Source: Haemophilus parainfluenzae
GTDB taxonomy: Bacteria; Pseudomonadota; Gammaproteobacteria; Enterobacterales; Pasteurellaceae
Direction: 5' to 3'
Length of the DNA stretch: 64,000 nucleotides
Assembly (NCBI RefSeq): GCF_014931375.1
Contig: NZ_CP063117.1
Span: forward strand, 496,001 to 560,000
Shown here: piece after piece, positions 1 to 64,000 of the stretch
Position numbering within the stretch: position 1 is the stretch's first letter
Layout: each line of letters opens with the position of its first letter
Notes under the pieces: generated by a model
Told to the model about the DNA's origin: nothing
What the model saw: only the letters and a program-made list of their open reading frames with translations
Databases searched by the model: none
Made by a program: the position numbers and the translations under genes

Positions 1-3000
1 AGAACCAAAGGTTACTCCAATACCACCTCCCAATATGCCTGATTTTTTCTTGCTGTAATAATCATCAGAGTAGACTCGGTTCTCAGCTTCGCGAATATCA
101 ATGTTTTTAGCCTTCACCGTCAAACCATTACCAGCTGCTACATTTGAGCCCTGAATAGTGACATTACCTTTGCTTGAATGAAGATAAATCTTATCTGCAT
201 CTAAATTTGAGGCTTCCGCAACGTCATAATCGTGTTTATGTCGATAAACTTCTGTCGTTGAGCTTGTTAAACCTCTAGATTTACTTTTGGAGGCACTCGA
301 CAACTGCTCTTTATAACGCGCTTCTTGAATATTGATATTACCGTCAGAAAGTACATTCATGGTGCCATTACTGGTTACAGAAACACCTCGCATGTCAACC
401 GCACTTTTACCTACAGCATCAAGATTTCCTGTAACATTTAACTGACTGCCAACTTCTTGTTTTTGATCAAGCTTATAGTAATTATCTGCATTTGGTACGT
501 AATGCTCTTTATTTTCAGTTTCTACCGTACCAAAATTCAATGCTTTACCTGCAGAGAAAACCGCATTTCCGTTCACATCTACATTTGCACCTTTTACAGT
601 AATATTTTCAGTCGCAATAAAGCTAGCACTGCCTTTTTTGTTATCATTGCCAACCTTTACAGATGCTTGTTGTGTTAGTGATTTTTGGTAAAAATCAGGT
701 GTATTTTCTGTTTCACTCGTGGTACTTTCAATATTAATATGCTTTCCTTGGGCAACTAAATTATCTGTTGCATTTAACTCTCCACCAAGATTATTAAGCA
801 TATTTTTAGCTACCAAATAAAGTTCTCGACCCTGTAAGCGACCACCTAAGTTCTCAATATTATTTGCGGCTAAGCCTGTTAGATTACGTCCAGAAATTAC
901 GCCACTATTTTGTACATCACCTTTGATATTCATAATGACATCATTGGCAGAAATCACTGCACCTCGACTATCAATATCGGTATTACGTCCAACAACGTAA
1001 ACCTGTGGCACTAATACTTCTTTCTTAGAACCATCTTTTAAAGTCACTTCACGTTTTACCATCCAAACCATATCAGAAGTTAACTCTTTCATCTGAGAAG
1101 ATGTCAAAGCAACGCCTGGTACTAAATTCATTTTTTTGGCGTAGTATGCCCCGTTATCCATCAAGGCTTTATATTGGTCATAATCGGAAGAGTAATTTTC
1201 TAGAAAACGTCTACCAGTGAGCTGATTAATTTGTTCGTTTACTAAACGTTGTTCATAAAAACCATCGCCCAAACGTTTAAGCATATTTTGTGGATCATTG
1301 CGCAACTGTTTGAACATATAATCAGAACTGAGCCATTTAGATTTCTGTGTAAAACGCGGATCTGTTTCAACCAAAAACTGTCCTGATACCTCAGGGTTGA
1401 TTTTATAAAGGCTTGCCTGTGGCAATGAAATATCTGGTAAATGCGTTTTGATATCAAGGTTATCTTTATTTTTCATCACTCCAGACGTGATTGCTTCTAG
1501 ATTAACGCGGTGAACATTTAAATCTGTATTTAAAGGTGTTTTCTCCGCTAATGAAATGCCTTGGAAATCTGATTTATCCCCAACAATTATGCCAGTAGAC
1601 TCCACCGGCTCACCTATTTTTAAAAGTTCCAGCCCAAATTTGAACGGTTCGACAGGTAAGAGGCGGTCAATTTTTTGTTCATCTCCTCCATACACAGCCC
1701 AAACTTTTTTACCTCTCGAACCATGATGACGATGTTCTTTTTTAATATCTTTTTTCAAACCGATATCTCGACGATGAATTTCACCATCAACATCAATATT
1801 ACTCAGTTTTAGTAATCCTTGACTTACTGTACTGACGGGTTCCTTAATCGCCTTATCCGCTAAATATAAGGTGTCACCAATCACAATTCGAGAGTGTTTA
1901 TTCGTATACTCCCCCCCTTCCAAATGTAAAGATTGCCCGATAAGCAATTTACTGGGATCTTGGTGTTCAATGGTATTAGTATCTGTGGTTCGAATGTAAT
2001 CTTGTTTCAGCCAATTTCGAGCTGCCACAGCTTTACGTCCATCATTGAAACGAAAATATTGATTGCTATTATGACGACTATTATTAACATGATCTAAATA
2101 ACCCTCACCTTTTTCTCCTTCATTACTATAATAAGTCGCACTACTATCAAATGGGGAATAAGTAACAAAATGATTTTTAGTATATTTATGTCCTAACCTT
2201 AAATGTAAATCGTGGTTTAGCAGACGATTTGTTTTAATCCAACCACTTCCTAAAGCTTCAATGGTTGCACTACCGTTATCAATGCTATTTGCATAACCAG
2301 TTGCTTGATTATTGTCATTTAACTGTCCACCAATATAGATATTACCTAAACTCATAATAAGTGAATGGTTACGGTTTACTAAATTACTGACACCTAAATC
2401 AAGTCTCTCGCGAGCAGCGATAGTCGCTGCTGTTCCGTCAGTGTTCTCAAGATTATTTAAATTATTTGCTTGAATGGCAAGATGACTACCATAAATACGT
2501 GCAGTACCGATATTATTGACATCATTGGCTTTAATCACTGTGGTGTCACCATCTATTAAACCAAAGTTATCCAGTTTATTGGCTTGAATGCGAGTGTTTA
2601 TCGAGGAAATTTCTGCATTAGCATTATTTTGAATAGTAGATCCTTCAACTGATGCTGAATTACCTACCACAAGGTTGGAATTATTAACAAAATCACCTTT
2701 TGTTTTAAAAGTAAGATTATTGCCTACACCAAAGGCTTTATTTAGGGTAAAGCTATCATTTAACTCAATACCCAAATCTCCTTTTGTTCTAATCGAACCT
2801 TCATCCGCTAATGTTTTGGCTTGTAATGTTGTGCCAATCACCGATTCAATTTTTCCTAGTGCATTATTTACAACCAAGGTTAAATCTGGATTTACAATAT
2901 CAACTCGACCAGCCGATAAAATCTCACCTTGTTGGTTATCAAGAGATTGATTAACTGTAATATTTGCTGATTTTCCTGCATAAATACCACCAGATTGGTT

Positions 3001-5544
3001 TTCAATATGCTCTGCATTTATTACTAAATTAGTTGTTTGAATACCTTGAGTAGGGGTATCTTGTTTAGCTTTTGTATTTTTATTATTTACATTTGTAACA
3101 TTTAACACTAAACGATTTGTTGCACTAACCAAAGAGCCTTTATCACCTTCAGACTGGTTATCCATCTTGGTCAAATTTAATGTTGCATTCACACTTTGAA
3201 CAATGCCACCTTTGTTATTTAAATTTGTACCAGATAATGTTAAATCCTGAGATGAAATTACACCTTGTGCATTATTTATTGCAGCAGAAGAAATCGCTGC
3301 TGTTTTCGCTGAAATATCACCTTGTGTATTATTCAAATTTTGGGTTTGAATCGTTAAATCAGACTCTCCCTGAATCACTCCTTTAAGGTTATTTAAATCA
3401 TTTGCAAGCAATGTCGCACGAGAAACAGATGAAATAATGCCATCTTGGTTGTGTAAATTTTCTGTCTTTAATGATAGTTCACCTTGGTTATAAACAATAC
3501 CACGCTGATTATTAAATTGATTAACTGATAAATCTGCGCGATTTCCGACAATTAACTTCCCTTCCTCATTATTAACTTGCTGTGCAGCCAATAAAACCTG
3601 TCCACCTAACATTTCACCTTTTTGGTTATTCAAGGTTGAAGTACTAATATCAAGACTATTTTTTCCAAATAAATAACCAGATTGAGACTCTATATGTCCT
3701 GCATTTGTGTTAAGTTTCACACCTTGATTTGACCAAATCACACCTTGATTATTTTGAATTAATGGCGTTTGAACAGAAAGCGTACCTTCTGCGACAATTT
3801 TTCCTTCAGTATTGTCTAATCCCTTTTGTACATTTAATGCAAAAGCTTCGGCGCCACGTTGAATCCAACTGCCCTGATGATTATTAAGTTGAACACTATC
3901 CACCACAAAATGATCAGCATTCAAATGTGCATTTTCAGTTGAAATAAGATTTGGGTTGCTTAATGTTGTTTTTCCTTCGCTATATAGCGTTGTTTTATTC
4001 AGATTTAAAGCTGATTGAGCAGATTGGAGAGCGATGCGATCTCCACTTAATTGACTATCAGATAAATCAACCATTTCCGCTCTCACATTAATCTCACCAC
4101 TCGCTAGATGTTTTGCTTTGGATGAAATGGTCTTTTCAGCTGAAAGAGTAAGATTTGCACCTTGTGCATGTTGAGTATCTAGAGAACGAATCTCACCTTG
4201 CGTAGTATCCTGTACCGTAACGCCAGCAGCAACTAAAGCACCACTTTTTACTTCAATATTTTTTGCCTGATACTGAATATCGCCCTTAGCAACAGTTTCA
4301 CCGGTTTGAGTAACTTTATCCTTAGCTTGAACAAAGCTCCCCCCTTGATGTGAAACAATTGAACCATGCTGCTCTACTCGAGTTTGTGAGCGCAATGCAA
4401 CATTCCCCTGTTTAGTTTCAACTTTACCTTTATTTTCAATAACCTTTTCTGCATTAAGATCAGCTTGGTGAGTTGCGCTAATTACCCCTTCATTAACAAT
4501 ACGTCCTTGACTATCAATCTTCACATCACCCGCTGATGCACCAATATGCCCCGCATTGCGTACACCAAGACCTTGGCCGTTATCCACTAAATGGATTTTT
4601 TCAGCATACATCCCACCTAATTGGCTCACATCCACACTGTAGCTTTGGTTTTCGCCTTGGGTATCGGAAGTGTGGTCGGTTTTATCGGTGATTTTATCGC
4701 CCACATACACAACTGAATCATTGGTGCGGTCAACGTTGTTTTTACCAGTGGTAACTTTAATGCCTTTCTTCGACCAAACACCACCATTGATTTCCGCTTT
4801 CTCAGCGATAATATCGGTGTAATCAGATTGGCTGTTATCCATCCCTTTTTGGCCAACAGTCACCTTACCGCCTTTTACGCGATAGCCTTTCAACTCACCA
4901 TTTTCTACATCAGCTTTACCGGTTGTCAGCGTGGTACGTCCAGCATTAATCACACCACAACCATCACATTGGATACCGCTTGGGTTGGCAATCACCACAT
5001 CTGCTTTTTTGCCTGCGACTTCTACATAACCTTTTAAACGGCTTGGATTCGCTGAATTGACCTCGTTAAGAATGACTTTCGCTTCACCGCGAGCAAGATT
5101 CGGGTTACCTTGCACCCATCCTGCCATTTGCGTTTGGGCTGCTTTGCGGGCATTGTTTAACACAGCGCCTTTTTCTGCCACATCAAATTGTGAATATTGG
5201 TTACGTGATACCCCACCTGCACTTGGTGTTTGAATATTTACCTGCGGTAAACCATTGCCGGTTTGAAGTACGGTAGGTTGTTGATTACCTGGTGCAGATT
5301 TATCAGCACGAATTGCCATATCTTCTGCATGAACAGAAGGCGATAAGAAGACAAAGCCTAATGCCAACATTAAGCTAAAATGAATAGGATTAAGTGAAAG
5401 TGCGGTTGAAAACAATCCTGTTTTTTCTTGTTCTGAGCTCACATTTTCACTTTGCGCTTTACCTTGAGATTTTGCCAACTCAGAGACCACCACAAGCTGG
5501 TTTAATACACGGCTAAAAATCACTTTATAATGACGTTTATTCAT
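1..5544 (-). CDS. TpsA filamentous haemagglutinin-like exoprotein (5' part; runs off left edge)
   Basis: The frame is open for 1848 codons from an ATG at 5544 (AAAGGAAATT upstream) to the window edge, so the C-terminus is not visible. The N-terminus (MNKRHYKVIFSRVLNQLVVV) is an extended signal peptide region typical of large type V exoproteins, followed by a hydrophobic signal core ending near VHAED. A TPS secretion domain follows, with the NPSGI motif and a CDGC pair (C193, C196). The rest is a long beta-helix rich in LNNxxGxI-type repeats, ending at the edge in a YYSKKKSGILGGGIG haemagglutinin-repeat signature. Known role of the family: adhesin, or CdiA contact-dependent toxin carrier, secreted by the partner TpsB encoded 70 bp upstream. 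Which of the two cannot be decided without the C-terminus. No frameshift is apparent in the visible part. Confidence 0.93.
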   Translation of the reverse strand, partial: MNKRHYKVIFSRVLNQLVVVSELAKSQGKAQSENVSSEQEKTGLFSTALSLNPIHFSLMLALGFVFLSPSVHAEDMAIRADKSAPGNQQPTVLQTGNGLPQVNIQTPSAGGVSRNQYSQFDVAEKGAVLNNARKAAQTQMAGWVQGNPNLARGEAKVILNEVNSANPSRLKGYVEVAGKKADVVIANPSGIQCDGCGVINAGRTTLTTGKADVENGELKGYRVKGGKVTVGQKGMDNSQSDYTDIIAEKAEINGGVWSKKGIKVTTGKNNVDRTNDSVVYVGDKITDKTDHTSDTQGENQSYSVDVSQLGGMYAEKIHLVDNGQGLGVRNAGHIGASAGDVKIDSQGRIVNEGVISATHQADLNAEKVIENKGKVETKQGNVALRSQTRVEQHGSIVSHQGGSFVQAKDKVTQTGETVAKGDIQYQAKNIEVKSGALVAAGVTVQDTTQGEIRSLDTQHAQGANLTLSAEKTISSKAKHLASGEINVRAEMVDLSDSQLSGDRIALQSAQSALNLNKTTLYSEGKTTLSNPNLISTENAHLNADHFVVDSVQLNNHQGSWIQRGAEAFALNVQKGLDNTEGKIVAEGTLSVQTPLIQNNQGVIWSNQGVKLNTNAGHIESQSGYLFGKNSLDISTSTLNNQKGEMLGGQVLLAAQQVNNEEGKLIVGNRADLSVNQFNNQRGIVYNQGELSLKTENLHNQDGIISSVSRATLLANDLNNLKGVIQGESDLTIQTQNLNNTQGDISAKTAAISSAAINNAQGVISSQDLTLSGTNLNNKGGIVQSVNATLNLTKMDNQSEGDKGSLVSATNRLVLNVTNVNNKNTKAKQDTPTQGIQTTNLVINAEHIENQSGGIYAGKSANITVNQSLDNQQGEILSAGRVDIVNPDLTLVVNNALGKIESVIGTTLQAKTLADEGSIRTKGDLGIELNDSFTLNKAFGVGNNLTFKTKGDFVNNSNLVVGNSASVEGSTIQNNANAEISSINTRIQANKLDNFGLIDGDTTVIKANDVNNIGTARIYGSHLAIQANNLNNLENTDGTAATIAARERLDLGVSNLVNRNHSLIMSLGNIYIGGQLNDNNQATGYANSIDNGSATIEALGSGWIKTNRLLNHDLHLRLGHKYTKNHFVTYSPFDSSATYYSNEGEKGEGYLDHVNNSRHNSNQYFRFNDGRKAVAARNWLKQDYIRTTDTNTIEHQDPSKLLIGQSLHLEGGEYTNKHSRIVIGDTLYLADKAIKEPVSTVSQGLLKLSNIDVDGEIHRRDIGLKKDIKKEHRHHGSRGKKVWAVYGGDEQKIDRLLPVEPFKFGLELLKIGEPVESTGIIVGDKSDFQGISLAEKTPLNTDLNVHRVNLEAITSGVMKNKDNLDIKTHLPDISLPQASLYKINPEVSGQFLVETDPRFTQKSKWLSSDYMFKQLRNDPQNMLKRLGDGFYEQRLVNEQINQLTGRRFLENYSSDYDQYKALMDNGAYYAKKMNLVPGVALTSSQMKELTSDMVWMVKREVTLKDGSKKEVLVPQVYVVGRNTDIDSRGAVISANDVIMNIKGDVQNSGVISGRNLTGLAANNIENLGGRLQGRELYLVAKNMLNNLGGELNATDNLVAQGKHINIESTTSETENTPDFYQKSLTQQASVKVGNDNKKGSASFIATENITVKGANVDVNGNAVFSAGKALNFGTVETENKEHYVPNADNYYKLDQKQEVGSQLNVTGNLDAVGKSAVDMRGVSVTSNGTMNVLSDGNINIQEARYKEQLSSASKSKSRGLTSSTTEVYRHKHDYDVAEASNLDADKIYLHSSKGNVTIQGSNVAAGNGLTVKAKNIDIREAENRVYSDDYYSKKKSGILGGGIGVTFGS

Positions 5545-5614
5545 TTTTTAATTTCCTTTAAAGTTTTAAATTCTGTTTGGTTTTAATCAATTTATTCATC
5601 TAAAAGCGTGAGCA

Positions 5615-7390
5615 TTAAAAACGGTAGCTCACATTAAATCCGGTTGTCACATGACTAGTTCTAAATCCTTCCGGTTTTTTAATTGGAACACCCACAAAAT
5701 AATCATAGTTAATGCCCCATAATTTACCGCGAAGTCCAATTGCACCACCCATTAAGCTATCACCAATTTGAAGCTCTTCTTGACTAGAGTGCACCTTGCC
5801 TCGGTCTATTCCTAAATAAAGCTCATGTCCTTTATTGGCAATATTCCAACCGAGCTCATTTCGCCATAACCAACCTTTTTCACCGGAAAGTGATAGCTCA
5901 CCATCAAATCCGCGTACGGTATAACGACCACCAATACTCAATTTATCTTGTTGGGTTAAAGGTGTGCCGTTCCATTGTCCATTCCAACTGGTGTTAAAGC
6001 GGAAAGGTTGATTGCCGATAGTGAAAGGATAGGTAAAATCAATGCCTGCAGTAAAAATCTGCATGCGAGAAGTGCCTTCACCAAATTCTTCTTCCGGTGC
6101 TGGTAAGGATTTATTCCCACCCGTACCACGTTTATAGTTCGCAAACAGTTGTAAAACAGTTTCACCAATGTATTGGGTGTGATTAAGCCCCACTTCCCAA
6201 CCTGCTGTTCGACGACGTTGCACTTCAATTTCGGTGTCATTAATGTAGTTATGAGATTTTTTCGTCCATAACGCGGCATTCACATAGGTTTTATGAAGAC
6301 TTCCACGAGTTAATAAGCGACTTAAATTCGCTTTCATTTGTTGGCTTTCACCCGAATAGGTGTAAGACTCAAATGCGCCCGCTACCGTTTGGTGATAAGA
6401 ATATTTTGAACCGGAAAGCGTTAAGAGATAGTTCTTCCAAGGAATGGAATAATAGAGACTGACATTTTTACTGCCATAATCGCCTTCCGCATCATCGCTA
6501 TCACGTTTAAAGCTACGTGTACCACTGATATAGAACATATCATTAAGTGTTAGCACGTTATCCCAAGAAAACGTAGCTGAACCTTGTAAACGACCCGTAG
6601 CTTTACTGCCTGAATCATCTAATCCTAAGGTTAAATGAAAAGGTAAGCTTTGCTTATAAGCAATCACCACGTCTGTTTCACCTACTGCATCCGTTGGCAC
6701 AAGCTCCATATTCGCATCAGCACTCGGTACACGTTTTAAGTTTTCTAAACCTTGTTCAATATTGCGAATATTTAATATATCCCCCTGCGCCATTGGCATG
6801 GCAAACCATAAGGTACCACGGGTGGCAAACGGAATCGCACTTTGGTCTTGTAATTGAATACGACCTACTTTACCCGGAATCACAGTGAGTACGAGCATAC
6901 CTGAACGTAAATCCTGTGGCTCCACCACCACGCGTGTCGTGACATAACCAAAATCAATTAAACGATTTTGAATACGGCGAAGTAAGACATTAATCCCCTC
7001 CGAGCCAATACAAGCCGGCAGCGCAAAATCACGCTCAGCATAAACTGACTTTAATGCCCAAGAGAATCGGCTTGGTTGGATTAATTTAAGAGAAGAGGCT
7101 GATGAATTTTCTTCTTCAGCTTGATAATCGGTCAGCACCAATTGATTGATAGGAAAACACTGTGCTTCATTTTTTGGAAAGCCAAGTGAGGCCTCTTTTT
7201 CACCCTCTAAACGCACATTCGCGGATTGCGTTTGCTGGGCTAAAATGGCTGCATCTTGTTCCGCTTGCTGTTTTTGTTGTTGGGCATCGATTTGTTTTTC
7301 TACATTTGCATTTGGTGAGCTGGGTGCCGCCAAAGCGAAAGAGGAAATAAATAATAAACTAGAAAGAAAAGAGCGAGATAAGTTCTTCAT
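5615..7390 (-). CDS. TpsB outer-membrane transporter (FhaC/ShlB/HecB family)
   Basis: 591 aa. An N-terminal signal peptide (MKNLSRSFLSSLLFISSFALAA) precedes a Gln/Ala-rich linker, which in this family corresponds to the plug helix region. Two POTRA-like segments follow (about residues 75-245; IQNRLIDFGYVTTRVVVEPQ is typical). The C-terminal half is a 16-strand-type beta-barrel of alternating residues, containing the family signature VRGF in the loop region (RYTVRGFDGEL) and ending in an aromatic residue (VSYRF), as outer-membrane barrels do. Length is normal for the family (550-590). It lies immediately upstream of tpsA on the same strand, so the pair forms a two-partner secretion operon in which TpsB recognises the TPS domain and exports TpsA across the outer membrane. 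Confidence 0.95.
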   Translation of the reverse strand: MKNLSRSFLSSLLFISSFALAAPSSPNANVEKQIDAQQQKQQAEQDAAILAQQTQSANVRLEGEKEASLGFPKNEAQCFPINQLVLTDYQAEEENSSASSLKLIQPSRFSWALKSVYAERDFALPACIGSEGINVLLRRIQNRLIDFGYVTTRVVVEPQDLRSGMLVLTVIPGKVGRIQLQDQSAIPFATRGTLWFAMPMAQGDILNIRNIEQGLENLKRVPSADANMELVPTDAVGETDVVIAYKQSLPFHLTLGLDDSGSKATGRLQGSATFSWDNVLTLNDMFYISGTRSFKRDSDDAEGDYGSKNVSLYYSIPWKNYLLTLSGSKYSYHQTVAGAFESYTYSGESQQMKANLSRLLTRGSLHKTYVNAALWTKKSHNYINDTEIEVQRRRTAGWEVGLNHTQYIGETVLQLFANYKRGTGGNKSLPAPEEEFGEGTSRMQIFTAGIDFTYPFTIGNQPFRFNTSWNGQWNGTPLTQQDKLSIGGRYTVRGFDGELSLSGEKGWLWRNELGWNIANKGHELYLGIDRGKVHSSQEELQIGDSLMGGAIGLRGKLWGINYDYFVGVPIKKPEGFRTSHVTTGFNVSYRF

Positions 7391-7476
7391 TATACTTCAG
7401 AGATTAAGTTATTGATAAAATTGCGATATGATATAAAAAGTTGTTTTAAAATTCTATAAACTAATATTCTCAATAC

Positions 7477-7533
7477 AAAAGTGCGGTCTGTTTTTGAGAA
7501 GTTTTAAAACTCTTTTAAAATTGACCGCACTTT
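7477..7533. repeat. 57-bp uptake-signal hairpin element, copy 1
   Basis: Inverted pair of uptake signals (AAAAGTGCGGTC ... GACCGCACTTT) enclosing a conserved inner palindrome (GAGAAGTTTTAAAACTC). Nearly the same element recurs at 9317-9372 and 13446-13500. It sits between tpsB and the immunity-like gene at 7612 and could end transcription from that gene. Confidence 0.8.
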
Positions 7534-7611
7534 ATCATTAATGAACTATAATAGCCCATATAACCTCAAATAAAACCCAGATTATCTAGGCTTTATTTCT
7601 TAACACGCTAA

Positions 7612-8094
7612 TTACCAACTATCAAAATATCGATCCAACTTTAGGAACTCCTCATAGCATCCAAACTTAGGATAATTATAATAATTAGAATTAGTATTTA
7701 TAATAACCTCATAACTATCAACAATATTAGACTCATAGTCCATTCTTTCTGAAAAAACGTGTCCATCCTCTAAAATTTTAAATTGATGTATAATAATAGG
7801 AGCCTTACTTACCCCATATTTTTTAGATGTAATAAAAGATAAAAATAATTTATCAGTTGTTAATTTACTAAATTTAAATTCATATGATAAAACCTCATTA
7901 ATATTATCATCTAAAAAGTACACAATGACATAATCTTTCCCAATAACAATATAGGAATCAGGTCTACTAGAAGAATTGATTAAAACAGTATATTCCTCCT
8001 TTCCATGTCTCCTTAAGGCATCTTCGACAGAAAACTCCCCCCAAGATTTTTTTTTAACAAATGACCATCCTTTACTGTAAAAATATTTCTCCAT
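7612..8094 (-). CDS. Hypothetical protein, candidate immunity protein of a polymorphic toxin
   Basis: 160 aa, soluble, no signal peptide or membrane segment, aromatic- and Asp/Glu-rich, very AT-rich codons compared with tpsB. ATG at 8094 has a good site (AGAGG, 9 nt before). I do not recognise the family by motif. The context is informative: it starts 18 bp after the stop of a broken reading frame resembling the C-terminal end of a CdiA/haemagglutinin toxin (8113-8494), the usual spacing and order of a CdiA-CT toxin and its CdiI immunity gene, and it lies just upstream of a TPS operon. Immunity function is an inference from size, composition and place. Confidence 0.75.
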   Translation of the reverse strand: MEKYFYSKGWSFVKKKSWGEFSVEDALRRHGKEEYTVLINSSSRPDSYIVIGKDYVIVYFLDDNINEVLSYEFKFSKLTTDKLFLSFITSKKYGVSKAPIIIHQFKILEDGHVFSERMDYESNIVDSYEVIINTNSNYYNYPKFGCYEEFLKLDRYFDSW

Positions 8095-8112
8095 ACAACA
8101 ACCTCTTGTAAA

Positions 8113-8494
8113 TTAATAAACATTACCTTCACTATCACGAATAATTATTTTCAATTCATTAGCCTTATCTAATATCTTAGATGGAATAGGATTATACTGT
8201 TTAGGCACCTCTAAAATATATTCACCTCTTAATACTTGCCCACCTAAGATGCCATTAGAAGGAACATCCGAAATTCTACTTCCCACTGAGTATTTAATAG
8301 ATTCTCTTACTACAAGACTAACCGTATTAAATTTACTATTTCCTAAAGAGTTATCAAGAAGAATAAGCTTTAGCTATATCGTACTTACCGTTATCTTTAT
8401 ACCAATCACTTACAATTCCTAAATCTGTAACAGAGATTATTGGCATACCTACCGTTGCTGATGATAAACCATCTGTATAAGGTATGATAACCAT
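8113..8494 (-). pseudogene. Remnant of a haemagglutinin/CdiA-type C-terminal toxin domain, frameshifted
   Basis: On the minus strand an open segment from about 8494 reads VIIPYTDGLSSATVGMPIIS..VTDLGIVSDWYKDNG and hits TGA near 8355. Shifting the frame by one base just before that stop continues smoothly as LILLDNSLGNSKFNTVSLVV and later VLRGEYILEVPKQYNPIPSK, ending ...RDSEGNVY and TAA at 8113-8115. The two parts together look like one protein about 125 residues long broken by a single indel. The phrase ATVGMPI..VTDLGIVSDWY is what I recognise from C-terminal regions of large haemagglutinin-type toxins; the exact toxin class is unknown to me. No start codon with a proper binding site was found, as expected for an orphan 3' module cut from a larger gene. 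The candidate immunity gene follows 18 bp downstream. Confidence 0.65.
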
Positions 8495-8637
8495 ACACAA
8501 ACAAAAATTCTAAATGAGTATGACATTATAAGTAAAACACCACAGATAACCTGCCGTTTTTTACAATATATTTGCTATAAAAAATAAGCGGTTATAGAAT
8601 ACCTATAGCAAGCTGAAATTAATGAGATTAAGTTGGT

Positions 8638-9315
8638 ATGAATAACGTACAAAAGAAATATTTTATTGGCCTAACCCATTTTTTAGGAAATGTTCTCGGC
8701 CCTAAATACGAAGTCGTATTTCATTCTTTTGATAAGAATAAGGCTCATATGGAAGCCATTGCGAATAGCCACGTCAGTGGTCGAACGCTTTCTTCTCCGC
8801 TTAGCTCTTTTGGTTCTAGTTTGTTGCAGGATAAAGTGTATTTAGATAAGGATTTTGTCTTTAACTACAAAGCGGTGGCTGATTCCGAAAAGGTCATTCG
8901 AGGTGCAACTTATTTCATTAAAAACGGGGATAAATTAGAAGGCATCCTTTGTATTAATCATGATACTTCTGAGTTGGTTGATGTGATGACCAAATTAATT
9001 TCACTGGAAAACCTTGGAAACTTCGTCAATATTTTAGGTATTGATGCTGCCTTTGCTGACGTAGAAGAGGCCGAAATAATTAATAAAGAAAAACTCGAAA
9101 ACTCCATCGAAGATATCCTTTGTGAATACCTTGATTTCACTCTATTACACTCCGATAAACCACTCAGCTTAAGACAACGGGAAAACGCCATTAAAGTCTT
9201 ATTTGATAAAGGTATTTTCAATATCAAAGGTGCCATTCCAATGGTGGCGAAATATTTGAAAATCTCAGAACCTAGCGTATATCGATATCTTAAAGCAATC
9301 AAAGAGAAAGCATAA
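8638..9315 (+). CDS. YheO/DauR-like PAS-HTH transcriptional regulator
   Basis: 225 aa. The first ~115 residues match the YheO-like PAS family (LTHFLGNVLGPKYEVVFHSF near the start; GATYFIKNGDKLEGILCINHD in the middle), and the last ~60 residues match the DauR-type helix-turn-helix (LSLRQRENAIKVLFDKGIFNIKGAI ... LKISEPSVYRYLKAI). It is cytosolic and probably DNA-binding; ligand and targets are unknown. DauR in Pseudomonas controls D-arginine use, but nothing here links this copy to that pathway. It is single-gene, with no partner within 80 bp on the same strand; transcription likely stops at the uptake-signal hairpin directly after the stop codon. Length is typical of the family. Confidence 0.88.
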   Translation: MNNVQKKYFIGLTHFLGNVLGPKYEVVFHSFDKNKAHMEAIANSHVSGRTLSSPLSSFGSSLLQDKVYLDKDFVFNYKAVADSEKVIRGATYFIKNGDKLEGILCINHDTSELVDVMTKLISLENLGNFVNILGIDAAFADVEEAEIINKEKLENSIEDILCEYLDFTLLHSDKPLSLRQRENAIKVLFDKGIFNIKGAIPMVAKYLKISEPSVYRYLKAIKEKA

Positions 9316-9316
9316 A

Positions 9317-9372
9317 AAAGTGCGGTCAATTTTCGAGAAGTTTTAAAACTCTTTGAAATTTGGCCGCACTTT
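9317..9372. repeat. 57-bp uptake-signal hairpin element, copy 2 (also terminator)
   Basis: AAAAGTGCGGTC ... GGCCGCACTTT with the inner motif GAGAAGTTTTAAAACTC, starting at the stop codon of the PAS-HTH regulator. The right arm has one change (GGCCGC instead of GACCGC). It fits a terminator for the regulator on the plus strand and for nothing obvious on the minus strand other than the gene at 9403. Confidence 0.8.
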
Positions 9373-9402
9373 ATATCTCCAGGCTATAAAAGCAAACCTT
9401 CG

Positions 9403-9699
9403 CTAATTACCATTAAATAAAACCTCCATAAACTCAAAGAAATCTTTTTCCGATACTTCATCAGGAGAAATCATTTTGTTATATATAATATCTATATCTC
9501 TATTTTCTAATTTATATATTTCCAACCCTACCCAATGACTACTCCATAGCTCAATAGTTGCTGTTTTTTTATTTGAATATAAGTCAAATCTAGTTAAATA
9601 ACCAAAATCTCCCTCTTTCTCAAAATCAACTTGAACAACTCCGAATTTTTCAATTACCCTAGGGTAAACAACATTTTCAAAAAAATTAAATATATCCAT
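9403..9699 (-). CDS. Hypothetical small soluble protein, candidate immunity protein
   Basis: 98 aa if the ATG at 9699 (MDIFNFFENVVYP) is used; an in-frame GTG at 9714 would add five residues, and neither has a strong binding site. It is acidic and aromatic-rich (LWSSHWVGLEIYKLENRDID), without signal peptide or membrane helix. I do not recognise a family. It lies 60 bp downstream of another immunity-like gene on the same strand (9762-10205), both very AT-rich, in a region of toxin remnants. Immunity role is a guess from context. Confidence 0.6.
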   Translation of the reverse strand: MDIFNFFENVVYPRVIEKFGVVQVDFEKEGDFGYLTRFDLYSNKKTATIELWSSHWVGLEIYKLENRDIDIIYNKMISPDEVSEKDFFEFMEVLFNGN

Positions 9700-9761
9700 T
9701 ATTTTTTCTAGCACTCTTATATTATTAATTTACCTATAAAAATAGACACAAATTTTGACTT

Positions 9762-10205
9762 TTATTTCATCTTTGATGTTTCCCAGTTGTTTAAAATATC
9801 ATAAATAAACTCTACATATTCTTTTTCAGGATGTAATTCTAAAAAACGTTTGCATGCCTTTTTAAAATACATAAAGCAGATTTCTTCAGATACATGAATC
9901 TGGTATCTAGGATCACATAGGCCTCCAATCTCAAACCTTACCCCTTCGAAGTGATCTTCTGGAAACGGACTATTCATATCAGGGTAATAGCAATCTGCTC
10001 CCTCCTCACAGAATCCATCCTTTTCTACCAGAACAGAATAAATAGCTTTTAAAAAATCTCCCTCATAATATACAATATTAAAGTAGGTTTTTATACTAAA
10101 CTCAGGCTCATCTAAACCACCTGTTCCACCATAAAAAAAATTTAAAGGGCTATAAGAATCCTCTCCTTTGGCTGTATATAAGGGAATACTATTCTGGGTG
10201 TACAT
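9762..10205 (-). CDS. CdiI-like immunity protein (ribonuclease-toxin immunity family, tentative)
   Basis: 147 aa, acidic and soluble. The start ATG at 10205 has AAGGAGTAACAA in front. The middle and end (FLKAIYSVLVEKDGFCEEGA, then HFEGVRFEIGG, then VSEEICFMYFKKACKRFLEL, then HPEKEY) match my recollection of the CdiI family paired with ribonuclease-type CdiA-CT toxins: GxFxxxL..E.GFC..G, HFEGV.F, a VSEExF..YxKxACKRYxxxHPE helix. This is recognition from memory, not a search. No cognate toxin reading frame is adjacent, so it would be an orphan immunity gene. The extra ~25 N-terminal residues are unlike the usual ~120-residue form. Confidence 0.65.
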   Translation of the reverse strand: MYTQNSIPLYTAKGEDSYSPLNFFYGGTGGLDEPEFSIKTYFNIVYYEGDFLKAIYSVLVEKDGFCEEGADCYYPDMNSPFPEDHFEGVRFEIGGLCDPRYQIHVSEEICFMYFKKACKRFLELHPEKEYVEFIYDILNNWETSKMK

Positions 10206-10298
10206 TTGTTACTCCTTTAGTATCTTTATCAATATAATAACGAAATTTTTTCACTACCAATAGTAAAATGACACCTTTCCCTAGACTGATAATAAAAT

Positions 10299-10343
10299 AA
10301 AAGTGCGGTTAAAAACACACTGATTTTTAACCGCACTTTTTTA
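10299..10343 (-). terminator. Uptake-signal-pair terminator after tyrP
   Basis: AAAGTGCGGTTAAAAA pairs with TTTTTAACCGCACTTT across a short loop, with a T-run on the minus-strand RNA. Placed 15 bp after the tyrP stop. Confidence 0.8.
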
Positions 10344-10357
10344 TTTTAATCGTGTTA

Positions 10358-11572
10358 TTAACCCACTACTTCAGGTAATACACCTAATTTAATTAGGAAT
10401 GGGATACTCACGATAATAATCCCTAGAATTGAGACAAAGAGTAGGAACCCTGAACCACCCGGCACACGATAAGGTAAGTTTGGATGTTGATGGCGAGCTT
10501 TCCAAACCAATGCTGCTGGCAATACCACTGCATAGAAAGCAAACATTTGTCCTGCATAACCTAATGCAAGGATGAAGCCTTCTGGATAGAAGAATGCAAA
10601 GAGCAATGGCGGAAGGAAGGTTAAAAAACCTAAACTTAAACGGTTTGCTGAAATATTGAAGGCGCGTTTTAACAAGTCGTCAATACATTCTAGTAAACCT
10701 AGTGCCACCCCTAAGAATGAGGTAATCAGTGCTAAGGCAGAGAAGATTTTCACGACAGCCGCAATAATGGTGCTGCCTGTAATCACTCGAACGGCTTCAA
10801 TCAATCCATTTAATGTTGGATCTTGATTAAGGATTTCTAAGAATCGGCTTTGACTTAACACGCCGTGAGTAGAAAATTGCCATAAAAGATAACCCACTAA
10901 TGTGATTGCAGAGCCCATAATAATAGAAAATCTTAAGGCTTTTACATCACCTTCTAAGTATTTATTTAAGCAAGGAATTGAGCCGTGGAAACCAAAAGCG
11001 GTAAAGAAAACTGGACTAGCCGAAATCAATAGCGCTTTATCAATAGGCATGGCCATTAAGTTATCGATTTTAATTTCTGGAATCATCAATCCAAGCACAA
11101 TAAATAAAGCCGCAATCATCACGATAAATAAGAAACGATTTAAGGCATCCACAAAGCTTGTGCCAATTGCCACGAAGATACCAAAGAAGATCGTAAATGC
11201 TAGGATAGAACCTTTCATTTTGAGATCAGGTGTCGCAAAATCAGGTAAAGTTGAAGCAAGAATTGCACCACCACCGGTTACATAGGCGGAAAGTAATGCA
11301 TAAAGGAAAATCATTAATACGCTGGTTGCGACAATTCGTCCTGGTCGACCAAAATACTGTGCGGCAAGCGTGCCAATACCGGCATCATGTTCAGCTGTTT
11401 GGTAAACCTCAACAAATAATAATGCGCTATAGGTGAGCAGAATCCATAAAAGAACAAGTAGAACAACTGTAAACGTGAAACCTATTCCTGCAGAGGTGAG
11501 AGGCATGGCAAGCATCCCTGCCCCAATCATCGTCCCTGAGGTAATCAAGGTACTTCCCAATGTTTTGTTCAT
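10358..11572 (-). CDS. tyrP: Tyrosine-specific transport protein (HAAAP family)
   Basis: 404 aa inner-membrane permease with about 11 hydrophobic segments. The N-terminus LGSTLITSGTMIGAGMLAMP carries the GTxxGAGxLxLP fingerprint of the hydroxy/aromatic amino acid permease family. The pattern is closest to TyrP (FGFHGSIPCLNKYLEGD in the middle; FFYPEGFILALGYAG near the end). It imports tyrosine by proton symport. It follows the tyrosine phenol-lyase gene on the same strand 163 bp downstream, so it very probably feeds that enzyme, in the same way as tnaB serves tnaA. AAAGGAG precedes the ATG at 11572. A GC-rich terminator-like hairpin lies in the tpl-tyrP gap, so tyrP may be made at lower level than tpl. 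Confidence 0.92.
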   Translation of the reverse strand: MNKTLGSTLITSGTMIGAGMLAMPLTSAGIGFTFTVVLLVLLWILLTYSALLFVEVYQTAEHDAGIGTLAAQYFGRPGRIVATSVLMIFLYALLSAYVTGGGAILASTLPDFATPDLKMKGSILAFTIFFGIFVAIGTSFVDALNRFLFIVMIAALFIVLGLMIPEIKIDNLMAMPIDKALLISASPVFFTAFGFHGSIPCLNKYLEGDVKALRFSIIMGSAITLVGYLLWQFSTHGVLSQSRFLEILNQDPTLNGLIEAVRVITGSTIIAAVVKIFSALALITSFLGVALGLLECIDDLLKRAFNISANRLSLGFLTFLPPLLFAFFYPEGFILALGYAGQMFAFYAVVLPAALVWKARHQHPNLPYRVPGGSGFLLFVSILGIIIVSIPFLIKLGVLPEVVG

Positions 11573-11694
11573 AAGTTTTCTCCTTTCCGATTATCGTAGA
11601 AAGGCTAGTCACTTCCTTATTTGACAATACATCAAACTACAATGTCATTAGAATGTTTTCGCATTTTTCTCATTAACCAAATATTTTTTAGATA

Positions 11695-11728
11695 CAAAAA
11701 GCCCTTACCCCGTTACTGAGGTAAGGGC
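11695..11728 (-). terminator. Hairpin between tpl and tyrP (partial terminator)
   Basis: GCCCTTACC / GGTAAGGGC, a perfect 9-bp stem, is followed on the minus-strand RNA by TTTTT. It starts 7 bp after the tpl stop. It may end most tpl transcripts or only attenuate read-through into tyrP. Confidence 0.75.
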
Positions 11729-11735
11729 GGTAGGC

Positions 11736-13130
<1,395 letters not shown>

Positions 13131-13189
13131 TTAGGTTTAAAGTCCATGATTATTAACCCGCTACTAAAAACATCTATCATCGAGTTGCA

Positions 13190-13235
13190 AGCATAGTACT
13201 GAATTTTTTTCTGCAATACTGTGATCAAAGTCACA
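13190..13235 (-). promoter_or_regulatory. CRP site and likely class II promoter of tpl
   Basis: TGTGA-TCAAAG-TCACA at 13220-13235 is a perfect consensus CRP palindrome. A -10-like TATGCT (extended form TACTATGCT) lies at 13195-13190 on the minus strand, which puts the palindrome centre near -43, where CRP overlaps the -35 region. No good -35 hexamer is seen, as expected for CRP-dependent promoters. Confidence 0.75.
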
Positions 13236-13260
13236 AATCAATAAAATTTTATCAAATTTG

Positions 13261-13278
13261 TGTAAAAATATTTTTATT
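13261..13278 (-). promoter_or_regulatory. Candidate TyrR box upstream of tpl
   Basis: On the minus strand AATAAA-AATATT-TTTACA matches the TyrR box TGTAAA-N6-TTTACA perfectly in one half and 4/6 in the other. The position about 25 bp upstream of the CRP palindrome resembles the arrangement known for Citrobacter tpl (TyrR plus CRP). AT-rich surroundings make chance matches possible. Confidence 0.4.
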
Positions 13279-13299
13279 TGATAATTTTGTATCAAAACA

Positions 13300-13640
13300 T
13301 CATAAACATTCTGATTTTTAGAGCAAGTAAACAAGCGAGTTGGACTAACCAGTTTTCTCAATAGAACAAGTGGACATAGGAATGGTATTACAGGCGGGAT
13401 TGCTATGAGAGGGGGATATTTCGGTAGAAGAAGCATCAAAAATATAAAAGTGCGGTCAGTTTTTGAGAGGTTTTAAAACTCTTTGAAATTGACCGCACTT
13501 AAATTATCAATGCTTCAATAACTTCTTCAGATGTATAGTTTTTTAGATAGATTCAAGCACACATCTGGAGATGCGTGATATCTAAGGGGTAGTCTTTAGC
13601 AACCTGAATTAATAGAAACTAAACCATCTTGATTAACCTT
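13300..13640. other. Non-coding stretch upstream of tpl with repeat remnants
   Basis: Apart from the hairpin repeat at 13446-13500, I see no gene here. 13321-13410 is distantly similar to 16032-16121 (see that entry). 13501-13640 reads as broken frames on the minus strand and may be a decayed gene 3' end; no product recognised. Confidence 0.5.
13446..13500. repeat. 57-bp uptake-signal hairpin element, copy 3
   Basis: AAAAGTGCGGTC ... GACCGCACTT with inner motif GAGAGGTTTTAAAACTC. Same architecture and nearly the same loop sequence as 7477-7533 and 9317-9372. Confidence 0.8.
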
Positions 13641-13901
13641 TTATTTATAAGTATCAGGAATATTTTTTAATTGCTCCAAAAAATTCCACTCTTTTTTTAT
13701 ACCTGTATCTAAAAACCAATTACATCCAGACACAATCCAACTTTCTCTATATTTTCTAATAGATGCTAAATCACTATCTTCATATCCAAACTCAACGCCA
13801 CAACAAGGACAGATATTATAAGTTGGATAAATCCCCTTCTCCCATGTGATTTCATCATTTATATAGCCACATACTCTACATACATATTCATTTTGGGGCA
13901 T
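13641..13901 (-). CDS. CPCC zinc-ribbon-like small protein
   Basis: 86 aa. The ATG at 13901 (MPQNEYVCRVCGY) is chosen because AAGGAGTATTTTG stands directly in front; a longer frame up to 13955 lacks this. Two cysteine pairs, CRVC near residue 8 and CPCC near residue 30 (ICPCCGVEFGYEDSD), suggest a zinc ribbon. The remainder is acidic and Trp-rich (YRESWIVSGCNWF). Proteins with this CPCC pattern are common as single small genes in polymorphic-toxin immunity arrays; function is unknown. It is very AT-rich, like its neighbours to 16 kb. Confidence 0.75.
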   Translation of the reverse strand: MPQNEYVCRVCGYINDEITWEKGIYPTYNICPCCGVEFGYEDSDLASIRKYRESWIVSGCNWFLDTGIKKEWNFLEQLKNIPDTYK

Positions 13902-13990
13902 CAAAATACTCCTTTTTTCAATTAGTTTAAATATTTCTATTTTTAACCAAAACAAGAGTTCCTTTTTATTAAAATTCTATTAATAAATCA

Positions 13991-14060
13991 GATAATTCAT
14001 ACTACAATATAGTGATAATTTAATTCACTCTCATTAAAAAATAGTTTTACTAATTTAATG
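13991..14060. repeat. Partial duplicate of the 3' end of the gene at 15148-15402 (copy 1)
   Basis: About 70 bp roughly 90% identical to 15137-15206. On the minus strand it still reads KLVKLFFNESEL, matching KLVKLFFNESGL at the C-terminus of the 84-aa protein at 15148-15402. Here only the tail end is left, fused just behind the gene at 14055-14297. Confidence 0.75.
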
Positions 14061-14297
14061 ATTTTTATTTTTTGTTTTATAAGATTTTATTGCAAAATCA
14101 ATAAAACAAAGAGGTAAATACATAGCTAATGTTGGGATCAATGCTTCTTTAAATACATCTGAATTCCAATACACTTCATTAAACTTAAAATATATAAATA
14201 GAGAGAAAATTATATCTCTAGATATAAACAATAAATATAAAAGAGAAAATAACGCTAGATTGCTAAACCATGAGTTTTTTCTAATCTTATTAAGCAT
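14055..14297 (-). CDS. Small membrane protein, unknown (immunity-like)
   Basis: 80 aa with two predicted membrane segments (LALFSLLYLLFISRDIIFSL and ALIPTLAMYLPLCFIDFAI) and a Lys/Asn-rich C-terminal tail. ATG at 14297 has GAGGAAAAC before it. No recognised family. It belongs to a run of small AT-rich membrane genes (14055-15973). Small multi-helix proteins of this kind often act as immunity proteins against membrane-targeting toxins, but this is inference only. Confidence 0.6.
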   Translation of the reverse strand: MLNKIRKNSWFSNLALFSLLYLLFISRDIIFSLFIYFKFNEVYWNSDVFKEALIPTLAMYLPLCFIDFAIKSYKTKNKNH

Positions 14298-14408
14298 GTT
14301 TTCCTCGAGAAATTCAAATTATTGTTTTAAGCTGTTTAAACAAAAGATTCACGTGCGAATTAAATTATTAAACATGCATGGATTTTCAAATCAATGCACC
14401 CTACCTAG

Positions 14409-14645
14409 CTATTTTTCGTCATCAATACATTTTAATGTAGCAAGACTTGCTTTTCCCCTTTCCTCAGCTGTTCCTCTTGGTAAATTTTTAGTTTTCTCAT
14501 AGCATAGATCAAATTTTTTCTCCTCCTCAGGAGTCATATCAGATATAACATCACCATTCCAGAATCGAACAAAATGACTATTAGAAGAAACACATGCTGT
14601 CAAAATACTACAAAGTAAAAAGAGACTGAGATTTATCTTTTTCAT
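14409..14645 (-). CDS. Small lipoprotein, unknown
   Basis: 78 aa from ATG 14645 (TTGGAGATAAAA upstream). The signal peptide MKKINLSLFLLCSILTAC ends in a lipobox (LTAC, Cys 18 as the lipidated residue). The mature part is ~60 residues, charged, with two more cysteines (FDLCYEKT and LKCIDD) that could form a disulfide in the periplasm, and a MTPEEEKKFDLCY helix. No family recognised. It stands alone between the two clusters of small membrane genes. Confidence 0.75.
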   Translation of the reverse strand: MKKINLSLFLLCSILTACVSSNSHFVRFWNGDVISDMTPEEEKKFDLCYEKTKNLPRGTAEERGKASLATLKCIDDEK

Positions 14646-14680
14646 TTTTATCTCCAAAATATTTTTTCATTTCAACTACT

Positions 14681-14872
14681 CTAATCTCGCTTAAAAAAGA
14701 GAAGATATATCGGCAAAGCAACCACCTGAAATTTTAGAGACATAAGTAAAGCTTCTTTCATAAGAACTGCATATTGCAAATTATTCCTTCCCATATCGAA
14801 CTGAACTATCACCATAAACAAGAAAAAAATGAATGCAACAGCTATAAAAAACTTTAATATTTTTAAAATCAT
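14681..14872 (-). CDS. Small membrane protein, unknown
   Basis: 63 aa, two hydrophobic segments (FFIAVAFIFFLFMVIVQF and SLKFQVVALPIYLLFF). Starts 5 bp after the stop of the gene at 14878-15096, so the two are co-transcribed. Its beginning (MILKILKFFI) resembles that of the protein at 15767-15973 (MILKLIKFYL), suggesting the two pairs are paralogous. Confidence 0.6.
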   Translation of the reverse strand: MILKILKFFIAVAFIFFLFMVIVQFDMGRNNLQYAVLMKEALLMSLKFQVVALPIYLLFFKRD

Positions 14873-14877
14873 TATGT

Positions 14878-15096
14878 TTATCTTCTGTTATACAGTACAA
14901 CACCCGCAATAAATACACTAATAACTGACGATGAAATTAAAATAAATTCTACATCTTCAAAATTAATATAAAAGGAAATACCTAAATTAGTATGAATTAA
15001 AACATAAACATTTCTAACAACTAGAATAGATAAAAATAAAGCCATAGATATATAAATAAAAAATATAATAAAATTTATTAAAAACACCTTAATCAT
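14878..15096 (-). CDS. Small membrane protein, unknown
   Basis: 72 aa with two hydrophobic segments (INFIIFFIYISMALFLSILV and FILISSSVISVFIAGVVLY), ending YNRR. First gene of a pair with 14681-14872. No recognised family. Confidence 0.6.
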   Translation of the reverse strand: MIKVFLINFIIFFIYISMALFLSILVVRNVYVLIHTNLGISFYINFEDVEFILISSSVISVFIAGVVLYNRR

Positions 15097-15136
15097 TTAT
15101 ATTTTCTCGCTTATTAAATTTTTTAGTAATAGTGCC

Positions 15137-15206
15137 GATAACTTATACTACAATCTAGTGATAATTAAACCACTCTCATTAAAAAATAGTTTTACTAATT
15201 TTAATG
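15137..15206. repeat. Duplicated 70-bp segment (copy 2, covers 3' end of the gene at 15148)
   Basis: Roughly 90% identical to 13991-14060. This copy spans the last ~20 codons and following bases of the 84-aa gene and looks like the parent copy. Confidence 0.75.
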
Positions 15207-15402
15207 CTTTTTCCTGATAGAAACTCCTCCAACCATCCCATTCTTCAGGTCTTCCTACCATCTCCCACTCATCAAGGGCTAAGGCATTTAATATTTCCAT
15301 ATTAAGCCAGCTATCTAAATGACCATAATCTTTCTCCATTTTATGGACAAACTCGTTATAGAGAAAAATATGACTTGTAATATCTAATTCATTATCTTTC
15401 AT
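15148..15402 (-). CDS. Hypothetical small soluble protein (immunity-like)
   Basis: 84 aa, acidic and Trp-rich (YGHLDSWLNMEILNALALDE then WEMVGRPEEWDGWRSFYQEK), no membrane segment. Weak ribosome binding site before ATG 15402. A truncated second copy of its 3' end lies at 13991-14060. Family not recognised. Confidence 0.6.
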   Translation of the reverse strand: MKDNELDITSHIFLYNEFVHKMEKDYGHLDSWLNMEILNALALDEWEMVGRPEEWDGWRSFYQEKALKLVKLFFNESGLIITRL

Positions 15403-15568
15403 AGGTAAAATTCATAAAAAATAAATATAAAACCACTACAACTTGGAATCACTAATTTTGTATTATTCATTTTTATTTTTCCTTGAGTATCAAGTTCTCT
15501 AAAACTAAAACAGAAAAAAGTCTGGAACTCTTTGTAAGATTTTTTCTGAAAAATCTATTAATTTAAGT

Positions 15569-15757
15569 TCAATGATCTATCTTCTCTTTAGCTAAAATCG
15601 CAAACACTGCAATAACAAAAGCATAAGGATAAACATCTTCTAGAAAATCTACAAAATTTTCTACATGCCCATACCAAACCCACTCGGTTATATATAAAAT
15701 AATAACACAAGATAAGACAGCAATAGATAATTTAAATATTTCTATAATAAATTTCAT
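15569..15757 (-). CDS. Small membrane protein, unknown
   Basis: 62 aa, two hydrophobic stretches (IFKLSIAVLSCVIILYITEW and YAFVIAVFAILAK). AAGGATATTTA precedes ATG 15757. It starts 9 bp after the stop of 15767-15973 on the same strand, forming a two-gene unit that mirrors 15096-14681. Confidence 0.6.
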   Translation of the reverse strand: MKFIIEIFKLSIAVLSCVIILYITEWVWYGHVENFVDFLEDVYPYAFVIAVFAILAKEKIDH

Positions 15758-15766
15758 TAAATATCC

Positions 15767-15973
15767 TTATTTTCTTCCTGTAAGAAGATAACTACCTAAA
15801 ATTGCTGGTATGGGAATCAATAATGATAACAATATCTCAGCCTTTGAAGAAAAAACAACCTTTATAGAAAACTCACCATTGGCTAAAAAATCAAGTAACA
15901 AATTTATCGATAGTAATAGCAAAAAAATACAAGGAACTATTAATAAATAAAATTTTATTAGTTTCAATATCAT
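15767..15973 (-). CDS. Small membrane protein, unknown
   Basis: 68 aa, two hydrophobic segments (FYLLIVPCIFLLLLSINLLL and ILLSLLIPIPAILGSYLL). Strong binding site GGAGAGTAATA before ATG 15973. N-terminus resembles the protein at 14681-14872. Confidence 0.6.
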   Translation of the reverse strand: MILKLIKFYLLIVPCIFLLLLSINLLLDFLANGEFSIKVVFSSKAEILLSLLIPIPAILGSYLLTGRK

Positions 15974-16031
15974 TATTACTCTCCAATTTAATAGTATTCA
16001 TCAGCAATCATACCAAAATTTGTTCATTCTT

Positions 16032-16121
16032 AAACCAATTAAACAAGGCATTTGAACTAACTAATTTTCCAAACAGTCAAAGCAATCGTAAAAGGAATGC
16101 TTTTACACGCCGGATTGCATA
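16032..16121. repeat. Degenerate repeat shared with 13321-13410
   Basis: The two stretches align through TAAACAAG, GACTAAC/GAACTAAC, TTTTC, GGAATG and a CGGATTGC/GGGATTGC end, at perhaps 60-70% identity by eye. In the same relative frame both give similar peptides (NK..xLTxFxN..S..RN..T..IA), which suggests decayed copies of one coding fragment. Product unknown. Confidence 0.4.
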
Positions 16122-16165
16122 AGTGCTTAGACAAGCAATCCCGACAAAAATGAAGGAGTAGATTT

Positions 16166-16468
16166 ATGAAATCTAAATTGATGAAAGGGTTAGTGATTGT
16201 TGCATTAGCAGGAAGCTTAACCGCTTGTGAAATGGACAGACAACAACGTCATACTGCAACAGGTGCAGCAATCGGCGGTGTAGCCGGTGGTTTATTAGGT
16301 GGTGATATTGCCACAACACTCGGCGGCGCAGCATTGGGTGGTGTAATCGGTAGTCAAGTGAATAAAGGCGGAGACTACGATGACAGAGAATATCGCCATC
16401 ATAAAAAACATAAAAGACATCACCACCACAGAAAACATCGTGATTGGGATGACGACTGGGATGATTAA
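16166..16468 (+). CDS. Glycine-zipper lipoprotein with His/Asp-rich tail
   Basis: 100 aa. Signal peptide MKSKLMKGLVIVALAGSLTAC has a lipobox (LTAC). Residues ~34-70 are a Gly/Ala-rich glycine-zipper 2TM-type hairpin (GAAIGGVAGGLLGGDIATTL, then GGAALGGVIGSQVNKGG), as in the YcfJ/OsmB/SlyB-like envelope proteins. The last ~28 residues are almost only His, Lys, Arg and Asp (HHKKHKRHHHH, ending WDDDWDD), which suggests metal binding or a polyelectrolyte contact. AAGGAG precedes the ATG. Probably located in the outer membrane or periplasm; role unknown. A terminator follows. Confidence 0.88.
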   Translation: MKSKLMKGLVIVALAGSLTACEMDRQQRHTATGAAIGGVAGGLLGGDIATTLGGAALGGVIGSQVNKGGDYDDREYRHHKKHKRHHHHRKHRDWDDDWDD

Positions 16469-16488
16469 TTCAAAATACAGATAAAAAT

Positions 16489-16530
16489 GACCGCACTTTT
16501 GAGATACAAATCAAAGTGCGGTCGTTTTTT
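16489..16530. terminator. Bidirectional uptake-signal terminator
   Basis: GACCGCACTTT ... AAAGTGCGGTC then GTTTTTT, lying between the convergent lipoprotein gene (plus) and the DASS transporter gene (minus). Confidence 0.8.
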
Positions 16531-16556
16531 AGGGATTATTTATGAATTAATAAGGA

Positions 16557-18011
16557 TTACCACCAGCCAAGGAGTTTCATCCATAATCCACCCACACCAA
16601 ACCAAATCACTAATGAGAGGATGGAAACAATAAAGCTCACGCCCCACCATTGACCGGTTGAGTTATAACCTGAACCATATAAAGCAGGGCCAGGACCACC
16701 TGCGTATTGCGTTAAACTCATGGATAATGTTGAGGTGTAACCTAAACCAATTGCAGCAATGATTGGTGGTGTACCCACAGCAATAGCCGCAGCCACGAAA
16801 GCGAGATACATTGCGGAAATATGCGCCATGGCTGAAGCAAAGAAATAGCGGGTATAGAAATACACCAACACTAAAATAGTAAAGGCAACTGGCCAGCTGA
16901 AATCGCCCACAGATGCGGAAATGTGGGTGGAAATCCAAGTGATTGCACCGTATTTATTAAGTGCATTCGCCATCATGACCAATACCGCAAACCAGAACAT
17001 CGTATCCCATGCGGTAGTTTCTGCCACGATATTTTTCCAGCTCATAATGTTGGTTAATAATAAAATCACTAAACCGATAAACGCTGAAATTGTTGCTGGG
17101 ATATGGAAGACTAAATCACCCACAGTCCAAAGGAATAAAAGAAGGATAAAGTCTAGGGCAAGAATCCATTCCGCTTTACTCATTGGGCCCATGCTTTTTA
17201 ATTCTTCACGTGCCATTTCTGCCATTTTAGGCGTATCTTTTAATTCTGGCGGATAAATTAAATACACGAAATAAGGCAAGACGATTAGGCTCACAATACC
17301 CGGTACGATCGCCCCTAAGAACCATGTCATCCAAGTGATTTCCACACCTTGGCTTTTCGCGAGTTCTGCAATTAACGGGTTACCCGCCATGGCGGTTAAG
17401 AACATGGTACAAATAATGGTATCGATTTGAGAGACCGCAATCGCTAAGAAAGCACCTGCACGACGAGCAGTTGGACCCGGTTTGGACTCATATGCATCAG
17501 CAATAGATTGCATAATAGGGTACATAATACCGCCCCCACGCGCAGAAGCCGAAGGAATACCCGGACCGATAACGACATCAGCCAACGCCATACCATAAGC
17601 CACACCCATCATTTTTTTACCAAAACGACCAACGAAGTACAGCGCGATACGTTTACCTAAACCTGTTTTAATCACCGCGCGAGATAAAAACATAGCAATA
17701 GCAATCAACCAAATTGTGCCGTTTGCAAAACCAGATAACATGCCGACATCACCTTGTTTTGGCGAAATTGGCGTAAGCCCAGTCAAGCCACTAATCACTA
17801 AGGCAACGAGCGTTGCAGCACCCATAGGCATTGCTTTAGCGATAATAGCCACAATGGTTGCCACAAACAGTGCTAGCATTCCCCATGCTTTTGCGGATAA
17901 GCCTTCTGGCGTTGGGATTAACCAAATCCCTAAACCAACGATGACGGCAATCAGCAGCCCCTGCCATTTAAAGCCAAGTTTGACTTCTACTGCTGGAATT
18001 TTACTTTCCAT
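16557..18011 (-). CDS. DASS-family dicarboxylate/tricarboxylate transporter (CitT/TtdT/2-oxoglutarate-malate type)
   Basis: 484 aa from ATG 18011 (GGAG, 7 nt before); a longer frame to 18053 lacks a site. About 12 membrane segments. It matches the divalent anion:Na+ symporter family, CitT branch: ARGGGIMYPIMQSIADAYES with the SARGGG stretch, IVPGIVSLIVLPYFVYLIYP, and a C-terminal GYTSTLSMSLTQYAGGPGPA motif. Likely substrates are succinate, malate, citrate, tartrate or 2-oxoglutarate, often exchanged for succinate under anaerobic growth. It lies downstream of the TMAO reductase genes on the same strand but separated from them by a terminator. Exact substrate is not inferable from sequence alone. 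Confidence 0.9.
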   Translation of the reverse strand: MESKIPAVEVKLGFKWQGLLIAVIVGLGIWLIPTPEGLSAKAWGMLALFVATIVAIIAKAMPMGAATLVALVISGLTGLTPISPKQGDVGMLSGFANGTIWLIAIAMFLSRAVIKTGLGKRIALYFVGRFGKKMMGVAYGMALADVVIGPGIPSASARGGGIMYPIMQSIADAYESKPGPTARRAGAFLAIAVSQIDTIICTMFLTAMAGNPLIAELAKSQGVEITWMTWFLGAIVPGIVSLIVLPYFVYLIYPPELKDTPKMAEMAREELKSMGPMSKAEWILALDFILLLFLWTVGDLVFHIPATISAFIGLVILLLTNIMSWKNIVAETTAWDTMFWFAVLVMMANALNKYGAITWISTHISASVGDFSWPVAFTILVLVYFYTRYFFASAMAHISAMYLAFVAAAIAVGTPPIIAAIGLGYTSTLSMSLTQYAGGPGPALYGSGYNSTGQWWGVSFIVSILSLVIWFGVGGLWMKLLGWW

Positions 18012-18180
18012 AGGATAACTCCTAGATAAATGAACAGAAAAATAATTCATCACGTATAACGACCGTGATGCAATCGATTAAATAAGCGGTTATAAAGATA
18101 CCACTTATTTAGTACGAGTAAAGATTTAAGCGCATTTTTTTAATAGAATTGAGTAAAAATTTGATATAAATAAAAAAATA

Positions 18181-18210
18181 ACCGCACTTTAAAAGTGCGG
18201 TCGTTTTTTT
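18181..18210 (-). terminator. Uptake-signal terminator after torZ
   Basis: ACCGCACTTTAAAAGTGCGGT perfect stem with T-runs on both sides; 8 bp after the torZ stop. Confidence 0.8.
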
Positions 18211-18218
18211 AATTAATT

Positions 18219-20696
18219 TTATACTGCTTGTTTCGGTTGTTTGAATACCGTCACTTCTGGTGCTTTGCCGGTAAATTTTTCAACCTGAACAATACAGGTA
18301 TTTGGTGAGTTACCTTGTGCAAGTTTTGATGTACCTTCATCCCGCGTTAATACGTTCGGGCAACCATTTTTACACAACGGTTTTTCACTTTCGCCTAAGT
18401 CCATTGGGTCATACCATGCGCCTTCATGAAGAGCGACAGTGCCTTTGATGATATTTTCTGTGACAACCGCACCCGCTAGCACTTGACCACGTTTACTGTG
18501 AACACGAACAATATCACCGTCTTTAATGCCACGCGCAGCCGCATCTTCAGGATGAATCATCACTGGCTCACGATCGTTTACTGCATATTTTTGACGCAAT
18601 GAAGTATGTGCTAATTGGCTGTGTAAACGATAGTAAGGATGTGGTGTCACTAAAGCTAACGGATATTCTTCCGTCACATTGCCCGCAAACTCTTCTGGTT
18701 CCATCCAGCTTGGATGACCTTTACAGTCGTTATAATGCATTTTCTCGATAACATCAGAGAAAATCTCAATTTTGCCTGACGGCGTACCGAGAGGGTTAAG
18801 CAATGGATCTTCACGGAACTCGCCATAACGCACCCATTTTTTCGCGGCTTCACCTGCTTCAAAACTTAATGGTTTATTTTCTGCCCAGAATTTATCAAAA
18901 CGTGGCATTGCAACACGGTTTGCACGAGCTGCAGTAAAGGCTGCATTGTAGAATTCTTCCAGCCATTCCATTTCAGTTTTACCTTCAGTGTATTGCTCTT
19001 CCACTCCGGCACGTTTAGCGAGTTCAGCGAAAATATCGTAGTCATTTTTCGCCTCAAATTGTGGTGGAACCACTTGTTTCATCGGGTAAATGCTCATCAT
19101 GGAGTAATCGCCTGCCATGGTTAAGTCATTACGTTCATAACTGGTGGTTGCAGGCAATACAATATCTGCCATGCGTGCAGTCGGCGTCCAGTTCACTTCA
19201 TTCACAATCACCACATCCGGTTGTTGGAAAGCCTTCACTAAGGTATTGGTATCTTGATGGTGAACAAATGGATTACCGCCCGCCCAATATACCGCTTTAA
19301 TGTTCGGGTAAGTAATTTCAGTACCGTTATAGTGAATTTTTTTGCCTGGATGGAGCAACACATCTGAAATACGCGCCAATGGGAAAGCGGATTTAGAGGT
19401 ATCATCCAACCATGTTTTTGCACCTGCTTTGCCTGATGGACTTGCGGTAATAGAGCCAATAATACCGCCTGTTGCTGTTGGCACTCCACCATTTGAATAG
19501 TGATAACTTAACCCGAAACCACCACCCGGCAAGCCAATTTGTCCTAACATAGAGGCTAGCGTTACTAACATCCAATGGGTTTGTTCGCCATGGCGTTGGC
19601 GTTGCATACCCCAGCCACCCATTAACATGGTACGTTTGCTAGAGAAATCGGCTGCAAGTTGCTTAATTGTTTCTGCCGGTACACCACAAATTTTTGCCGC
19701 CCATTCTGCTGTTTTTGGTTGGCCATCGGTTTTACCTAATAAATATTCCTCGAATTTAGCGTAACCCGACGTATATTTTTTCAAGAAATCCTTATCGTGC
19801 TTACCTTGTTCAACTAAAGTATGTGCAATACCCAGCATTAATGGCACATCCGTTGCGGTATTCACTGGAATCCATTCTGCGTTCAGCATTTGGCAAGTTT
19901 CACTTTTTTGTGGGTCGATACAAATAATACGTTTTCCACTTGCTTGGAATTTTTTGAAATATTCAATCCCTTTTTGGTCGGTGGACATCCAAGCAATACG
20001 CATGGTTGTGAGTGGGTTTGCAGACCAAAGCACAATAATATCGCTGTTTTCCAGCACAGATTCCCAGCTGGTTTGTTGTTCATAAACTTCAATAGTACCA
20101 AGCACATGCGGCATGATGACTTGCGCAGCACCCGTAGAGTAATCCCCTTTGTGGCCCACAAAACCACCGGTAGCGTTCATGTAGCGCTGTAATAATGTAC
20201 GAGAAGCATGTAATGAACCACAACTAAACCAACCATAAGAACCGGCAAAAATGCCTGTTGGCCCATGTTCGTCACGAACACGTTTAAGTTGATTGTGTAC
20301 TAAATCTAACGCCTCATCCCAAGAAACTCGCACCCATTCATCGCGACCACGCATGGTAGCATCGCTTTTTCCAGGGTTAGCTAAAAAGCCTTTACGCACC
20401 ATTGGATATTTCACGCGAGTTTCGCTGTAGAGCTGATCAGCCACAACCGTTTGTAATTCGTTCGATACAGCGGGTTCAATAGCTGGACCGGATTTCACAA
20501 CCTTGCCATCTTCCACAACCACACCAAGCGGTCCCCAGTGAGCCGCCGTAACCACGGTTTTCATTTCAGCTTCTTTTGCCACCGCACTTTTTGATACAAC
20601 GCCCACCATACCACCAGAAAGGGCACTACCTGCCACGCCTAAAGATGTTTTTTTCAGAAAATCACGACGTTGTTCGTTTACGTTATTCTTTTTCAT
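18219..20696 (-). CDS. torZ: Trimethylamine-N-oxide / S-oxide reductase, molybdopterin catalytic subunit
   Basis: 825 aa periplasmic enzyme. The N-terminus has a twin-arginine signal (QRRDFLKKTSLGVAGSALSG, R10-R11) for folded export with Mo-bis-MGD. No N-terminal Fe-S cysteine motif is seen, as in the DMSO/TMAO/biotin-sulfoxide reductase branch. The Mo-ligand serine is in GDYSTGAAQ (S187). The C-terminal cap SPNTCIVQVEKF is typical of TorZ/BisC. It accepts electrons from the membrane-anchored pentahaem cytochrome encoded directly upstream (28 bp gap) and reduces TMAO or related N-/S-oxides in anaerobic respiration. The order torZ, torY, pldB, asd is the order I remember for H. influenzae (HI0643-HI0646), so this is conserved core synteny. 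Confidence 0.93.
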   Translation of the reverse strand: MKKNNVNEQRRDFLKKTSLGVAGSALSGGMVGVVSKSAVAKEAEMKTVVTAAHWGPLGVVVEDGKVVKSGPAIEPAVSNELQTVVADQLYSETRVKYPMVRKGFLANPGKSDATMRGRDEWVRVSWDEALDLVHNQLKRVRDEHGPTGIFAGSYGWFSCGSLHASRTLLQRYMNATGGFVGHKGDYSTGAAQVIMPHVLGTIEVYEQQTSWESVLENSDIIVLWSANPLTTMRIAWMSTDQKGIEYFKKFQASGKRIICIDPQKSETCQMLNAEWIPVNTATDVPLMLGIAHTLVEQGKHDKDFLKKYTSGYAKFEEYLLGKTDGQPKTAEWAAKICGVPAETIKQLAADFSSKRTMLMGGWGMQRQRHGEQTHWMLVTLASMLGQIGLPGGGFGLSYHYSNGGVPTATGGIIGSITASPSGKAGAKTWLDDTSKSAFPLARISDVLLHPGKKIHYNGTEITYPNIKAVYWAGGNPFVHHQDTNTLVKAFQQPDVVIVNEVNWTPTARMADIVLPATTSYERNDLTMAGDYSMMSIYPMKQVVPPQFEAKNDYDIFAELAKRAGVEEQYTEGKTEMEWLEEFYNAAFTAARANRVAMPRFDKFWAENKPLSFEAGEAAKKWVRYGEFREDPLLNPLGTPSGKIEIFSDVIEKMHYNDCKGHPSWMEPEEFAGNVTEEYPLALVTPHPYYRLHSQLAHTSLRQKYAVNDREPVMIHPEDAAARGIKDGDIVRVHSKRGQVLAGAVVTENIIKGTVALHEGAWYDPMDLGESEKPLCKNGCPNVLTRDEGTSKLAQGNSPNTCIVQVEKFTGKAPEVTVFKQPKQAV

Positions 20697-20724
20697 TTCA
20701 GCCTCGTTTTAGATAGTTAATTCA

Positions 20725-21825
20725 TTATTGTTTTGCCATATCTTTGGCATTGCGTTGCAGATAAATAGTTAATGCACGTACTTCATCTTTATTCATTGAT
20801 GTACGGTCTTTCATGGAATTCACCACACCAATCCATTGGTTAGCCGTGTAATGATCTGCACTAATTGCCGCGTGACAACCACTACATTGAGTTTGATTTA
20901 ACTGATTACCGTATTGATTAAGTGCGGTCAAATCTGACGTCATTTTTTCTTTTGCAACATTCACCGCAACATTGATTTCTTTCCAGTCAGAATCCGTTAC
21001 TGCATCATGTACTGTTTTTACGACTTGAACATGGTTACGTGCATCTTCATCCAGTAAAGCAAGTGTGATACGTTTACCTAACTCTTGATAAACAACCGCT
21101 TCAGCTCCCACTTGTTGCCAACCATGTAAGGTGCCTTGAACTTGATCGCCATTTACTTTCCATTGCATTAATTCTGCATAAGGCATTAAGCGAACCTCAT
21201 TTCCTTTATCATTAGTTGCTTTCACCATTTCAGTGGCAAAAATCGCTGAGCCATCAGAGAGAGTACCGCCTTGTACAGCAGAAGATTTTTGCGCATTTTG
21301 GCCGCCATGTACTTCAGGAAGGAAGTGAACAATGCCTTTATGACAATCAATACAGGTTTGGCCGTTTGTTTGCGCATCTGTATGGGTTTGTTTTGCTAAT
21401 TTAGTTTGTTTTGAAAGCTCCATTGCATCAAAACTGTGACAACTGCGACAGGTTTCTGAATCGTTGGCTTTCATATCATTCCATACCATTTGAGCAAGCT
21501 CGGCACGGTGGGCTTCATATTTTTCTTTATTTTCAATCTTGCCTTGTGCTTCATACCACAAATCTTTCAAAGCAATAAATTTAGCTTTGACATAATGCCA
21601 ACCTTCTTTTGGAATATGACAGTCTGAACATTGTGCTCGCACGCCTTTTGCATTAGCAAAGTGGCTAGAACCTTCCCATTCTGCTTTTGGATAGCTCATT
21701 GAATGACAACTTTCACAAAACTCCGGTGTACTGGTTTTATGCATAACCCACTGTGTTCCCCACAATGCCACAGCGCCGACACCCGCCAAGCAAAGTGCGG
21801 TCACGATTTTCTTCATTTTTGACAT
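20725..21825 (-). CDS. torY: Pentahaem c-type cytochrome TorY (NapC/NirT-type with extra C-terminal haem domain)
   Basis: 366 aa from ATG 21825 (GGAG 8 nt upstream; an in-frame GTG at 21831 is less likely). A single N-terminal membrane anchor (IVTALCLAGVGAVALWGTQW) is followed by four CxxCH haem sites in the NapC-like part (CESCH, CSDCH, CRSCH, CIDCH), and a fifth (CSGCH) near residue 314 in the C-terminal domain, the architecture of TorC/TorY. It takes electrons from menaquinol and passes them to TorZ in the periplasm. It is the first gene of the torYZ unit. Upstream region is AT-rich; I could not assign an FNR or Nar site with confidence. Confidence 0.94.
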   Translation of the reverse strand: MSKMKKIVTALCLAGVGAVALWGTQWVMHKTSTPEFCESCHSMSYPKAEWEGSSHFANAKGVRAQCSDCHIPKEGWHYVKAKFIALKDLWYEAQGKIENKEKYEAHRAELAQMVWNDMKANDSETCRSCHSFDAMELSKQTKLAKQTHTDAQTNGQTCIDCHKGIVHFLPEVHGGQNAQKSSAVQGGTLSDGSAIFATEMVKATNDKGNEVRLMPYAELMQWKVNGDQVQGTLHGWQQVGAEAVVYQELGKRITLALLDEDARNHVQVVKTVHDAVTDSDWKEINVAVNVAKEKMTSDLTALNQYGNQLNQTQCSGCHAAISADHYTANQWIGVVNSMKDRTSMNKDEVRALTIYLQRNAKDMAKQ

Positions 21826-21952
21826 AGACACTCCAACTATACAAATAATAAAAAAATATACCTATAAATAATTAGTACAGATTGTAGGGATATAGTGAGA
21901 GCAAAACTATGATCTTGCTCAATAAAAGGCTAAACATTCATAATATAAAAAT

Positions 21953-21990
21953 AAAAAAACATTATATAAATCAATATATAATGTTTTTTA
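21953..21990 (-). terminator. Terminator after pldB
   Basis: AACATTATATA / TATATAATGTT stem with a T-run on the minus-strand RNA, 21 bp after the pldB stop. Confidence 0.75.
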
Positions 21991-22010
21991 TTTAATCTAA
22001 TTAGGAAAAT

Positions 22011-22946
22011 TTAAGAATGAAGAAATTGATTCACGCGTTCAAGCACCGCTTTTCTCACGTTATCCTTTTCAAAAAGGATTTCATGTTTTGCTTGAGGTAC
22101 AAGCATGGATTCGGCATGCGGAAAAAGTGCGGTCAATTTTTCCAGATTTTTGTTATCCACAATTTTTTCCTTTTCTGCTTGTAGGATAAGTACAGGTGTT
22201 TCCACTCTTGGAATAATTTTAGGGAGCGCTTTAATTGCATTTAAACACAAATGTACCCAGCGGAAAGTCGGGCCGCCTAAGTGAATAGCAGCGCGTTTTC
22301 GATTAATACGGTTCATCCATTTCATTCGCGTTTTAGAATGGCTAAGTTCATTAAGATTTAAATCTGCCGGTTTGTAATGTCCTTTGCCGAAAACATAACG
22401 ATGACCTTGACCAAATGCCATCATCGTTGCAATGATGACTTCATCTCGTAACGGATGTTTCATGGGAACGCCAAAGAAAGGCGAAGAAAGCACAGCTTTT
22501 TTAATATGATGATCGTAATTGGCCAGATAATAGGTGGAAATTAGAGCGCCGAGAGAGTGCGCGAGAATATATTGGGCTTGATAAGCATAAAGTGCGGTCG
22601 TTTTTTCAATGATTTTTGCCATATCATCGGTATAAAAACGAAACTCATCTAAATGCCCTTTTTGAGGAATAATACGCTGTGAATAACCTTGTCCTCGATG
22701 ATCGAAAAGCAATACATCATAACCTTGTTGGTAGAAATCATAAGCCAACTCAGTCCATTTCAGCATATTTTCTGCTCGACCATTCACCAAAATCATCAAT
22801 TTTCTGACCACACTTTCAGGCTGAACCAAATGACGATAAGCCAATTTGATATTTCGTTCGCCAGAAAGATATTGCGTCGGAAATTGCTCAAAAAAAGGCA
22901 ATAACTCCGCAAGAGCAAATTGATGAAAATGAGGTTCTCTGATCAT
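22011..22946 (-). CDS. pldB: Lysophospholipase L2-like alpha/beta hydrolase
   Basis: 311 aa serine hydrolase. The nucleophile elbow is AHSLG (S131), preceded by a VLLFDHRGQGYSQR strand-turn typical of the monoglyceride lipase/PldB group. The likely acid lies in ILQAEKEKIVDN and the catalytic His in PQAKHEILFEKD. PldB hydrolyses lysophospholipids (mainly lysophosphatidylethanolamine) at the inner membrane; no signal peptide is visible. It lies between asd and torY on the same strand with terminators on both sides, so it is probably its own unit. Length is close to H. influenzae and E. coli homologues. Confidence 0.88.
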   Translation of the reverse strand: MIREPHFHQFALAELLPFFEQFPTQYLSGERNIKLAYRHLVQPESVVRKLMILVNGRAENMLKWTELAYDFYQQGYDVLLFDHRGQGYSQRIIPQKGHLDEFRFYTDDMAKIIEKTTALYAYQAQYILAHSLGALISTYYLANYDHHIKKAVLSSPFFGVPMKHPLRDEVIIATMMAFGQGHRYVFGKGHYKPADLNLNELSHSKTRMKWMNRINRKRAAIHLGGPTFRWVHLCLNAIKALPKIIPRVETPVLILQAEKEKIVDNKNLEKLTALFPHAESMLVPQAKHEILFEKDNVRKAVLERVNQFLHS

Positions 22947-22958
22947 AATTTTCCAATG

Positions 22959-22984
22959 AAAAGGGCGTAGTGAATACGCCCTTT
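22959..22984 (-). terminator. Terminator after asd
   Basis: AAAGGGCGTA / TACGCCCTTT, perfect 10-bp stem, shortly after the asd stop; overlaps the start region upstream of pldB. Confidence 0.75.
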
Positions 22985-23000
22985 GTAATGAAAGTAAAAA

Positions 23001-24116
23001 TTATGCCACCAATTGTTTTAAGATACGGCGAACTGGCTCTGCAGCACCCCATAATAATTGGTCACCTACAGTGAATGCCGCTAAGTATTCTGGACCCATT
23101 GCCAATTTACGTAAACGACCAACCGGTACGCTTAATGTACCTGTTACTTTAGCTGGGGTTAATTCACGTAATGTGATTTCTTTGTCATTTGGAATCACTT
23201 TCACCCATTCGTTGTGAGACGCTAAAATTTGTTCGATTTCTTCTAACGGTAAGTCTTTTTTCAGTTTGATAGTGAATGCTTGGCTGTGGCAGCGTAATGC
23301 ACCGATACGCACACATAAACCATCAACAGGAATTGGATTATCGCTTAAACCTAAGATTTTGTTGGTTTCTGCATAGCCTTTCCATTCTTCTTTAGTTTGT
23401 CCTGTTTCTGGGAGAAGTTTGTCAATCCAAGGGATTAAGCTACCACCTAATGCCGCACCGAAGTTATCAGTTGGGAAACTATCAGAACGCATTTCTGCAG
23501 TCACTTTACGTTCAATATCTAAAATTGACGAAGCAGGGTCTTTTAATTCACTTGAAACCGCTTGTTCTAATAAACCCATTTGTGAAAGCAATTCACGCAT
23601 ATTTTTTGCGCCTGCACCTGAAGCCGCTTGGTAAGTTGCAACAGATACCCATTCCACTAAATCTTTTTCAAATAAACCACCAATAGCCATCAACATTAAG
23701 CTCACGGTACAGTTACCGCCCACGAAAGTTTTAATGCCTTTTTTCAAGCCTTCAGAAATCACGTGTTGGTTTACTGGATCAAGTACGATAATTGCATCAT
23801 CTTTCATACGTAGTGCAGACGCTGCATCAACCCAATAACCATCCCAACCTGTTGCTTTTAATTTTGGATAAACTTCATTGGTATAGTCGCCACCTTGACA
23901 GGTCACGATAATGTCTAATTTTTTAAGTTCTTCAATGTCGAATGCATTTTTAAGCTCACCCGCTTCTTTGCCTGCGAATACAGGGGCTTTTTGACCTGCT
24001 TGAGAAGTGGTGAAGAAAACTGGATTAATATTGGCAAAATCTTGCTCTTGCACCATACGATCCATTAATACGGAACCGACCATTCCGCGCCAACCGATAA
24101 AACCGACGTTTTTCAT
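23001..24116 (-). CDS. asd: Aspartate-semialdehyde dehydrogenase
   Basis: 371 aa. It reduces aspartyl-phosphate to aspartate semialdehyde with NADPH, the branch point to lysine/diaminopimelate, threonine and methionine. The N-terminal NADP-binding motif is [13 protein letters not shown], the catalytic cysteine is C136 in [10 protein letters not shown], and the substrate region has [16 protein letters not shown] with the active-site His. Full length compared with the H. influenzae and E. coli enzymes. ATG 24116 has AAGGA upstream. Monocistronic, with a terminator below; no riboswitch seen in the ~130 bp upstream. Confidence 0.96.
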
Positions 24117-24228
24117 GAGTTTTTCCTTATTTTATGTTGTGTTGAATGGGTCTATTAATTACAGGCTTTATGCCACAAAATCAAGTTTTTTTAGAAAAAA
24201 TGAGGCTTTGTTTAATTTTTCTCAATAA

Positions 24229-24251
24229 AAAATCCCCTTTCGGGGATTTAT
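24229..24251 (-). terminator. Terminator after the N-glycosyltransferase gene
   Basis: AAATCCCC TTTC GGGGATTT hairpin followed by TTTTTT on the minus-strand RNA, 4 bp after the stop codon. Confidence 0.85.
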
Positions 24252-24254
24252 TGA

Positions 24255-26273
24255 TTATTTATCTGCTTTTTTCGTGGTTTTCTTTACCGTTTTTTTCGGC
24301 TCAGATTTACCTTCAGATTTGACCGCACTTTTCTTTGCTGTGGTAGATTTTGTTGTCTTCTCTTTTGTCGTAGCGGGTTTAGTCGCTTTTTTCTTTGGCT
24401 TTTCAGCTAAATTTGCCGCTTTCCATTCTTCAAATTTTTCAAGTAACACTTTACCCATTGGGCTTGGATCACCTGTAAATAAGGTTTGTAAGCCGTTATT
24501 TTCAATGATATGACGACGAAGTTCTAAACGTTCTTGATGGTTTTCTGCTAAACGAATTGCACGTTCAACATATTCATCTACCGTATTTGCAATTAACCAT
24601 TCCGGTAAACCTAAACGTTTGAATAACCCTTCATCAATATGTTCATGCACTTCTGCACCGGTTTTACATACGCCCACTAAACCTAATGTCACCATATCAA
24701 TAATGCCATTCGTGTTACCGAATGGGAATGGGTTTACCATCATATCGCAGTTATGCAAAATACGAAGATATTGATCATAAGGCGCATGTGGATGAGCTGT
24801 CGCATCATTGCCTAAATAAGATTTAATAAAACGCTCAACGTAAGGGTGTGTCACACCACTGGATTGACCTAAAGCAAAGTGGAAATGAACTTTAACATTC
24901 GCACGATCACGAATAGCCTTTAATGCTGCTAAGAAATATGGGTTAAGCTTCATTGTAGTAGAAGCAATACCAATATTCACCACTTCTGGATTTTCACGTA
25001 AGCGATATTCTACGTGTTGTGGAGCAAGCGCTGAAGGCACATAAGGTAAAGCATCTTTTGGTAAACGTAATAATTGCTCACTGAAACATTTTTCAGAACC
25101 CACATAATCATCTTCTACAATCACATATTCAATAAAATCAGAATGTGTCGTAGCAGGGTGGCCTAACGCAATCACTTGAACTGGCGCAAGACGCGTGTTA
25201 CTTGCAAAAATGGTGGTTAAATCCATCCCGATACTTGGCATATAAAGAACGGCCGCACCATTTTTTTCACAAATCTCTTTTAACTCATTCAATTTACTAA
25301 AAATATTATCACCTTTTAATAAATGGAATTCATCAAACACTGCTTGGCCTGCTGCATCTACAGCTTCATTACCCACACCAATTAAATGAAAACGCTCACG
25401 TGCAGCAATCATTGAAGTGGAATGTGTACGATAAATTGAATGGGATGAATGGAAATGCTCCAATAATACGACCATGACAGGTTTGCCATCACGTTCACCT
25501 AATTTCGTGACATCGCGATCTGTCCATCCACCTTGCAATAAATGACGACGAATGACTTGGTTCAATGCTTTTTTCACCCAGTGTTTATTTTCAGCAATAT
25601 CGTAGCTGCAATGCATATATACATCGTGTGAAATTGCACTCGGCACATTATTTAAGTTTTTAATCGTCGCTAATTTTTCAGGGAACCATTGTAAAAGTGT
25701 ACCACGCTTAGAAAAAGCTTGATCAGTACCGATAAAACGTGGTGATTGCAATGCAAAACAAAGGGATGCACATAATTCAGGGTCTAAATTCCATAAAGCA
25801 TCAAGATTAACATTCACATTAGATTCTGGCAGATAGAAAATACAGAATTTAATCAATGATGATCTCGCATTATCTAAATGGAAATCGGATAAATTAGTTT
25901 TATCTGGATTGCGGTTATAAGTTTGCAACACATGATCAGCATTCACAAAAGGTGATGATGCAAAAATCATATTAATCCAACGTTGTAAAGTAAAGAAACG
26001 TTGTGCTCCACCTTCAGAAATATCTAATTTAGGATCAGAAAATAGCTCGCTCATTGCTACCGCTACACGGGTACAAAAATGCTTAATTTTATCTTGTACT
26101 AATTCATCATTTAATTGGCTAGGATAATCAATTTCAATGCCTTCAATGCCACCAAAATTAGTATCAATTTTGCTTAAAATATCGAGCAATTCTACGCAAG
26201 CTGCTTCATAATTTTTTGCCGCAACTTCTTGTTCAAAACGGATAACACTGGGTTGTTTTTGTGTTTCTGCCAT
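24255..26273 (-). CDS. Cytoplasmic N-glycosyltransferase, HMW1C/NGT family (GT41)
   Basis: 672 aa. Transfers a hexose (usually glucose from UDP-Glc) to Asn in NxS/T of proteins in the cytoplasm. The sequence follows A. pleuropneumoniae NGT closely as I recall it: NFGGIEGIEIDYPSQL near the start, the all-alpha N-terminal domain with SSPFVNADHVLQTYNRNPDK, then the GT-B part with VVLLEHFHSSHSIYRTHSTS, PSIGMDLTTIFASNTRLAPV, HFHFALGQSSG and FPFGNTNGIIDMVTLGLVGV (sugar-nucleotide site). Residues ~622-672 are an extra Lys/Thr/Ala-rich tail (KKKATKPATTKEKTTKSTTA) that ApNGT (about 620 aa) lacks. It follows rimO with 39 bp between them, as in A. pleuropneumoniae, but no alpha-glucosyltransferase gene (agt) is beside it. 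The TpsA protein of this window is a plausible substrate. Confidence 0.93.
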   Translation of the reverse strand: MAETQKQPSVIRFEQEVAAKNYEAACVELLDILSKIDTNFGGIEGIEIDYPSQLNDELVQDKIKHFCTRVAVAMSELFSDPKLDISEGGAQRFFTLQRWINMIFASSPFVNADHVLQTYNRNPDKTNLSDFHLDNARSSLIKFCIFYLPESNVNVNLDALWNLDPELCASLCFALQSPRFIGTDQAFSKRGTLLQWFPEKLATIKNLNNVPSAISHDVYMHCSYDIAENKHWVKKALNQVIRRHLLQGGWTDRDVTKLGERDGKPVMVVLLEHFHSSHSIYRTHSTSMIAARERFHLIGVGNEAVDAAGQAVFDEFHLLKGDNIFSKLNELKEICEKNGAAVLYMPSIGMDLTTIFASNTRLAPVQVIALGHPATTHSDFIEYVIVEDDYVGSEKCFSEQLLRLPKDALPYVPSALAPQHVEYRLRENPEVVNIGIASTTMKLNPYFLAALKAIRDRANVKVHFHFALGQSSGVTHPYVERFIKSYLGNDATAHPHAPYDQYLRILHNCDMMVNPFPFGNTNGIIDMVTLGLVGVCKTGAEVHEHIDEGLFKRLGLPEWLIANTVDEYVERAIRLAENHQERLELRRHIIENNGLQTLFTGDPSPMGKVLLEKFEEWKAANLAEKPKKKATKPATTKEKTTKSTTAKKSAVKSEGKSEPKKTVKKTTKKADK

Positions 26274-26312
26274 TTTTTAATTCCTTTGGTAAAAAATAAA
26301 TAAGATTAATAA

Positions 26313-27650
26313 TTAACAGGTTCCCCACAGATCGTATTCATCTGAATGAGTAATGGTTACTTTAATAAATTCACCTACTTTCACAGGCGAGCCACTTAGA
26401 TTTTCAATATAAACTAAGCCATCAACTTCGGGTGCATCAGCTTTTGTACGCCCGATAATACCTTCGTCATCAATTTCATCCACAATTACATCAAGCGTTT
26501 GGCCAATTTTTTGTTTTAATCGTTCAGCCGAAATTTCTTGTTGTAACTGCATAAAGCGGTGGAAACGTTCTTCTTTTACATCTTCAGGTACTTGGTCGGC
26601 CATTTCAGTTGCAGGTGCGCCTTCTACCGGACTAAATTTGAAACAGCCCACGCGATCAAGTTGTGCTTCTTTTAAGAAATCCAATAACATTTGGAAGTCT
26701 TCTTCTGTTTCCCCCGGGAAACCTACGATAAAAGTTGAACGCAAGGTTAAATCAGGACAAATCTCACGCCATTGCTTGATACGCTCTAAAGTGCGGTCAA
26801 TTTTTCCTGGTCTTTTCATCGCTTTTAAAATTTTTGGACTCGCATGTTGTAATGGAATATCCAAATAAGGCAACAATAAACCTTCCGCCATTAATGGAAT
26901 TAAATCATCCACATGAGGATAAGGATAAACGTAATGTAAACGCACCCAAATACCTAATTTACCAAGCTGTTTACACAAGGTCATTAAGTCATTTTTAATT
27001 GGCATACCATTCCAGAAAGCCGTTTTCACACCACCTTCTTTACGTTGTGTATCCATTGCATAAGCAGAAGTATCTTGTGAAACGACCAATAACTCTTTCA
27101 CGCCTGCATCAGCAAGACGTTTTGCTTCATCCAATACTTGCGTAATAGAACGGCTTTCTAAATCCCCACGTAATGAAGGGATTATACAGAATGTACAGCG
27201 ATGATCACAGCCTTCTGAGATTTTCAAATAAGCATAGTGTTTAGGCGTTAATTTCACCCCTTGTTTTGGTACAAAGCTGGTGTAGGGATTATGCTCTGGT
27301 TTCGGTACATATTTGTGTACTTGTGCCATTACCGTTTCATAACTGTGCGGACCGCTCACTTCCAATACTTTTGGGTGAACTTGGCGAATTTGATCTTCCT
27401 TCGCCCCTAAACAGCCGGTCACAATCACGCGTCCGTTTTCTTCCAACGCCTCTCCAATGGCTTCTAGGGATTCCTGTACAGCGCTATCAATAAAACCGCA
27501 AGTATTCACAATAACCAAGTCCACATTTTCATAACTTGGCACAATGTTATACCCATCAGTACGTAATTCAGTCAGAATACGTTCAGAATCCACTAAATTT
27601 TTAGGACAACCTAAACTTACAAAGCCAATATTCGGCGTTGATTTTTGCAT
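26313..27650 (-). CDS. rimO: Ribosomal protein S12 methylthiotransferase
   Basis: 445 aa from ATG 27650 ([20 protein letters not shown]); an earlier in-frame ATG at 27674 is possible. The N-terminal UPF0004 domain has the three cysteines for the auxiliary cluster (SLGCPK, VNTCGF, TGCLGA). The radical-SAM motif is CDHRCTFC, with [12 protein letters not shown] after it as in RimO. A TRAM domain closes the protein ([20 protein letters not shown]). It methylthiolates Asp89 of S12. The N-glycosyltransferase gene is 39 bp downstream and likely co-transcribed. Confidence 0.95.
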
Positions 27651-27746
27651 AAATTTATTCTCAGCTATCATCATCTTTCAAAGCTTGAGATTTTACTCAA
27701 TTTCAAGCAGAAAGGCGATAAATTAAAGGTAAATTGATTGTAAATT

Positions 27747-27777
27747 TGCCCATTAAAGTCCTTTTTTCAGGTAGAAT
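27747..27777 (+). promoter_or_regulatory. Candidate promoter of the MgtC-family gene
   Basis: TAGAAT (-10) at 27772-27777 with a weak TTGCCC at 27747-27752 (19 bp apart). It lies inside the longer reading frame that starts at 27734, which argues for the downstream start at 27815. Confidence 0.45.
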
Positions 27778-27814
27778 AATGCCCGTTTTTTATTTACTCA
27801 TATTCATTATTAAC

Positions 27815-28531
27815 ATGGAAAATTCTTTTCTTTTTTCTACCGCTCTTGAACAGACGGCTTATTTACTTATCCTAGGGAAAATGCTACTCGCACTTGTACT
27901 TGGCGGGATTATTGGCTTAGAACGTGAACTTAAACACAAACCGGTTGGGGTCAAAACCTGCGCCATTATTGCGGTGACAACTTGTGTACTGACGATTGTC
28001 TCCATTCAAGCCGCGGAACATTATGCGCAAGTTTCAGATAATATCCGAACTGACCCTATGCGACTTGCCGCTCAAGTAATCAGTGGCATCGGTTTCTTAG
28101 GTGCAGGGGTAATTTTACACAAGAAAAATGATGCGATTTCAGGTTTAACCACTGCAGCAATAATCTGGGCTGCGGCAGCTATTGGTGTGGCAACAGGTGC
28201 TGGCTTTATTTTTGATGCGATTATTGCCACTTTAATGATTTTAATCGCCATCCGTATCAGCCCGATTGTGCAACGTTATGTTCGCCGTAAAACCTATAAA
28301 AAACGTACTCGCTTGGCTATTCAACTGAGTTCTGCAAACGGCATCAGTAAAGTGACCGATTTATTATTGAAACATGATTACCGCATTGAAAATATTTCGG
28401 TAAAAGATCAAGCTAGCGGCGAAGTTCGCTTGCAAGTCCGATGCTACAACATTGATAATGAAATGCTAAAAGATGTCTATACGCTGTTAAAAACAGAAGA
28501 TGAAGTACTGAGTGTAGATGTAGAAAATTAA
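27815..28531 (+). CDS. MgtC/SapB family inner-membrane protein
   Basis: 238 aa from ATG 27815 (MENSFLFSTALEQTAYLLIL). A longer frame begins at 27734, but a likely -10 box at 27772 makes that start improbable. Four to five membrane helices cover the first ~140 residues with the MgtC hallmark GGIIGLERELKHKPVGVKTC and GIGFLGAGVILHKK..ISGLTTAA. The C-terminal ~80 residues form a soluble ACT-like domain (RTRLAIQLSSANGISKVTDL and following). In Salmonella MgtC modulates F1Fo ATPase and survival in macrophages at low Mg2+, but most family members, including this chromosomal type, are of unknown function. Divergent from rimO. Confidence 0.88.
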   Translation: MENSFLFSTALEQTAYLLILGKMLLALVLGGIIGLERELKHKPVGVKTCAIIAVTTCVLTIVSIQAAEHYAQVSDNIRTDPMRLAAQVISGIGFLGAGVILHKKNDAISGLTTAAIIWAAAAIGVATGAGFIFDAIIATLMILIAIRISPIVQRYVRRKTYKKRTRLAIQLSSANGISKVTDLLLKHDYRIENISVKDQASGEVRLQVRCYNIDNEMLKDVYTLLKTEDEVLSVDVEN

Positions 28532-28649
28532 ATTATTACTAATAGCTATTACCAACAAAAATAAACTGAATAAAAATTATTTATTAAGTGTCTATATTTA
28601 GAATATATTATATTACTAATAAAGGTTATTACTTTACCTTTAAATATTT

Positions 28650-28710
28650 TGTGACGAATATCACAAAATGATAAAATAAAAGATGACAAATTTGATTTTT
28701 AGATTATTCT
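28650..28710 (+). promoter_or_regulatory. CRP site and promoter of the tna operon
   Basis: TGTGA-CGAATA-TCACA at 28650-28665 is a perfect CRP palindrome. ATGACA (-35, 28683-28688) and TATTCT (-10, 28705-28710) are 16 bp apart; the predicted start near 28717 places CRP at about -60, as at E. coli tnaC. Confidence 0.8.
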
Positions 28711-28780
28711 GGTGGTGCTTCGCAGTTAGAAGCAAGTGTTAAGTTGTATTAAGTTTATCTTCTATTAAAAGGATTTTAAT

Positions 28781-28861
28781 ATGCTGAACTTGCTATCTCC
28801 TAACCAAACTTGGGTTATTATTGATCCAAGATTATCTTTTTATTTTCCCATAATTCATTAA
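28781..28861 (+). CDS. tnaC: Tryptophanase operon leader peptide TnaC
   Basis: 26 aa, with AAAAGGATTTTAAT before the ATG. It has a single tryptophan (W11) and the pattern WVIIDPRLSFYFP. The distances W to D (+4) and W to P (+12) equal those of E. coli TnaC (W12, D16, P24) and the Proteus type (WFNID...FFFP). As in Proteus, the critical proline is followed by a few more codons (IIH) rather than a stop. In the known mechanism free tryptophan bound to the ribosome stalls TnaC translation and blocks Rho, so tnaA is transcribed. The ~90 bp between its stop and tnaA is AT-rich with no intrinsic terminator, consistent with Rho. Confidence 0.9.
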   Translation: MLNLLSPNQTWVIIDPRLSFYFPIIH

Positions 28862-28949
28862 TCCTTTCTTATTAATTATCAAAGTATTTTCATTTTAGAA
28901 AATAAATTTTTTATTTAAACCAAGAAAATTAATTTTGGAGGATTTTTCT

Positions 28950-30368
28950 ATGGAAAATTTTAAACATTTACCTGAGCCTTTCCGTATTCGTGTTATTGAA
29001 CCAGTAAAAAGAACCTCTCGTGAATACCGTGAACAAGCGATCTTAAAATCAGGAATGAATCCATTTTTATTGGATAGTGAAGATATTTTCATTGACCTTC
29101 TAACTGATAGTGGTACTGGAGCTGTCACACAAGATATGCAATCTGCAATGTTGCGTGGAGATGAAGCTTACAGTGGTAGTCGCAGTTATTATGCGTTAGC
29201 TAAAGCTGTAAAAGATATTTTTGGTTATGAATATACAATCCCTACTCACCAAGGTCGTGGTGCTGAACAAATTTATATTCCTGTATTGATTGCTAAACGT
29301 GAACGTGAGAAAGGTTTAGATCGAAGCAAAATGGTTGTTTTCTCTAACTATTTCTTTGATACCACACAAGGGCATAGCCAAATTAATGGAGCAACAGTTC
29401 GCAATGTTTATATAAAAGAGGCATTTGATACAACAGCAAAATTTCCATTTAAAGGTAACTTTGATTTAGAAAAATTAGAAAAAGGTATTCAAGAAGCTGG
29501 GGCACATAATGTACCTTACATTGTATGTACCATTACTTGTAACTCTGCGGGTGGTCAACCAGTTTCTATTGCAAACTTAAAAGGCATGTATGAAATTGCC
29601 CGTAAATACGATATTCCAGTCATCATGGATTCAGCTCGTTTTGCCGAAAACGCCTATTTTATTCAACAACGTGAAGAAGCTTATAAAGACTGGACTATTG
29701 AACAAATTACTTACGAAAGCTATCGCTATGCTGATGCTTTAGCTATGTCCGCCAAAAAAGATGCTATGGTGCCAATGGGTGGTATTTTAGCATTTAAAGA
29801 TAAATCAATGGAAGATGTCTATCACGAATGTAGAACTCTTTGTGTTGTTCAAGAAGGTTTCCCTACTTATGGTGGTTTAGAAGGTGGCGCAATGGAACGC
29901 TTGGCTGTTGGCTTACGTGACGGTATGCGCCAAGAATGGCTGGCTTATCGTATCGCGCAAATTGAATATTTGGTTGCAGGCTTAGAAAAAATTGGTGTAC
30001 CTTGCCAACAACCGGGTGGGCACGCAGCGTTCGTAGATGCGGGTAAATTATTACCACATATTCCAGCCGACCAATTCCCAGCACAAGCTCTTTCTTGCGA
30101 ACTTTATAAAGTTGCAGGTATAAGAGCGGTAGAAATTGGCTCATTTTTATTAGGACGGGATCCTAAGACTGGTAAACAACTACCATGTCCAGCAGAGCTT
30201 TTACGCTTAACTGTACCACGTGCAACTTATACACAAACCCATATGGATTTCATTATTGAGGCATTCCAAAAAGTGAAAGAAAATGCAGAGAATATTAAAG
30301 GTTTAACTTTTACTTATGAACCAAAAGTTCTCCGCCACTTTACGGCTCGTTTAAAAGAAGTTGAATAA
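28950..30368 (+). CDS. tnaA: Tryptophanase (tryptophan indole-lyase)
   Basis: 472 aa PLP enzyme (EC 4.1.99.1) splitting tryptophan to indole, pyruvate and ammonia. ATG 28950 is chosen: GGAGG lies 10 nt in front, and an in-frame TTG at 28935 overlaps this site. The sequence follows E. coli Tna[35 protein letters not shown] lysine in SAKKDAM (about K270), and [19 protein letters not shown]. The Ile in VEIG is where tyrosine phenol-lyase has Arg. The C-terminus is [17 protein letters not shown]. Controlled by CRP and TnaC. It predicts an indole-positive strain. Confidence 0.97.
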
Positions 30369-30375
30369 TATAACG

Positions 30376-30407
30376 AAAAATGCAGTTCATTTTGAACTGC
30401 ATTTTTT
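30376..30407 (+). terminator. Hairpin between tnaA and tnaB
   Basis: AAAAATGCAGTTCA / TGAACTGCATTTTTT, a perfect stem with T-run 8 bp after the tnaA stop. It probably lowers tnaB relative to tnaA, just as the hairpin between tpl and tyrP. Confidence 0.85.
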
Positions 30408-30450
30408 ATAAACAGCTAACTCAATAATTTGTTATTGATAAGGATGTTCT

Positions 30451-31683
30451 ATGAAAAAACAACCTTCCATTTTTGGTGGCGCATGTATTATTGCTAGTGT
30501 TTGCGTTGGAGCTGGAATGCTTGGTTTACCAACATCTGGTGCTGGAGCTTGGACATTATGGTCAGCATTAGCAATTTGCTTAACGATGATAGTCATGACA
30601 TTATCAGGCTGGTTATTACTTGAGGCCTATTCCACTTATGATTTAAGAGCATCATTTAGTACTGTAACTAAAGATATGCTCGGTTCAACCATCAATTCTG
30701 TTAATAACCTTGCAGTATATTTTGTAGGGGGTATTTTGCTTTATGCTTATACCACTGCATCAGGCGGTATACTAGAGAACCTTATTAAACCATGGATTGA
30801 TTTAGGTTCATCCACATTGGCTATTTGCTCTACTGTATTTGTATTAGTCTTTTCCTTCTTTGTTTGGCATTCCACTCGCATTGTTGACAGAATATCTGTT
30901 TTATTGATTGTATTCATGGGGTTTACTTTCATTTTTAGTACTTATGGATTGGCAACTAATATTAGTTTAGACACTTTATTAGACATTGGTGGAAAAGATA
31001 CAAACTATGCAAAATATGCTGTAGGGATGTTTCCTGTTGCATTAACATCTTTCGGTTACCATCATTCTGTTTGTACTATGCGAGCCTATTATGGAGACGA
31101 GAAAAAAGCTAAATATGCCATTTTAGGTGGAACAGCAATTGCTCTTACACTTTATTTACTTTGGATTTTTTCAATTTTCGGAAATTTGCCTCGTGATCAA
31201 TTTGCTCCTGTAATAGCTAGCGATGGAAATTTAGATATATTACTTAACGCTTTAGGTGGAGTAATAGAATCTAACACGGTTAAACAAATGATTAATGCGT
31301 TTTCTATAGCCGCAATTTTATCATCTTTTATTGGCGTGGGATTAGGGATATTTGATTATTTGGCTGATTTCTTTAAATTTGATAATTCTAAAATTGGACG
31401 AACAAAGTCATGGGCTGTGACTTTCCTACCTCCATTAATTATGTCAATTTTATTTCCATTGGGTTTCTTAAAAGCCATTGGGTATGCCGGCGCAGTAGCG
31501 ACAATTTGGACCTGTATAATTCCAGCTATTCTCGCTTATAAATCCCGCAAAATAAATGCAGCAGCAACATTCCGAGTTTGTGGTGGAAATAGCTTAATAA
31601 TCTTTATTGCATTATTTGGTGTTTTTGTCGCTATTTTCCATTTTCTAGAAATGTTTAACTACTTGCCTGTCTTTAAAGGATAA
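30451..31683 (+). CDS. tnaB: Low-affinity tryptophan permease
   Basis: 410 aa, about 11 membrane helices, HAAAP family (SIFGGACIIASVCVGAGMLG at the start, GxVxGAGMLxLP fingerprint; SFGYHHSVCTMRAYYGDEKK typical of TnaB/Mtr). Imports tryptophan for tnaA, which precedes it. The start MKKQPS has AAGGATGTTCT upstream. Ends before an AGAGCGGT-stem terminator. Confidence 0.93.
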   Translation: MKKQPSIFGGACIIASVCVGAGMLGLPTSGAGAWTLWSALAICLTMIVMTLSGWLLLEAYSTYDLRASFSTVTKDMLGSTINSVNNLAVYFVGGILLYAYTTASGGILENLIKPWIDLGSSTLAICSTVFVLVFSFFVWHSTRIVDRISVLLIVFMGFTFIFSTYGLATNISLDTLLDIGGKDTNYAKYAVGMFPVALTSFGYHHSVCTMRAYYGDEKKAKYAILGGTAIALTLYLLWIFSIFGNLPRDQFAPVIASDGNLDILLNALGGVIESNTVKQMINAFSIAAILSSFIGVGLGIFDYLADFFKFDNSKIGRTKSWAVTFLPPLIMSILFPLGFLKAIGYAGAVATIWTCIIPAILAYKSRKINAAATFRVCGGNSLIIFIALFGVFVAIFHFLEMFNYLPVFKG

Positions 31684-31693
31684 ATATAGACCT

Positions 31694-31737
31694 AAAGAGC
31701 GGTGAAAAATCTCAACAAATATTCACCGCTCTTTTTT
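31694..31737 (+). terminator. Terminator after tnaB (AGAGCGGT stem)
   Basis: AAAGAGCGGTGAA pairs with TTCACCGCTCTTTTTT. The stem is a one-base variant of the uptake signal (AAGAGCGGT instead of AAGTGCGGT). Confidence 0.8.
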
Positions 31738-31816
31738 ATCTAGCTTTTTCCCCTTTTGGCTCCTAAAATAACTGCCACAAAACCTATCTTTATTAAGTTT
31801 CAAAGCAGGTAATTAG

Positions 31817-34399
31817 ATGATTTCTGAAGAAAATTTCCAGCAGCATACGCCGATGATGCAGCAATATCTCAAGTTAAAAGCAGAAAATCCTGACATTTTA
31901 TTATTTTATCGAATGGGGGATTTTTACGAGCTTTTTTATGATGATGCAAAAAAAGCGGCAGCGTTGTTAGATATTTCTTTAACGAAACGTGGACAATCAG
32001 CAGGTAATCCAATACCCATGGCTGGCGTACCTTATCATGCGGTAGAAGGTTATTTAGCAAAATTAGTACAATTAGGTGAACCTGTAGCTATTTGTGAGCA
32101 AGTGGGTGATCCTGCCACATCAAAAGGGCCGGTTGAGCGCAAAATTGTACGAATTGTGACACCAGGTACAGTGAGTGATGAAGCGCTTTTACCAGAACGC
32201 CAAGATAACTTAATTGTGGCCGTTTATCAGGAAAAAGAAAAATTCGGTCTAGCCACATTAGACATGACATCTGGACGCTTTCAGCTTTGTGAACCTCATT
32301 CAAAAGAAGCCTTGCAAGCTGAATTACAGCGTATTAATCCCGTAGAATTACTTTATTGTGAAGATTTTGCCGAAATGGCCATTATCGAGCATTATAAAGG
32401 CCTACGCCGTCGTCCAATTTGGGAATTTGAACTCAGTACGGCGATTTCTGAACTTAATCGTCAATTTGGTACAAAAGATTTACGTGCATTTGGTGTGGAA
32501 AAATCCCCTCTTGGCTTAGCTGCTGCAGGCTGTTTATTGCAGTATGCAAAAGAAACACAACGTGCTTCTCTTCCACATATTCAAAGCATCAGTGTTATTC
32601 AAAATAACGATAATATTCAATTAGATGCCGCAACACGCCGAAATTTAGAACTCACTCAAAATCTTGCGGGAGGCACAGAAAACACGCTGGCTTCGGTATT
32701 AGATAAATGTGTTACGCCAATGGGTAGCCGTTTGTTAAAACGCTGGATTCATCAGCCTATCCGTCAAACAGACATTCTATTAAAACGCCAAAAAACCATT
32801 GGTGAAATTATTGAGCAAGATTTGTATCACGAATTGCAGCCTTATTTGCAACAAGTGGGTGATATGGAACGTATTCTTGCTCGTGTAGCACTGCGTTCTG
32901 CACGTCCTCGCGATCTCACGCGTTTACGTACTGCATTAGAACAAATTGAACCGATAAAATCGCTAATTAATACAAAAACATCATCAAATTTGACCGCACT
33001 TTCCGCGCAAATTAGTGATTTTTCTGCGCAAATCGAGCTACTTCAAAAAGCAATTATTGAAACCCCTCCGTTATTAATTCGCGATGGTGGCGTTATTGCT
33101 GAAGGCTATAATGCCGAATTAGATGAATGGCGAACCCTTTCCGCTGGTGCTACGCAATATTTAGAAAATTTAGAACAACGCGAACGAGAAAGCACGGGCA
33201 TTGATACCTTAAAAATTGGTTTTAATGCAGTGCATGGCTATTACATTCAAATTAGCCAAGGACAAGCTCATAAAGCACCAATTCATTATGTTCGCCGTCA
33301 AACTTTAAAAAATGCCGAACGTTACATTATTCCTGAATTAAAAGAATACGAAGATAAGGTTTTAAAATCAAAAGGCGCGGCGCTTGCTTTAGAAAAACAA
33401 CTTTATGATGAATTATTTGATTTATTATTACCACATTTAGGTCAATTACAATTAGCCAGCTTGGCATTATCTGAATTAGATGTGTTAGTTAATCTCGCAG
33501 AACGAGCAGAAACCTTAAATTATGTTGCACCACAATTTAGCGATGAAATTGGCGTAAAAATTGAAAATGGTCGTCATCCTGTAGTGGAACAAGTCTTAAA
33601 AGACCCTTTTATTGCTAATCCAGTGAATCTCAATCAGCAACGTCATTTACTGATTATTACTGGCCCAAATATGGGCGGTAAAAGTACCTATATGCGTCAA
33701 ACAGCTTTAATTACGTTAATGGCCTATATAGGCAGTTTTGTGCCGGCTGATAGCGCGGTTATAGGGCAAATTGATCGTATTTTTACTCGAATTGGTGCTT
33801 CTGACGATTTGGCATCCGGTCGTTCTACATTTATGGTGGAAATGACCGAAATGGCGAATATTCTTCATCAAGCCACTTCACAAAGTTTAGTGCTGATTGA
33901 TGAAATTGGACGCGGTACTTCTACCTATGATGGGCTTTCTTTAGCTTGGGCTTGTGCTGAATGGTTAGCGAAGAAAACTCGTTCGCTTACGTTATTTGCG
34001 ACCCATTATTTTGAACTCACTGCGCTTCCAGAACAAATTGAAGGTATTGCTAATATTCATTTAGATGCATTAGAACATAACAATACCATCGCCTTTATGC
34101 ACGCGGTTCAAGACGGTGCGGCAAATAAAAGTTATGGTCTTGCTGTTGCAGCATTGGCTGGTGTACCACAATCTGTCATTAAACTGGCTAAGCAAAAATT
34201 ACATCAATTAGAAAAATTGTCAGCACAAAATGGTGATCAACAAATTCAACATTTAAGAGCATTAAATCAACATCAAGGTGAATTGGCTTTTGAAGCAGAA
34301 CCGGATGCTTTACGCGAAGCTATTGAGCAGCTTGATCCAGATGAATTAAGTCCAAAACAAGCATTAGCTTATTTGTATCAATTGAAGAAAATGCTGTAA
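31817..34399 (+). CDS. mutS: DNA mismatch repair protein MutS
   Basis: 860 aa, full length. The mismatch-binding domain starts with [20 protein letters not shown] and [15 protein letters not shown], which contains the Phe-x-Glu wedge (F..E in GDFYELF). Walker A is GPNMGGKST (about 616-624), followed by the conserved [19 protein letters not shown], Walker [17 protein letters not shown] and the ATHYFELT motif. Recognises mismatches and recruits MutL. Its neighbour is the tna operon. In H. influenzae type b the tna cluster is also inserted next to mutS. Confidence 0.97.
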
Positions 34400-34404
34400 G
34401 AAAT

Positions 34405-34453
34405 AAAAAAGAGCGGTCAAAAAATTCATTGTTTTTTATGACCGCTCTTTTAT
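34405..34453. terminator. Bidirectional terminator between mutS and glpX
   Basis: AAAAGAGCGGTCA ... TGACCGCTCTTTT stem, T-runs on both strands, AGAGCGGT variant of the uptake signal. Confidence 0.8.
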
Positions 34454-34458
34454 TTTCA

Positions 34459-35472
34459 CTAATTTCTTAAAATCTCATAGATTTCAGAATCTTTTCTATC
34501 GAGATAATGGATGGATTGGATTTTACGAATAGTGCGTGATTTACCACGGATTAATAAAGTTTCTGTGGTGGCCAAGTTACCACGACGAGAAATCCCTTTA
34601 AGCAATTCACCGTGCGTAATTCCCGTTGCAGCAAAAACAAGGTTATCATCACGTACTAAATCTTCTAATTTTAAGATTTCATTGACCTTCACACCTAAGG
34701 CTTCACAACGTTGAATTTCTTCAGCGGCAATTTTACGGTTTTCTTCTGTATCACCTTTCACTTCATTGCGTGGAATAAGACGAGCTTGCATATCTCCACC
34801 TAATGCACGAATTGCAGCAGCAGCTGCCACACCTTCAGGTGCACCGCCAATGCCATAAACCATATCCACTTCAGCATCCGGTAAACAGCATAAAACCGAA
34901 GCCGCCACATCACCATCTGGAATAGCCATCACGCGAATACCAAGATTATGCATTTGTTTAATCACTTCATCATGACGTGGTTTAGCGAGCACCATCACGG
35001 TTAAATCTGATAATGATTTACCTAAACGAGAAGCCACACGACGAAGGTTTTGTTCAATCGGTAAACTTAAATCGATCATGCCTTTCACTTCAGGGCCGAC
35101 GACCAATTTTTCCATATACATATCGGGTGCTTTTAAGAAGGTACGTTTACCACCAGCTGCCAACACAGAAATGGCATTTGATTGGCCCATTGCGGTCATT
35201 CTTGTGCCATCAATCGGATCAACCGCAATAGAAACGAGTTCACCATTACCTGAGCCCACTTTTTCGCCAATATAAAGCATTGGTGCTTCGTCAATTTCCC
35301 CTTCACCAATCACAATTTCACCGTCCATATGGATTAAATTCAGCATATAACGCATGGCTTTGACTGCTGCCTCATCTGCCGCATTTTTATTACCACGACC
35401 AAGCCAAGTATAAGCTGCTAATGCTGCCGCTTCGGTTACTCTTGAAAATTCAATAGCTAATGCACGATTCAT
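34459..35472 (-). CDS. glpX: Fructose-1,6-bisphosphatase class II
   Basis: 337 aa from ATG 35472 (GGGAGAGAAAA before it; a frame up to 35490 has no site). Li+-sensitive phosphatase-fold enzyme of gluconeogenesis. Metal-binding motifs are GEGEIDEAPMLYIGE and VDPIDGTRMTAMGQ, and a Gly-rich GIGGAPEGVAAAAAIRALGG follows in the second half. Length equals the E. coli GlpX (about 336). It is monocistronic here and not linked to glpFK. Confidence 0.95.
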   Translation of the reverse strand: MNRALAIEFSRVTEAAALAAYTWLGRGNKNAADEAAVKAMRYMLNLIHMDGEIVIGEGEIDEAPMLYIGEKVGSGNGELVSIAVDPIDGTRMTAMGQSNAISVLAAGGKRTFLKAPDMYMEKLVVGPEVKGMIDLSLPIEQNLRRVASRLGKSLSDLTVMVLAKPRHDEVIKQMHNLGIRVMAIPDGDVAASVLCCLPDAEVDMVYGIGGAPEGVAAAAAIRALGGDMQARLIPRNEVKGDTEENRKIAAEEIQRCEALGVKVNEILKLEDLVRDDNLVFAATGITHGELLKGISRRGNLATTETLLIRGKSRTIRKIQSIHYLDRKDSEIYEILRN

Positions 35473-35615
35473 TTTTCTCTCCCAATGCAAAAAGTCTCGT
35501 TATTTTATCACTAAGCAAACGTTTGCATAATAAATTTTGACAAGAGGCTTTTAAAAATAGGATTAAGTCGGTAGAATAAAGCCGTTTCGGACTTATTTTA
35601 AAAAAGGAAATCACT

Positions 35616-35834
35616 ATGTCTTTAGAAATTTTAGATCAGCTTGAAGAAAAAATTAGACAAGCAGTAGAAACCATTCAATTACTTCAACTTGAAGTAGAAG
35701 AATTAAAAGAACAAAAAAATCAATCTCAACAAGCGGTAGAAGCGTTGCAACATGAAAATGAGCAACTTAAAAATGAACACCGCAACTGGCAAGAACATAT
35801 TCGTTCATTATTGGGTAAATTCGACAACGTATAA
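35616..35834 (+). CDS. zapB: Cell division protein ZapB
   Basis: 72 aa, almost wholly an antiparallel coiled coil (MSLEILDQLEEKIRQAVETI then LLQLEVEELKEQKNQ). The length and start match ZapB, which joins FtsZ via ZapA and links the Z-ring to MatP. AAAGGAAATCACT precedes the ATG. Own terminator follows; mioC comes next. Confidence 0.93.
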   Translation: MSLEILDQLEEKIRQAVETIQLLQLEVEELKEQKNQSQQAVEALQHENEQLKNEHRNWQEHIRSLLGKFDNV

Positions 35835-35841
35835 TGACTAT

Positions 35842-35869
35842 AAAGGCTTAGAAAATCTAAGCCTTTTTT
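35842..35869 (+). terminator. Terminator after zapB
   Basis: AAAGGCTTAGA AAA TCTAAGCCTTTTTT, perfect 11-bp stem with T-run. Confidence 0.9.
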
Positions 35870-35885
35870 CTTATTAGGAAACAAT

Positions 35886-36323
35886 ATGAATATTTGCGTG
35901 ATTTCAGGCAGCACATTAGGCGGCGCTGAATATGTGGCAGAGCATTTAGAAGAGGTGTTAAAAACACAAAATTTTTCTACCGCACTTTTCCACGGACCAG
36001 AACTTGATGATGTGATTGATGAAAATATTTGGTTGATTGTCACTTCAACACATGGTGCAGGTGAATTGCCTGATAATTTGAAACCACTCTTTGAACAAAT
36101 TGCGGCATCAGATAAAGATTTCTCTTCTCTCCGCTTTGCCGTTGTAGGCTTAGGCAATTCAGATTACGATACATTCTGTCATGCCGTGAATAAAGTTGAA
36201 ACACAATTAAGTGAAAAAAGTGCGGTCAAAATTTGCAACAGTTTAAAAATCGATGTCTTGCATGTTGATGATCAAGAACAATTTGCTGAAGATTGGCTAC
36301 CACAATTTATAAATGCACTTTAG
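35886..36323 (+). CDS. mioC: MioC flavodoxin-like protein
   Basis: 145 aa, one flavodoxin domain. Phosphate-binding loop [15 protein letters not shown], then [19 protein letters not shown] and [20 protein letters not shown] for the isoalloxazine. MioC is an FMN electron carrier linked to biotin synthase activity in vitro. As in E. coli it borders oriC; the gene is transcribed toward the origin and ends in a hairpin (36331-36361). Confidence 0.95.
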
Positions 36324-36330
36324 TCATAAT

Positions 36331-36361
36331 AAAGCGATAATTTGAGTTATCGCTTTTTCTT
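36331..36361 (+). terminator. Terminator after mioC
   Basis: AAAGCGATAA TTTGAG TTATCGCTTT then TTCTTT. It would keep mioC transcripts out of oriC. Confidence 0.8.
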
Positions 36362-36730
36362 TATCCATTATCCTAAAAAATCACCTGTGGATAACTTTAA
36401 TAAAACCTGTCAAAAACTTGTTCTTTTCCACTGAGTAAATATGATGATTGTTTTAACTGTGGATAAAATTGAAGGTTATACACAAGAAAAAACCTTCAAA
36501 CTGACGACATTTCAACACTATCTAAAACGATCTAACTTCTTCATTTAAAAAAGGAAAAGGATCTTATTCACAAGATAAATGGATCCTAATAGTAACAATA
36601 ATAAGATCTTTATATATAAATAGATCTTATCTTTATTACCTCTCGATCTTATCTCATCACAGATTGAATTCTTGCTTTCAAGCACACGTAATTTTCAGTA
36701 GAATAGCGCCTATTTTTAGATCGAAGATCA
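36362..36730. other. oriC: Chromosomal replication origin oriC
   Basis: The 430-bp gap between mioC and mnmG has no gene. I see four DnaA boxes: TTATCCACA on the minus strand at 36386-36394 and 36458-36466, TTATACACA at 36476-36484 and TTATTCACA at 36564-36572 on the plus strand. Toward mnmG lies a very AT-rich unwinding region (36586-36660) with three GATC-led 13-mer-like repeats (GATCTTTATATAT, GATCTTATCTTTA, GATCTTATCTCAT). Eight GATC Dam sites fall within about 200 bp (36529, 36560, 36582, 36605, 36623, 36645, 36719, 36726), the substrate for SeqA/Dam control. Flanking genes and polarity (unwinding region nearest mnmG) equal those of E. coli oriC. Confidence 0.93.
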
Positions 36731-36752
36731 AATTGAAGACGAAGAGAGAGAT

Positions 36753-38642
36753 ATGTTTTACACCGAAAATTATGATGTGATCGTTGTTGGTGGCGGTCAT
36801 GCCGGTACAGAAGCCGCATTGGCTCCGGCACGCATGGGATTAAAAACCCTGTTATTGACACATAATGTTGATACCCTTGGACAAATGTCATGTAACCCTG
36901 CTATTGGTGGTATTGGTAAAGGCCATTTAGTGAAAGAAGTGGATGCCATGGGTGGCTTAATGGCGCACGCTGCAGATAAGGCGGGGATTCAATTTCGTAC
37001 TTTAAACAGCAGTAAAGGGCCTGCTGTACGTGCAACTCGTGCTCAAGCTGACCGCGTGTTATATCGCCAAGCCGTACGCATCGCACTAGAAAATCAACAG
37101 AATTTAGATATTTTCCAACAAGAAGTAACCGATATTTTAATTGAGCAAGATCGAGTTTGTGGTGTGGAAACCAAAATGGGACTTAAATTCCGTGCTAAAT
37201 CGGTCATTTTAACTGCCGGTACTTTCTTAGCGGGTAAGATCCATATTGGTTTAGAACATTATGAAGGTGGTCGAGCTGGTGATCCGGCATCTGTTACACT
37301 TTCTCATCGTTTACGTGATCTGAATTTACGTGTAGATCGTTTAAAAACCGGTACGCCACCACGTATTGATGCACGCACGATCAATTTTGATATATTGGCT
37401 AAACAACATGGTGATGCCATATTACCTGTATTTTCTTTTATGGGATCGGTATCTGATCACCCTCAACAAATTCCTTGTTATATCACGCACACTAATGAAC
37501 AAACTCATGAAGTGATCCGTAATAATTTGGATCGCAGTCCAATGTATACCGGTGTGATTGAAGGGATCGGTCCGCGTTATTGCCCATCTATTGAAGATAA
37601 AGTGATGCGTTTTGCAGATCGTAATTCACATCAAATTTATTTGGAACCGGAAGGCTTAACCAGTAACGAAGTGTATCCAAACGGGATCTCTACTAGTTTG
37701 CCGTTTGACGTGCAAATGGGCATTGTGAATTCCATGAAAGGTTTGGAAAAAGCGCGCATCATTAAACCGGGTTATGCCATTGAATATGATTATTTTGATC
37801 CGCGTGATTTAAAACCAACGTTAGAAACTAAATCGATTTCGGGTTTATTCTTTGCCGGTCAAATTAACGGTACAACGGGTTATGAAGAAGCGGCGGCACA
37901 AGGTTTATTGGCAGGGATTAACGCAGGACTTTACGTACAAGAGAAAGAAGCATGGTATCCACGTCGCGATCAATCTTATACAGGCGTATTGGTGGATGAT
38001 CTTTGTACACTTGGTACCAAAGAACCATATCGCGTATTTACTTCTCGTGCTGAATACCGTTTGTTATTACGTGAAGATAATGCGGATATTCGTTTAACGC
38101 CAATAGCCCATGAATTAGGTTTGATTGATGAGGCTCGTTGGGCGCGCTTTAATCAAAAAATGGAAAATATTGAACAAGAACGCCAACGCTTACGCAGCAT
38201 TTGGTTGCATCCGCGTTCTGAATATTTAGAAGAAGCCAATAAAGTACTTGGTAGTCCACTTGTGCGTGAAGCCAACGGTGAAGATTTATTACGCCGTCCA
38301 GAAATGACCTACGATATTTTGACTTCTTTAACGCCATATCAACCGGCAATGGAAGATAGAGAAGCCGTAGAACAAGTGGAAATTGCTATTAAGTATCAAG
38401 GCTATATTGAGCATCAACAAGAAGAAATTGAAAAACAAAAACGTCACGAAAATACGGCTATTCCGGCTAACTTTGATTACAGCAAAGTGTCTGGTTTATC
38501 TAATGAAGTACGTGCGAAATTGGAACAGCATCGTCCGATTTCCATTGGTCAAGCAAGCCGAATTTCAGGCGTTACTCCTGCAGCAATTTCAATTATTCTG
38601 GTGAATTTGAAAAAACAAGGCATGCTAAAACGTGGGGAGTAA
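36753..38642 (+). CDS. mnmG: tRNA uridine-5-carboxymethylaminomethyl modification enzyme MnmG (GidA)
   Basis: 629 aa, full length. FAD-binding Rossmann motif [20 protein letters not shown], then [20 protein letters not shown], and the C-terminal domain [20 protein letters not shown] with [15 protein letters not shown] at the end that binds MnmE. With MnmE it makes the cmnm5 group on U34 of several tRNAs. It is transcribed away from oriC, with a TAGAAT -10-like box at 36699-36704. AGAGAGAT precedes the ATG. Confidence 0.97.
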
Positions 38643-38663
38643 ACTTCTCAGGTATTGAAAGCA

Positions 38664-38695
38664 AAAGTGCGGTGAATTTTCATCGCACTTTTTTA
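38664..38695 (+). terminator. Terminator after mnmG (uptake-signal stem)
   Basis: AAAAGTGCGGTGA ATTT TCATCGCACTTTTTT, with one mismatch in the stem and a T-run. Confidence 0.8.
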
Positions 38696-38812
38696 TATTA
38701 CAAATTAAAAAAATGTAATTAGTAGGCTAAATTTTTGCTGAAATAAAAACACTAAGGATTTTAACCGCACTTTCAAGTAGAATGACGACAAACAGACAAG
38801 ATAGATAGAAAA

Positions 38813-39424
38813 ATGAAAGCAAAACTCGAAAATTTACTGGCTCAAGCTGAAATTCAATTAACCGATCTACAAAAAGATCAACTGATCCAGTTAGTACAAT
38901 TACTCAATAAATGGAATAAAGCCTATAACTTAACCTCTGTGCGTGATCCACAGGAAATGTTAGTGAAACATATCTTGGATAGTATTGTTGTTAGTCCTTA
39001 TTTACAAGGGGATCGTTTTATTGATGTAGGAACCGGTCCAGGCTTGCCAGGCCTGCCTTTAGCCATTATTAATCCTACCAAGCAATTTGTCTTGTTAGAT
39101 AGTTTAGGTAAGCGTATTAGCTTTATTCGAAATGCAGTACGTGAGTTAGGACTAACAAATGTAGAACCTGTTCTTAGCCGCGTTGAGGAATACCAACCTG
39201 AACAAAAATTCGACGGTGTATTAAGTCGTGCATTTGCTTCGTTAAAAGATATGACAGATTGGTGTCATCATTTGCCAAAGAAAGATGGATATTTTTATGC
39301 CTTGAAAGGCATTTATCACGAAGATGAAGTTCAAGAATTAGACAAAAAATTCGAAGTAAAAGACGTAATAACTTTACATGTTCCTGAGCTTGTAGGTGAA
39401 CGACATTTAATCGTTTTACGATAA
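38813..39424 (+). CDS. rsmG: 16S rRNA (guanine527-N7)-methyltransferase RsmG (GidB)
   Basis: 203 aa. The SAM-binding loop is [17 protein letters not shown], after the typical [20 protein letters not shown] start and HILDSIV. Methylates G527 in the 530 loop of 16S rRNA; loss gives low-level streptomycin resistance. Order mnmG-rsmG-atp follows the E. coli layout. Confidence 0.96.
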
Positions 39425-39503
39425 AACACACTTTTTTTACGGCTATTTTGTTAATTATTTTTTAAAAGTGTGATTTGTTTAACATTTTTTAGTGGTTTAA
39501 AAG

Positions 39504-39531
39504 TTGAAACTCTTTGTAGCACGGGTATAAT
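39504..39531 (+). promoter_or_regulatory. Promoter of the atp operon
   Basis: TTGAAA at 39504-39509 and TATAAT at 39526-39531, 16 bp apart, 34 bp before atpI. Strong sigma70-type promoter. Confidence 0.75.
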
Positions 39532-39564
39532 TAGATGGTTTTTGTATTTTAAAAAAATAAGATA

Positions 39565-41083
<1,519 letters not shown>

Positions 41084-41120
41084 TAAACAACAAACAGCCT
41101 ATTAAAGAAGGGGGTATGTT

Positions 41121-41591
41121 GTGAATATTAATGCAACATTAATTGGCCAAACTATAGCATTTATCATCTTTGTATGGTTTTGTGTTAAATATGTATGGCC
41201 ACCAATTATTAAAGCAATTGAGGAACGTCAGAGCCAAATTGCGAACGCGTTAGCGTCAGCTGAAGCAGCGAAAAAAGAGCAAGCAGATACTAAAAATCTT
41301 GTGGAACAAGAACTTTTATCTGCAAAAGTACAAGCTCAAGAGATTTTAGATGCTGCGAATAAACGTCGCAATGAAGTGTTAGACGAAGTGAAGGCAGAAG
41401 CCGAAGAACTGAAAGCAAAAATTATTGCTCAAGGTTATGCTGAAGTAGAAGCAGAACGTAAACGTGTTCAAGAAGAATTACGTGTTAAAGTGGCTTCATT
41501 AGCAGTGGCTGGTGCTGAGAAAATTGTGGGTCGTTCTATTGATGAAGCGGCAAACAATGACATTATTGATAAATTAGTTGCAGAGTTATAA
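41121..41591 (+). CDS. atpF: F1Fo ATP synthase subunit b
   Basis: 156 aa. The single N-terminal membrane helix ([20 protein letters not shown]) is followed by a long charged coiled coil ([20 protein letters not shown]) forming the peripheral stalk dimer. Starts MNINATLIG with a GTG/ATG choice: ATG at 41121 is used, AAGAAGGGGGT in front. Confidence 0.97.
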
Positions 41592-41603
41592 GAGGCTTAG
41601 CTT

Positions 41604-42137
41604 ATGTCAGAATTAACTACAATAGCTCGCCCTTATGCAAAAGCTGCATTCGACTTTGCCATTGAACAAAGTGCGGTTGAAAAATGGACTGAAATGTTAG
41701 GTTTTGCTGCAGCCGTAGCTGAAGATGAAACGGTAAAAGCTTACTTAAGTAGTTCTCTTTCTGCACAGAAATTATCTGATACAGTAATTTCTATTTGTGG
41801 CGAACAATTGGATCAATATGGGCAAAATCTTATTCGGTTAATGGCTGAAAATAAGCGTTTGAGTGCGATTCCTACCGTGTTTGAAGAATTTAAACATTAT
41901 GTGGAAGAACATCAAGCTATTGCAGAAGTTGAAGTAACTTCAGCACAACCATTGAATGCAACACAAATCGAAAAAATTGCAGCTGCAATGGAAAAAAGAT
42001 TAGCTCGCAAAGTGAAATTAAATTGCAATGTAGATAGCTCACTGATTGCCGGTGTAGTGATTCGTACAGAAGATTTTGTAATTGACGGAAGTAGTCGTGG
42101 ACAACTTGCTCGTCTCGCAAATGAGTTGCAATTATAA
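41604..42137 (+). CDS. atpH: F1Fo ATP synthase subunit delta
   Basis: 177 aa. Starts with [20 protein letters not shown], the OSCP/delta signature, and ends with [16 protein letters not shown]. It joins the top of F1 to the b-dimer. An uptake signal (AAGTGCGGT) lies inside the coding region, encoding SAV. Confidence 0.97.
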
Positions 42138-42149
42138 GAGGAATACAAG

Positions 42150-43691
42150 ATGCAACTAAATTCAACTGAAATTAGTGAATTGATTAAAAAACGCATCGCT
42201 CAATTTGACGTGGTGAGCGAAGCCCGTAATACAGGGACAATTGTTTCTGTAAGCGACGGGATTATTCGTATTCATGGCTTAAGCGATGTGATGCAAGGCG
42301 AAATGATCGCCTTACCAGGCAACCGTTACGCAATGGCACTTAACCTTGAACGTGATTCTGTTGGTGCGGTAGTAATGGGTCCTTACGCAGATTTAGCGGA
42401 AGGTATGGAAGTACAATGTACTGGCCGTATTCTTGAAGTACCAGTTGGTCGTGGTTTATTAGGTCGTGTGGTAAATACACTTGGTCAACCAATTGATGGT
42501 AAAGGTGAAATTGAAAACGATGGTTTCTCTCCTGTTGAAGTCATTGCACCAGGTGTTATCGATCGTAAATCTGTTGATCAGCCTGTACAAACTGGTTATA
42601 AAGCGGTTGACTCAATGGTGCCAATCGGTCGTGGTCAACGTGAGTTAATCATCGGTGACCGTCAAACGGGTAAAACAGCATTAGCAATCGACGCAATCAT
42701 TAACCAACGTGATTCAGGTATTAAATGTATCTATGTAGCGATCGGCCAAAAAGCGTCGACTATTGCAAACGTAGTACGTAAATTAGAAGAGCACGGTGCG
42801 CTTGAAAATACTATCGTTGTTGCGGCATCTGCATCTGAATCAGCTGCTTTACAATATTTAGCGCCTTATGCTGGTTGTGCAATGGGTGAATATTTCCGTG
42901 ATCGCGGTGAAGATGCGTTAATCGTTTACGATGACTTATCAAAACAAGCCGTTGCTTATCGTCAAATTTCATTATTATTACGTCGTCCACCAGGTCGTGA
43001 AGCCTATCCAGGTGACGTATTCTATCTACACTCACGTTTACTTGAACGTGCAGCACGTGTAAACGAAGAATACGTAGAAAAATTCACTCAAGGTGCAGTA
43101 AAAGGAAAAACTGGTTCTTTAACCGCTCTTCCAATTATTGAAACTCAAGCAGGTGACGTTTCAGCATTCGTTCCAACCAACGTAATTTCGATTACCGATG
43201 GTCAGATTTTCTTAGAATCTAACTTGTTTAACTCTGGTATTCGTCCAGCGGTAAACCCTGGTATTTCGGTCTCTCGTGTGGGTGGTTCTGCACAAACTAA
43301 AGTAGTGAAAAAATTAGCTGGTGGTATTCGTACCGCATTAGCTCAATATCGTGAATTAGCGGCATTTGCTCAGTTCGCATCTGACCTTGACGATGCTACC
43401 CGCAAACAACTTTCTCACGGTGAAAAAGTCACTGAATTATTGAAACAAAAACAATATGTACCGCTTAGCGTAGCAGAGCAATCTGTGTTGCTTTTCGCGG
43501 TTGAGTTTGGCTATTTAGAAGATGTGGAATTGCAAAAAATTGCAAGTTTTGAAGCCGCACTTTTAGATTACGCTCGCCGTAACCACAGCGAGTTTATGGC
43601 TGAATTGACCAAAACCGGCAATTACAATGATGAAGTTAAAGCATCATTGAAATCGATTTTGGATAACTTTAAAGCCAACAGCGCGTGGTAA
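42150..43691 (+). CDS. atpA: F1 ATP synthase subunit alpha
   Basis: 513 aa. The P-loop is GDRQTGKTA (about 169-177). The alpha-chain signature [17 protein letters not shown] is near residue 370. It binds nucleotide at the non-catalytic sites. 12 bp after atpH. Full length, no irregularity. Confidence 0.98.
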
Positions 43692-43709
43692 AAGTAACGG
43701 AGAAATAAG

Positions 43710-45969
<2,260 letters not shown>

Positions 45970-45999
45970 TCACTTCAAGTCATTTGAAGGAGAACAAAA

Positions 46000-46428
46000 A
46001 TGGCGACATTTAACCTAATAATAGTCAGCGCAGAGCGAAAAATCTTTGAAGGTGCTGTGAAACAAATCCAAGCAACAGGTGTGGAAGGTGAACTTGGTAT
46101 TTTACCAAACCACACCCCTTTGATGACGGCGATTAAGCCAGGGATTGTTAAATTCACCCTTGAAGATGGCAATGAAGAAGTTATCTATGTTTCAGGCGGC
46201 TTCTTAGAAGTTCAGCCTAAAGTAGTAACAGTGCTTGCCGATGTTGCAATTCGCGGTAGCGAATTAGATGCAGATCGTATTCGTGAAGCAAAACGTAAAG
46301 CAGAAGAAAATATTGTGAATCACGCTGTTGATGTGGATCATGATTTACTTGTAGCTAAACTTTCTAAAGAATTAGCGAAACTTCGTGCTTACGAACTTAC
46401 AGAAAAACTCGTTAAATCAAAACGATAA
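46000..46428 (+). CDS. atpC: F1 ATP synthase subunit epsilon
   Basis: 142 aa, N-terminal beta sandwich ([39 protein letters not shown]) and a C-terminal helical pair that can inhibit hydrolysis. Last gene of the atp operon. Confidence 0.97.
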
Positions 46429-46440
46429 GTTAATGATAAT

Positions 46441-46473
46441 AAAAAAGAGCGGTTATTTTGACCGCTCTTTTTG
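46441..46473. terminator. Bidirectional terminator between atpC and ilvA
   Basis: AAAAAAGAGCGGT TATTTTG ACCGCTCTTTTT stem between two convergent operons; AGAGCGGT variant stem. Confidence 0.85.
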
Positions 46474-46478
46474 TTTTT

Positions 46479-48020
46479 CTATCGTAAGAAATATCGATAC
46501 GCTTTACTTTCACTCACATCTTCATAAACATAGCCAAGTTCTGCTAAAGCTTGTTCAAATGCTACGTTATCTTTTTCGCCTAATTGGAAAGCCGCAAGAA
46601 TATTACCGTAATCAGCTCCATGTGCACGATAATGGAATAATGAAATATTCCAACGTTTACCCAAAATTTCTAAGAATTTAAGTAAAGCGCCTTTTTGTTC
46701 TGGAAATTCAAAGCTATAAAGTCTTTCATGATGATTAGAAACTCGTCCACCCATTAAATAACGCACGTGAGTTTTCGCAATATCATCATCAGACATATCT
46801 TCAACATCAAAACCATTTTTCGTTAAATCAGCAATAATTTCCGATTTTTCAGCTTCATTAGCCGTGCGCACACCAACGAAAATACAGGCTTTTTGATTAT
46901 CTGCATAACGATAACTGAATTCTGTTACTGCACGATTACCGATGACATGGGCAAATTTTAAGAAGCTGCCTGGTTGTTCAGGCATGGTTACCGCCAGTAA
47001 AGCTTCACGGTTTTCACCAATTTCACAACGTTCCGATACGTAACGTAATGTATGGAAGTTGAGGTTGGCGCCGGATAAAATTGCAGCCATATTTTTGCCT
47101 TCCAGATTGTTTTGTTTTACGTATTTCTTCAAACCGGCCAATCCTAAGGCGCCAGATGGTTCTGCGACAGCACGCACGTTTTCGAATAAATCTTTCATTG
47201 CCGCACAAACTTCATCGCTATCTACTAGCACCATACCGTCTAAATATTTTTGACATAAACGGAATGTTTCATCACCAATACGTTTTACTGCTACGCCATC
47301 GGCAAATAGCCCAACATGTGATAAATCGGTAGGTTCACCTTTTTCTAAGGCGGCATTCAAACAAGCTGAATCTTTGGACTCGACACCAATGACTTTGATT
47401 TCCGGCATAAATTGCTTGAGCAAAATGGCTACGCCAGCGGCGAGACCACCGCCTCCGACTTGCACAAAGACATAATCTAAATCGGCAACTTGTTGTAGCA
47501 TTTCCATTGCCAATGTGCCTTGACCAGCAATGACCAATGGATGATCAAATGGCGGGATAAATGTCATATGTTTCGATTTTGAAAGCTCAATGGCTTTAGC
47601 TTTTGCTTCATCAAAATTGGCTCCGTGTAACAGCACTTCGCCACCAAAACCACGAACAGCATCCACTTTAATGCTCGGTGTATTTTGTGGCATAACAATT
47701 AATGCTTTTAAGCCGAGTTGTTTAGCGGATAAAGCAACCCCCTGTGCATGGTTACCTGCGGAAGCGGCAATAACACCAGCCTGTTTTTGTTCATCAGAAA
47801 GGCTGGATATCATTGCATAGGCACCACGCAGCTTAAAGCTATTTACTGGCTGTCGGTCTTCACGCTTAATCCAAATATTATTATGTAGGCGATCAGATAA
47901 TTTGCCCATTTTTTGTAGCGGGGTTACGGTAGCGGCTTCATATACTCTGGAGCCAAGTTTAACAATCGCATTAATGTAATCCGATTGAGAGGGTTGAGGA
48001 TTGGTGAGTAGGTTTTTCAT
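46479..48020 (-). CDS. ilvA: Threonine dehydratase, biosynthetic
   Basis: 513 aa PLP enzyme making 2-oxobutyrate from threonine, first step to isoleucine. PLP lysine in NSFKLRGAYAM; SAGNHAQGVALSA and VGGGGLAAGVAILL line the cofactor site. The C-terminal ~190 residues contain two ACT-like domains (TMPEQPGSFLKFAHVIGNRA, then FEFPEQKGALLKFLEILGKR) for isoleucine feedback inhibition. It is the last gene of ilvG-ilvM-ilvD-ilvA, 86 bp after ilvD. Confidence 0.97.
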   Translation of the reverse strand: MKNLLTNPQPSQSDYINAIVKLGSRVYEAATVTPLQKMGKLSDRLHNNIWIKREDRQPVNSFKLRGAYAMISSLSDEQKQAGVIAASAGNHAQGVALSAKQLGLKALIVMPQNTPSIKVDAVRGFGGEVLLHGANFDEAKAKAIELSKSKHMTFIPPFDHPLVIAGQGTLAMEMLQQVADLDYVFVQVGGGGLAAGVAILLKQFMPEIKVIGVESKDSACLNAALEKGEPTDLSHVGLFADGVAVKRIGDETFRLCQKYLDGMVLVDSDEVCAAMKDLFENVRAVAEPSGALGLAGLKKYVKQNNLEGKNMAAILSGANLNFHTLRYVSERCEIGENREALLAVTMPEQPGSFLKFAHVIGNRAVTEFSYRYADNQKACIFVGVRTANEAEKSEIIADLTKNGFDVEDMSDDDIAKTHVRYLMGGRVSNHHERLYSFEFPEQKGALLKFLEILGKRWNISLFHYRAHGADYGNILAAFQLGEKDNVAFEQALAELGYVYEDVSESKAYRYFLR

Positions 48021-48070
48021 GATATTTGTTATTTATGATGAAGTGCGGTTAATTTTTTCTTTATTTTTAT

Positions 48071-48094
48071 CCTCCTCTCATAAAAGAGAGGAGG
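48071..48094 (-). terminator. Hairpin between ilvD and ilvA
   Basis: CCTCCTCTC / GAGAGGAGG perfect 9-bp stem, followed on the minus strand by an AT-rich run. May attenuate ilvA. Confidence 0.55.
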
Positions 48095-48106
48095 AATGAT
48101 TAGAGA

Positions 48107-49945
48107 TTATTTTAATAGACTTTTATCACGCACAGCACCTTTATCCGCAGAAGTTGCGAAGTGACCGAATACTTTTAATGCAAAAGACACTTCACGTTCA
48201 CGGTTAGCTGGTTGCCAGCCTTTGGCATCTTGTTCGGTACGGCGTTTTGCTAATTCTTCATCGCTGATTTTGAGATTAATCGCGCGATTTGGAATATCGA
48301 TTTCGATAATATCGTCATCATGTACTAAGCCGATCGCACCGCCAGAAGCTGCTTCAGGAGAAGCATGGCCAATAGATAAACCAGATGTACCACCAGAGAA
48401 GCGACCATCTGTTAATAAAGCACATTTTTTACCTAGGCCCATCGATTTTAAATAGCTGGTTGGATATAACATTTCTTGCATACCCGGGCCGCCTTTTGGA
48501 CCTTCGTAGCGAATTACCACCACATGGCCTTCTTTCACTTTGCCACCTAAAATACCGGCTACCGCATCTTCTTGGCTTTCAAATACGATTGCTCGGCCGG
48601 TAAATTTCCAGATAGATTCATCCACGCCCGCAGTTTTTACGATACAGCCGTCTTTAGCAATGTTACCGAACAATACTGCTAGACCACCTTCTTGAGAAAT
48701 CGCATTTTCTTTGTTACGGATACAACCGCTTACACGGTCATCATCTACGCTATCCCAACGGCAATCTTGTGAGAAGGCTTGCGTGGTACGAATACCTGCC
48801 GGACCCGCACGGAAGAATTTATGTAATTCTTCGTCTTTGTTACGAATGATATCGTATTGATTTAATTGCTCTTCTAAAGTCATACCTAACACGGTTTTGG
48901 TATTACGGTGGATTAGACCTGCGCGATCTAGTTCACCTAATAAGCCCATAATGCCACCTGCACGGTGCACATCTTCCATGTGGTATTTATTGGTGTTTGG
49001 TGCGATTTTGCTTAAGCAAGGCACAACGCGTGATAAGCGGTCAATATCCGCCATTTTGAAATCGACACCCGCTTCTTGAGCAGCTGCTAATAAGTGTAAA
49101 ACGGTATTACTTGAACCACCCATCGCAATATCTAAACTCATTGCATTTTCAAAGGCTTCAAAGGTGCCGATTGAACGTGGCAATACGCTTTCATCGTCTT
49201 GTTCATAATAGCGTTTGCAAAGTTCAACAATTTGACGACCTGCTTGTAAGAATAATTCTTTACGGTCAGCATGGGTCGCCAACATTGAGCCATTGCCTGG
49301 TAAAGATAAACCCAACGCTTCGGTTAAGCAGTTCATTGAGTTAGCAGTAAACATCCCTGAGCAAGAACCACAGGTTGGGCAAGCGCTGCGCTCAATGGCA
49401 TCAACATCTTTGTCGCTGACATTCACATCAGCGCTTTGGATCATGGCATCAATTAAGTCTAATTTGATGAGCTGGTCGGAAAGTTTGGTTTTACCCGCTT
49501 CCATCGGACCGCCTGAAACGAATATGGTTGGAATATTTAAACGCATTGCTGCCATCAACATTCCCGGGGTGATTTTGTCACAGTTGGAAATACATACCAT
49601 TGCATCTGCACAATGAGCATTAACCATATATTCCACGCTGTCTGCGATTAAATCACGGCTTGGTAAGGAATAAAGCATCCCGCCGTGGCCCATCGCGATA
49701 CCATCATCTACTGCGATAGTATTGAATTCTTTTGCCACGCCGCCAGCTTTTTCAATTTCAGCTGCGACTAGTTGACCCATGTCTTTTAAATGAACATGCC
49801 CTGGTACAAATTGGGTGAATGAGTTCACCACCGCAATAATCGGTTTACCAAAGTCATTTTCTTTCATCCCTGTTGCACGCCATAAGGCACGTGCACCCGC
49901 CATATTACGACCTTGTGTACTGGTCGCTGAACGTAGTTTTGGCAT
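48107..49945 (-). CDS. ilvD: Dihydroxy-acid dehydratase
   Basis: 612 aa from ATG 49945 ([20 protein letters not shown]), chosen for its TTGGAGAG site; five earlier residues are possible. Fe-S dehydratase of valine/isoleucine synthesis (third common step). Cluster-binding cysteines fall in [12 protein letters not shown] and [16 protein letters not shown]; the C-terminal [20 protein letters not shown] is family signature. Confidence 0.97.
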
Positions 49946-49991
49946 AAATAATCTCTCCAAGTAAATTTTTGTTAAAGTTTGTTATGTTATT

Positions 49992-50200
49992 TAATTTCTT
50001 CGTTAATTGATACTGCCAAATCTCCCCTACCCCTCTTTGCTAAAGAGGGGGAAATCTTTAGTTAATCGGCAACAATTTTGTCACTTTCATTTTAGCGGTA
50101 CTAAATTATTAACGCTAATATCAAATTTTATCTCATTTCAATCCCCTCTTTAGCAAAGAGGGGTAGGGGAGATTTGGCAGAAGATAATACGAAGAAATTA
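49992..50200. mobile_element. Palindromic MITE-like inverted-repeat element between ilvM and ilvD
   Basis: Two exactly inverted 38-bp arms, 50013-50050 and 50143-50180, share CTGCCAAATCTCCCCTACCC followed by CTCTTTGCTAAAGAGGGG. Outside them a further 12-bp match (TAATTTCTTCGT at 49992-50003, inverted at 50189-50200) lies after an 8-9 bp unmatched gap. Each arm itself folds (CCCCTCTTT..AAAGAGGGG). The ~90-bp centre is AT-rich and non-coding. The remaining gap (50201-50352 and 49946-49991) shows nothing else. No transposase is present, so any mobility would need one elsewhere. Confidence 0.7.
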
Positions 50201-50352
50201 TTCGATAAAATTAAGTTTATAAATGCAATTATTTAGATAAAGAGCCTATCGATTAAAATTTTTTAACCATATTTAAATTAAATTGATCCATTAGCTATAT
50301 CTACACACTTGTAAACCATTTGTTTTGTATCGTATTGTCCTTCAAATTCTTT

Positions 50353-50571
50353 TTAAATAATATTTAAAACATCTGGCAATTTCGCCAACTGATTCACCAA
50401 CAAATCAAAAGTGCGGTCAGATTTTACAGTGATTTTTATCTGAACTTTAGTTTCTACCAATGCCATCTCCATATTAGTCACAGTAAAGCCACGTAAACGA
50501 ATAACGCGTAATATGCGTTCTAAAACCTCTGGACGATGTTGAGCAGTCAATTCAAAAGTATATTGATTCAT
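50353..50571 (-). CDS. ilvM: Acetolactate synthase II small subunit
   Basis: 72 aa from ATG 50571, one base after the ilvG stop; its binding site GGAGGAAATTTAAG lies inside the end of ilvG. Single ACT-like domain (LTAQHRPEVLERILRVIRLR, GFTVTNMEMALVETK). Regulatory subunit for IlvG; the short form is typical of the valine-resistant isozyme II. Confidence 0.95.
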   Translation of the reverse strand: MNQYTFELTAQHRPEVLERILRVIRLRGFTVTNMEMALVETKVQIKITVKSDRTFDLLVNQLAKLPDVLNII

Positions 50572-50572
50572 C

Positions 50573-52228
50573 TTAAATTTCCTCCAACATATCAGCATTA
50601 CACGCACCTGGTGGGACTAATGGCCATACGCATTCCTCCGGAGGAATGCATACTTGTAGTAAATAAGCGGTTTCGCTATTTAATAAGCGATTAAGTGCTT
50701 CATCCACCTCATCAGCACACTCAATGCGTTCAGCTGGAATATCAAAGGCTTTCGCCAGCATCACGAAATCAGGGTTATCTTCTAAAATGGTTTCTGAACG
50801 GCGTTTGTTCCAGAAAAGGTCTTGCCATTGACGCACCATACCAAGACGTTGGTTATCTAACAGCAAAATTTTTACGGGTAATTTGCCGCGTTTGATTGAA
50901 CCTAATTCTTGAATGTTCATCATTAATGAACCATCACCTGTCACTAAAATCACTTCATCATGAGGGCGTGCTTTTTTCGCACCCACTGCTGCAGGTAAAC
51001 CAAATCCCATGGTGCCGAAGCCCGCGGAGGTAATATAGTTTTCTGGTGCGAAATGGCGCATATGTTGCGCAGACCACATTTGATGTTGGCCCACATCGGT
51101 ACAAATCACCGCATTTTGTGGTTTACGCTGAGAAAGCGTGTTGAGCAACGACCAAGGGTCAATAGGTCGGTTGCCTGCATTGTCAATATAAGTGAAATCG
51201 AGTTTGGCTTTCAATGCTTGAATGTGTGCTCGCCAATCATTAATCTCAAGCGGGATACTTAAAGCGTCTAAGGCCTGAATTAAATCACCTTGAAGGGCGA
51301 CATTTGCCACACGGAGTTTGTTGATTTCCGACGCATCAATATCACAATGAATCACTTTCGCATGTGGTGCAAAACTGTCCAATTTACCGGTCACACGGTC
51401 ATCAAAACGTGCACCGCACACTAACAATAAATCACATTCTTGTACGGCAATATTTGCGGCTCTTGTGCCATGCATACCAATCATGCCCATATAAACGGGA
51501 TCGGTTGGGTCAATTGAGCCTAAACCTTTCAATGTTGAAACAGATGGCATTTGGGTAATTTGTAGGAATTTTTTGACCGCTTGTGTGGCTTTCGCCATAC
51601 CTACACCACCACCTACATAAAGCACGGGTTTTTTCGCTTGTGTCAATAATGCTTTTGCTTCAGTTAATTTTAATTCTGAAAGTGCGGTTGGTTTTACGGT
51701 TGGTTTGACAATAGGTTTTACATGTTCAGGTACATCACTCACTTGGATGTTACGAGGTACATCGATGAGAACTGGACCAGGTCTGCCACTTTGTGCAATT
51801 TGGAAAGCAGAGGCAATAATTTCGGGGAGTTCTTCGATGGATTGCACAATGTAGCTGTGCTTGGTGCAAGCAAGAGATAAACCTAAAACATCGGCTTCTT
51901 GGAAAGCATCGGTACCGATAAGAGGTGCAGCCACTTGGCCAGTAAATGCCACGATTGGTACTGAATCAGCAAAGGCATCACCTAAACCGGTAATTAAATT
52001 GGTGGCACCCGGGCCTGAAGTTGCGACACATACGCCGACTTTTCCTGTAGAGCGTGCATAACCAATCGCAGCTATTGCAGCACCTTGTTCGTTACGGCAA
52101 AGAAGATGGTCAAGACCTGAGTCATAGATGGCATCATAGGTTGGCATGATTGCCCCGCCTGGGTAGCCGAAAAGATCGGTTACACCGTGCGCTTTTAAAC
52201 ATTCGATAATGAGTTGTGCGCCTGTCAT
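50573..52228 (-). CDS. ilvG: Acetolactate synthase II large subunit
   Basis: 551 aa ThDP enzyme making acetolactate/acetohydroxybutyrate. Catalytic Glu in [23 protein letters not shown]/quinone-like middle domain with [20 protein letters not shown], ThDP-Mg motif [15 protein letters not shown]...[11 protein letters not shown]. Intact, unlike E. coli K-12. First gene of the operon; ilvE is absent. A -10-like TACAAT lies at 52288-52283 on the minus strand; no ilvL leader was found. Confidence 0.97.
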
Positions 52229-52333
52229 GTTGCTTCCCGTTTTTATGATTATTAAATAATTTTATGAATATTGAAGTTTTGCATTGTAGCGGAATTTTTC
52301 GCCTTTGGTTAGGTTTTCGCGAAAAAACAAATG

Positions 52334-52368
52334 AAAAAAACACGATAACAGAGATTATCGTGTTTTTT
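52334..52368. terminator. Bidirectional terminator between the DUF533 gene and ilvG
   Basis: AAAAAAACACGATAA CAGAGA TTATCGTGTTTTTT, 10-bp stem with T-runs on both strands; ends the DUF533 gene before the ilvG promoter. Confidence 0.8.
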
Positions 52369-52411
52369 GATAAGAAGTGCGGTCAGAAAACGCGATGTTT
52401 TCTACACAAAA

Positions 52412-53050
52412 TTAGAAGCCTGCTTGTTTTTCTAATTGTTCAACAAGCGCATCATCTAAACCTAACGCTTGAGCTAAATTAGCTAAGAAAATGATTTCTT
52501 TGCGAGATAAGTCTTTGCTTACTAAACGTGCAGCTAAGTATACATTGCTTGCAAGTGCAGTATCGTTACCAACAAGACGTGCAATTTCATTGATAGAAAT
52601 TGGATTTTGGATTTCTTGTTCAAGCCATTGCGCTAATTCAGGGTTGTTACCTGCTTCATTTGCGATAGTTTGTTTTTCATCTTCAGTGATTTCACCGTCT
52701 GCAGCCGCTGCAGCAATCATAGTACGTAAAATCAATTCACCCACATCAACATGGCTTGATGAATTTAATACATCAAACGCATTTTCTGAAATGTTTGGTT
52801 GGGTATTTTGTTGGGATTTTTGATAGTTTTGGTACGCTTGGTAAGCAAGGTTACCTAAAACGGCAAGTGAGCCTAATTTTGCTAAGCTTGCACCGCCGCT
52901 ACGGCCTAAAATCATGGATAAAATACCGCCTAATGCTGCACCACCGCCTACTTTGGTGAGAGAGTCGATTGTTTGGTTGCCGGTTTCAAGTTTGCTTGCA
53001 GAGTTTTTAGCAACATCTAAAACTTGATTTAAAATGCTGTTGAGATCCAT
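52412..53050 (-). CDS. DUF533 (YebE-like) protein with TerB-type domain
   Basis: 212 aa. A Gly-rich segment near residues 33-70 (GGGAALGGILSMILGRSGGA then SLAKLGSLAVLGNLAYQAYQ) is probably a membrane hairpin. The C-terminal half is an alpha-helical TerB-like acidic domain (LRTMIAAAAADGEITEDEKQ and later LSRKEIIFLANLAQALGLD). YebE-family inner-membrane protein of unknown function; in E. coli it belongs to the envelope-stress response. Confidence 0.88.
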   Translation of the reverse strand: MDLNSILNQVLDVAKNSASKLETGNQTIDSLTKVGGGAALGGILSMILGRSGGASLAKLGSLAVLGNLAYQAYQNYQKSQQNTQPNISENAFDVLNSSSHVDVGELILRTMIAAAAADGEITEDEKQTIANEAGNNPELAQWLEQEIQNPISINEIARLVGNDTALASNVYLAARLVSKDLSRKEIIFLANLAQALGLDDALVEQLEKQAGF

Positions 53051-53209
53051 AAATGTTTCCTTTTGGTTGTTAATAGAGATTAAATTCGGCCTTTAGACAG
53101 TGATTTTTAAAAAAAATTCATTATTTTTAACCGCACTTTAAATCAAATTCTTGACTCGGTTTTAGAATTCATTATATTGAAATCTTTCTTCATTCAAAAG
53201 GAACTTAAT

Positions 53210-54724
53210 ATGACGCAGTCAAACGCAAAGCGTGAGACCTTTTCTGGTCGGAATGCATTTATTATGGCGGCGATTGGATCCGCTGTTGGCTTAGGAAACA
53301 TCTGGCGTTTCCCTTATACCACTTATGAAAACGGGGGCGGTGCATTTATTATCCCTTACCTTATTGCACTTTTAACCGCCGGTATTCCATTGCTTTTCTT
53401 AGATTATGCAATTGGTCATCGCCATCGTGGTGGTGCACCGCTTTCTTATCGTCGCTTTAACCCACACTTTGAAGTGTTTGGTTGGTGGCAAGTAATGGTG
53501 AATGTTATCATTGGTCTTTACTACGCGGTAGTATTAGGTTGGGCGGCAAGCTATACCTATTTCTCACTTAATTCTGCTTGGGGCGACCAACCTATTGATT
53601 TCTTCCTACACGAATTCTTAAAAATGGGTGATATCAGTAACGGCGTGAGCTTCGAATTTGTCGGCATGGTAACTGGCCCATTAATTGCTGTATGGTTAGT
53701 GGCGTTAGGCGTGCTTTCTTTAGGTATTCAAAAAGGGATTTCTAAATCTTCAGATATCTTAATGCCTGTTTTAGTGGTGATGTTTGTGGCGTTGGTCGTT
53801 TATTCTTTATTCTTACCAGGTGCAGAAAAAGGCTTAAACGCACTATTTACACCAGACTGGTCAAAACTCTCTAATCCGAGCGTGTGGATTGCGGCTTACG
53901 GTCAAATCTTCTTCTCTCTTTCCATCTGTTTCGGGATTATGATTACGTATGCATCGTACTTGAAAAAAGATTCAGATTTAACTGGTAGCGGTTTAGTTGT
54001 TGGTTTTGCAAACTCAAGTTTTGAAGTGCTTGCTGGTATCGGTGTATTTGCGGCATTAGGTTTCATTGCAACCGCGCAAGGTGTAGAAGTGAGCGAAGTG
54101 GCAAAAGGTGGTATTGGTTTAGCCTTCTTTGCATTCCCAACTATTATTAACAAAGCACCATTCGGTGAAGTATTAGGGGTATTATTCTTCGGTTCATTAA
54201 CCTTTGCGGCGTTAACCTCATTTATTTCTGTTATTGAAGTAATCATTTCAGCGATTCAAGATAAACTCCGTTTACGTCGAGCAAAAGCGACCTTTGTTGT
54301 TGGTTTACCAATGATGGTGGTATCAGTCATTTTATTTGGTACGACAACCGGCTTACCAATGCTTGATGTATTAGATAAATTCGTGAACTACTTTGGTATC
54401 GTTGCAGTTGCATTTGTTTCATTAATTGTGATTGTAGCAAATGAAAAATTAGGCTTATTAGGCAACCACTTAAATCAAAGCTCTTCATTCAAAGTCGGTT
54501 TCCTATGGCGTTTATGCATTGTAATCACCACGGGTATTCTTGCCTTTATGTTATTGAGTGAAGGTGCGAAGGTATTTACAGAAGGTTATGAAGGCTATCC
54601 AAGCTGGTTTGTAAATATCTTTGGTTGGGGGATGGCAATTTCGCTAGTGGTGGTTTCGTTCATTCTTTCTCGTTTAAAATGGAAAAATGAAGACAACTTC
54701 AAGCTTGAAGAAAAAGGAGAATAA
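53210..54724 (+). CDS. Sodium-dependent NSS-family amino acid transporter (MetP-like large subunit)
   Basis: 504 aa from ATG 53210 ([29 protein letters not shown] upstream). LeuT fold: TM1 has [20 protein letters not shown], the Na+/substrate unwinding signature. Twelve helices, with a long acidic end. Na+-coupled import of neutral amino acids; partner small subunit follows 2 bp downstream, as in the methionine/alanine MetPS system of Corynebacterium. Substrate not deducible. Confidence 0.92.
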
Positions 54725-54726
54725 AG

Positions 54727-54825
54727 ATGACAAGTATTGCAATTACAATGATGATTGTGGCGCTTTTTGTGATTTGGGGCGGCTTGATCTTTTCCTTAAT
54801 CAGACTTCCAAAAGAAGAAAAATAA
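54727..54825 (+). CDS. NSS transporter small subunit (MetS-like)
   Basis: 32 aa, one membrane helix with the family pattern MTSIAITMMIVALFVIWGG, then LIFSLIRLPKEEK. The large-subunit TAA is at 54722-54724 and GGAGAATAAAG precedes this ATG, so the two are translationally coupled. In Corynebacterium MetS is needed for the transport activity of MetP. Easily missed because of its length. Confidence 0.88.
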   Translation: MTSIAITMMIVALFVIWGGLIFSLIRLPKEEK

Positions 54826-54855
54826 GGTCAAAATTGACCGCACTTTGAAATAAGT

Positions 54856-54881
54856 AGGGCGTGCTGAGCACGCCCTTTTTT
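54856..54881 (+). terminator. Terminator after the NSS genes
   Basis: AGGGCGTGCT GAG AGCACGCCCT-type palindrome (GGGCGTGCTGAGCACGCCC) followed by TTTTTT; also lies just past the cpdB stop on the other strand. Confidence 0.85.
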
Positions 54882-54882
54882 G

Positions 54883-56856
54883 TTATTTCGATAAATCGAT
54901 TTGATATACCGCAAATCCAACTTCATCGGTGCCGACTTTCTTCATTGGGTATTGTGCATTGTCTTGAATAAATTTCGCAGCTTGCTCGCTTGGCGAGGTT
55001 TCAAAACGCACGTCTAATTTATCGTTACCTTTAATCGGTGCAAAGCGCCAGTTTTTATCTGCACTTGGGTTTACATGGCCATTTTTTTCGCTTTCTGCTT
55101 TGATGTAATCCGCAAGAATTTGGCGGTTTTCATCAGGAGAAGCGTAAACAATGTGCGCATCGCCAGTGCCTGGGAATTTATTACCGTAAGCGCGATAGTT
55201 GTTGGTTACAATTAAGAATTCTGCTTTTGGATCAACCGGTTTACCTTGGTAAGTTAAATTCACCACTCGGTGTGAGTTCGGGTTAATCAATTTACATTCG
55301 CCGTCATAACGCGGTGGTTGGGTCAGGTCGAATTCATAATTTACGCCGTCAATCACATCGTAGTTATAAGTACGGAAACCGTCCCAATCAAGTAAAGATT
55401 GTGGTTTGTCGCTGGTAGGATCGATTTGTTTGAACATCCCTGCGCTACATTCTAACCACTCTTTCAGTTCTTCACCGGTTGCTTTCACCACAACTAAGGT
55501 GTTTGGATAGAGGTATAAATCTGCTGCATTACGGAAGGTTAATTCACCTTTGTTCACTTCAGTATAGCCCGTTGGGTCATTTTTACGTCCGCCTGCTTTA
55601 AATGGTGCGCCTGCACTTAAAATTGGTAAGCCCGCCATTGCTGCAACACTTGGTGCTACTTTTTCAACGTAAGCTTTTTGTGCTTGGTTCACAATTTGAA
55701 TGGTTGGGTCATCTTGCACTAGGGCTAAGTAGCTATACATGTTATCGGTCGCTTTACCGATTGGCTGTGCCACAAATTCACGGGTGGCTTCATGCACAGG
55801 TTTTAAAAGTGCGGTCAATTCGGCATCACTTTCTGTGGTCGCTTTTTTGTTTTCAGCATCATAAATTGGGCGAAGTACCGCTTTACCATCAGCCACTAAC
55901 CATTTGCCGTTGTGTTGAGCAAGGGTTAAGTCGATTACACTGATGTTGTTTGCCCAGTAGCCAGCCATACTTTCAGGTACGCCTTTTACAGTACCTTTAG
56001 CAATATCTGCATTTGGTGATTTGGCGAACTCTTTGTTTGGGAATAGACGGTGAGAGTGACCGAAAACAATCGCGTCAATGTGTGGTACATCAGCAAGGTA
56101 GAATGCTGAGTTTTCTGCACCTTCTTGATATGGCTCATCTGATGGGCCTGTGTGAGCAAGTGCCACAATAATATCTGCGCCTTTTTGTTTCATTTCTGGC
56201 ACATATTTTTGTGCAGTTTTCACGATATCGCGAGTTTCTACTTTGCCTTGTAAGTTTGCTTTATCCCATACCATAATTTGAGGTGGTACAAAACCGATAT
56301 AACCAATGTTTAGTTTGTGCTTTTTACCTTGGCTATCTACCACTTCTTTGGTTTGAATCACATAAGGTGTGAAATAGGGCTCTTCGGTACCGACTTTTAC
56401 TACGTTGGCATTGATGATTGGGAATTTCGCTTGTTTAATCGCATCGGCTAAATAATCTAAGCCATAGTTAAATTCGTGGTTACCTAATGTGCCCACTTCA
56501 TAGTGCATTGCATTTAAGCAATCTACCGCTGGGTTTGATTTGCCTTCTTTGTAACCTTTAGCCGCTTGATAGTCAGCGATTGGGTTACCTTGGATTAAGT
56601 CACCGTTATCAACTAAAACGCTATTTTTCACCTCTTGACGAGCTTGACGAATCAAGCTTGCTGCACGAGTAAAACCGAATTTCTCAGTGGGTGCATCTTT
56701 GTAGTAATCGAAGTCAGTTAAAAAACTGTGAATATCGGTTGTTGCCACAATACGTAAATCGACTTGTGTGTCGCTTTTCGCAAAAGCAAAGCGGCTAGCA
56801 CTTAACGCTAAAATGCTGCTTGCGCCAAGTTGGATGAAATTTCTTCTGTTGATCAT
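54883..56856 (-). CDS. cpdB: 2',3'-cyclic-nucleotide 2'-phosphodiesterase/3'-nucleotidase, periplasmic
   Basis: 657 aa. Metallophosphoesterase domain (metal ligands in [52 protein letters not shown] and [10 protein letters not shown]) and a 5'-nucleotidase C-terminal domain ([20 protein letters not shown]). It degrades cyclic nucleotides and 3'-nucleotides so the nucleoside can be taken up. The signal peptide [20 protein letters not shown] has a twin arginine (NRRNFIQ), unlike the plain Sec signal of E. coli CpdB as I recall it. A perfect CRP site lies ~90 bp upstream. Confidence 0.95.
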
Positions 56857-56941
56857 ATGAGCTCCTGTTGTATAAGAATCGGCAAGATTTTAAAGCTCTT
56901 TTATATATAAAGAAAGTGCAATATAAAGTTCTGAAATGAAG

Positions 56942-56957
56942 TGTGATATGCATCACA
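56942..56957. promoter_or_regulatory. CRP site between cpdB and the ornithine carbamoyltransferase gene
   Basis: TGTGA-TATGCA-TCACA, perfect palindrome. Centre ~93 bp before the cpdB start and ~136 bp before the divergent gene. The first seems the likelier target. Confidence 0.8.
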
Positions 56958-57085
56958 AAATAAGGGATTGAATTTGGTTGCAAAACTTCACGTTTGGGAC
57001 AAAAATAGGGTATCCAATCCGCTAAAAATCACTTCACTCACAGTAAGGTAGCCATTTATTGATGGCATCCGATAAGGAGATCGCT

Positions 57086-58090
57086 ATGGCTTTTAATCTT
57101 AAAAATAGACACCTATTGAGTCTTGTTCATCATTCAGAATACGAAATTAATTATTTGTTAGATTTATCGCGTGATTTGAAACGAGCGAAATATGCGGGAA
57201 CTGAGCAACCTAAACTGCAAGGTAAAAATATCGCATTAATTTTTGAAAAAACCTCAACTCGTACTCGTTGTGCTTTTGAAGTCGCTGCTTATGATCAAGG
57301 TGCTAGAGTGACTTACATTGATCCAAATTCATCTCAGATTGGACATAAAGAAAGCATGAAGGATACGGCTCGAGTTCTTGGGAGGATGTATGATGCGATT
57401 GAATATCGGGGCTTTAAACAAAGTACTGTGCAAGAGCTTGCAGATTATGCTGGTGTCCCAGTGTTTAATGGTTTAACGGATGAGTTTCATCCTACACAAA
57501 TGCTCGCGGATGTTCTCACGATGATTGAACATTGTGATAAGCCACTTCATCAAATAAGTTATGTGTATATTGGTGATGCGCGTAATAACATGGGAAATTC
57601 TCTTTTACTAATTGGGTCTAAACTTGGGATGGATGTGCGTATTTGCGGCCCTAAAGCCTTATTGCCAGAAGCTGGTTTTGTTGAAATGTGTGAAGGTTTT
57701 GCTAAAGAAAGTGGTGCACAGATTACTGTCACTGAAGATATCGACACAGCCGTAAGAGATGTTGATTTTGTGCATACCGATGTTTGGGTTTCAATGGGTG
57801 AGCCATTAGAAGCTTGGGGAGAACGTATTAAATTATTGCTACCTTATCAAGTAACACCTGAGTTAATGAAACGCACAGGTAATCCTAAAGTGAAATTCAT
57901 GCACTGCTTACCCGCATTTCATAACAGTGAAACAAAAGTGGGTCGTCAAATTGCAGAAAAATACCCTGAATTAGCAAATGGCATTGAAGTGACTGAAGAG
58001 GTATTTGAGTCACCCATGAATATTGCGTTTGAGCAAGCTGAAAACCGGATGCATACAATTAAAGCGGTAATGGTTTCAAGTTTAGCTTAG
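57086..58090 (+). CDS. Ornithine carbamoyltransferase
   Basis: 334 aa from ATG 57086 ([32 protein letters not shown] in front); an earlier ATG at 57059 has no site. Carbamoyl phosphate motif STRTR in [20 protein letters not shown], ornithine loop SMGEP, and active-site HCLPA with a [11 protein letters not shown] segment. It could be anabolic (argF) or catabolic (arcB, the H. influenzae name); no arcA, arcC or arginine biosynthesis gene is beside it. The next operon uses ornithine too (speF). Confidence 0.95.
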
Positions 58091-58200
58091 TATTGAAAAT
58101 TAGATAAAATGTGTATCGTTTTTTTAATTCTAAATTTTGAATGAATTCTTAAGTTGTTTGTTGTGATTTTTTATTATTTATGTGAAATTTTATGTTATTT

Positions 58201-58262
58201 TTTGATTATGATCACATTTTTCAAAAAATATTATTGACATAATATTTACACAAGCAGAGAAT
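58201..58262 (+). promoter_or_regulatory. CRP-like site and promoter of the speFL-speF operon
   Basis: TTTGA-TTATGA-TCACA at 58201-58216 matches 9 of 10 CRP positions. TTGACA (58234-58239) and GAGAAT (58257-58262) are 17 bp apart. The predicted start near 58269 places the site at about -60. Confidence 0.6.
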
Positions 58263-58306
58263 GTACCCAACAAAGGTTAGTTTATATAGAAAGAGGGACT
58301 TTTTCT

Positions 58307-58501
58307 ATGCTACTTCGTACATATATACACAGATACGTCCATACGAAAGTATTGAGACTTTTACGGTTTAATCCGATAAAAGGTCGTTCTTTGATGGCGC
58401 ACATCCGTCGTACACGCCATATTATGATGCCGTCGCATCGCTCTTGCTTCTCATACTCACTATTTGCTTCTCAAAACAAACCATCCAACACGGCTCTCTA
58501 A
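58307..58501 (+). CDS. speFL: SpeFL-type ornithine-sensing leader peptide
   Basis: Reading frame of 64 codons upstream of speF, ending in TAA at 58499-58501. It holds MAHIRRTRHIMMPSHRSCFS, which matches E. coli SpeFL (MPHIRRTTHIM..AHRNSF), including the HIRRxxH ornithine-sensing motif and the spaced HR..F. Known mechanism: in E. coli free ornithine is held by the nascent chain, the ribosome stalls on SpeFL, Rho access is blocked and speF is expressed. Two starts are possible: ATG 58307 (AGAGGGAC upstream, 64 aa) or ATG 58394 (AAAGG 10 nt upstream, 35 aa, nearly the E. coli 34-aa length). The C-terminus (SQNKPSNTAL) is longer than in E. coli, which ends FNAR. Confidence 0.9.
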   Translation: MLLRTYIHRYVHTKVLRLLRFNPIKGRSLMAHIRRTRHIMMPSHRSCFSYSLFASQNKPSNTAL

Positions 58502-58535
58502 GCAGAGTTGTTCTCTCTGTTTAGAGAGTCTCCAC
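58491..58535 (+). promoter_or_regulatory. Alternative hairpins at the end of the speF leader
   Basis: Three runs can pair in different ways: CTCTCT (58494-58499, overlapping the leader stop codon), CAGAG (58503-58507), CTCTCTG (58513-58519) and AGAGAG (58523-58528). The CTCTCT GTTT AGAGAG hairpin and the CAGAG/CTCTG hairpin exclude each other. No T-run follows, so this is not an intrinsic terminator. The remaining 58536-58754 stretch is AT-rich without genes. Confidence 0.5.
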
Positions 58536-58754
58536 AGATTAATTTCTGAATATTTTTGTATTGTCTAGAACAGGCAAAAAATATTTTTTGAAATTAACTT
58601 AATCTTATTTAATTTAAAATAAAAATTTCTTACTTTAGTTTTTTATATTAAAAAGCTAGAGCAGGTTGTTTTATTCTAAATAAATCTAGTGCGTTGTTAA
58701 AATTAATAGCGCAGGGTAACTTTACGTCAAAAAAATAAATAAAAGGAGTTTATT

Positions 58755-60917
58755 ATGCCAAACTTAAAAATTGCATATAGTCCAAAAGTTGAACAATATT
58801 TCTCTACAAATAGAGAATTAGTTGAAATTACCAAAACAGACTTTACTGATGTTGCCGCTATTGTGTTGACAGCAGGAGATGTAGGTGAATACCTTGAACG
58901 TATTCAAGCAACAAATTTTGGTATCCCAGTATTTGTTGTTCAAACTGAAGAAGAACAAGTTGATCCGAAATTCTATGATGCTATTTATCATATTCAAGAT
59001 TTAAATGGTTATGACATTAAGCTTTATAGCCGTCAAATCGAAACTGCAGCAAGACTTTATGAAGAAAAAATGTTACCTCCATTCTTCAAAATGTTAAGTG
59101 AATATGTAGAAATGGGTAATATTGCTTTTGACTGTCCGGGACACCAAGGTGGTCAATACTATCGTAAACACCCAGCAGGTCGTTTCCTTTATGACTTCTA
59201 CGGTGAAAATATTTTCCGTTCAGATATTTGTAATGCTGACGTGAAATTAGGTGACTTGTTAATTCACGAAGGTGCAGCTTGTGATGCACAAAAATATGCG
59301 GCTCAAGTATTCAATGCAGATAAAACTTACTTCGTATTAAATGGTACATCTTCTTCAAACAAAGTTGCGTTAAACGCAGTACTTGCTCCGGGCGATTTAG
59401 TGTTATTTGACCGTAATAACCATAAATCAAACCACCATGGTGCATTAATTCAAGCGGGTGCAACCCCAATTTACTTAGAAACTGCACGTAACCCATTTGG
59501 TTTCATTGGTGGTATCGACAGTCACTGCTTCGAAGAAGATTATTTGAAATCATTAATTAAAGAAGTTGCACCTGAAAAATTAAATCAAAAACGTCCATTC
59601 CGTTTAGCGGTTATTCAATTAGGTACTTATGACGGTACAATTTATAACGCTCGTCAAGTGGTAGATAAAATTGGTCATCTTTGTGACTACATCTTATTCG
59701 ACTCTGCATGGGTAGGTTATGAACAATTCATTCCAATGATGAAAGACTGTTCTCCATTATTGCTTGAATTAAATGAAAATGATCCAGGTATTTTAGTGAC
59801 TCAATCTGTTCATAAACAACAAGCAGGTTTCTCACAAACTTCACAAATTCACAAAAAAGATAAACACATTAAAGGTCAAGATCGTTATGTAAACCACAAA
59901 CGTTTCAATAATGCCTTTATGTTACATGCGTCAACCAGTCCGTTCTATCCATTATTTGCGGCATTAGATGTGAATGCGAAAATTCAAGGTAGTGAAGCAG
60001 GTCGTCGTTTATGGCATGAATGTGTGAAAGTAGGTATCGAAGCACGTAAATTAGTATTAAATCACTGTGAATTAATTCGTCCATTTATTCCAACCACAAT
60101 TAAAGGTAAAAAATGGCAAGATTATGACACAGAAGAGATCGCAACTAATCTCGAATTCTTCAAATTCCACCCAACAGATACATGGCATAAATTTGAAGGC
60201 TATGCTGATGAACAATACTTCGTTGACCCATGTAAATTCTTGCTTACCACTCCAGGTATCAGCTTAGAAAATGGTGAATATGAAGACTTTGGTATTCCAG
60301 CAACCATTCTTGCAAACTACTTACGTGAAAACGGTATTATTCCGGAAAAATGTGACTTGAACTCTATCTTATTCTTGCTCACTCCGGCAGAAACTCTCAC
60401 CAAAATGCAAACATTGGTAGCTCAAATTGCCTTGTTCGAAAAACACATTAAACAAAACTCTTTATTAAAAGATGTATTGCCAACCGTGTACAAAAACAAC
60501 GAAGACCGCTACAAAGGCTACACAATCCGTCAATTATGCCAAGAAATGCATGATCTTTATGTCAGCCGCAATGTAAAACAACTTCAAAAAGACCTATTCC
60601 GTAAAGCAACATTACCGGAATATGCATTAAATCCACACGATGCGAATATTGAATTCGTTCGTAACAAAGTTGAACTTGTTGCATTAACTGACATTGTTGG
60701 TCGCGTAGCTGCGGAAGGTGCATTACCTTATCCTCCAGGTGTGTTATGTGTGGTTCCAGGGGAAAGATGGAGTCCGACTGCACAAAAATACTTCCTCGCA
60801 TTAGAAGAAGGTATCAACACATTACCTGGTTTCGCACCTGAAATCCAAGGGGTTTACTTACAAAAAGACCCTGATGGACGTACTCGTGCATATGGCTATG
60901 TTTTAACTGACTATTAA
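58755..60917 (+). CDS. speF: Ornithine decarboxylase, inducible
   Basis: 720 aa fold-type I PLP enzyme making putrescine from ornithine. The N-terminal wing domain (~110 aa) comes first, then FDCPGHQGGQYYRKHPAGRF, the PLP lysine in SVHKQQAGFSQTSQ (K354), and the C-terminal domain ending VYLQKDPDGRTRAYGYVLT. Length fits SpeF (about 730). Strong site AAAGGAGTTTATT. Followed by potE. It predicts an ODC-positive biotype. Confidence 0.97.
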   Translation: MPNLKIAYSPKVEQYFSTNRELVEITKTDFTDVAAIVLTAGDVGEYLERIQATNFGIPVFVVQTEEEQVDPKFYDAIYHIQDLNGYDIKLYSRQIETAARLYEEKMLPPFFKMLSEYVEMGNIAFDCPGHQGGQYYRKHPAGRFLYDFYGENIFRSDICNADVKLGDLLIHEGAACDAQKYAAQVFNADKTYFVLNGTSSSNKVALNAVLAPGDLVLFDRNNHKSNHHGALIQAGATPIYLETARNPFGFIGGIDSHCFEEDYLKSLIKEVAPEKLNQKRPFRLAVIQLGTYDGTIYNARQVVDKIGHLCDYILFDSAWVGYEQFIPMMKDCSPLLLELNENDPGILVTQSVHKQQAGFSQTSQIHKKDKHIKGQDRYVNHKRFNNAFMLHASTSPFYPLFAALDVNAKIQGSEAGRRLWHECVKVGIEARKLVLNHCELIRPFIPTTIKGKKWQDYDTEEIATNLEFFKFHPTDTWHKFEGYADEQYFVDPCKFLLTTPGISLENGEYEDFGIPATILANYLRENGIIPEKCDLNSILFLLTPAETLTKMQTLVAQIALFEKHIKQNSLLKDVLPTVYKNNEDRYKGYTIRQLCQEMHDLYVSRNVKQLQKDLFRKATLPEYALNPHDANIEFVRNKVELVALTDIVGRVAAEGALPYPPGVLCVVPGERWSPTAQKYFLALEEGINTLPGFAPEIQGVYLQKDPDGRTRAYGYVLTDY

Positions 60918-60968
60918 TAAAGTGTGGTTATGAGGTTTTCCCTCATAACCCTCTCAGCACAAACAAAA

Positions 60969-61008
60969 AAAGTGCGGTTAAAAACATTTAATTTTTTGAC
61001 CGCACTTT
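60969..61008 (+). terminator. Uptake-signal hairpin between speF and potE
   Basis: AAAGTGCGGT ... ACCGCACTTT with no T-run after it. The right arm ends 2 bp before the potE Shine-Dalgarno AAGGAG, so it may affect potE translation or RNA stability rather than end transcription. Confidence 0.6.
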
Positions 61009-61022
61009 AAGGAGTATAAATT

Positions 61023-62339
61023 ATGAGTGCTAAAAGTAATAAAATTGGTGTGGTTCAACTCACCATTCTGACCATGGTTAATATGATGGGTTCAGGTATC
61101 ATTATGTTACCGACCAAATTAGCTGAAATTGGGACTATTTCTATCGTTTCTTGGCTTGTAACCGCAGTTGGTTCAACAGCCTTAGCTTATGCATTCGCAC
61201 AATGCGGTATGTTTAGTAGAAAATCCGGTGGTATGGGTGGCTATGCTGAATACTCTTTCGGTAAAGCCGGTAACTTCATGGCAAACTATACTTATGGTGT
61301 GTCGTTAGTTATTGCGAATACTGCGATTGCGATTTCTGCTGTAGGTTATGGTTCAGAGTTCCTCGGTGCAACCCTTTCTCCACTTTCTATCGCATTATGG
61401 ACAATCTTCACTCTTTGGCTTGCGACTATTCTTAACTTCGGTGGCGCAAGAATTACGGGTAACATCAGTTCATTCACCATTTGGGGTGTAATTATTCCTG
61501 TGGTGGGTATTTCAATCATCGGTTGGAAATGGTTTGATGGTTCAATGTATGTAAATTCTTGGAACCCACACAACGTGCCTACTTTTGAAGCGATCGGTGT
61601 ATCTATTTCAATGACATTATGGGCATTCTTAGGGTTAGAGTCTGCTTGTGCGAACTCTGATGCGGTTGAAAATCCAGAGAAAAACGTACCAATCGCGGTA
61701 CTTGGTGGTACTTTAGGTGCAGCGGTAATTTATATCGTTTCTACTAACGTTATCGCAGGTATTGTTCCTAACCTTGAACTTGCTAATTCAACAGCACCGT
61801 TCGGTTTAGCCTTTGCTCATATGTTTGATGAAACAATCGGTAAAGTCATCATGGGCTTAATGGTGATGTCTTGTTTCGGTTCATTATTAGGTTGGCAGTT
61901 CACTATTGCTCAAGTATTCAAATCTTCAGCGGAAGAAGGTTATTTCCCAGCATTCTTCAAAAAAGTTACTAGCAAAGATGCACCAATCGTTGGTATGGTA
62001 ACTATCACTGCGTTACAAACATTACTATCATTAATGACAATCAGCCCATCATTAAATAAACAATTCAATGTGCTGGTGGATCTAGCGGTAGTAACAAACG
62101 TTATTCCATACTTGCTCTCAATGGCTGCACTTGCTGTATTGTTGAAAACTGAAAATGTTCCTCAACAAAAATACAAAAAAACTGTTCTTGTTGCCTTTAT
62201 TGGTTCAGTCTATAGTATCTATGCGCTTTATGCTGCGGGTGAACAAGCGATGTTATACGGTTCAATTGTGACCTTTATCGGTTGGACATTGTATGGTTTT
62301 GTTTCTTACAAATTTGACCTTAAAAAATCTCAAGCTTAA
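61023..62339 (+). CDS. potE: Putrescine-ornithine antiporter
   Basis: 438 aa, 12 membrane helices, APC family. The start MSAKSNKIGVVQLTILTMVN then MMGSGIIMLPTKLAEIG carries the GSG substrate helix; GLESACANSDAVENPEKNVP is typical of basic amino acid/polyamine antiporters. Exchanges external ornithine for the putrescine produced by SpeF, raising internal pH. AAGGAGTATAAATT before ATG. Confidence 0.95.
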   Translation: MSAKSNKIGVVQLTILTMVNMMGSGIIMLPTKLAEIGTISIVSWLVTAVGSTALAYAFAQCGMFSRKSGGMGGYAEYSFGKAGNFMANYTYGVSLVIANTAIAISAVGYGSEFLGATLSPLSIALWTIFTLWLATILNFGGARITGNISSFTIWGVIIPVVGISIIGWKWFDGSMYVNSWNPHNVPTFEAIGVSISMTLWAFLGLESACANSDAVENPEKNVPIAVLGGTLGAAVIYIVSTNVIAGIVPNLELANSTAPFGLAFAHMFDETIGKVIMGLMVMSCFGSLLGWQFTIAQVFKSSAEEGYFPAFFKKVTSKDAPIVGMVTITALQTLLSLMTISPSLNKQFNVLVDLAVVTNVIPYLLSMAALAVLLKTENVPQQKYKKTVLVAFIGSVYSIYALYAAGEQAMLYGSIVTFIGWTLYGFVSYKFDLKKSQA

Positions 62340-62348
62340 TTAAAAAAG

Positions 62349-62377
62349 AAAAGCCTACATCTTCATGTAGGCCTTTT
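62349..62377 (+). terminator. Terminator after potE
   Basis: AAAGCCTACAT CTTC ATGTAGGCCTTTT, strong stem, T-run. Confidence 0.9.
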
Positions 62378-62400
62378 GAGTAGTAATAAGCTTAAAGTAT

Positions 62401-62443
62401 AAAAGAGCGGTTGAAAATTTAATTGTTTTCAACCGCTCTTTTT
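62401..62443 (-). terminator. Terminator after rseC (AGAGCGGT stem)
   Basis: AAAAGAGCGGTTGAAAA pairs with TTTTCAACCGCTCTTTTT. Directly after the rseC stop on the minus strand. Confidence 0.8.
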
Positions 62444-62445
62444 AT

Positions 62446-62886
62446 TTAGGACAACACTCTCAACAAAACAGGCTGAAATTCCGTTTGTTGGCCGAGTTTG
62501 TGGGTATATCGTTTAACCATCACAAAGGAAAGAGCGGTCAACATAAAGATTAAAATCGCACGGATGAGCTCATTTTCACTGATATAGCTAGAAAGTAATG
62601 TTGCAACTAATAGAGTGAAAAGTGGCACGATATACATTAACAGTGCGGAGAAAAGCATGGATTTTTCTTCTAGACCGATTTCTACCATTTGGCCTGTGCG
62701 CAGTGGCGTGATGGTTTCTAATGTGAAGATATGTTCGCCTCGTTTTCCGTTAAGCTCAGAAAGGGAAGCTGTTCCACAGGCTTCTCTAGCCGAACAAGCT
62801 CCACAGGCGCTTTGTGATTGACATTTCACTTTAGCAAGACCCGTTTCTGCATCATAGCTCATCACTACTGCACTTTCTTTTAGCAT
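62446..62886 (-). CDS. rseC: RseC/MucC-type protein (SoxR-reducing system component)
   Basis: 146 aa. Cytoplasmic N-terminal region with a cysteine set [17 protein letters not shown] (probable Fe-S or metal site), then two membrane helices ([20 protein letters not shown] and [18 protein letters not shown]). In other gammaproteobacteria rseC is with rpoE-rseAB; here it follows rsmJ, overlapping its stop (ATGCTAA). Role is in redox signalling, poorly defined. Confidence 0.9.
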
Positions 62887-63647
62887 TGTGCTTCTCCCAT
62901 ATAAATATCAAAGCGGTGGTTTTTGGTTTCACGACTAACATGGGGTGCTTTTTGCGCTAAAAATTCCGCATAATCAGGACGTTTTACCACCACACGTTTA
63001 CGGGCTAATTGTAACGCAGGTGTCAAGAGCTCATCGGCATCTAAATCGGCACCAACCAAATGTTGGAATACACGCATTTCTTTTTTAACTAGGGCTGATT
63101 TTTGTTTGTGCGGATACATTGGATCCAAATACACCACATCGGCACTCTCGGTTTGTGGATTGAGTTCGGCAATATGATGAACATCTAGCAATTGCATATT
63201 TTGTTGCATCATTTCGCCTATTTCTACATCCTGATAAGCGCGGTTGAGCCCATCCTGTAATAATAAATACACCACAGGATGGCGCTCTACTAAGCGCACT
63301 TGGCAACCAATAGAAGCTAAAACAAAGGCATCTCGACCAAGTCCGGCTGTAGCATCAATTACGCTAGGTAATTCAGCACCCTTAATGCCTACAGCTTTGG
63401 CAACAGCTTCGCCACGTCCACCGCCGAATTTACGACGATGGGCCATTGCACCAGCTACGAAATCTACAAACACATCGCCCAATTTAGGCTCATCGAGTTT
63501 ACGCAAGGCAAGATGGGTTTCAGTTCGCACCAATGCAAGCGGACTTTCAGTACAATGCTCGATACCAAGAGGGGAACAAAGTGCGGTCAATTCTGACAAT
63601 GTTCCTGCTTCGGCAAGCAGTTGAATTTTTATTTTCTCACCAGCCAT
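62880..63647 (-). CDS. rsmJ: 16S rRNA (guanine1516-N2)-methyltransferase RsmJ
   Basis: 255 aa. SAM-binding site [20 protein letters not shown] and the N2-guanine motif [20 protein letters not shown] (DPMYP). Overlaps the upstream trmA end by 19 bp and the downstream rseC start by 7 bp, so the three are one transcription unit. Confidence 0.96.
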
Positions 63648-64000
63648 ACGCCGCTTTCCATATGATCCGTGTAAGGGAATTGGTCAAACAGTGCCGCTTT
63701 TTCAATGCGGTAGGTTTGGCTTAGGGTCTGTAAGTTCTCGCAAAGCGTATGTGGATTACAGGAAATATACAAAATACGATCGTAATTCTGCACCAGTTTT
63801 ACCGTGTCAGGGTCAAGCCCTGCTCGTGGTGGGTCAACAAAAATCGTATTGCATTGATAGGCTTTTAAATCAATGCCTTTTAAGCGATTAAACTCACGTA
63901 CGCCATTCATGGCTTGGGTAAACTCTTCTGCGGACATACGGATAATTTGTAGATTATCTATACCATTTTCCGCAATATTAAATTGTGCGGCAGCCACGGA
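63629..64000 (-). CDS. trmA: tRNA (uracil-5-)-methyltransferase TrmA, C-terminal part (runs off right edge)
   Basis: Last ~123 residues only. The nucleophile cysteine is in [16 protein letters not shown], preceded by [16 protein letters not shown], both TrmA/RumA family motifs; the C-terminal [19 protein letters not shown] contains the catalytic Glu (HMESG). Forms m5U54 in tRNA. The N-terminal part is beyond the window. Confidence 0.95.

Follow-up and report, generated by a model that had tools for sequence, protein, structure and literature searches.

The speF-potE operon of Haemophilus parainfluenzae is preceded, in the 64,000-nucleotide stretch of DNA analysed here (the window), by a short open reading frame of 64 codons plus a TAA stop codon (58307..58501, on the plus strand, as are all features described below). 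It encodes the peptide MLLRTYIHRYVHTKVLRLLRFNPIKGRSLMAHIRRTRHIMMPSHRSCFSYSLFASQNKPSNTAL, whose residues 32-38 (58400..58420) form the motif HIRRTRH, found in the sequence and aligned with the SpeFL chain of Escherichia coli in PDB entries 6TBV and 6TC3. In E. coli SpeFL, the HIRRxxH motif takes part in ornithine binding. The leader ends at 58501 and speF, the gene for inducible ornithine decarboxylase (58755..60917), lies directly downstream; in a search for SpeF relatives its product is 97-99% identical to those of 11 close genomes (loci L001-L011). It is followed by an open reading frame (61023..62339) that, from the gene order and from its resemblance, we take to be potE, which codes for the putrescine-ornithine antiporter. 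Upstream of the leader lies what is presumably, given its sequence, an ornithine carbamoyltransferase-like gene of the argF/arcB type (57086..58090; listed as an open reading frame from TTG 57059, with ATG 57086 read in the sequence).

An earlier note on this DNA had described a SpeFL-like leader carrying HIRRxxH, with two candidate start codons and an odd C-terminus, and motif, starts and C-terminal letters are all as it gave them. The family assignment is borne out by the SpeFL profile PF10940 (formerly DUF2618), which matches the 64-residue form with 99.8 bits (E 7.1e-29) and the 35-residue form that would begin at an internal methionine codon with 86.3 bits (cut-off 25), all 40 profile positions being covered by leader residues 25-64. 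The E. coli peptide scores 23.8 bits, slightly below the cut-off, and a search of genomes with this profile places E. coli above it. When PDB sequences were searched with phmmer, the SpeFL chain present in 6TBV and 6TC3 was matched (E 0.0018), leader residues 29-54 being aligned with residues 7-32 of that chain. The closest named leaders are from H. parainfluenzae and Haemophilus sp. (97-98%), and the best relative with a name in the protein database is the NCBI entry "leader peptide SpeFL [Haemophilus influenzae]" (P0003; 190 member sequences and 523 contigs in its cluster), which also has 64 residues, is 95% identical and differs at three residues (L3F, V15A, H44Y), none of them in the tail. 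In the leader of H. influenzae 10810 (P0005), Thr replaces the internal Met. Rfam gave no relevant family, the sole overlap being Yfr10 with E 0.76, far under the gathering score, and NCBIfam gave no family for the three proteins queried. To judge from its sequence, the open reading frame is the known SpeFL leader upstream of speF-potE, whose family and basic role are already catalogued. It shares with SpeFL of E. coli and orf34 of Salmonella the HIRRxxH motif, an aromatic C-terminal part, the position before speF-potE and a C-rich 3' half, and differs from them in a 29-residue N-terminal extension, in 8 residues past the E. coli stop, in reading F-S-Y-S-L-F for F-D-F-H-F-F and in its plain CGT arginine codons. 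Taken on its own, the window thus yields a modest result: a known leader, with its start resolved and with a tail that is family-wide.

The H. influenzae counterpart of this leader is HI0592 of strain Rd, which has been annotated from the ATG equivalent to 58307, detected as RNA on Northern blots and found at a lower RNA level on loss of ArcA (PMC1974803), and which a 2009 paper termed an annotation artefact (PMC2627913). The primer given for the HI0592 probe, ATGCTATTTCGTACATATATAC (PMC1974803), equals the start of the Haemophilus leaders L008-L010, and by this primer sequence HI0592 is a SpeFL leader.

Candidate signals in DNA and RNA surround the leader. A sigma-70-like promoter candidate, TTGACA-17-GAGAAT (58234..58262), is weak, with 4 sites in the scan vs 4.4 expected in shuffles, and is kept because TTGACAT recurs upstream of Haemophilus leaders. 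Upstream of this candidate stands TTTGA-N6-TCACA (58195-58220), which we take to resemble a CRP site. The speF operon of H. influenzae has been reported to depend on cya (PMC2627913). A 16-bp hairpin of 39 nt (58492..58530; dG -24.7 kcal/mol), present also in the long fold (z -5.2), has the stop codon of the leader within its 5' arm, and a similar hairpin in the same place in Rodentibacter overlaps the stop codon there too. In an alignment of 11 sequences no pair had changed on both sides, so that conservation of the hairpin rests on its position and its invariant outer stem. The leader's 3' part contains a C-rich, G-poor stretch (58441..58500; C minus G of 17 in 60 nt), a C excess reached by only 0.08% of the plus-strand 60-mers in the window and a candidate Rho loading (rut) site. 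Two terminator-like sites were found in the region vs 0.4 expected; an intrinsic terminator was rejected, and a Rho-dependent reading preferred, because no T run follows the strong hairpin. In Salmonella, a speF transcription fusion that gives 5263 units falls to 61 and 72 units when the leader carries premature stops, and the Rho inhibitor bicyclomycin restores these fusions in part, to 3216 and 3635 units (PMC6386406).

SpeF relatives were found in 46 of 140 family genomes, and 45 loci (L001-L045, examined as 30 and 15) were compared. The HIRR core is present upstream of speF in 37 of them. It is absent from eight: L012 and L022, with short upstream DNA on their contigs; L040-L044, which hold distant SpeF copies (61-67% identical) and in which neither of two motifs revealed an HIRR-type leader; and L045 (G063), in which speF is broken into pieces with many stops and no HIRR leader was found. 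In one Haemophilus locus (L011, G080) the leader stops prematurely after SYRSCFS, and the speF frame downstream is intact. Of the 37 core-bearing loci, 30 have an upstream ATG that shares the frame of the core and six have one that does not, and the contig of the remaining locus (L017) begins inside a repeat. Haemophilus leaders have the extension and the tail of the window leader in common, and the remaining Pasteurellaceae leaders that were compared show these two parts in different versions.

The earlier note had called the start ambiguous. The two candidates are real: ATG 58307, which gives the 64-residue form and follows a Shine-Dalgarno-like GAGGG (58293..58297), and the internal ATG (58394..58396), which gives the 35-residue form, follows AAAGG by about 10 nt and encodes Met30, aligned with Met8 of the E. 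coli chain. The ambiguity, however, is not kept. In all 30 repeat-free Pasteurellaceae loci, a set that is not independent, L001-L011 all being of Haemophilus type, the upstream ATG and the core share one frame, and GAGG or AAGG stands 9-10 nt 5' of this ATG in L001-L011. Purifying selection acts on the N-terminal extension, as judged from the 10 distinct leaders to which the 17 Haemophilus loci (window included) reduce: pN/pS is 0.09 over codons 2-64 and, on small site numbers, 0.16 for the extension (codons 2-29, 5 haplotypes), 0.06 for the core and 0.15 for the tail, vs 0.74 and 2.5 for the extension read in its two wrong frames. On the strength of the in-frame ATG, of the ratio of 0.16 and of the annotation of HI0592 from the equivalent ATG, the start is judged to be ATG 58307, and the internal ATG to be part of the peptide. 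That a shorter leader of 35 residues is the functional one, with the upstream reading frame separate from it and the repeats described below altering only that frame, seems clearly unlikely to us. It would account for the recurrence of an ATG at MAHIRR with AAAGG or the like about 10 nt before it, and for the species with intact repeat tracts, in which this ATG is the only in-frame start and the wrong-frame reading frames stop 22-29 nt short of it, a gap that re-initiation could bridge. It leaves aside, however, the constraint on the Haemophilus extension and the constant frame of the upstream ATG in repeat-free loci. Moreover, a Met opposite Met30 is kept in leaders of Yersinia, Shewanella, Vibrio and enterics that begin further upstream, so that the internal Met need not be a start and the peptide is reason enough for its conservation. 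With 34 residues in the PDB, SpeFL of E. coli itself begins 7 residues before that Met.

The 64-residue reading preferred here brings attention to the C-terminus. The last conserved stretch is FSYSLFAS (residues 48-55, 58448..58471), opposite FDFHFFNA of E. coli; within the aromatic segment F-x-F-x-F-F, F48 and F53 are kept and Y50 and L52 replace the two other phenylalanines. In a 13-row leader alignment (which includes one joined peptide, its C-terminal part being unaffected), F48 and S55 are invariant, S55 standing opposite E. coli residue 33, and no residue after S55 is. A variable tail follows (58472..58498), with codon 56 opposite E. coli codon 34 and codon 57 opposite the E. coli stop; the stop codon thus comes 8 codons later than in E. 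coli, and a sense codon occupies the E. coli stop position. In a comparison of 47 hand-picked entries, all 31 from Pasteurellaceae extend 6-11 residues beyond the position of E. coli codon 34. E. coli-type leaders reach their stop 27 residues on from the internal Met, and 14 of the 16 entries from outside the family have no tail, Vibrio metoecus and Shewanella carassii having 4 and 5 extra residues, respectively; beyond these 16 entries, longer tails occur in L073, L108 and the Vibrio proteins P0038 and P0041. The C-terminus that had been called unusual is therefore so when set against E. coli but ordinary for Pasteurellaceae, and the alignment of Pasteurellaceae speF upstream regions proposed as a check has come out for an in-frame upstream start and a family-wide tail.

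It had further been proposed, on the ground that E. coli stalls at the stop codon of its leader, that the stall site, the sensing geometry or both should differ here, which is reasonable on these alignments, as the stop comes later and conservation ends at about the end of the E. coli peptide. If ornithine is held at an equal site of the tunnel, the P site would be occupied by codon 56 and the A site by a sense codon. Since a tail beyond the E. coli stop is characteristic of the family, arrest, if conserved, is more likely to fall on a sense codon, around codons 56-57, than on the stop. The leader is accordingly filed with the SpeFL sequence family and not with proven termination-arrest peptides, since its stop does not come right after the residue-34 position. 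Arrest on termination at the leader's own stop would need the sensor to lie 8 residues further from the peptidyl-transferase centre, with a nascent chain packed differently, and we give it a rather low probability. The hairpin that overlaps the stop codon in both Haemophilus and Rodentibacter speaks for it, but a tail of 6-11 residues with no conserved sequence is hard to fit to a fixed geometry, and natural Haemophilus leaders exist (P0002, P0004, P0005 and P0006) in which the core is kept and the tail is frameshifted and longer. How far the hairpin lies from codon 56, or from the stop, differs among genera and does not discriminate between the two sites. In Salmonella, a leader stop changed to Trp, which adds 23 residues, leaves the transcription fusion expressed, with 2577 units without arginine and 1917 units with it, and arginine regulation gone (PMC6386406).

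Arginine, rather than ornithine, might be the main signal, with pausing at the paired arginine codons altering mRNA folding as in a model for Salmonella orf34 (PMC6386406). The pair R34-R35 is indeed conserved in the leader alignment. Its codons here, however, are CGT-CGT vs the rare AGG-CGG of Salmonella, and the leader-speF fusion has been reported to be induced by ornithine (PMC6386406), so that we regard an arginine signal as very improbable.

In two other genera of the family, the DNA between the upstream ATG and the core contains perfect tetranucleotide tracts: ACAT in Rodentibacter (39 nt in L013, 71 in L016, 91 in L020 and 75 in L021) and AAAC in Avibacterium (79 nt in L023 and 35 nt in L034). 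L017 is a Rodentibacter repeat locus cut by the contig end. Six tract loci show their start, and in every one of them the ATG and the core stand in different frames (phase 1 or 2), phase 0 not being seen; in the repeat-free Rodentibacter loci (L014, L015, L018 and L019) the ATG is in frame in 4/4. Exact ACAT x7 occurs in 6/140 genomes, four of which, all Rodentibacter, have a single run, at speFL, the runs of G039 and G113 lying away from speFL. Exact AAAC x7 is a common family repeat (36/140 genomes), which in the two Avibacterium genomes with SpeF (G026 and G027) forms a single run, at speFL; Avibacterium G029, with no SpeF match at the cut-off, has its run at another site, and no AAAC run was seen in the speF loci of five Rodentibacter genomes (G118, G119, G123, G124 and G125) that have such runs. 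A protein cluster of 19 member sequences from unclassified Pasteurella (P0008) has the rare SHFAL tail in common with L013, and its extension implies, as far as DNA can be deduced from a peptide, a tract one 4-nt unit shorter than that of L013 and also out of frame. An in-frame tract form was absent from the matches listed (120 of 223, plus 9), the letters of P0001-P0044 being read. Six random phases would all be out of frame with a chance of (2/3)^6 = 0.09, and with six of six so placed the tract species may use the internal ATG or may simply have lost the leader. The collections used comprise one genome per species, and no switching of a tract within a strain was observed in them.

The extension of the window leader resembles such a tract in decay. 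At 58316..58343, 22 of 28 bases match a TACA register, a unit taken from Rodentibacter for this test; the register score is 16 vs 8 for the best shuffle, and none of 300 dinucleotide shuffles reaches it. A unit-free measure, self-match at period 4 over the first 48 bases, stands at 0.43 vs 0.27 expected and gives a weaker, modest signal, reached by 38/2000 shuffles. No intact repeat over threshold lies within the window. These bases look like a decayed tetranucleotide tract, which would be a new observation, and the most surprising feature of the leader, absent from the earlier note; possibly they are instead a proto-repeat, the precursor of the Rodentibacter tract. We propose that the extension began as, or has a common origin with, a tetranucleotide repeat, the Haemophilus frame having become fixed open.

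In four further genera, repeats lie around the speF promoter. L027, L028, L029, L030 and L031 carry repeats of five different kinds 5' of the leader start: T16, GTTAAACAGTAAC x14, CAGCATA x5, A23 and TTTTC x10, respectively. TTTTC x6 is found in 1/140 genomes, that of Pasteurella atlantica, where it stands in the promoter region of speF, and a 13-base unit only before speF of G012 (8 genomes tried). Repeats over fixed thresholds are present in 11 of the 37 core-bearing loci, ten of them inside the leader and promoter regions (22.6 kb) and one starting one base outside, and none occurs in the other 153 kb of these loci, which, being mostly coding, are not a fair control for intergenic DNA. Neutral slippage in AT-rich intergenic DNA might produce such repeats and chance the TACA match of Haemophilus. 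Homopolymers and short repeats arise easily (two of the 11 loci, with T16 and A23, are homopolymers and weak evidence), tract loci are confined to few lineages, no intact repeat lies in the window, and no switching was seen. Against this neutral origin stand the placement of the 11 repeats in or at the edge of leader and promoter regions, the occurrence of ACAT, AAAC, TTTTC and 13-mer runs only at speF in the genomes concerned, and, for the TACA match, the shuffles that fall short of its score. We hold the neutral origin to be possible but doubtful.

Taken together, and with E. coli and Salmonella as guides, the leader would be translated from ATG 58307 as a peptide of 64 residues, the nascent HIRRTRH would hold ornithine in the ribosome exit tunnel, and the ribosome would slow near the end of the leader, probably at a sense codon near codons 56-57, and cover the C-rich stretch and the hairpin. 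Rho would thereby be kept from ending the transcript, and speF-potE would be made. The extension would stem from a tetranucleotide repeat, whose tract length in Rodentibacter and Avibacterium sets the frame between start and sensor; in Haemophilus the tract would have decayed and the frame been locked open. This whole explanation, in which a 64-residue SpeFL, control by ornithine and Rho, arrest at a sense codon and a repeat-derived extension are joined, appears to us moderately probable. A wider reading is that speF is phase variable in Pasteurellaceae, through slippage of a tract within an arrest peptide, with other members using promoter repeats and Haemophilus having retired the switch. 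Whether the ornithine sensor is translated in the first place would depend on slippage, so that a cell would gamble first and sense second. We see this wider reading as evenly poised, a level set by the lack of in-frame alleles among the tracts seen. One Avibacterium paragallinarum isolate has been reported as ornithine decarboxylase negative (PMC12861159), and ornithine decarboxylase activity as variable in H. parainfluenzae (PMC13076348); both reports are compatible with phase variation and prove nothing.

Related systems are known. In the contingency loci of H. influenzae (the lic, mod and hgp genes), tetranucleotide repeats lie between the start codon and the remaining open reading frame. 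Those loci alter surface or modification proteins; here the effect would fall on a leader that regulates a metabolic operon. Among published systems, the one that comes closest is the pil1 leader of Streptococcus gallolyticus, in which simple repeats alter the length of the leader and, through the ribosome, premature termination (PMC3894217); it differs in its GCAGA repeats and pilus genes, and its abstract describes no metabolite sensor, while in Rodentibacter and Avibacterium the repeat precedes an ornithine-sensor motif and in the window it is decayed. TnaC is alike in that a nascent chain senses a small molecule before an amino-acid catabolic operon (PMC8429421), and differs in sensor, in ligand and in its arrest on termination. 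No title or abstract tying speF to repeats was found in a literature search that left most subscription journals outside.

If the explanation is true, random switching by slippage and the sensing of a ligand by a nascent peptide, which are usually studied apart, would be joined in one leader, and the arrest site of SpeFL need not be a stop codon. It would also provide a simple genetic cause for the variable outcome of the ornithine decarboxylase tests that are used in biotyping this family.
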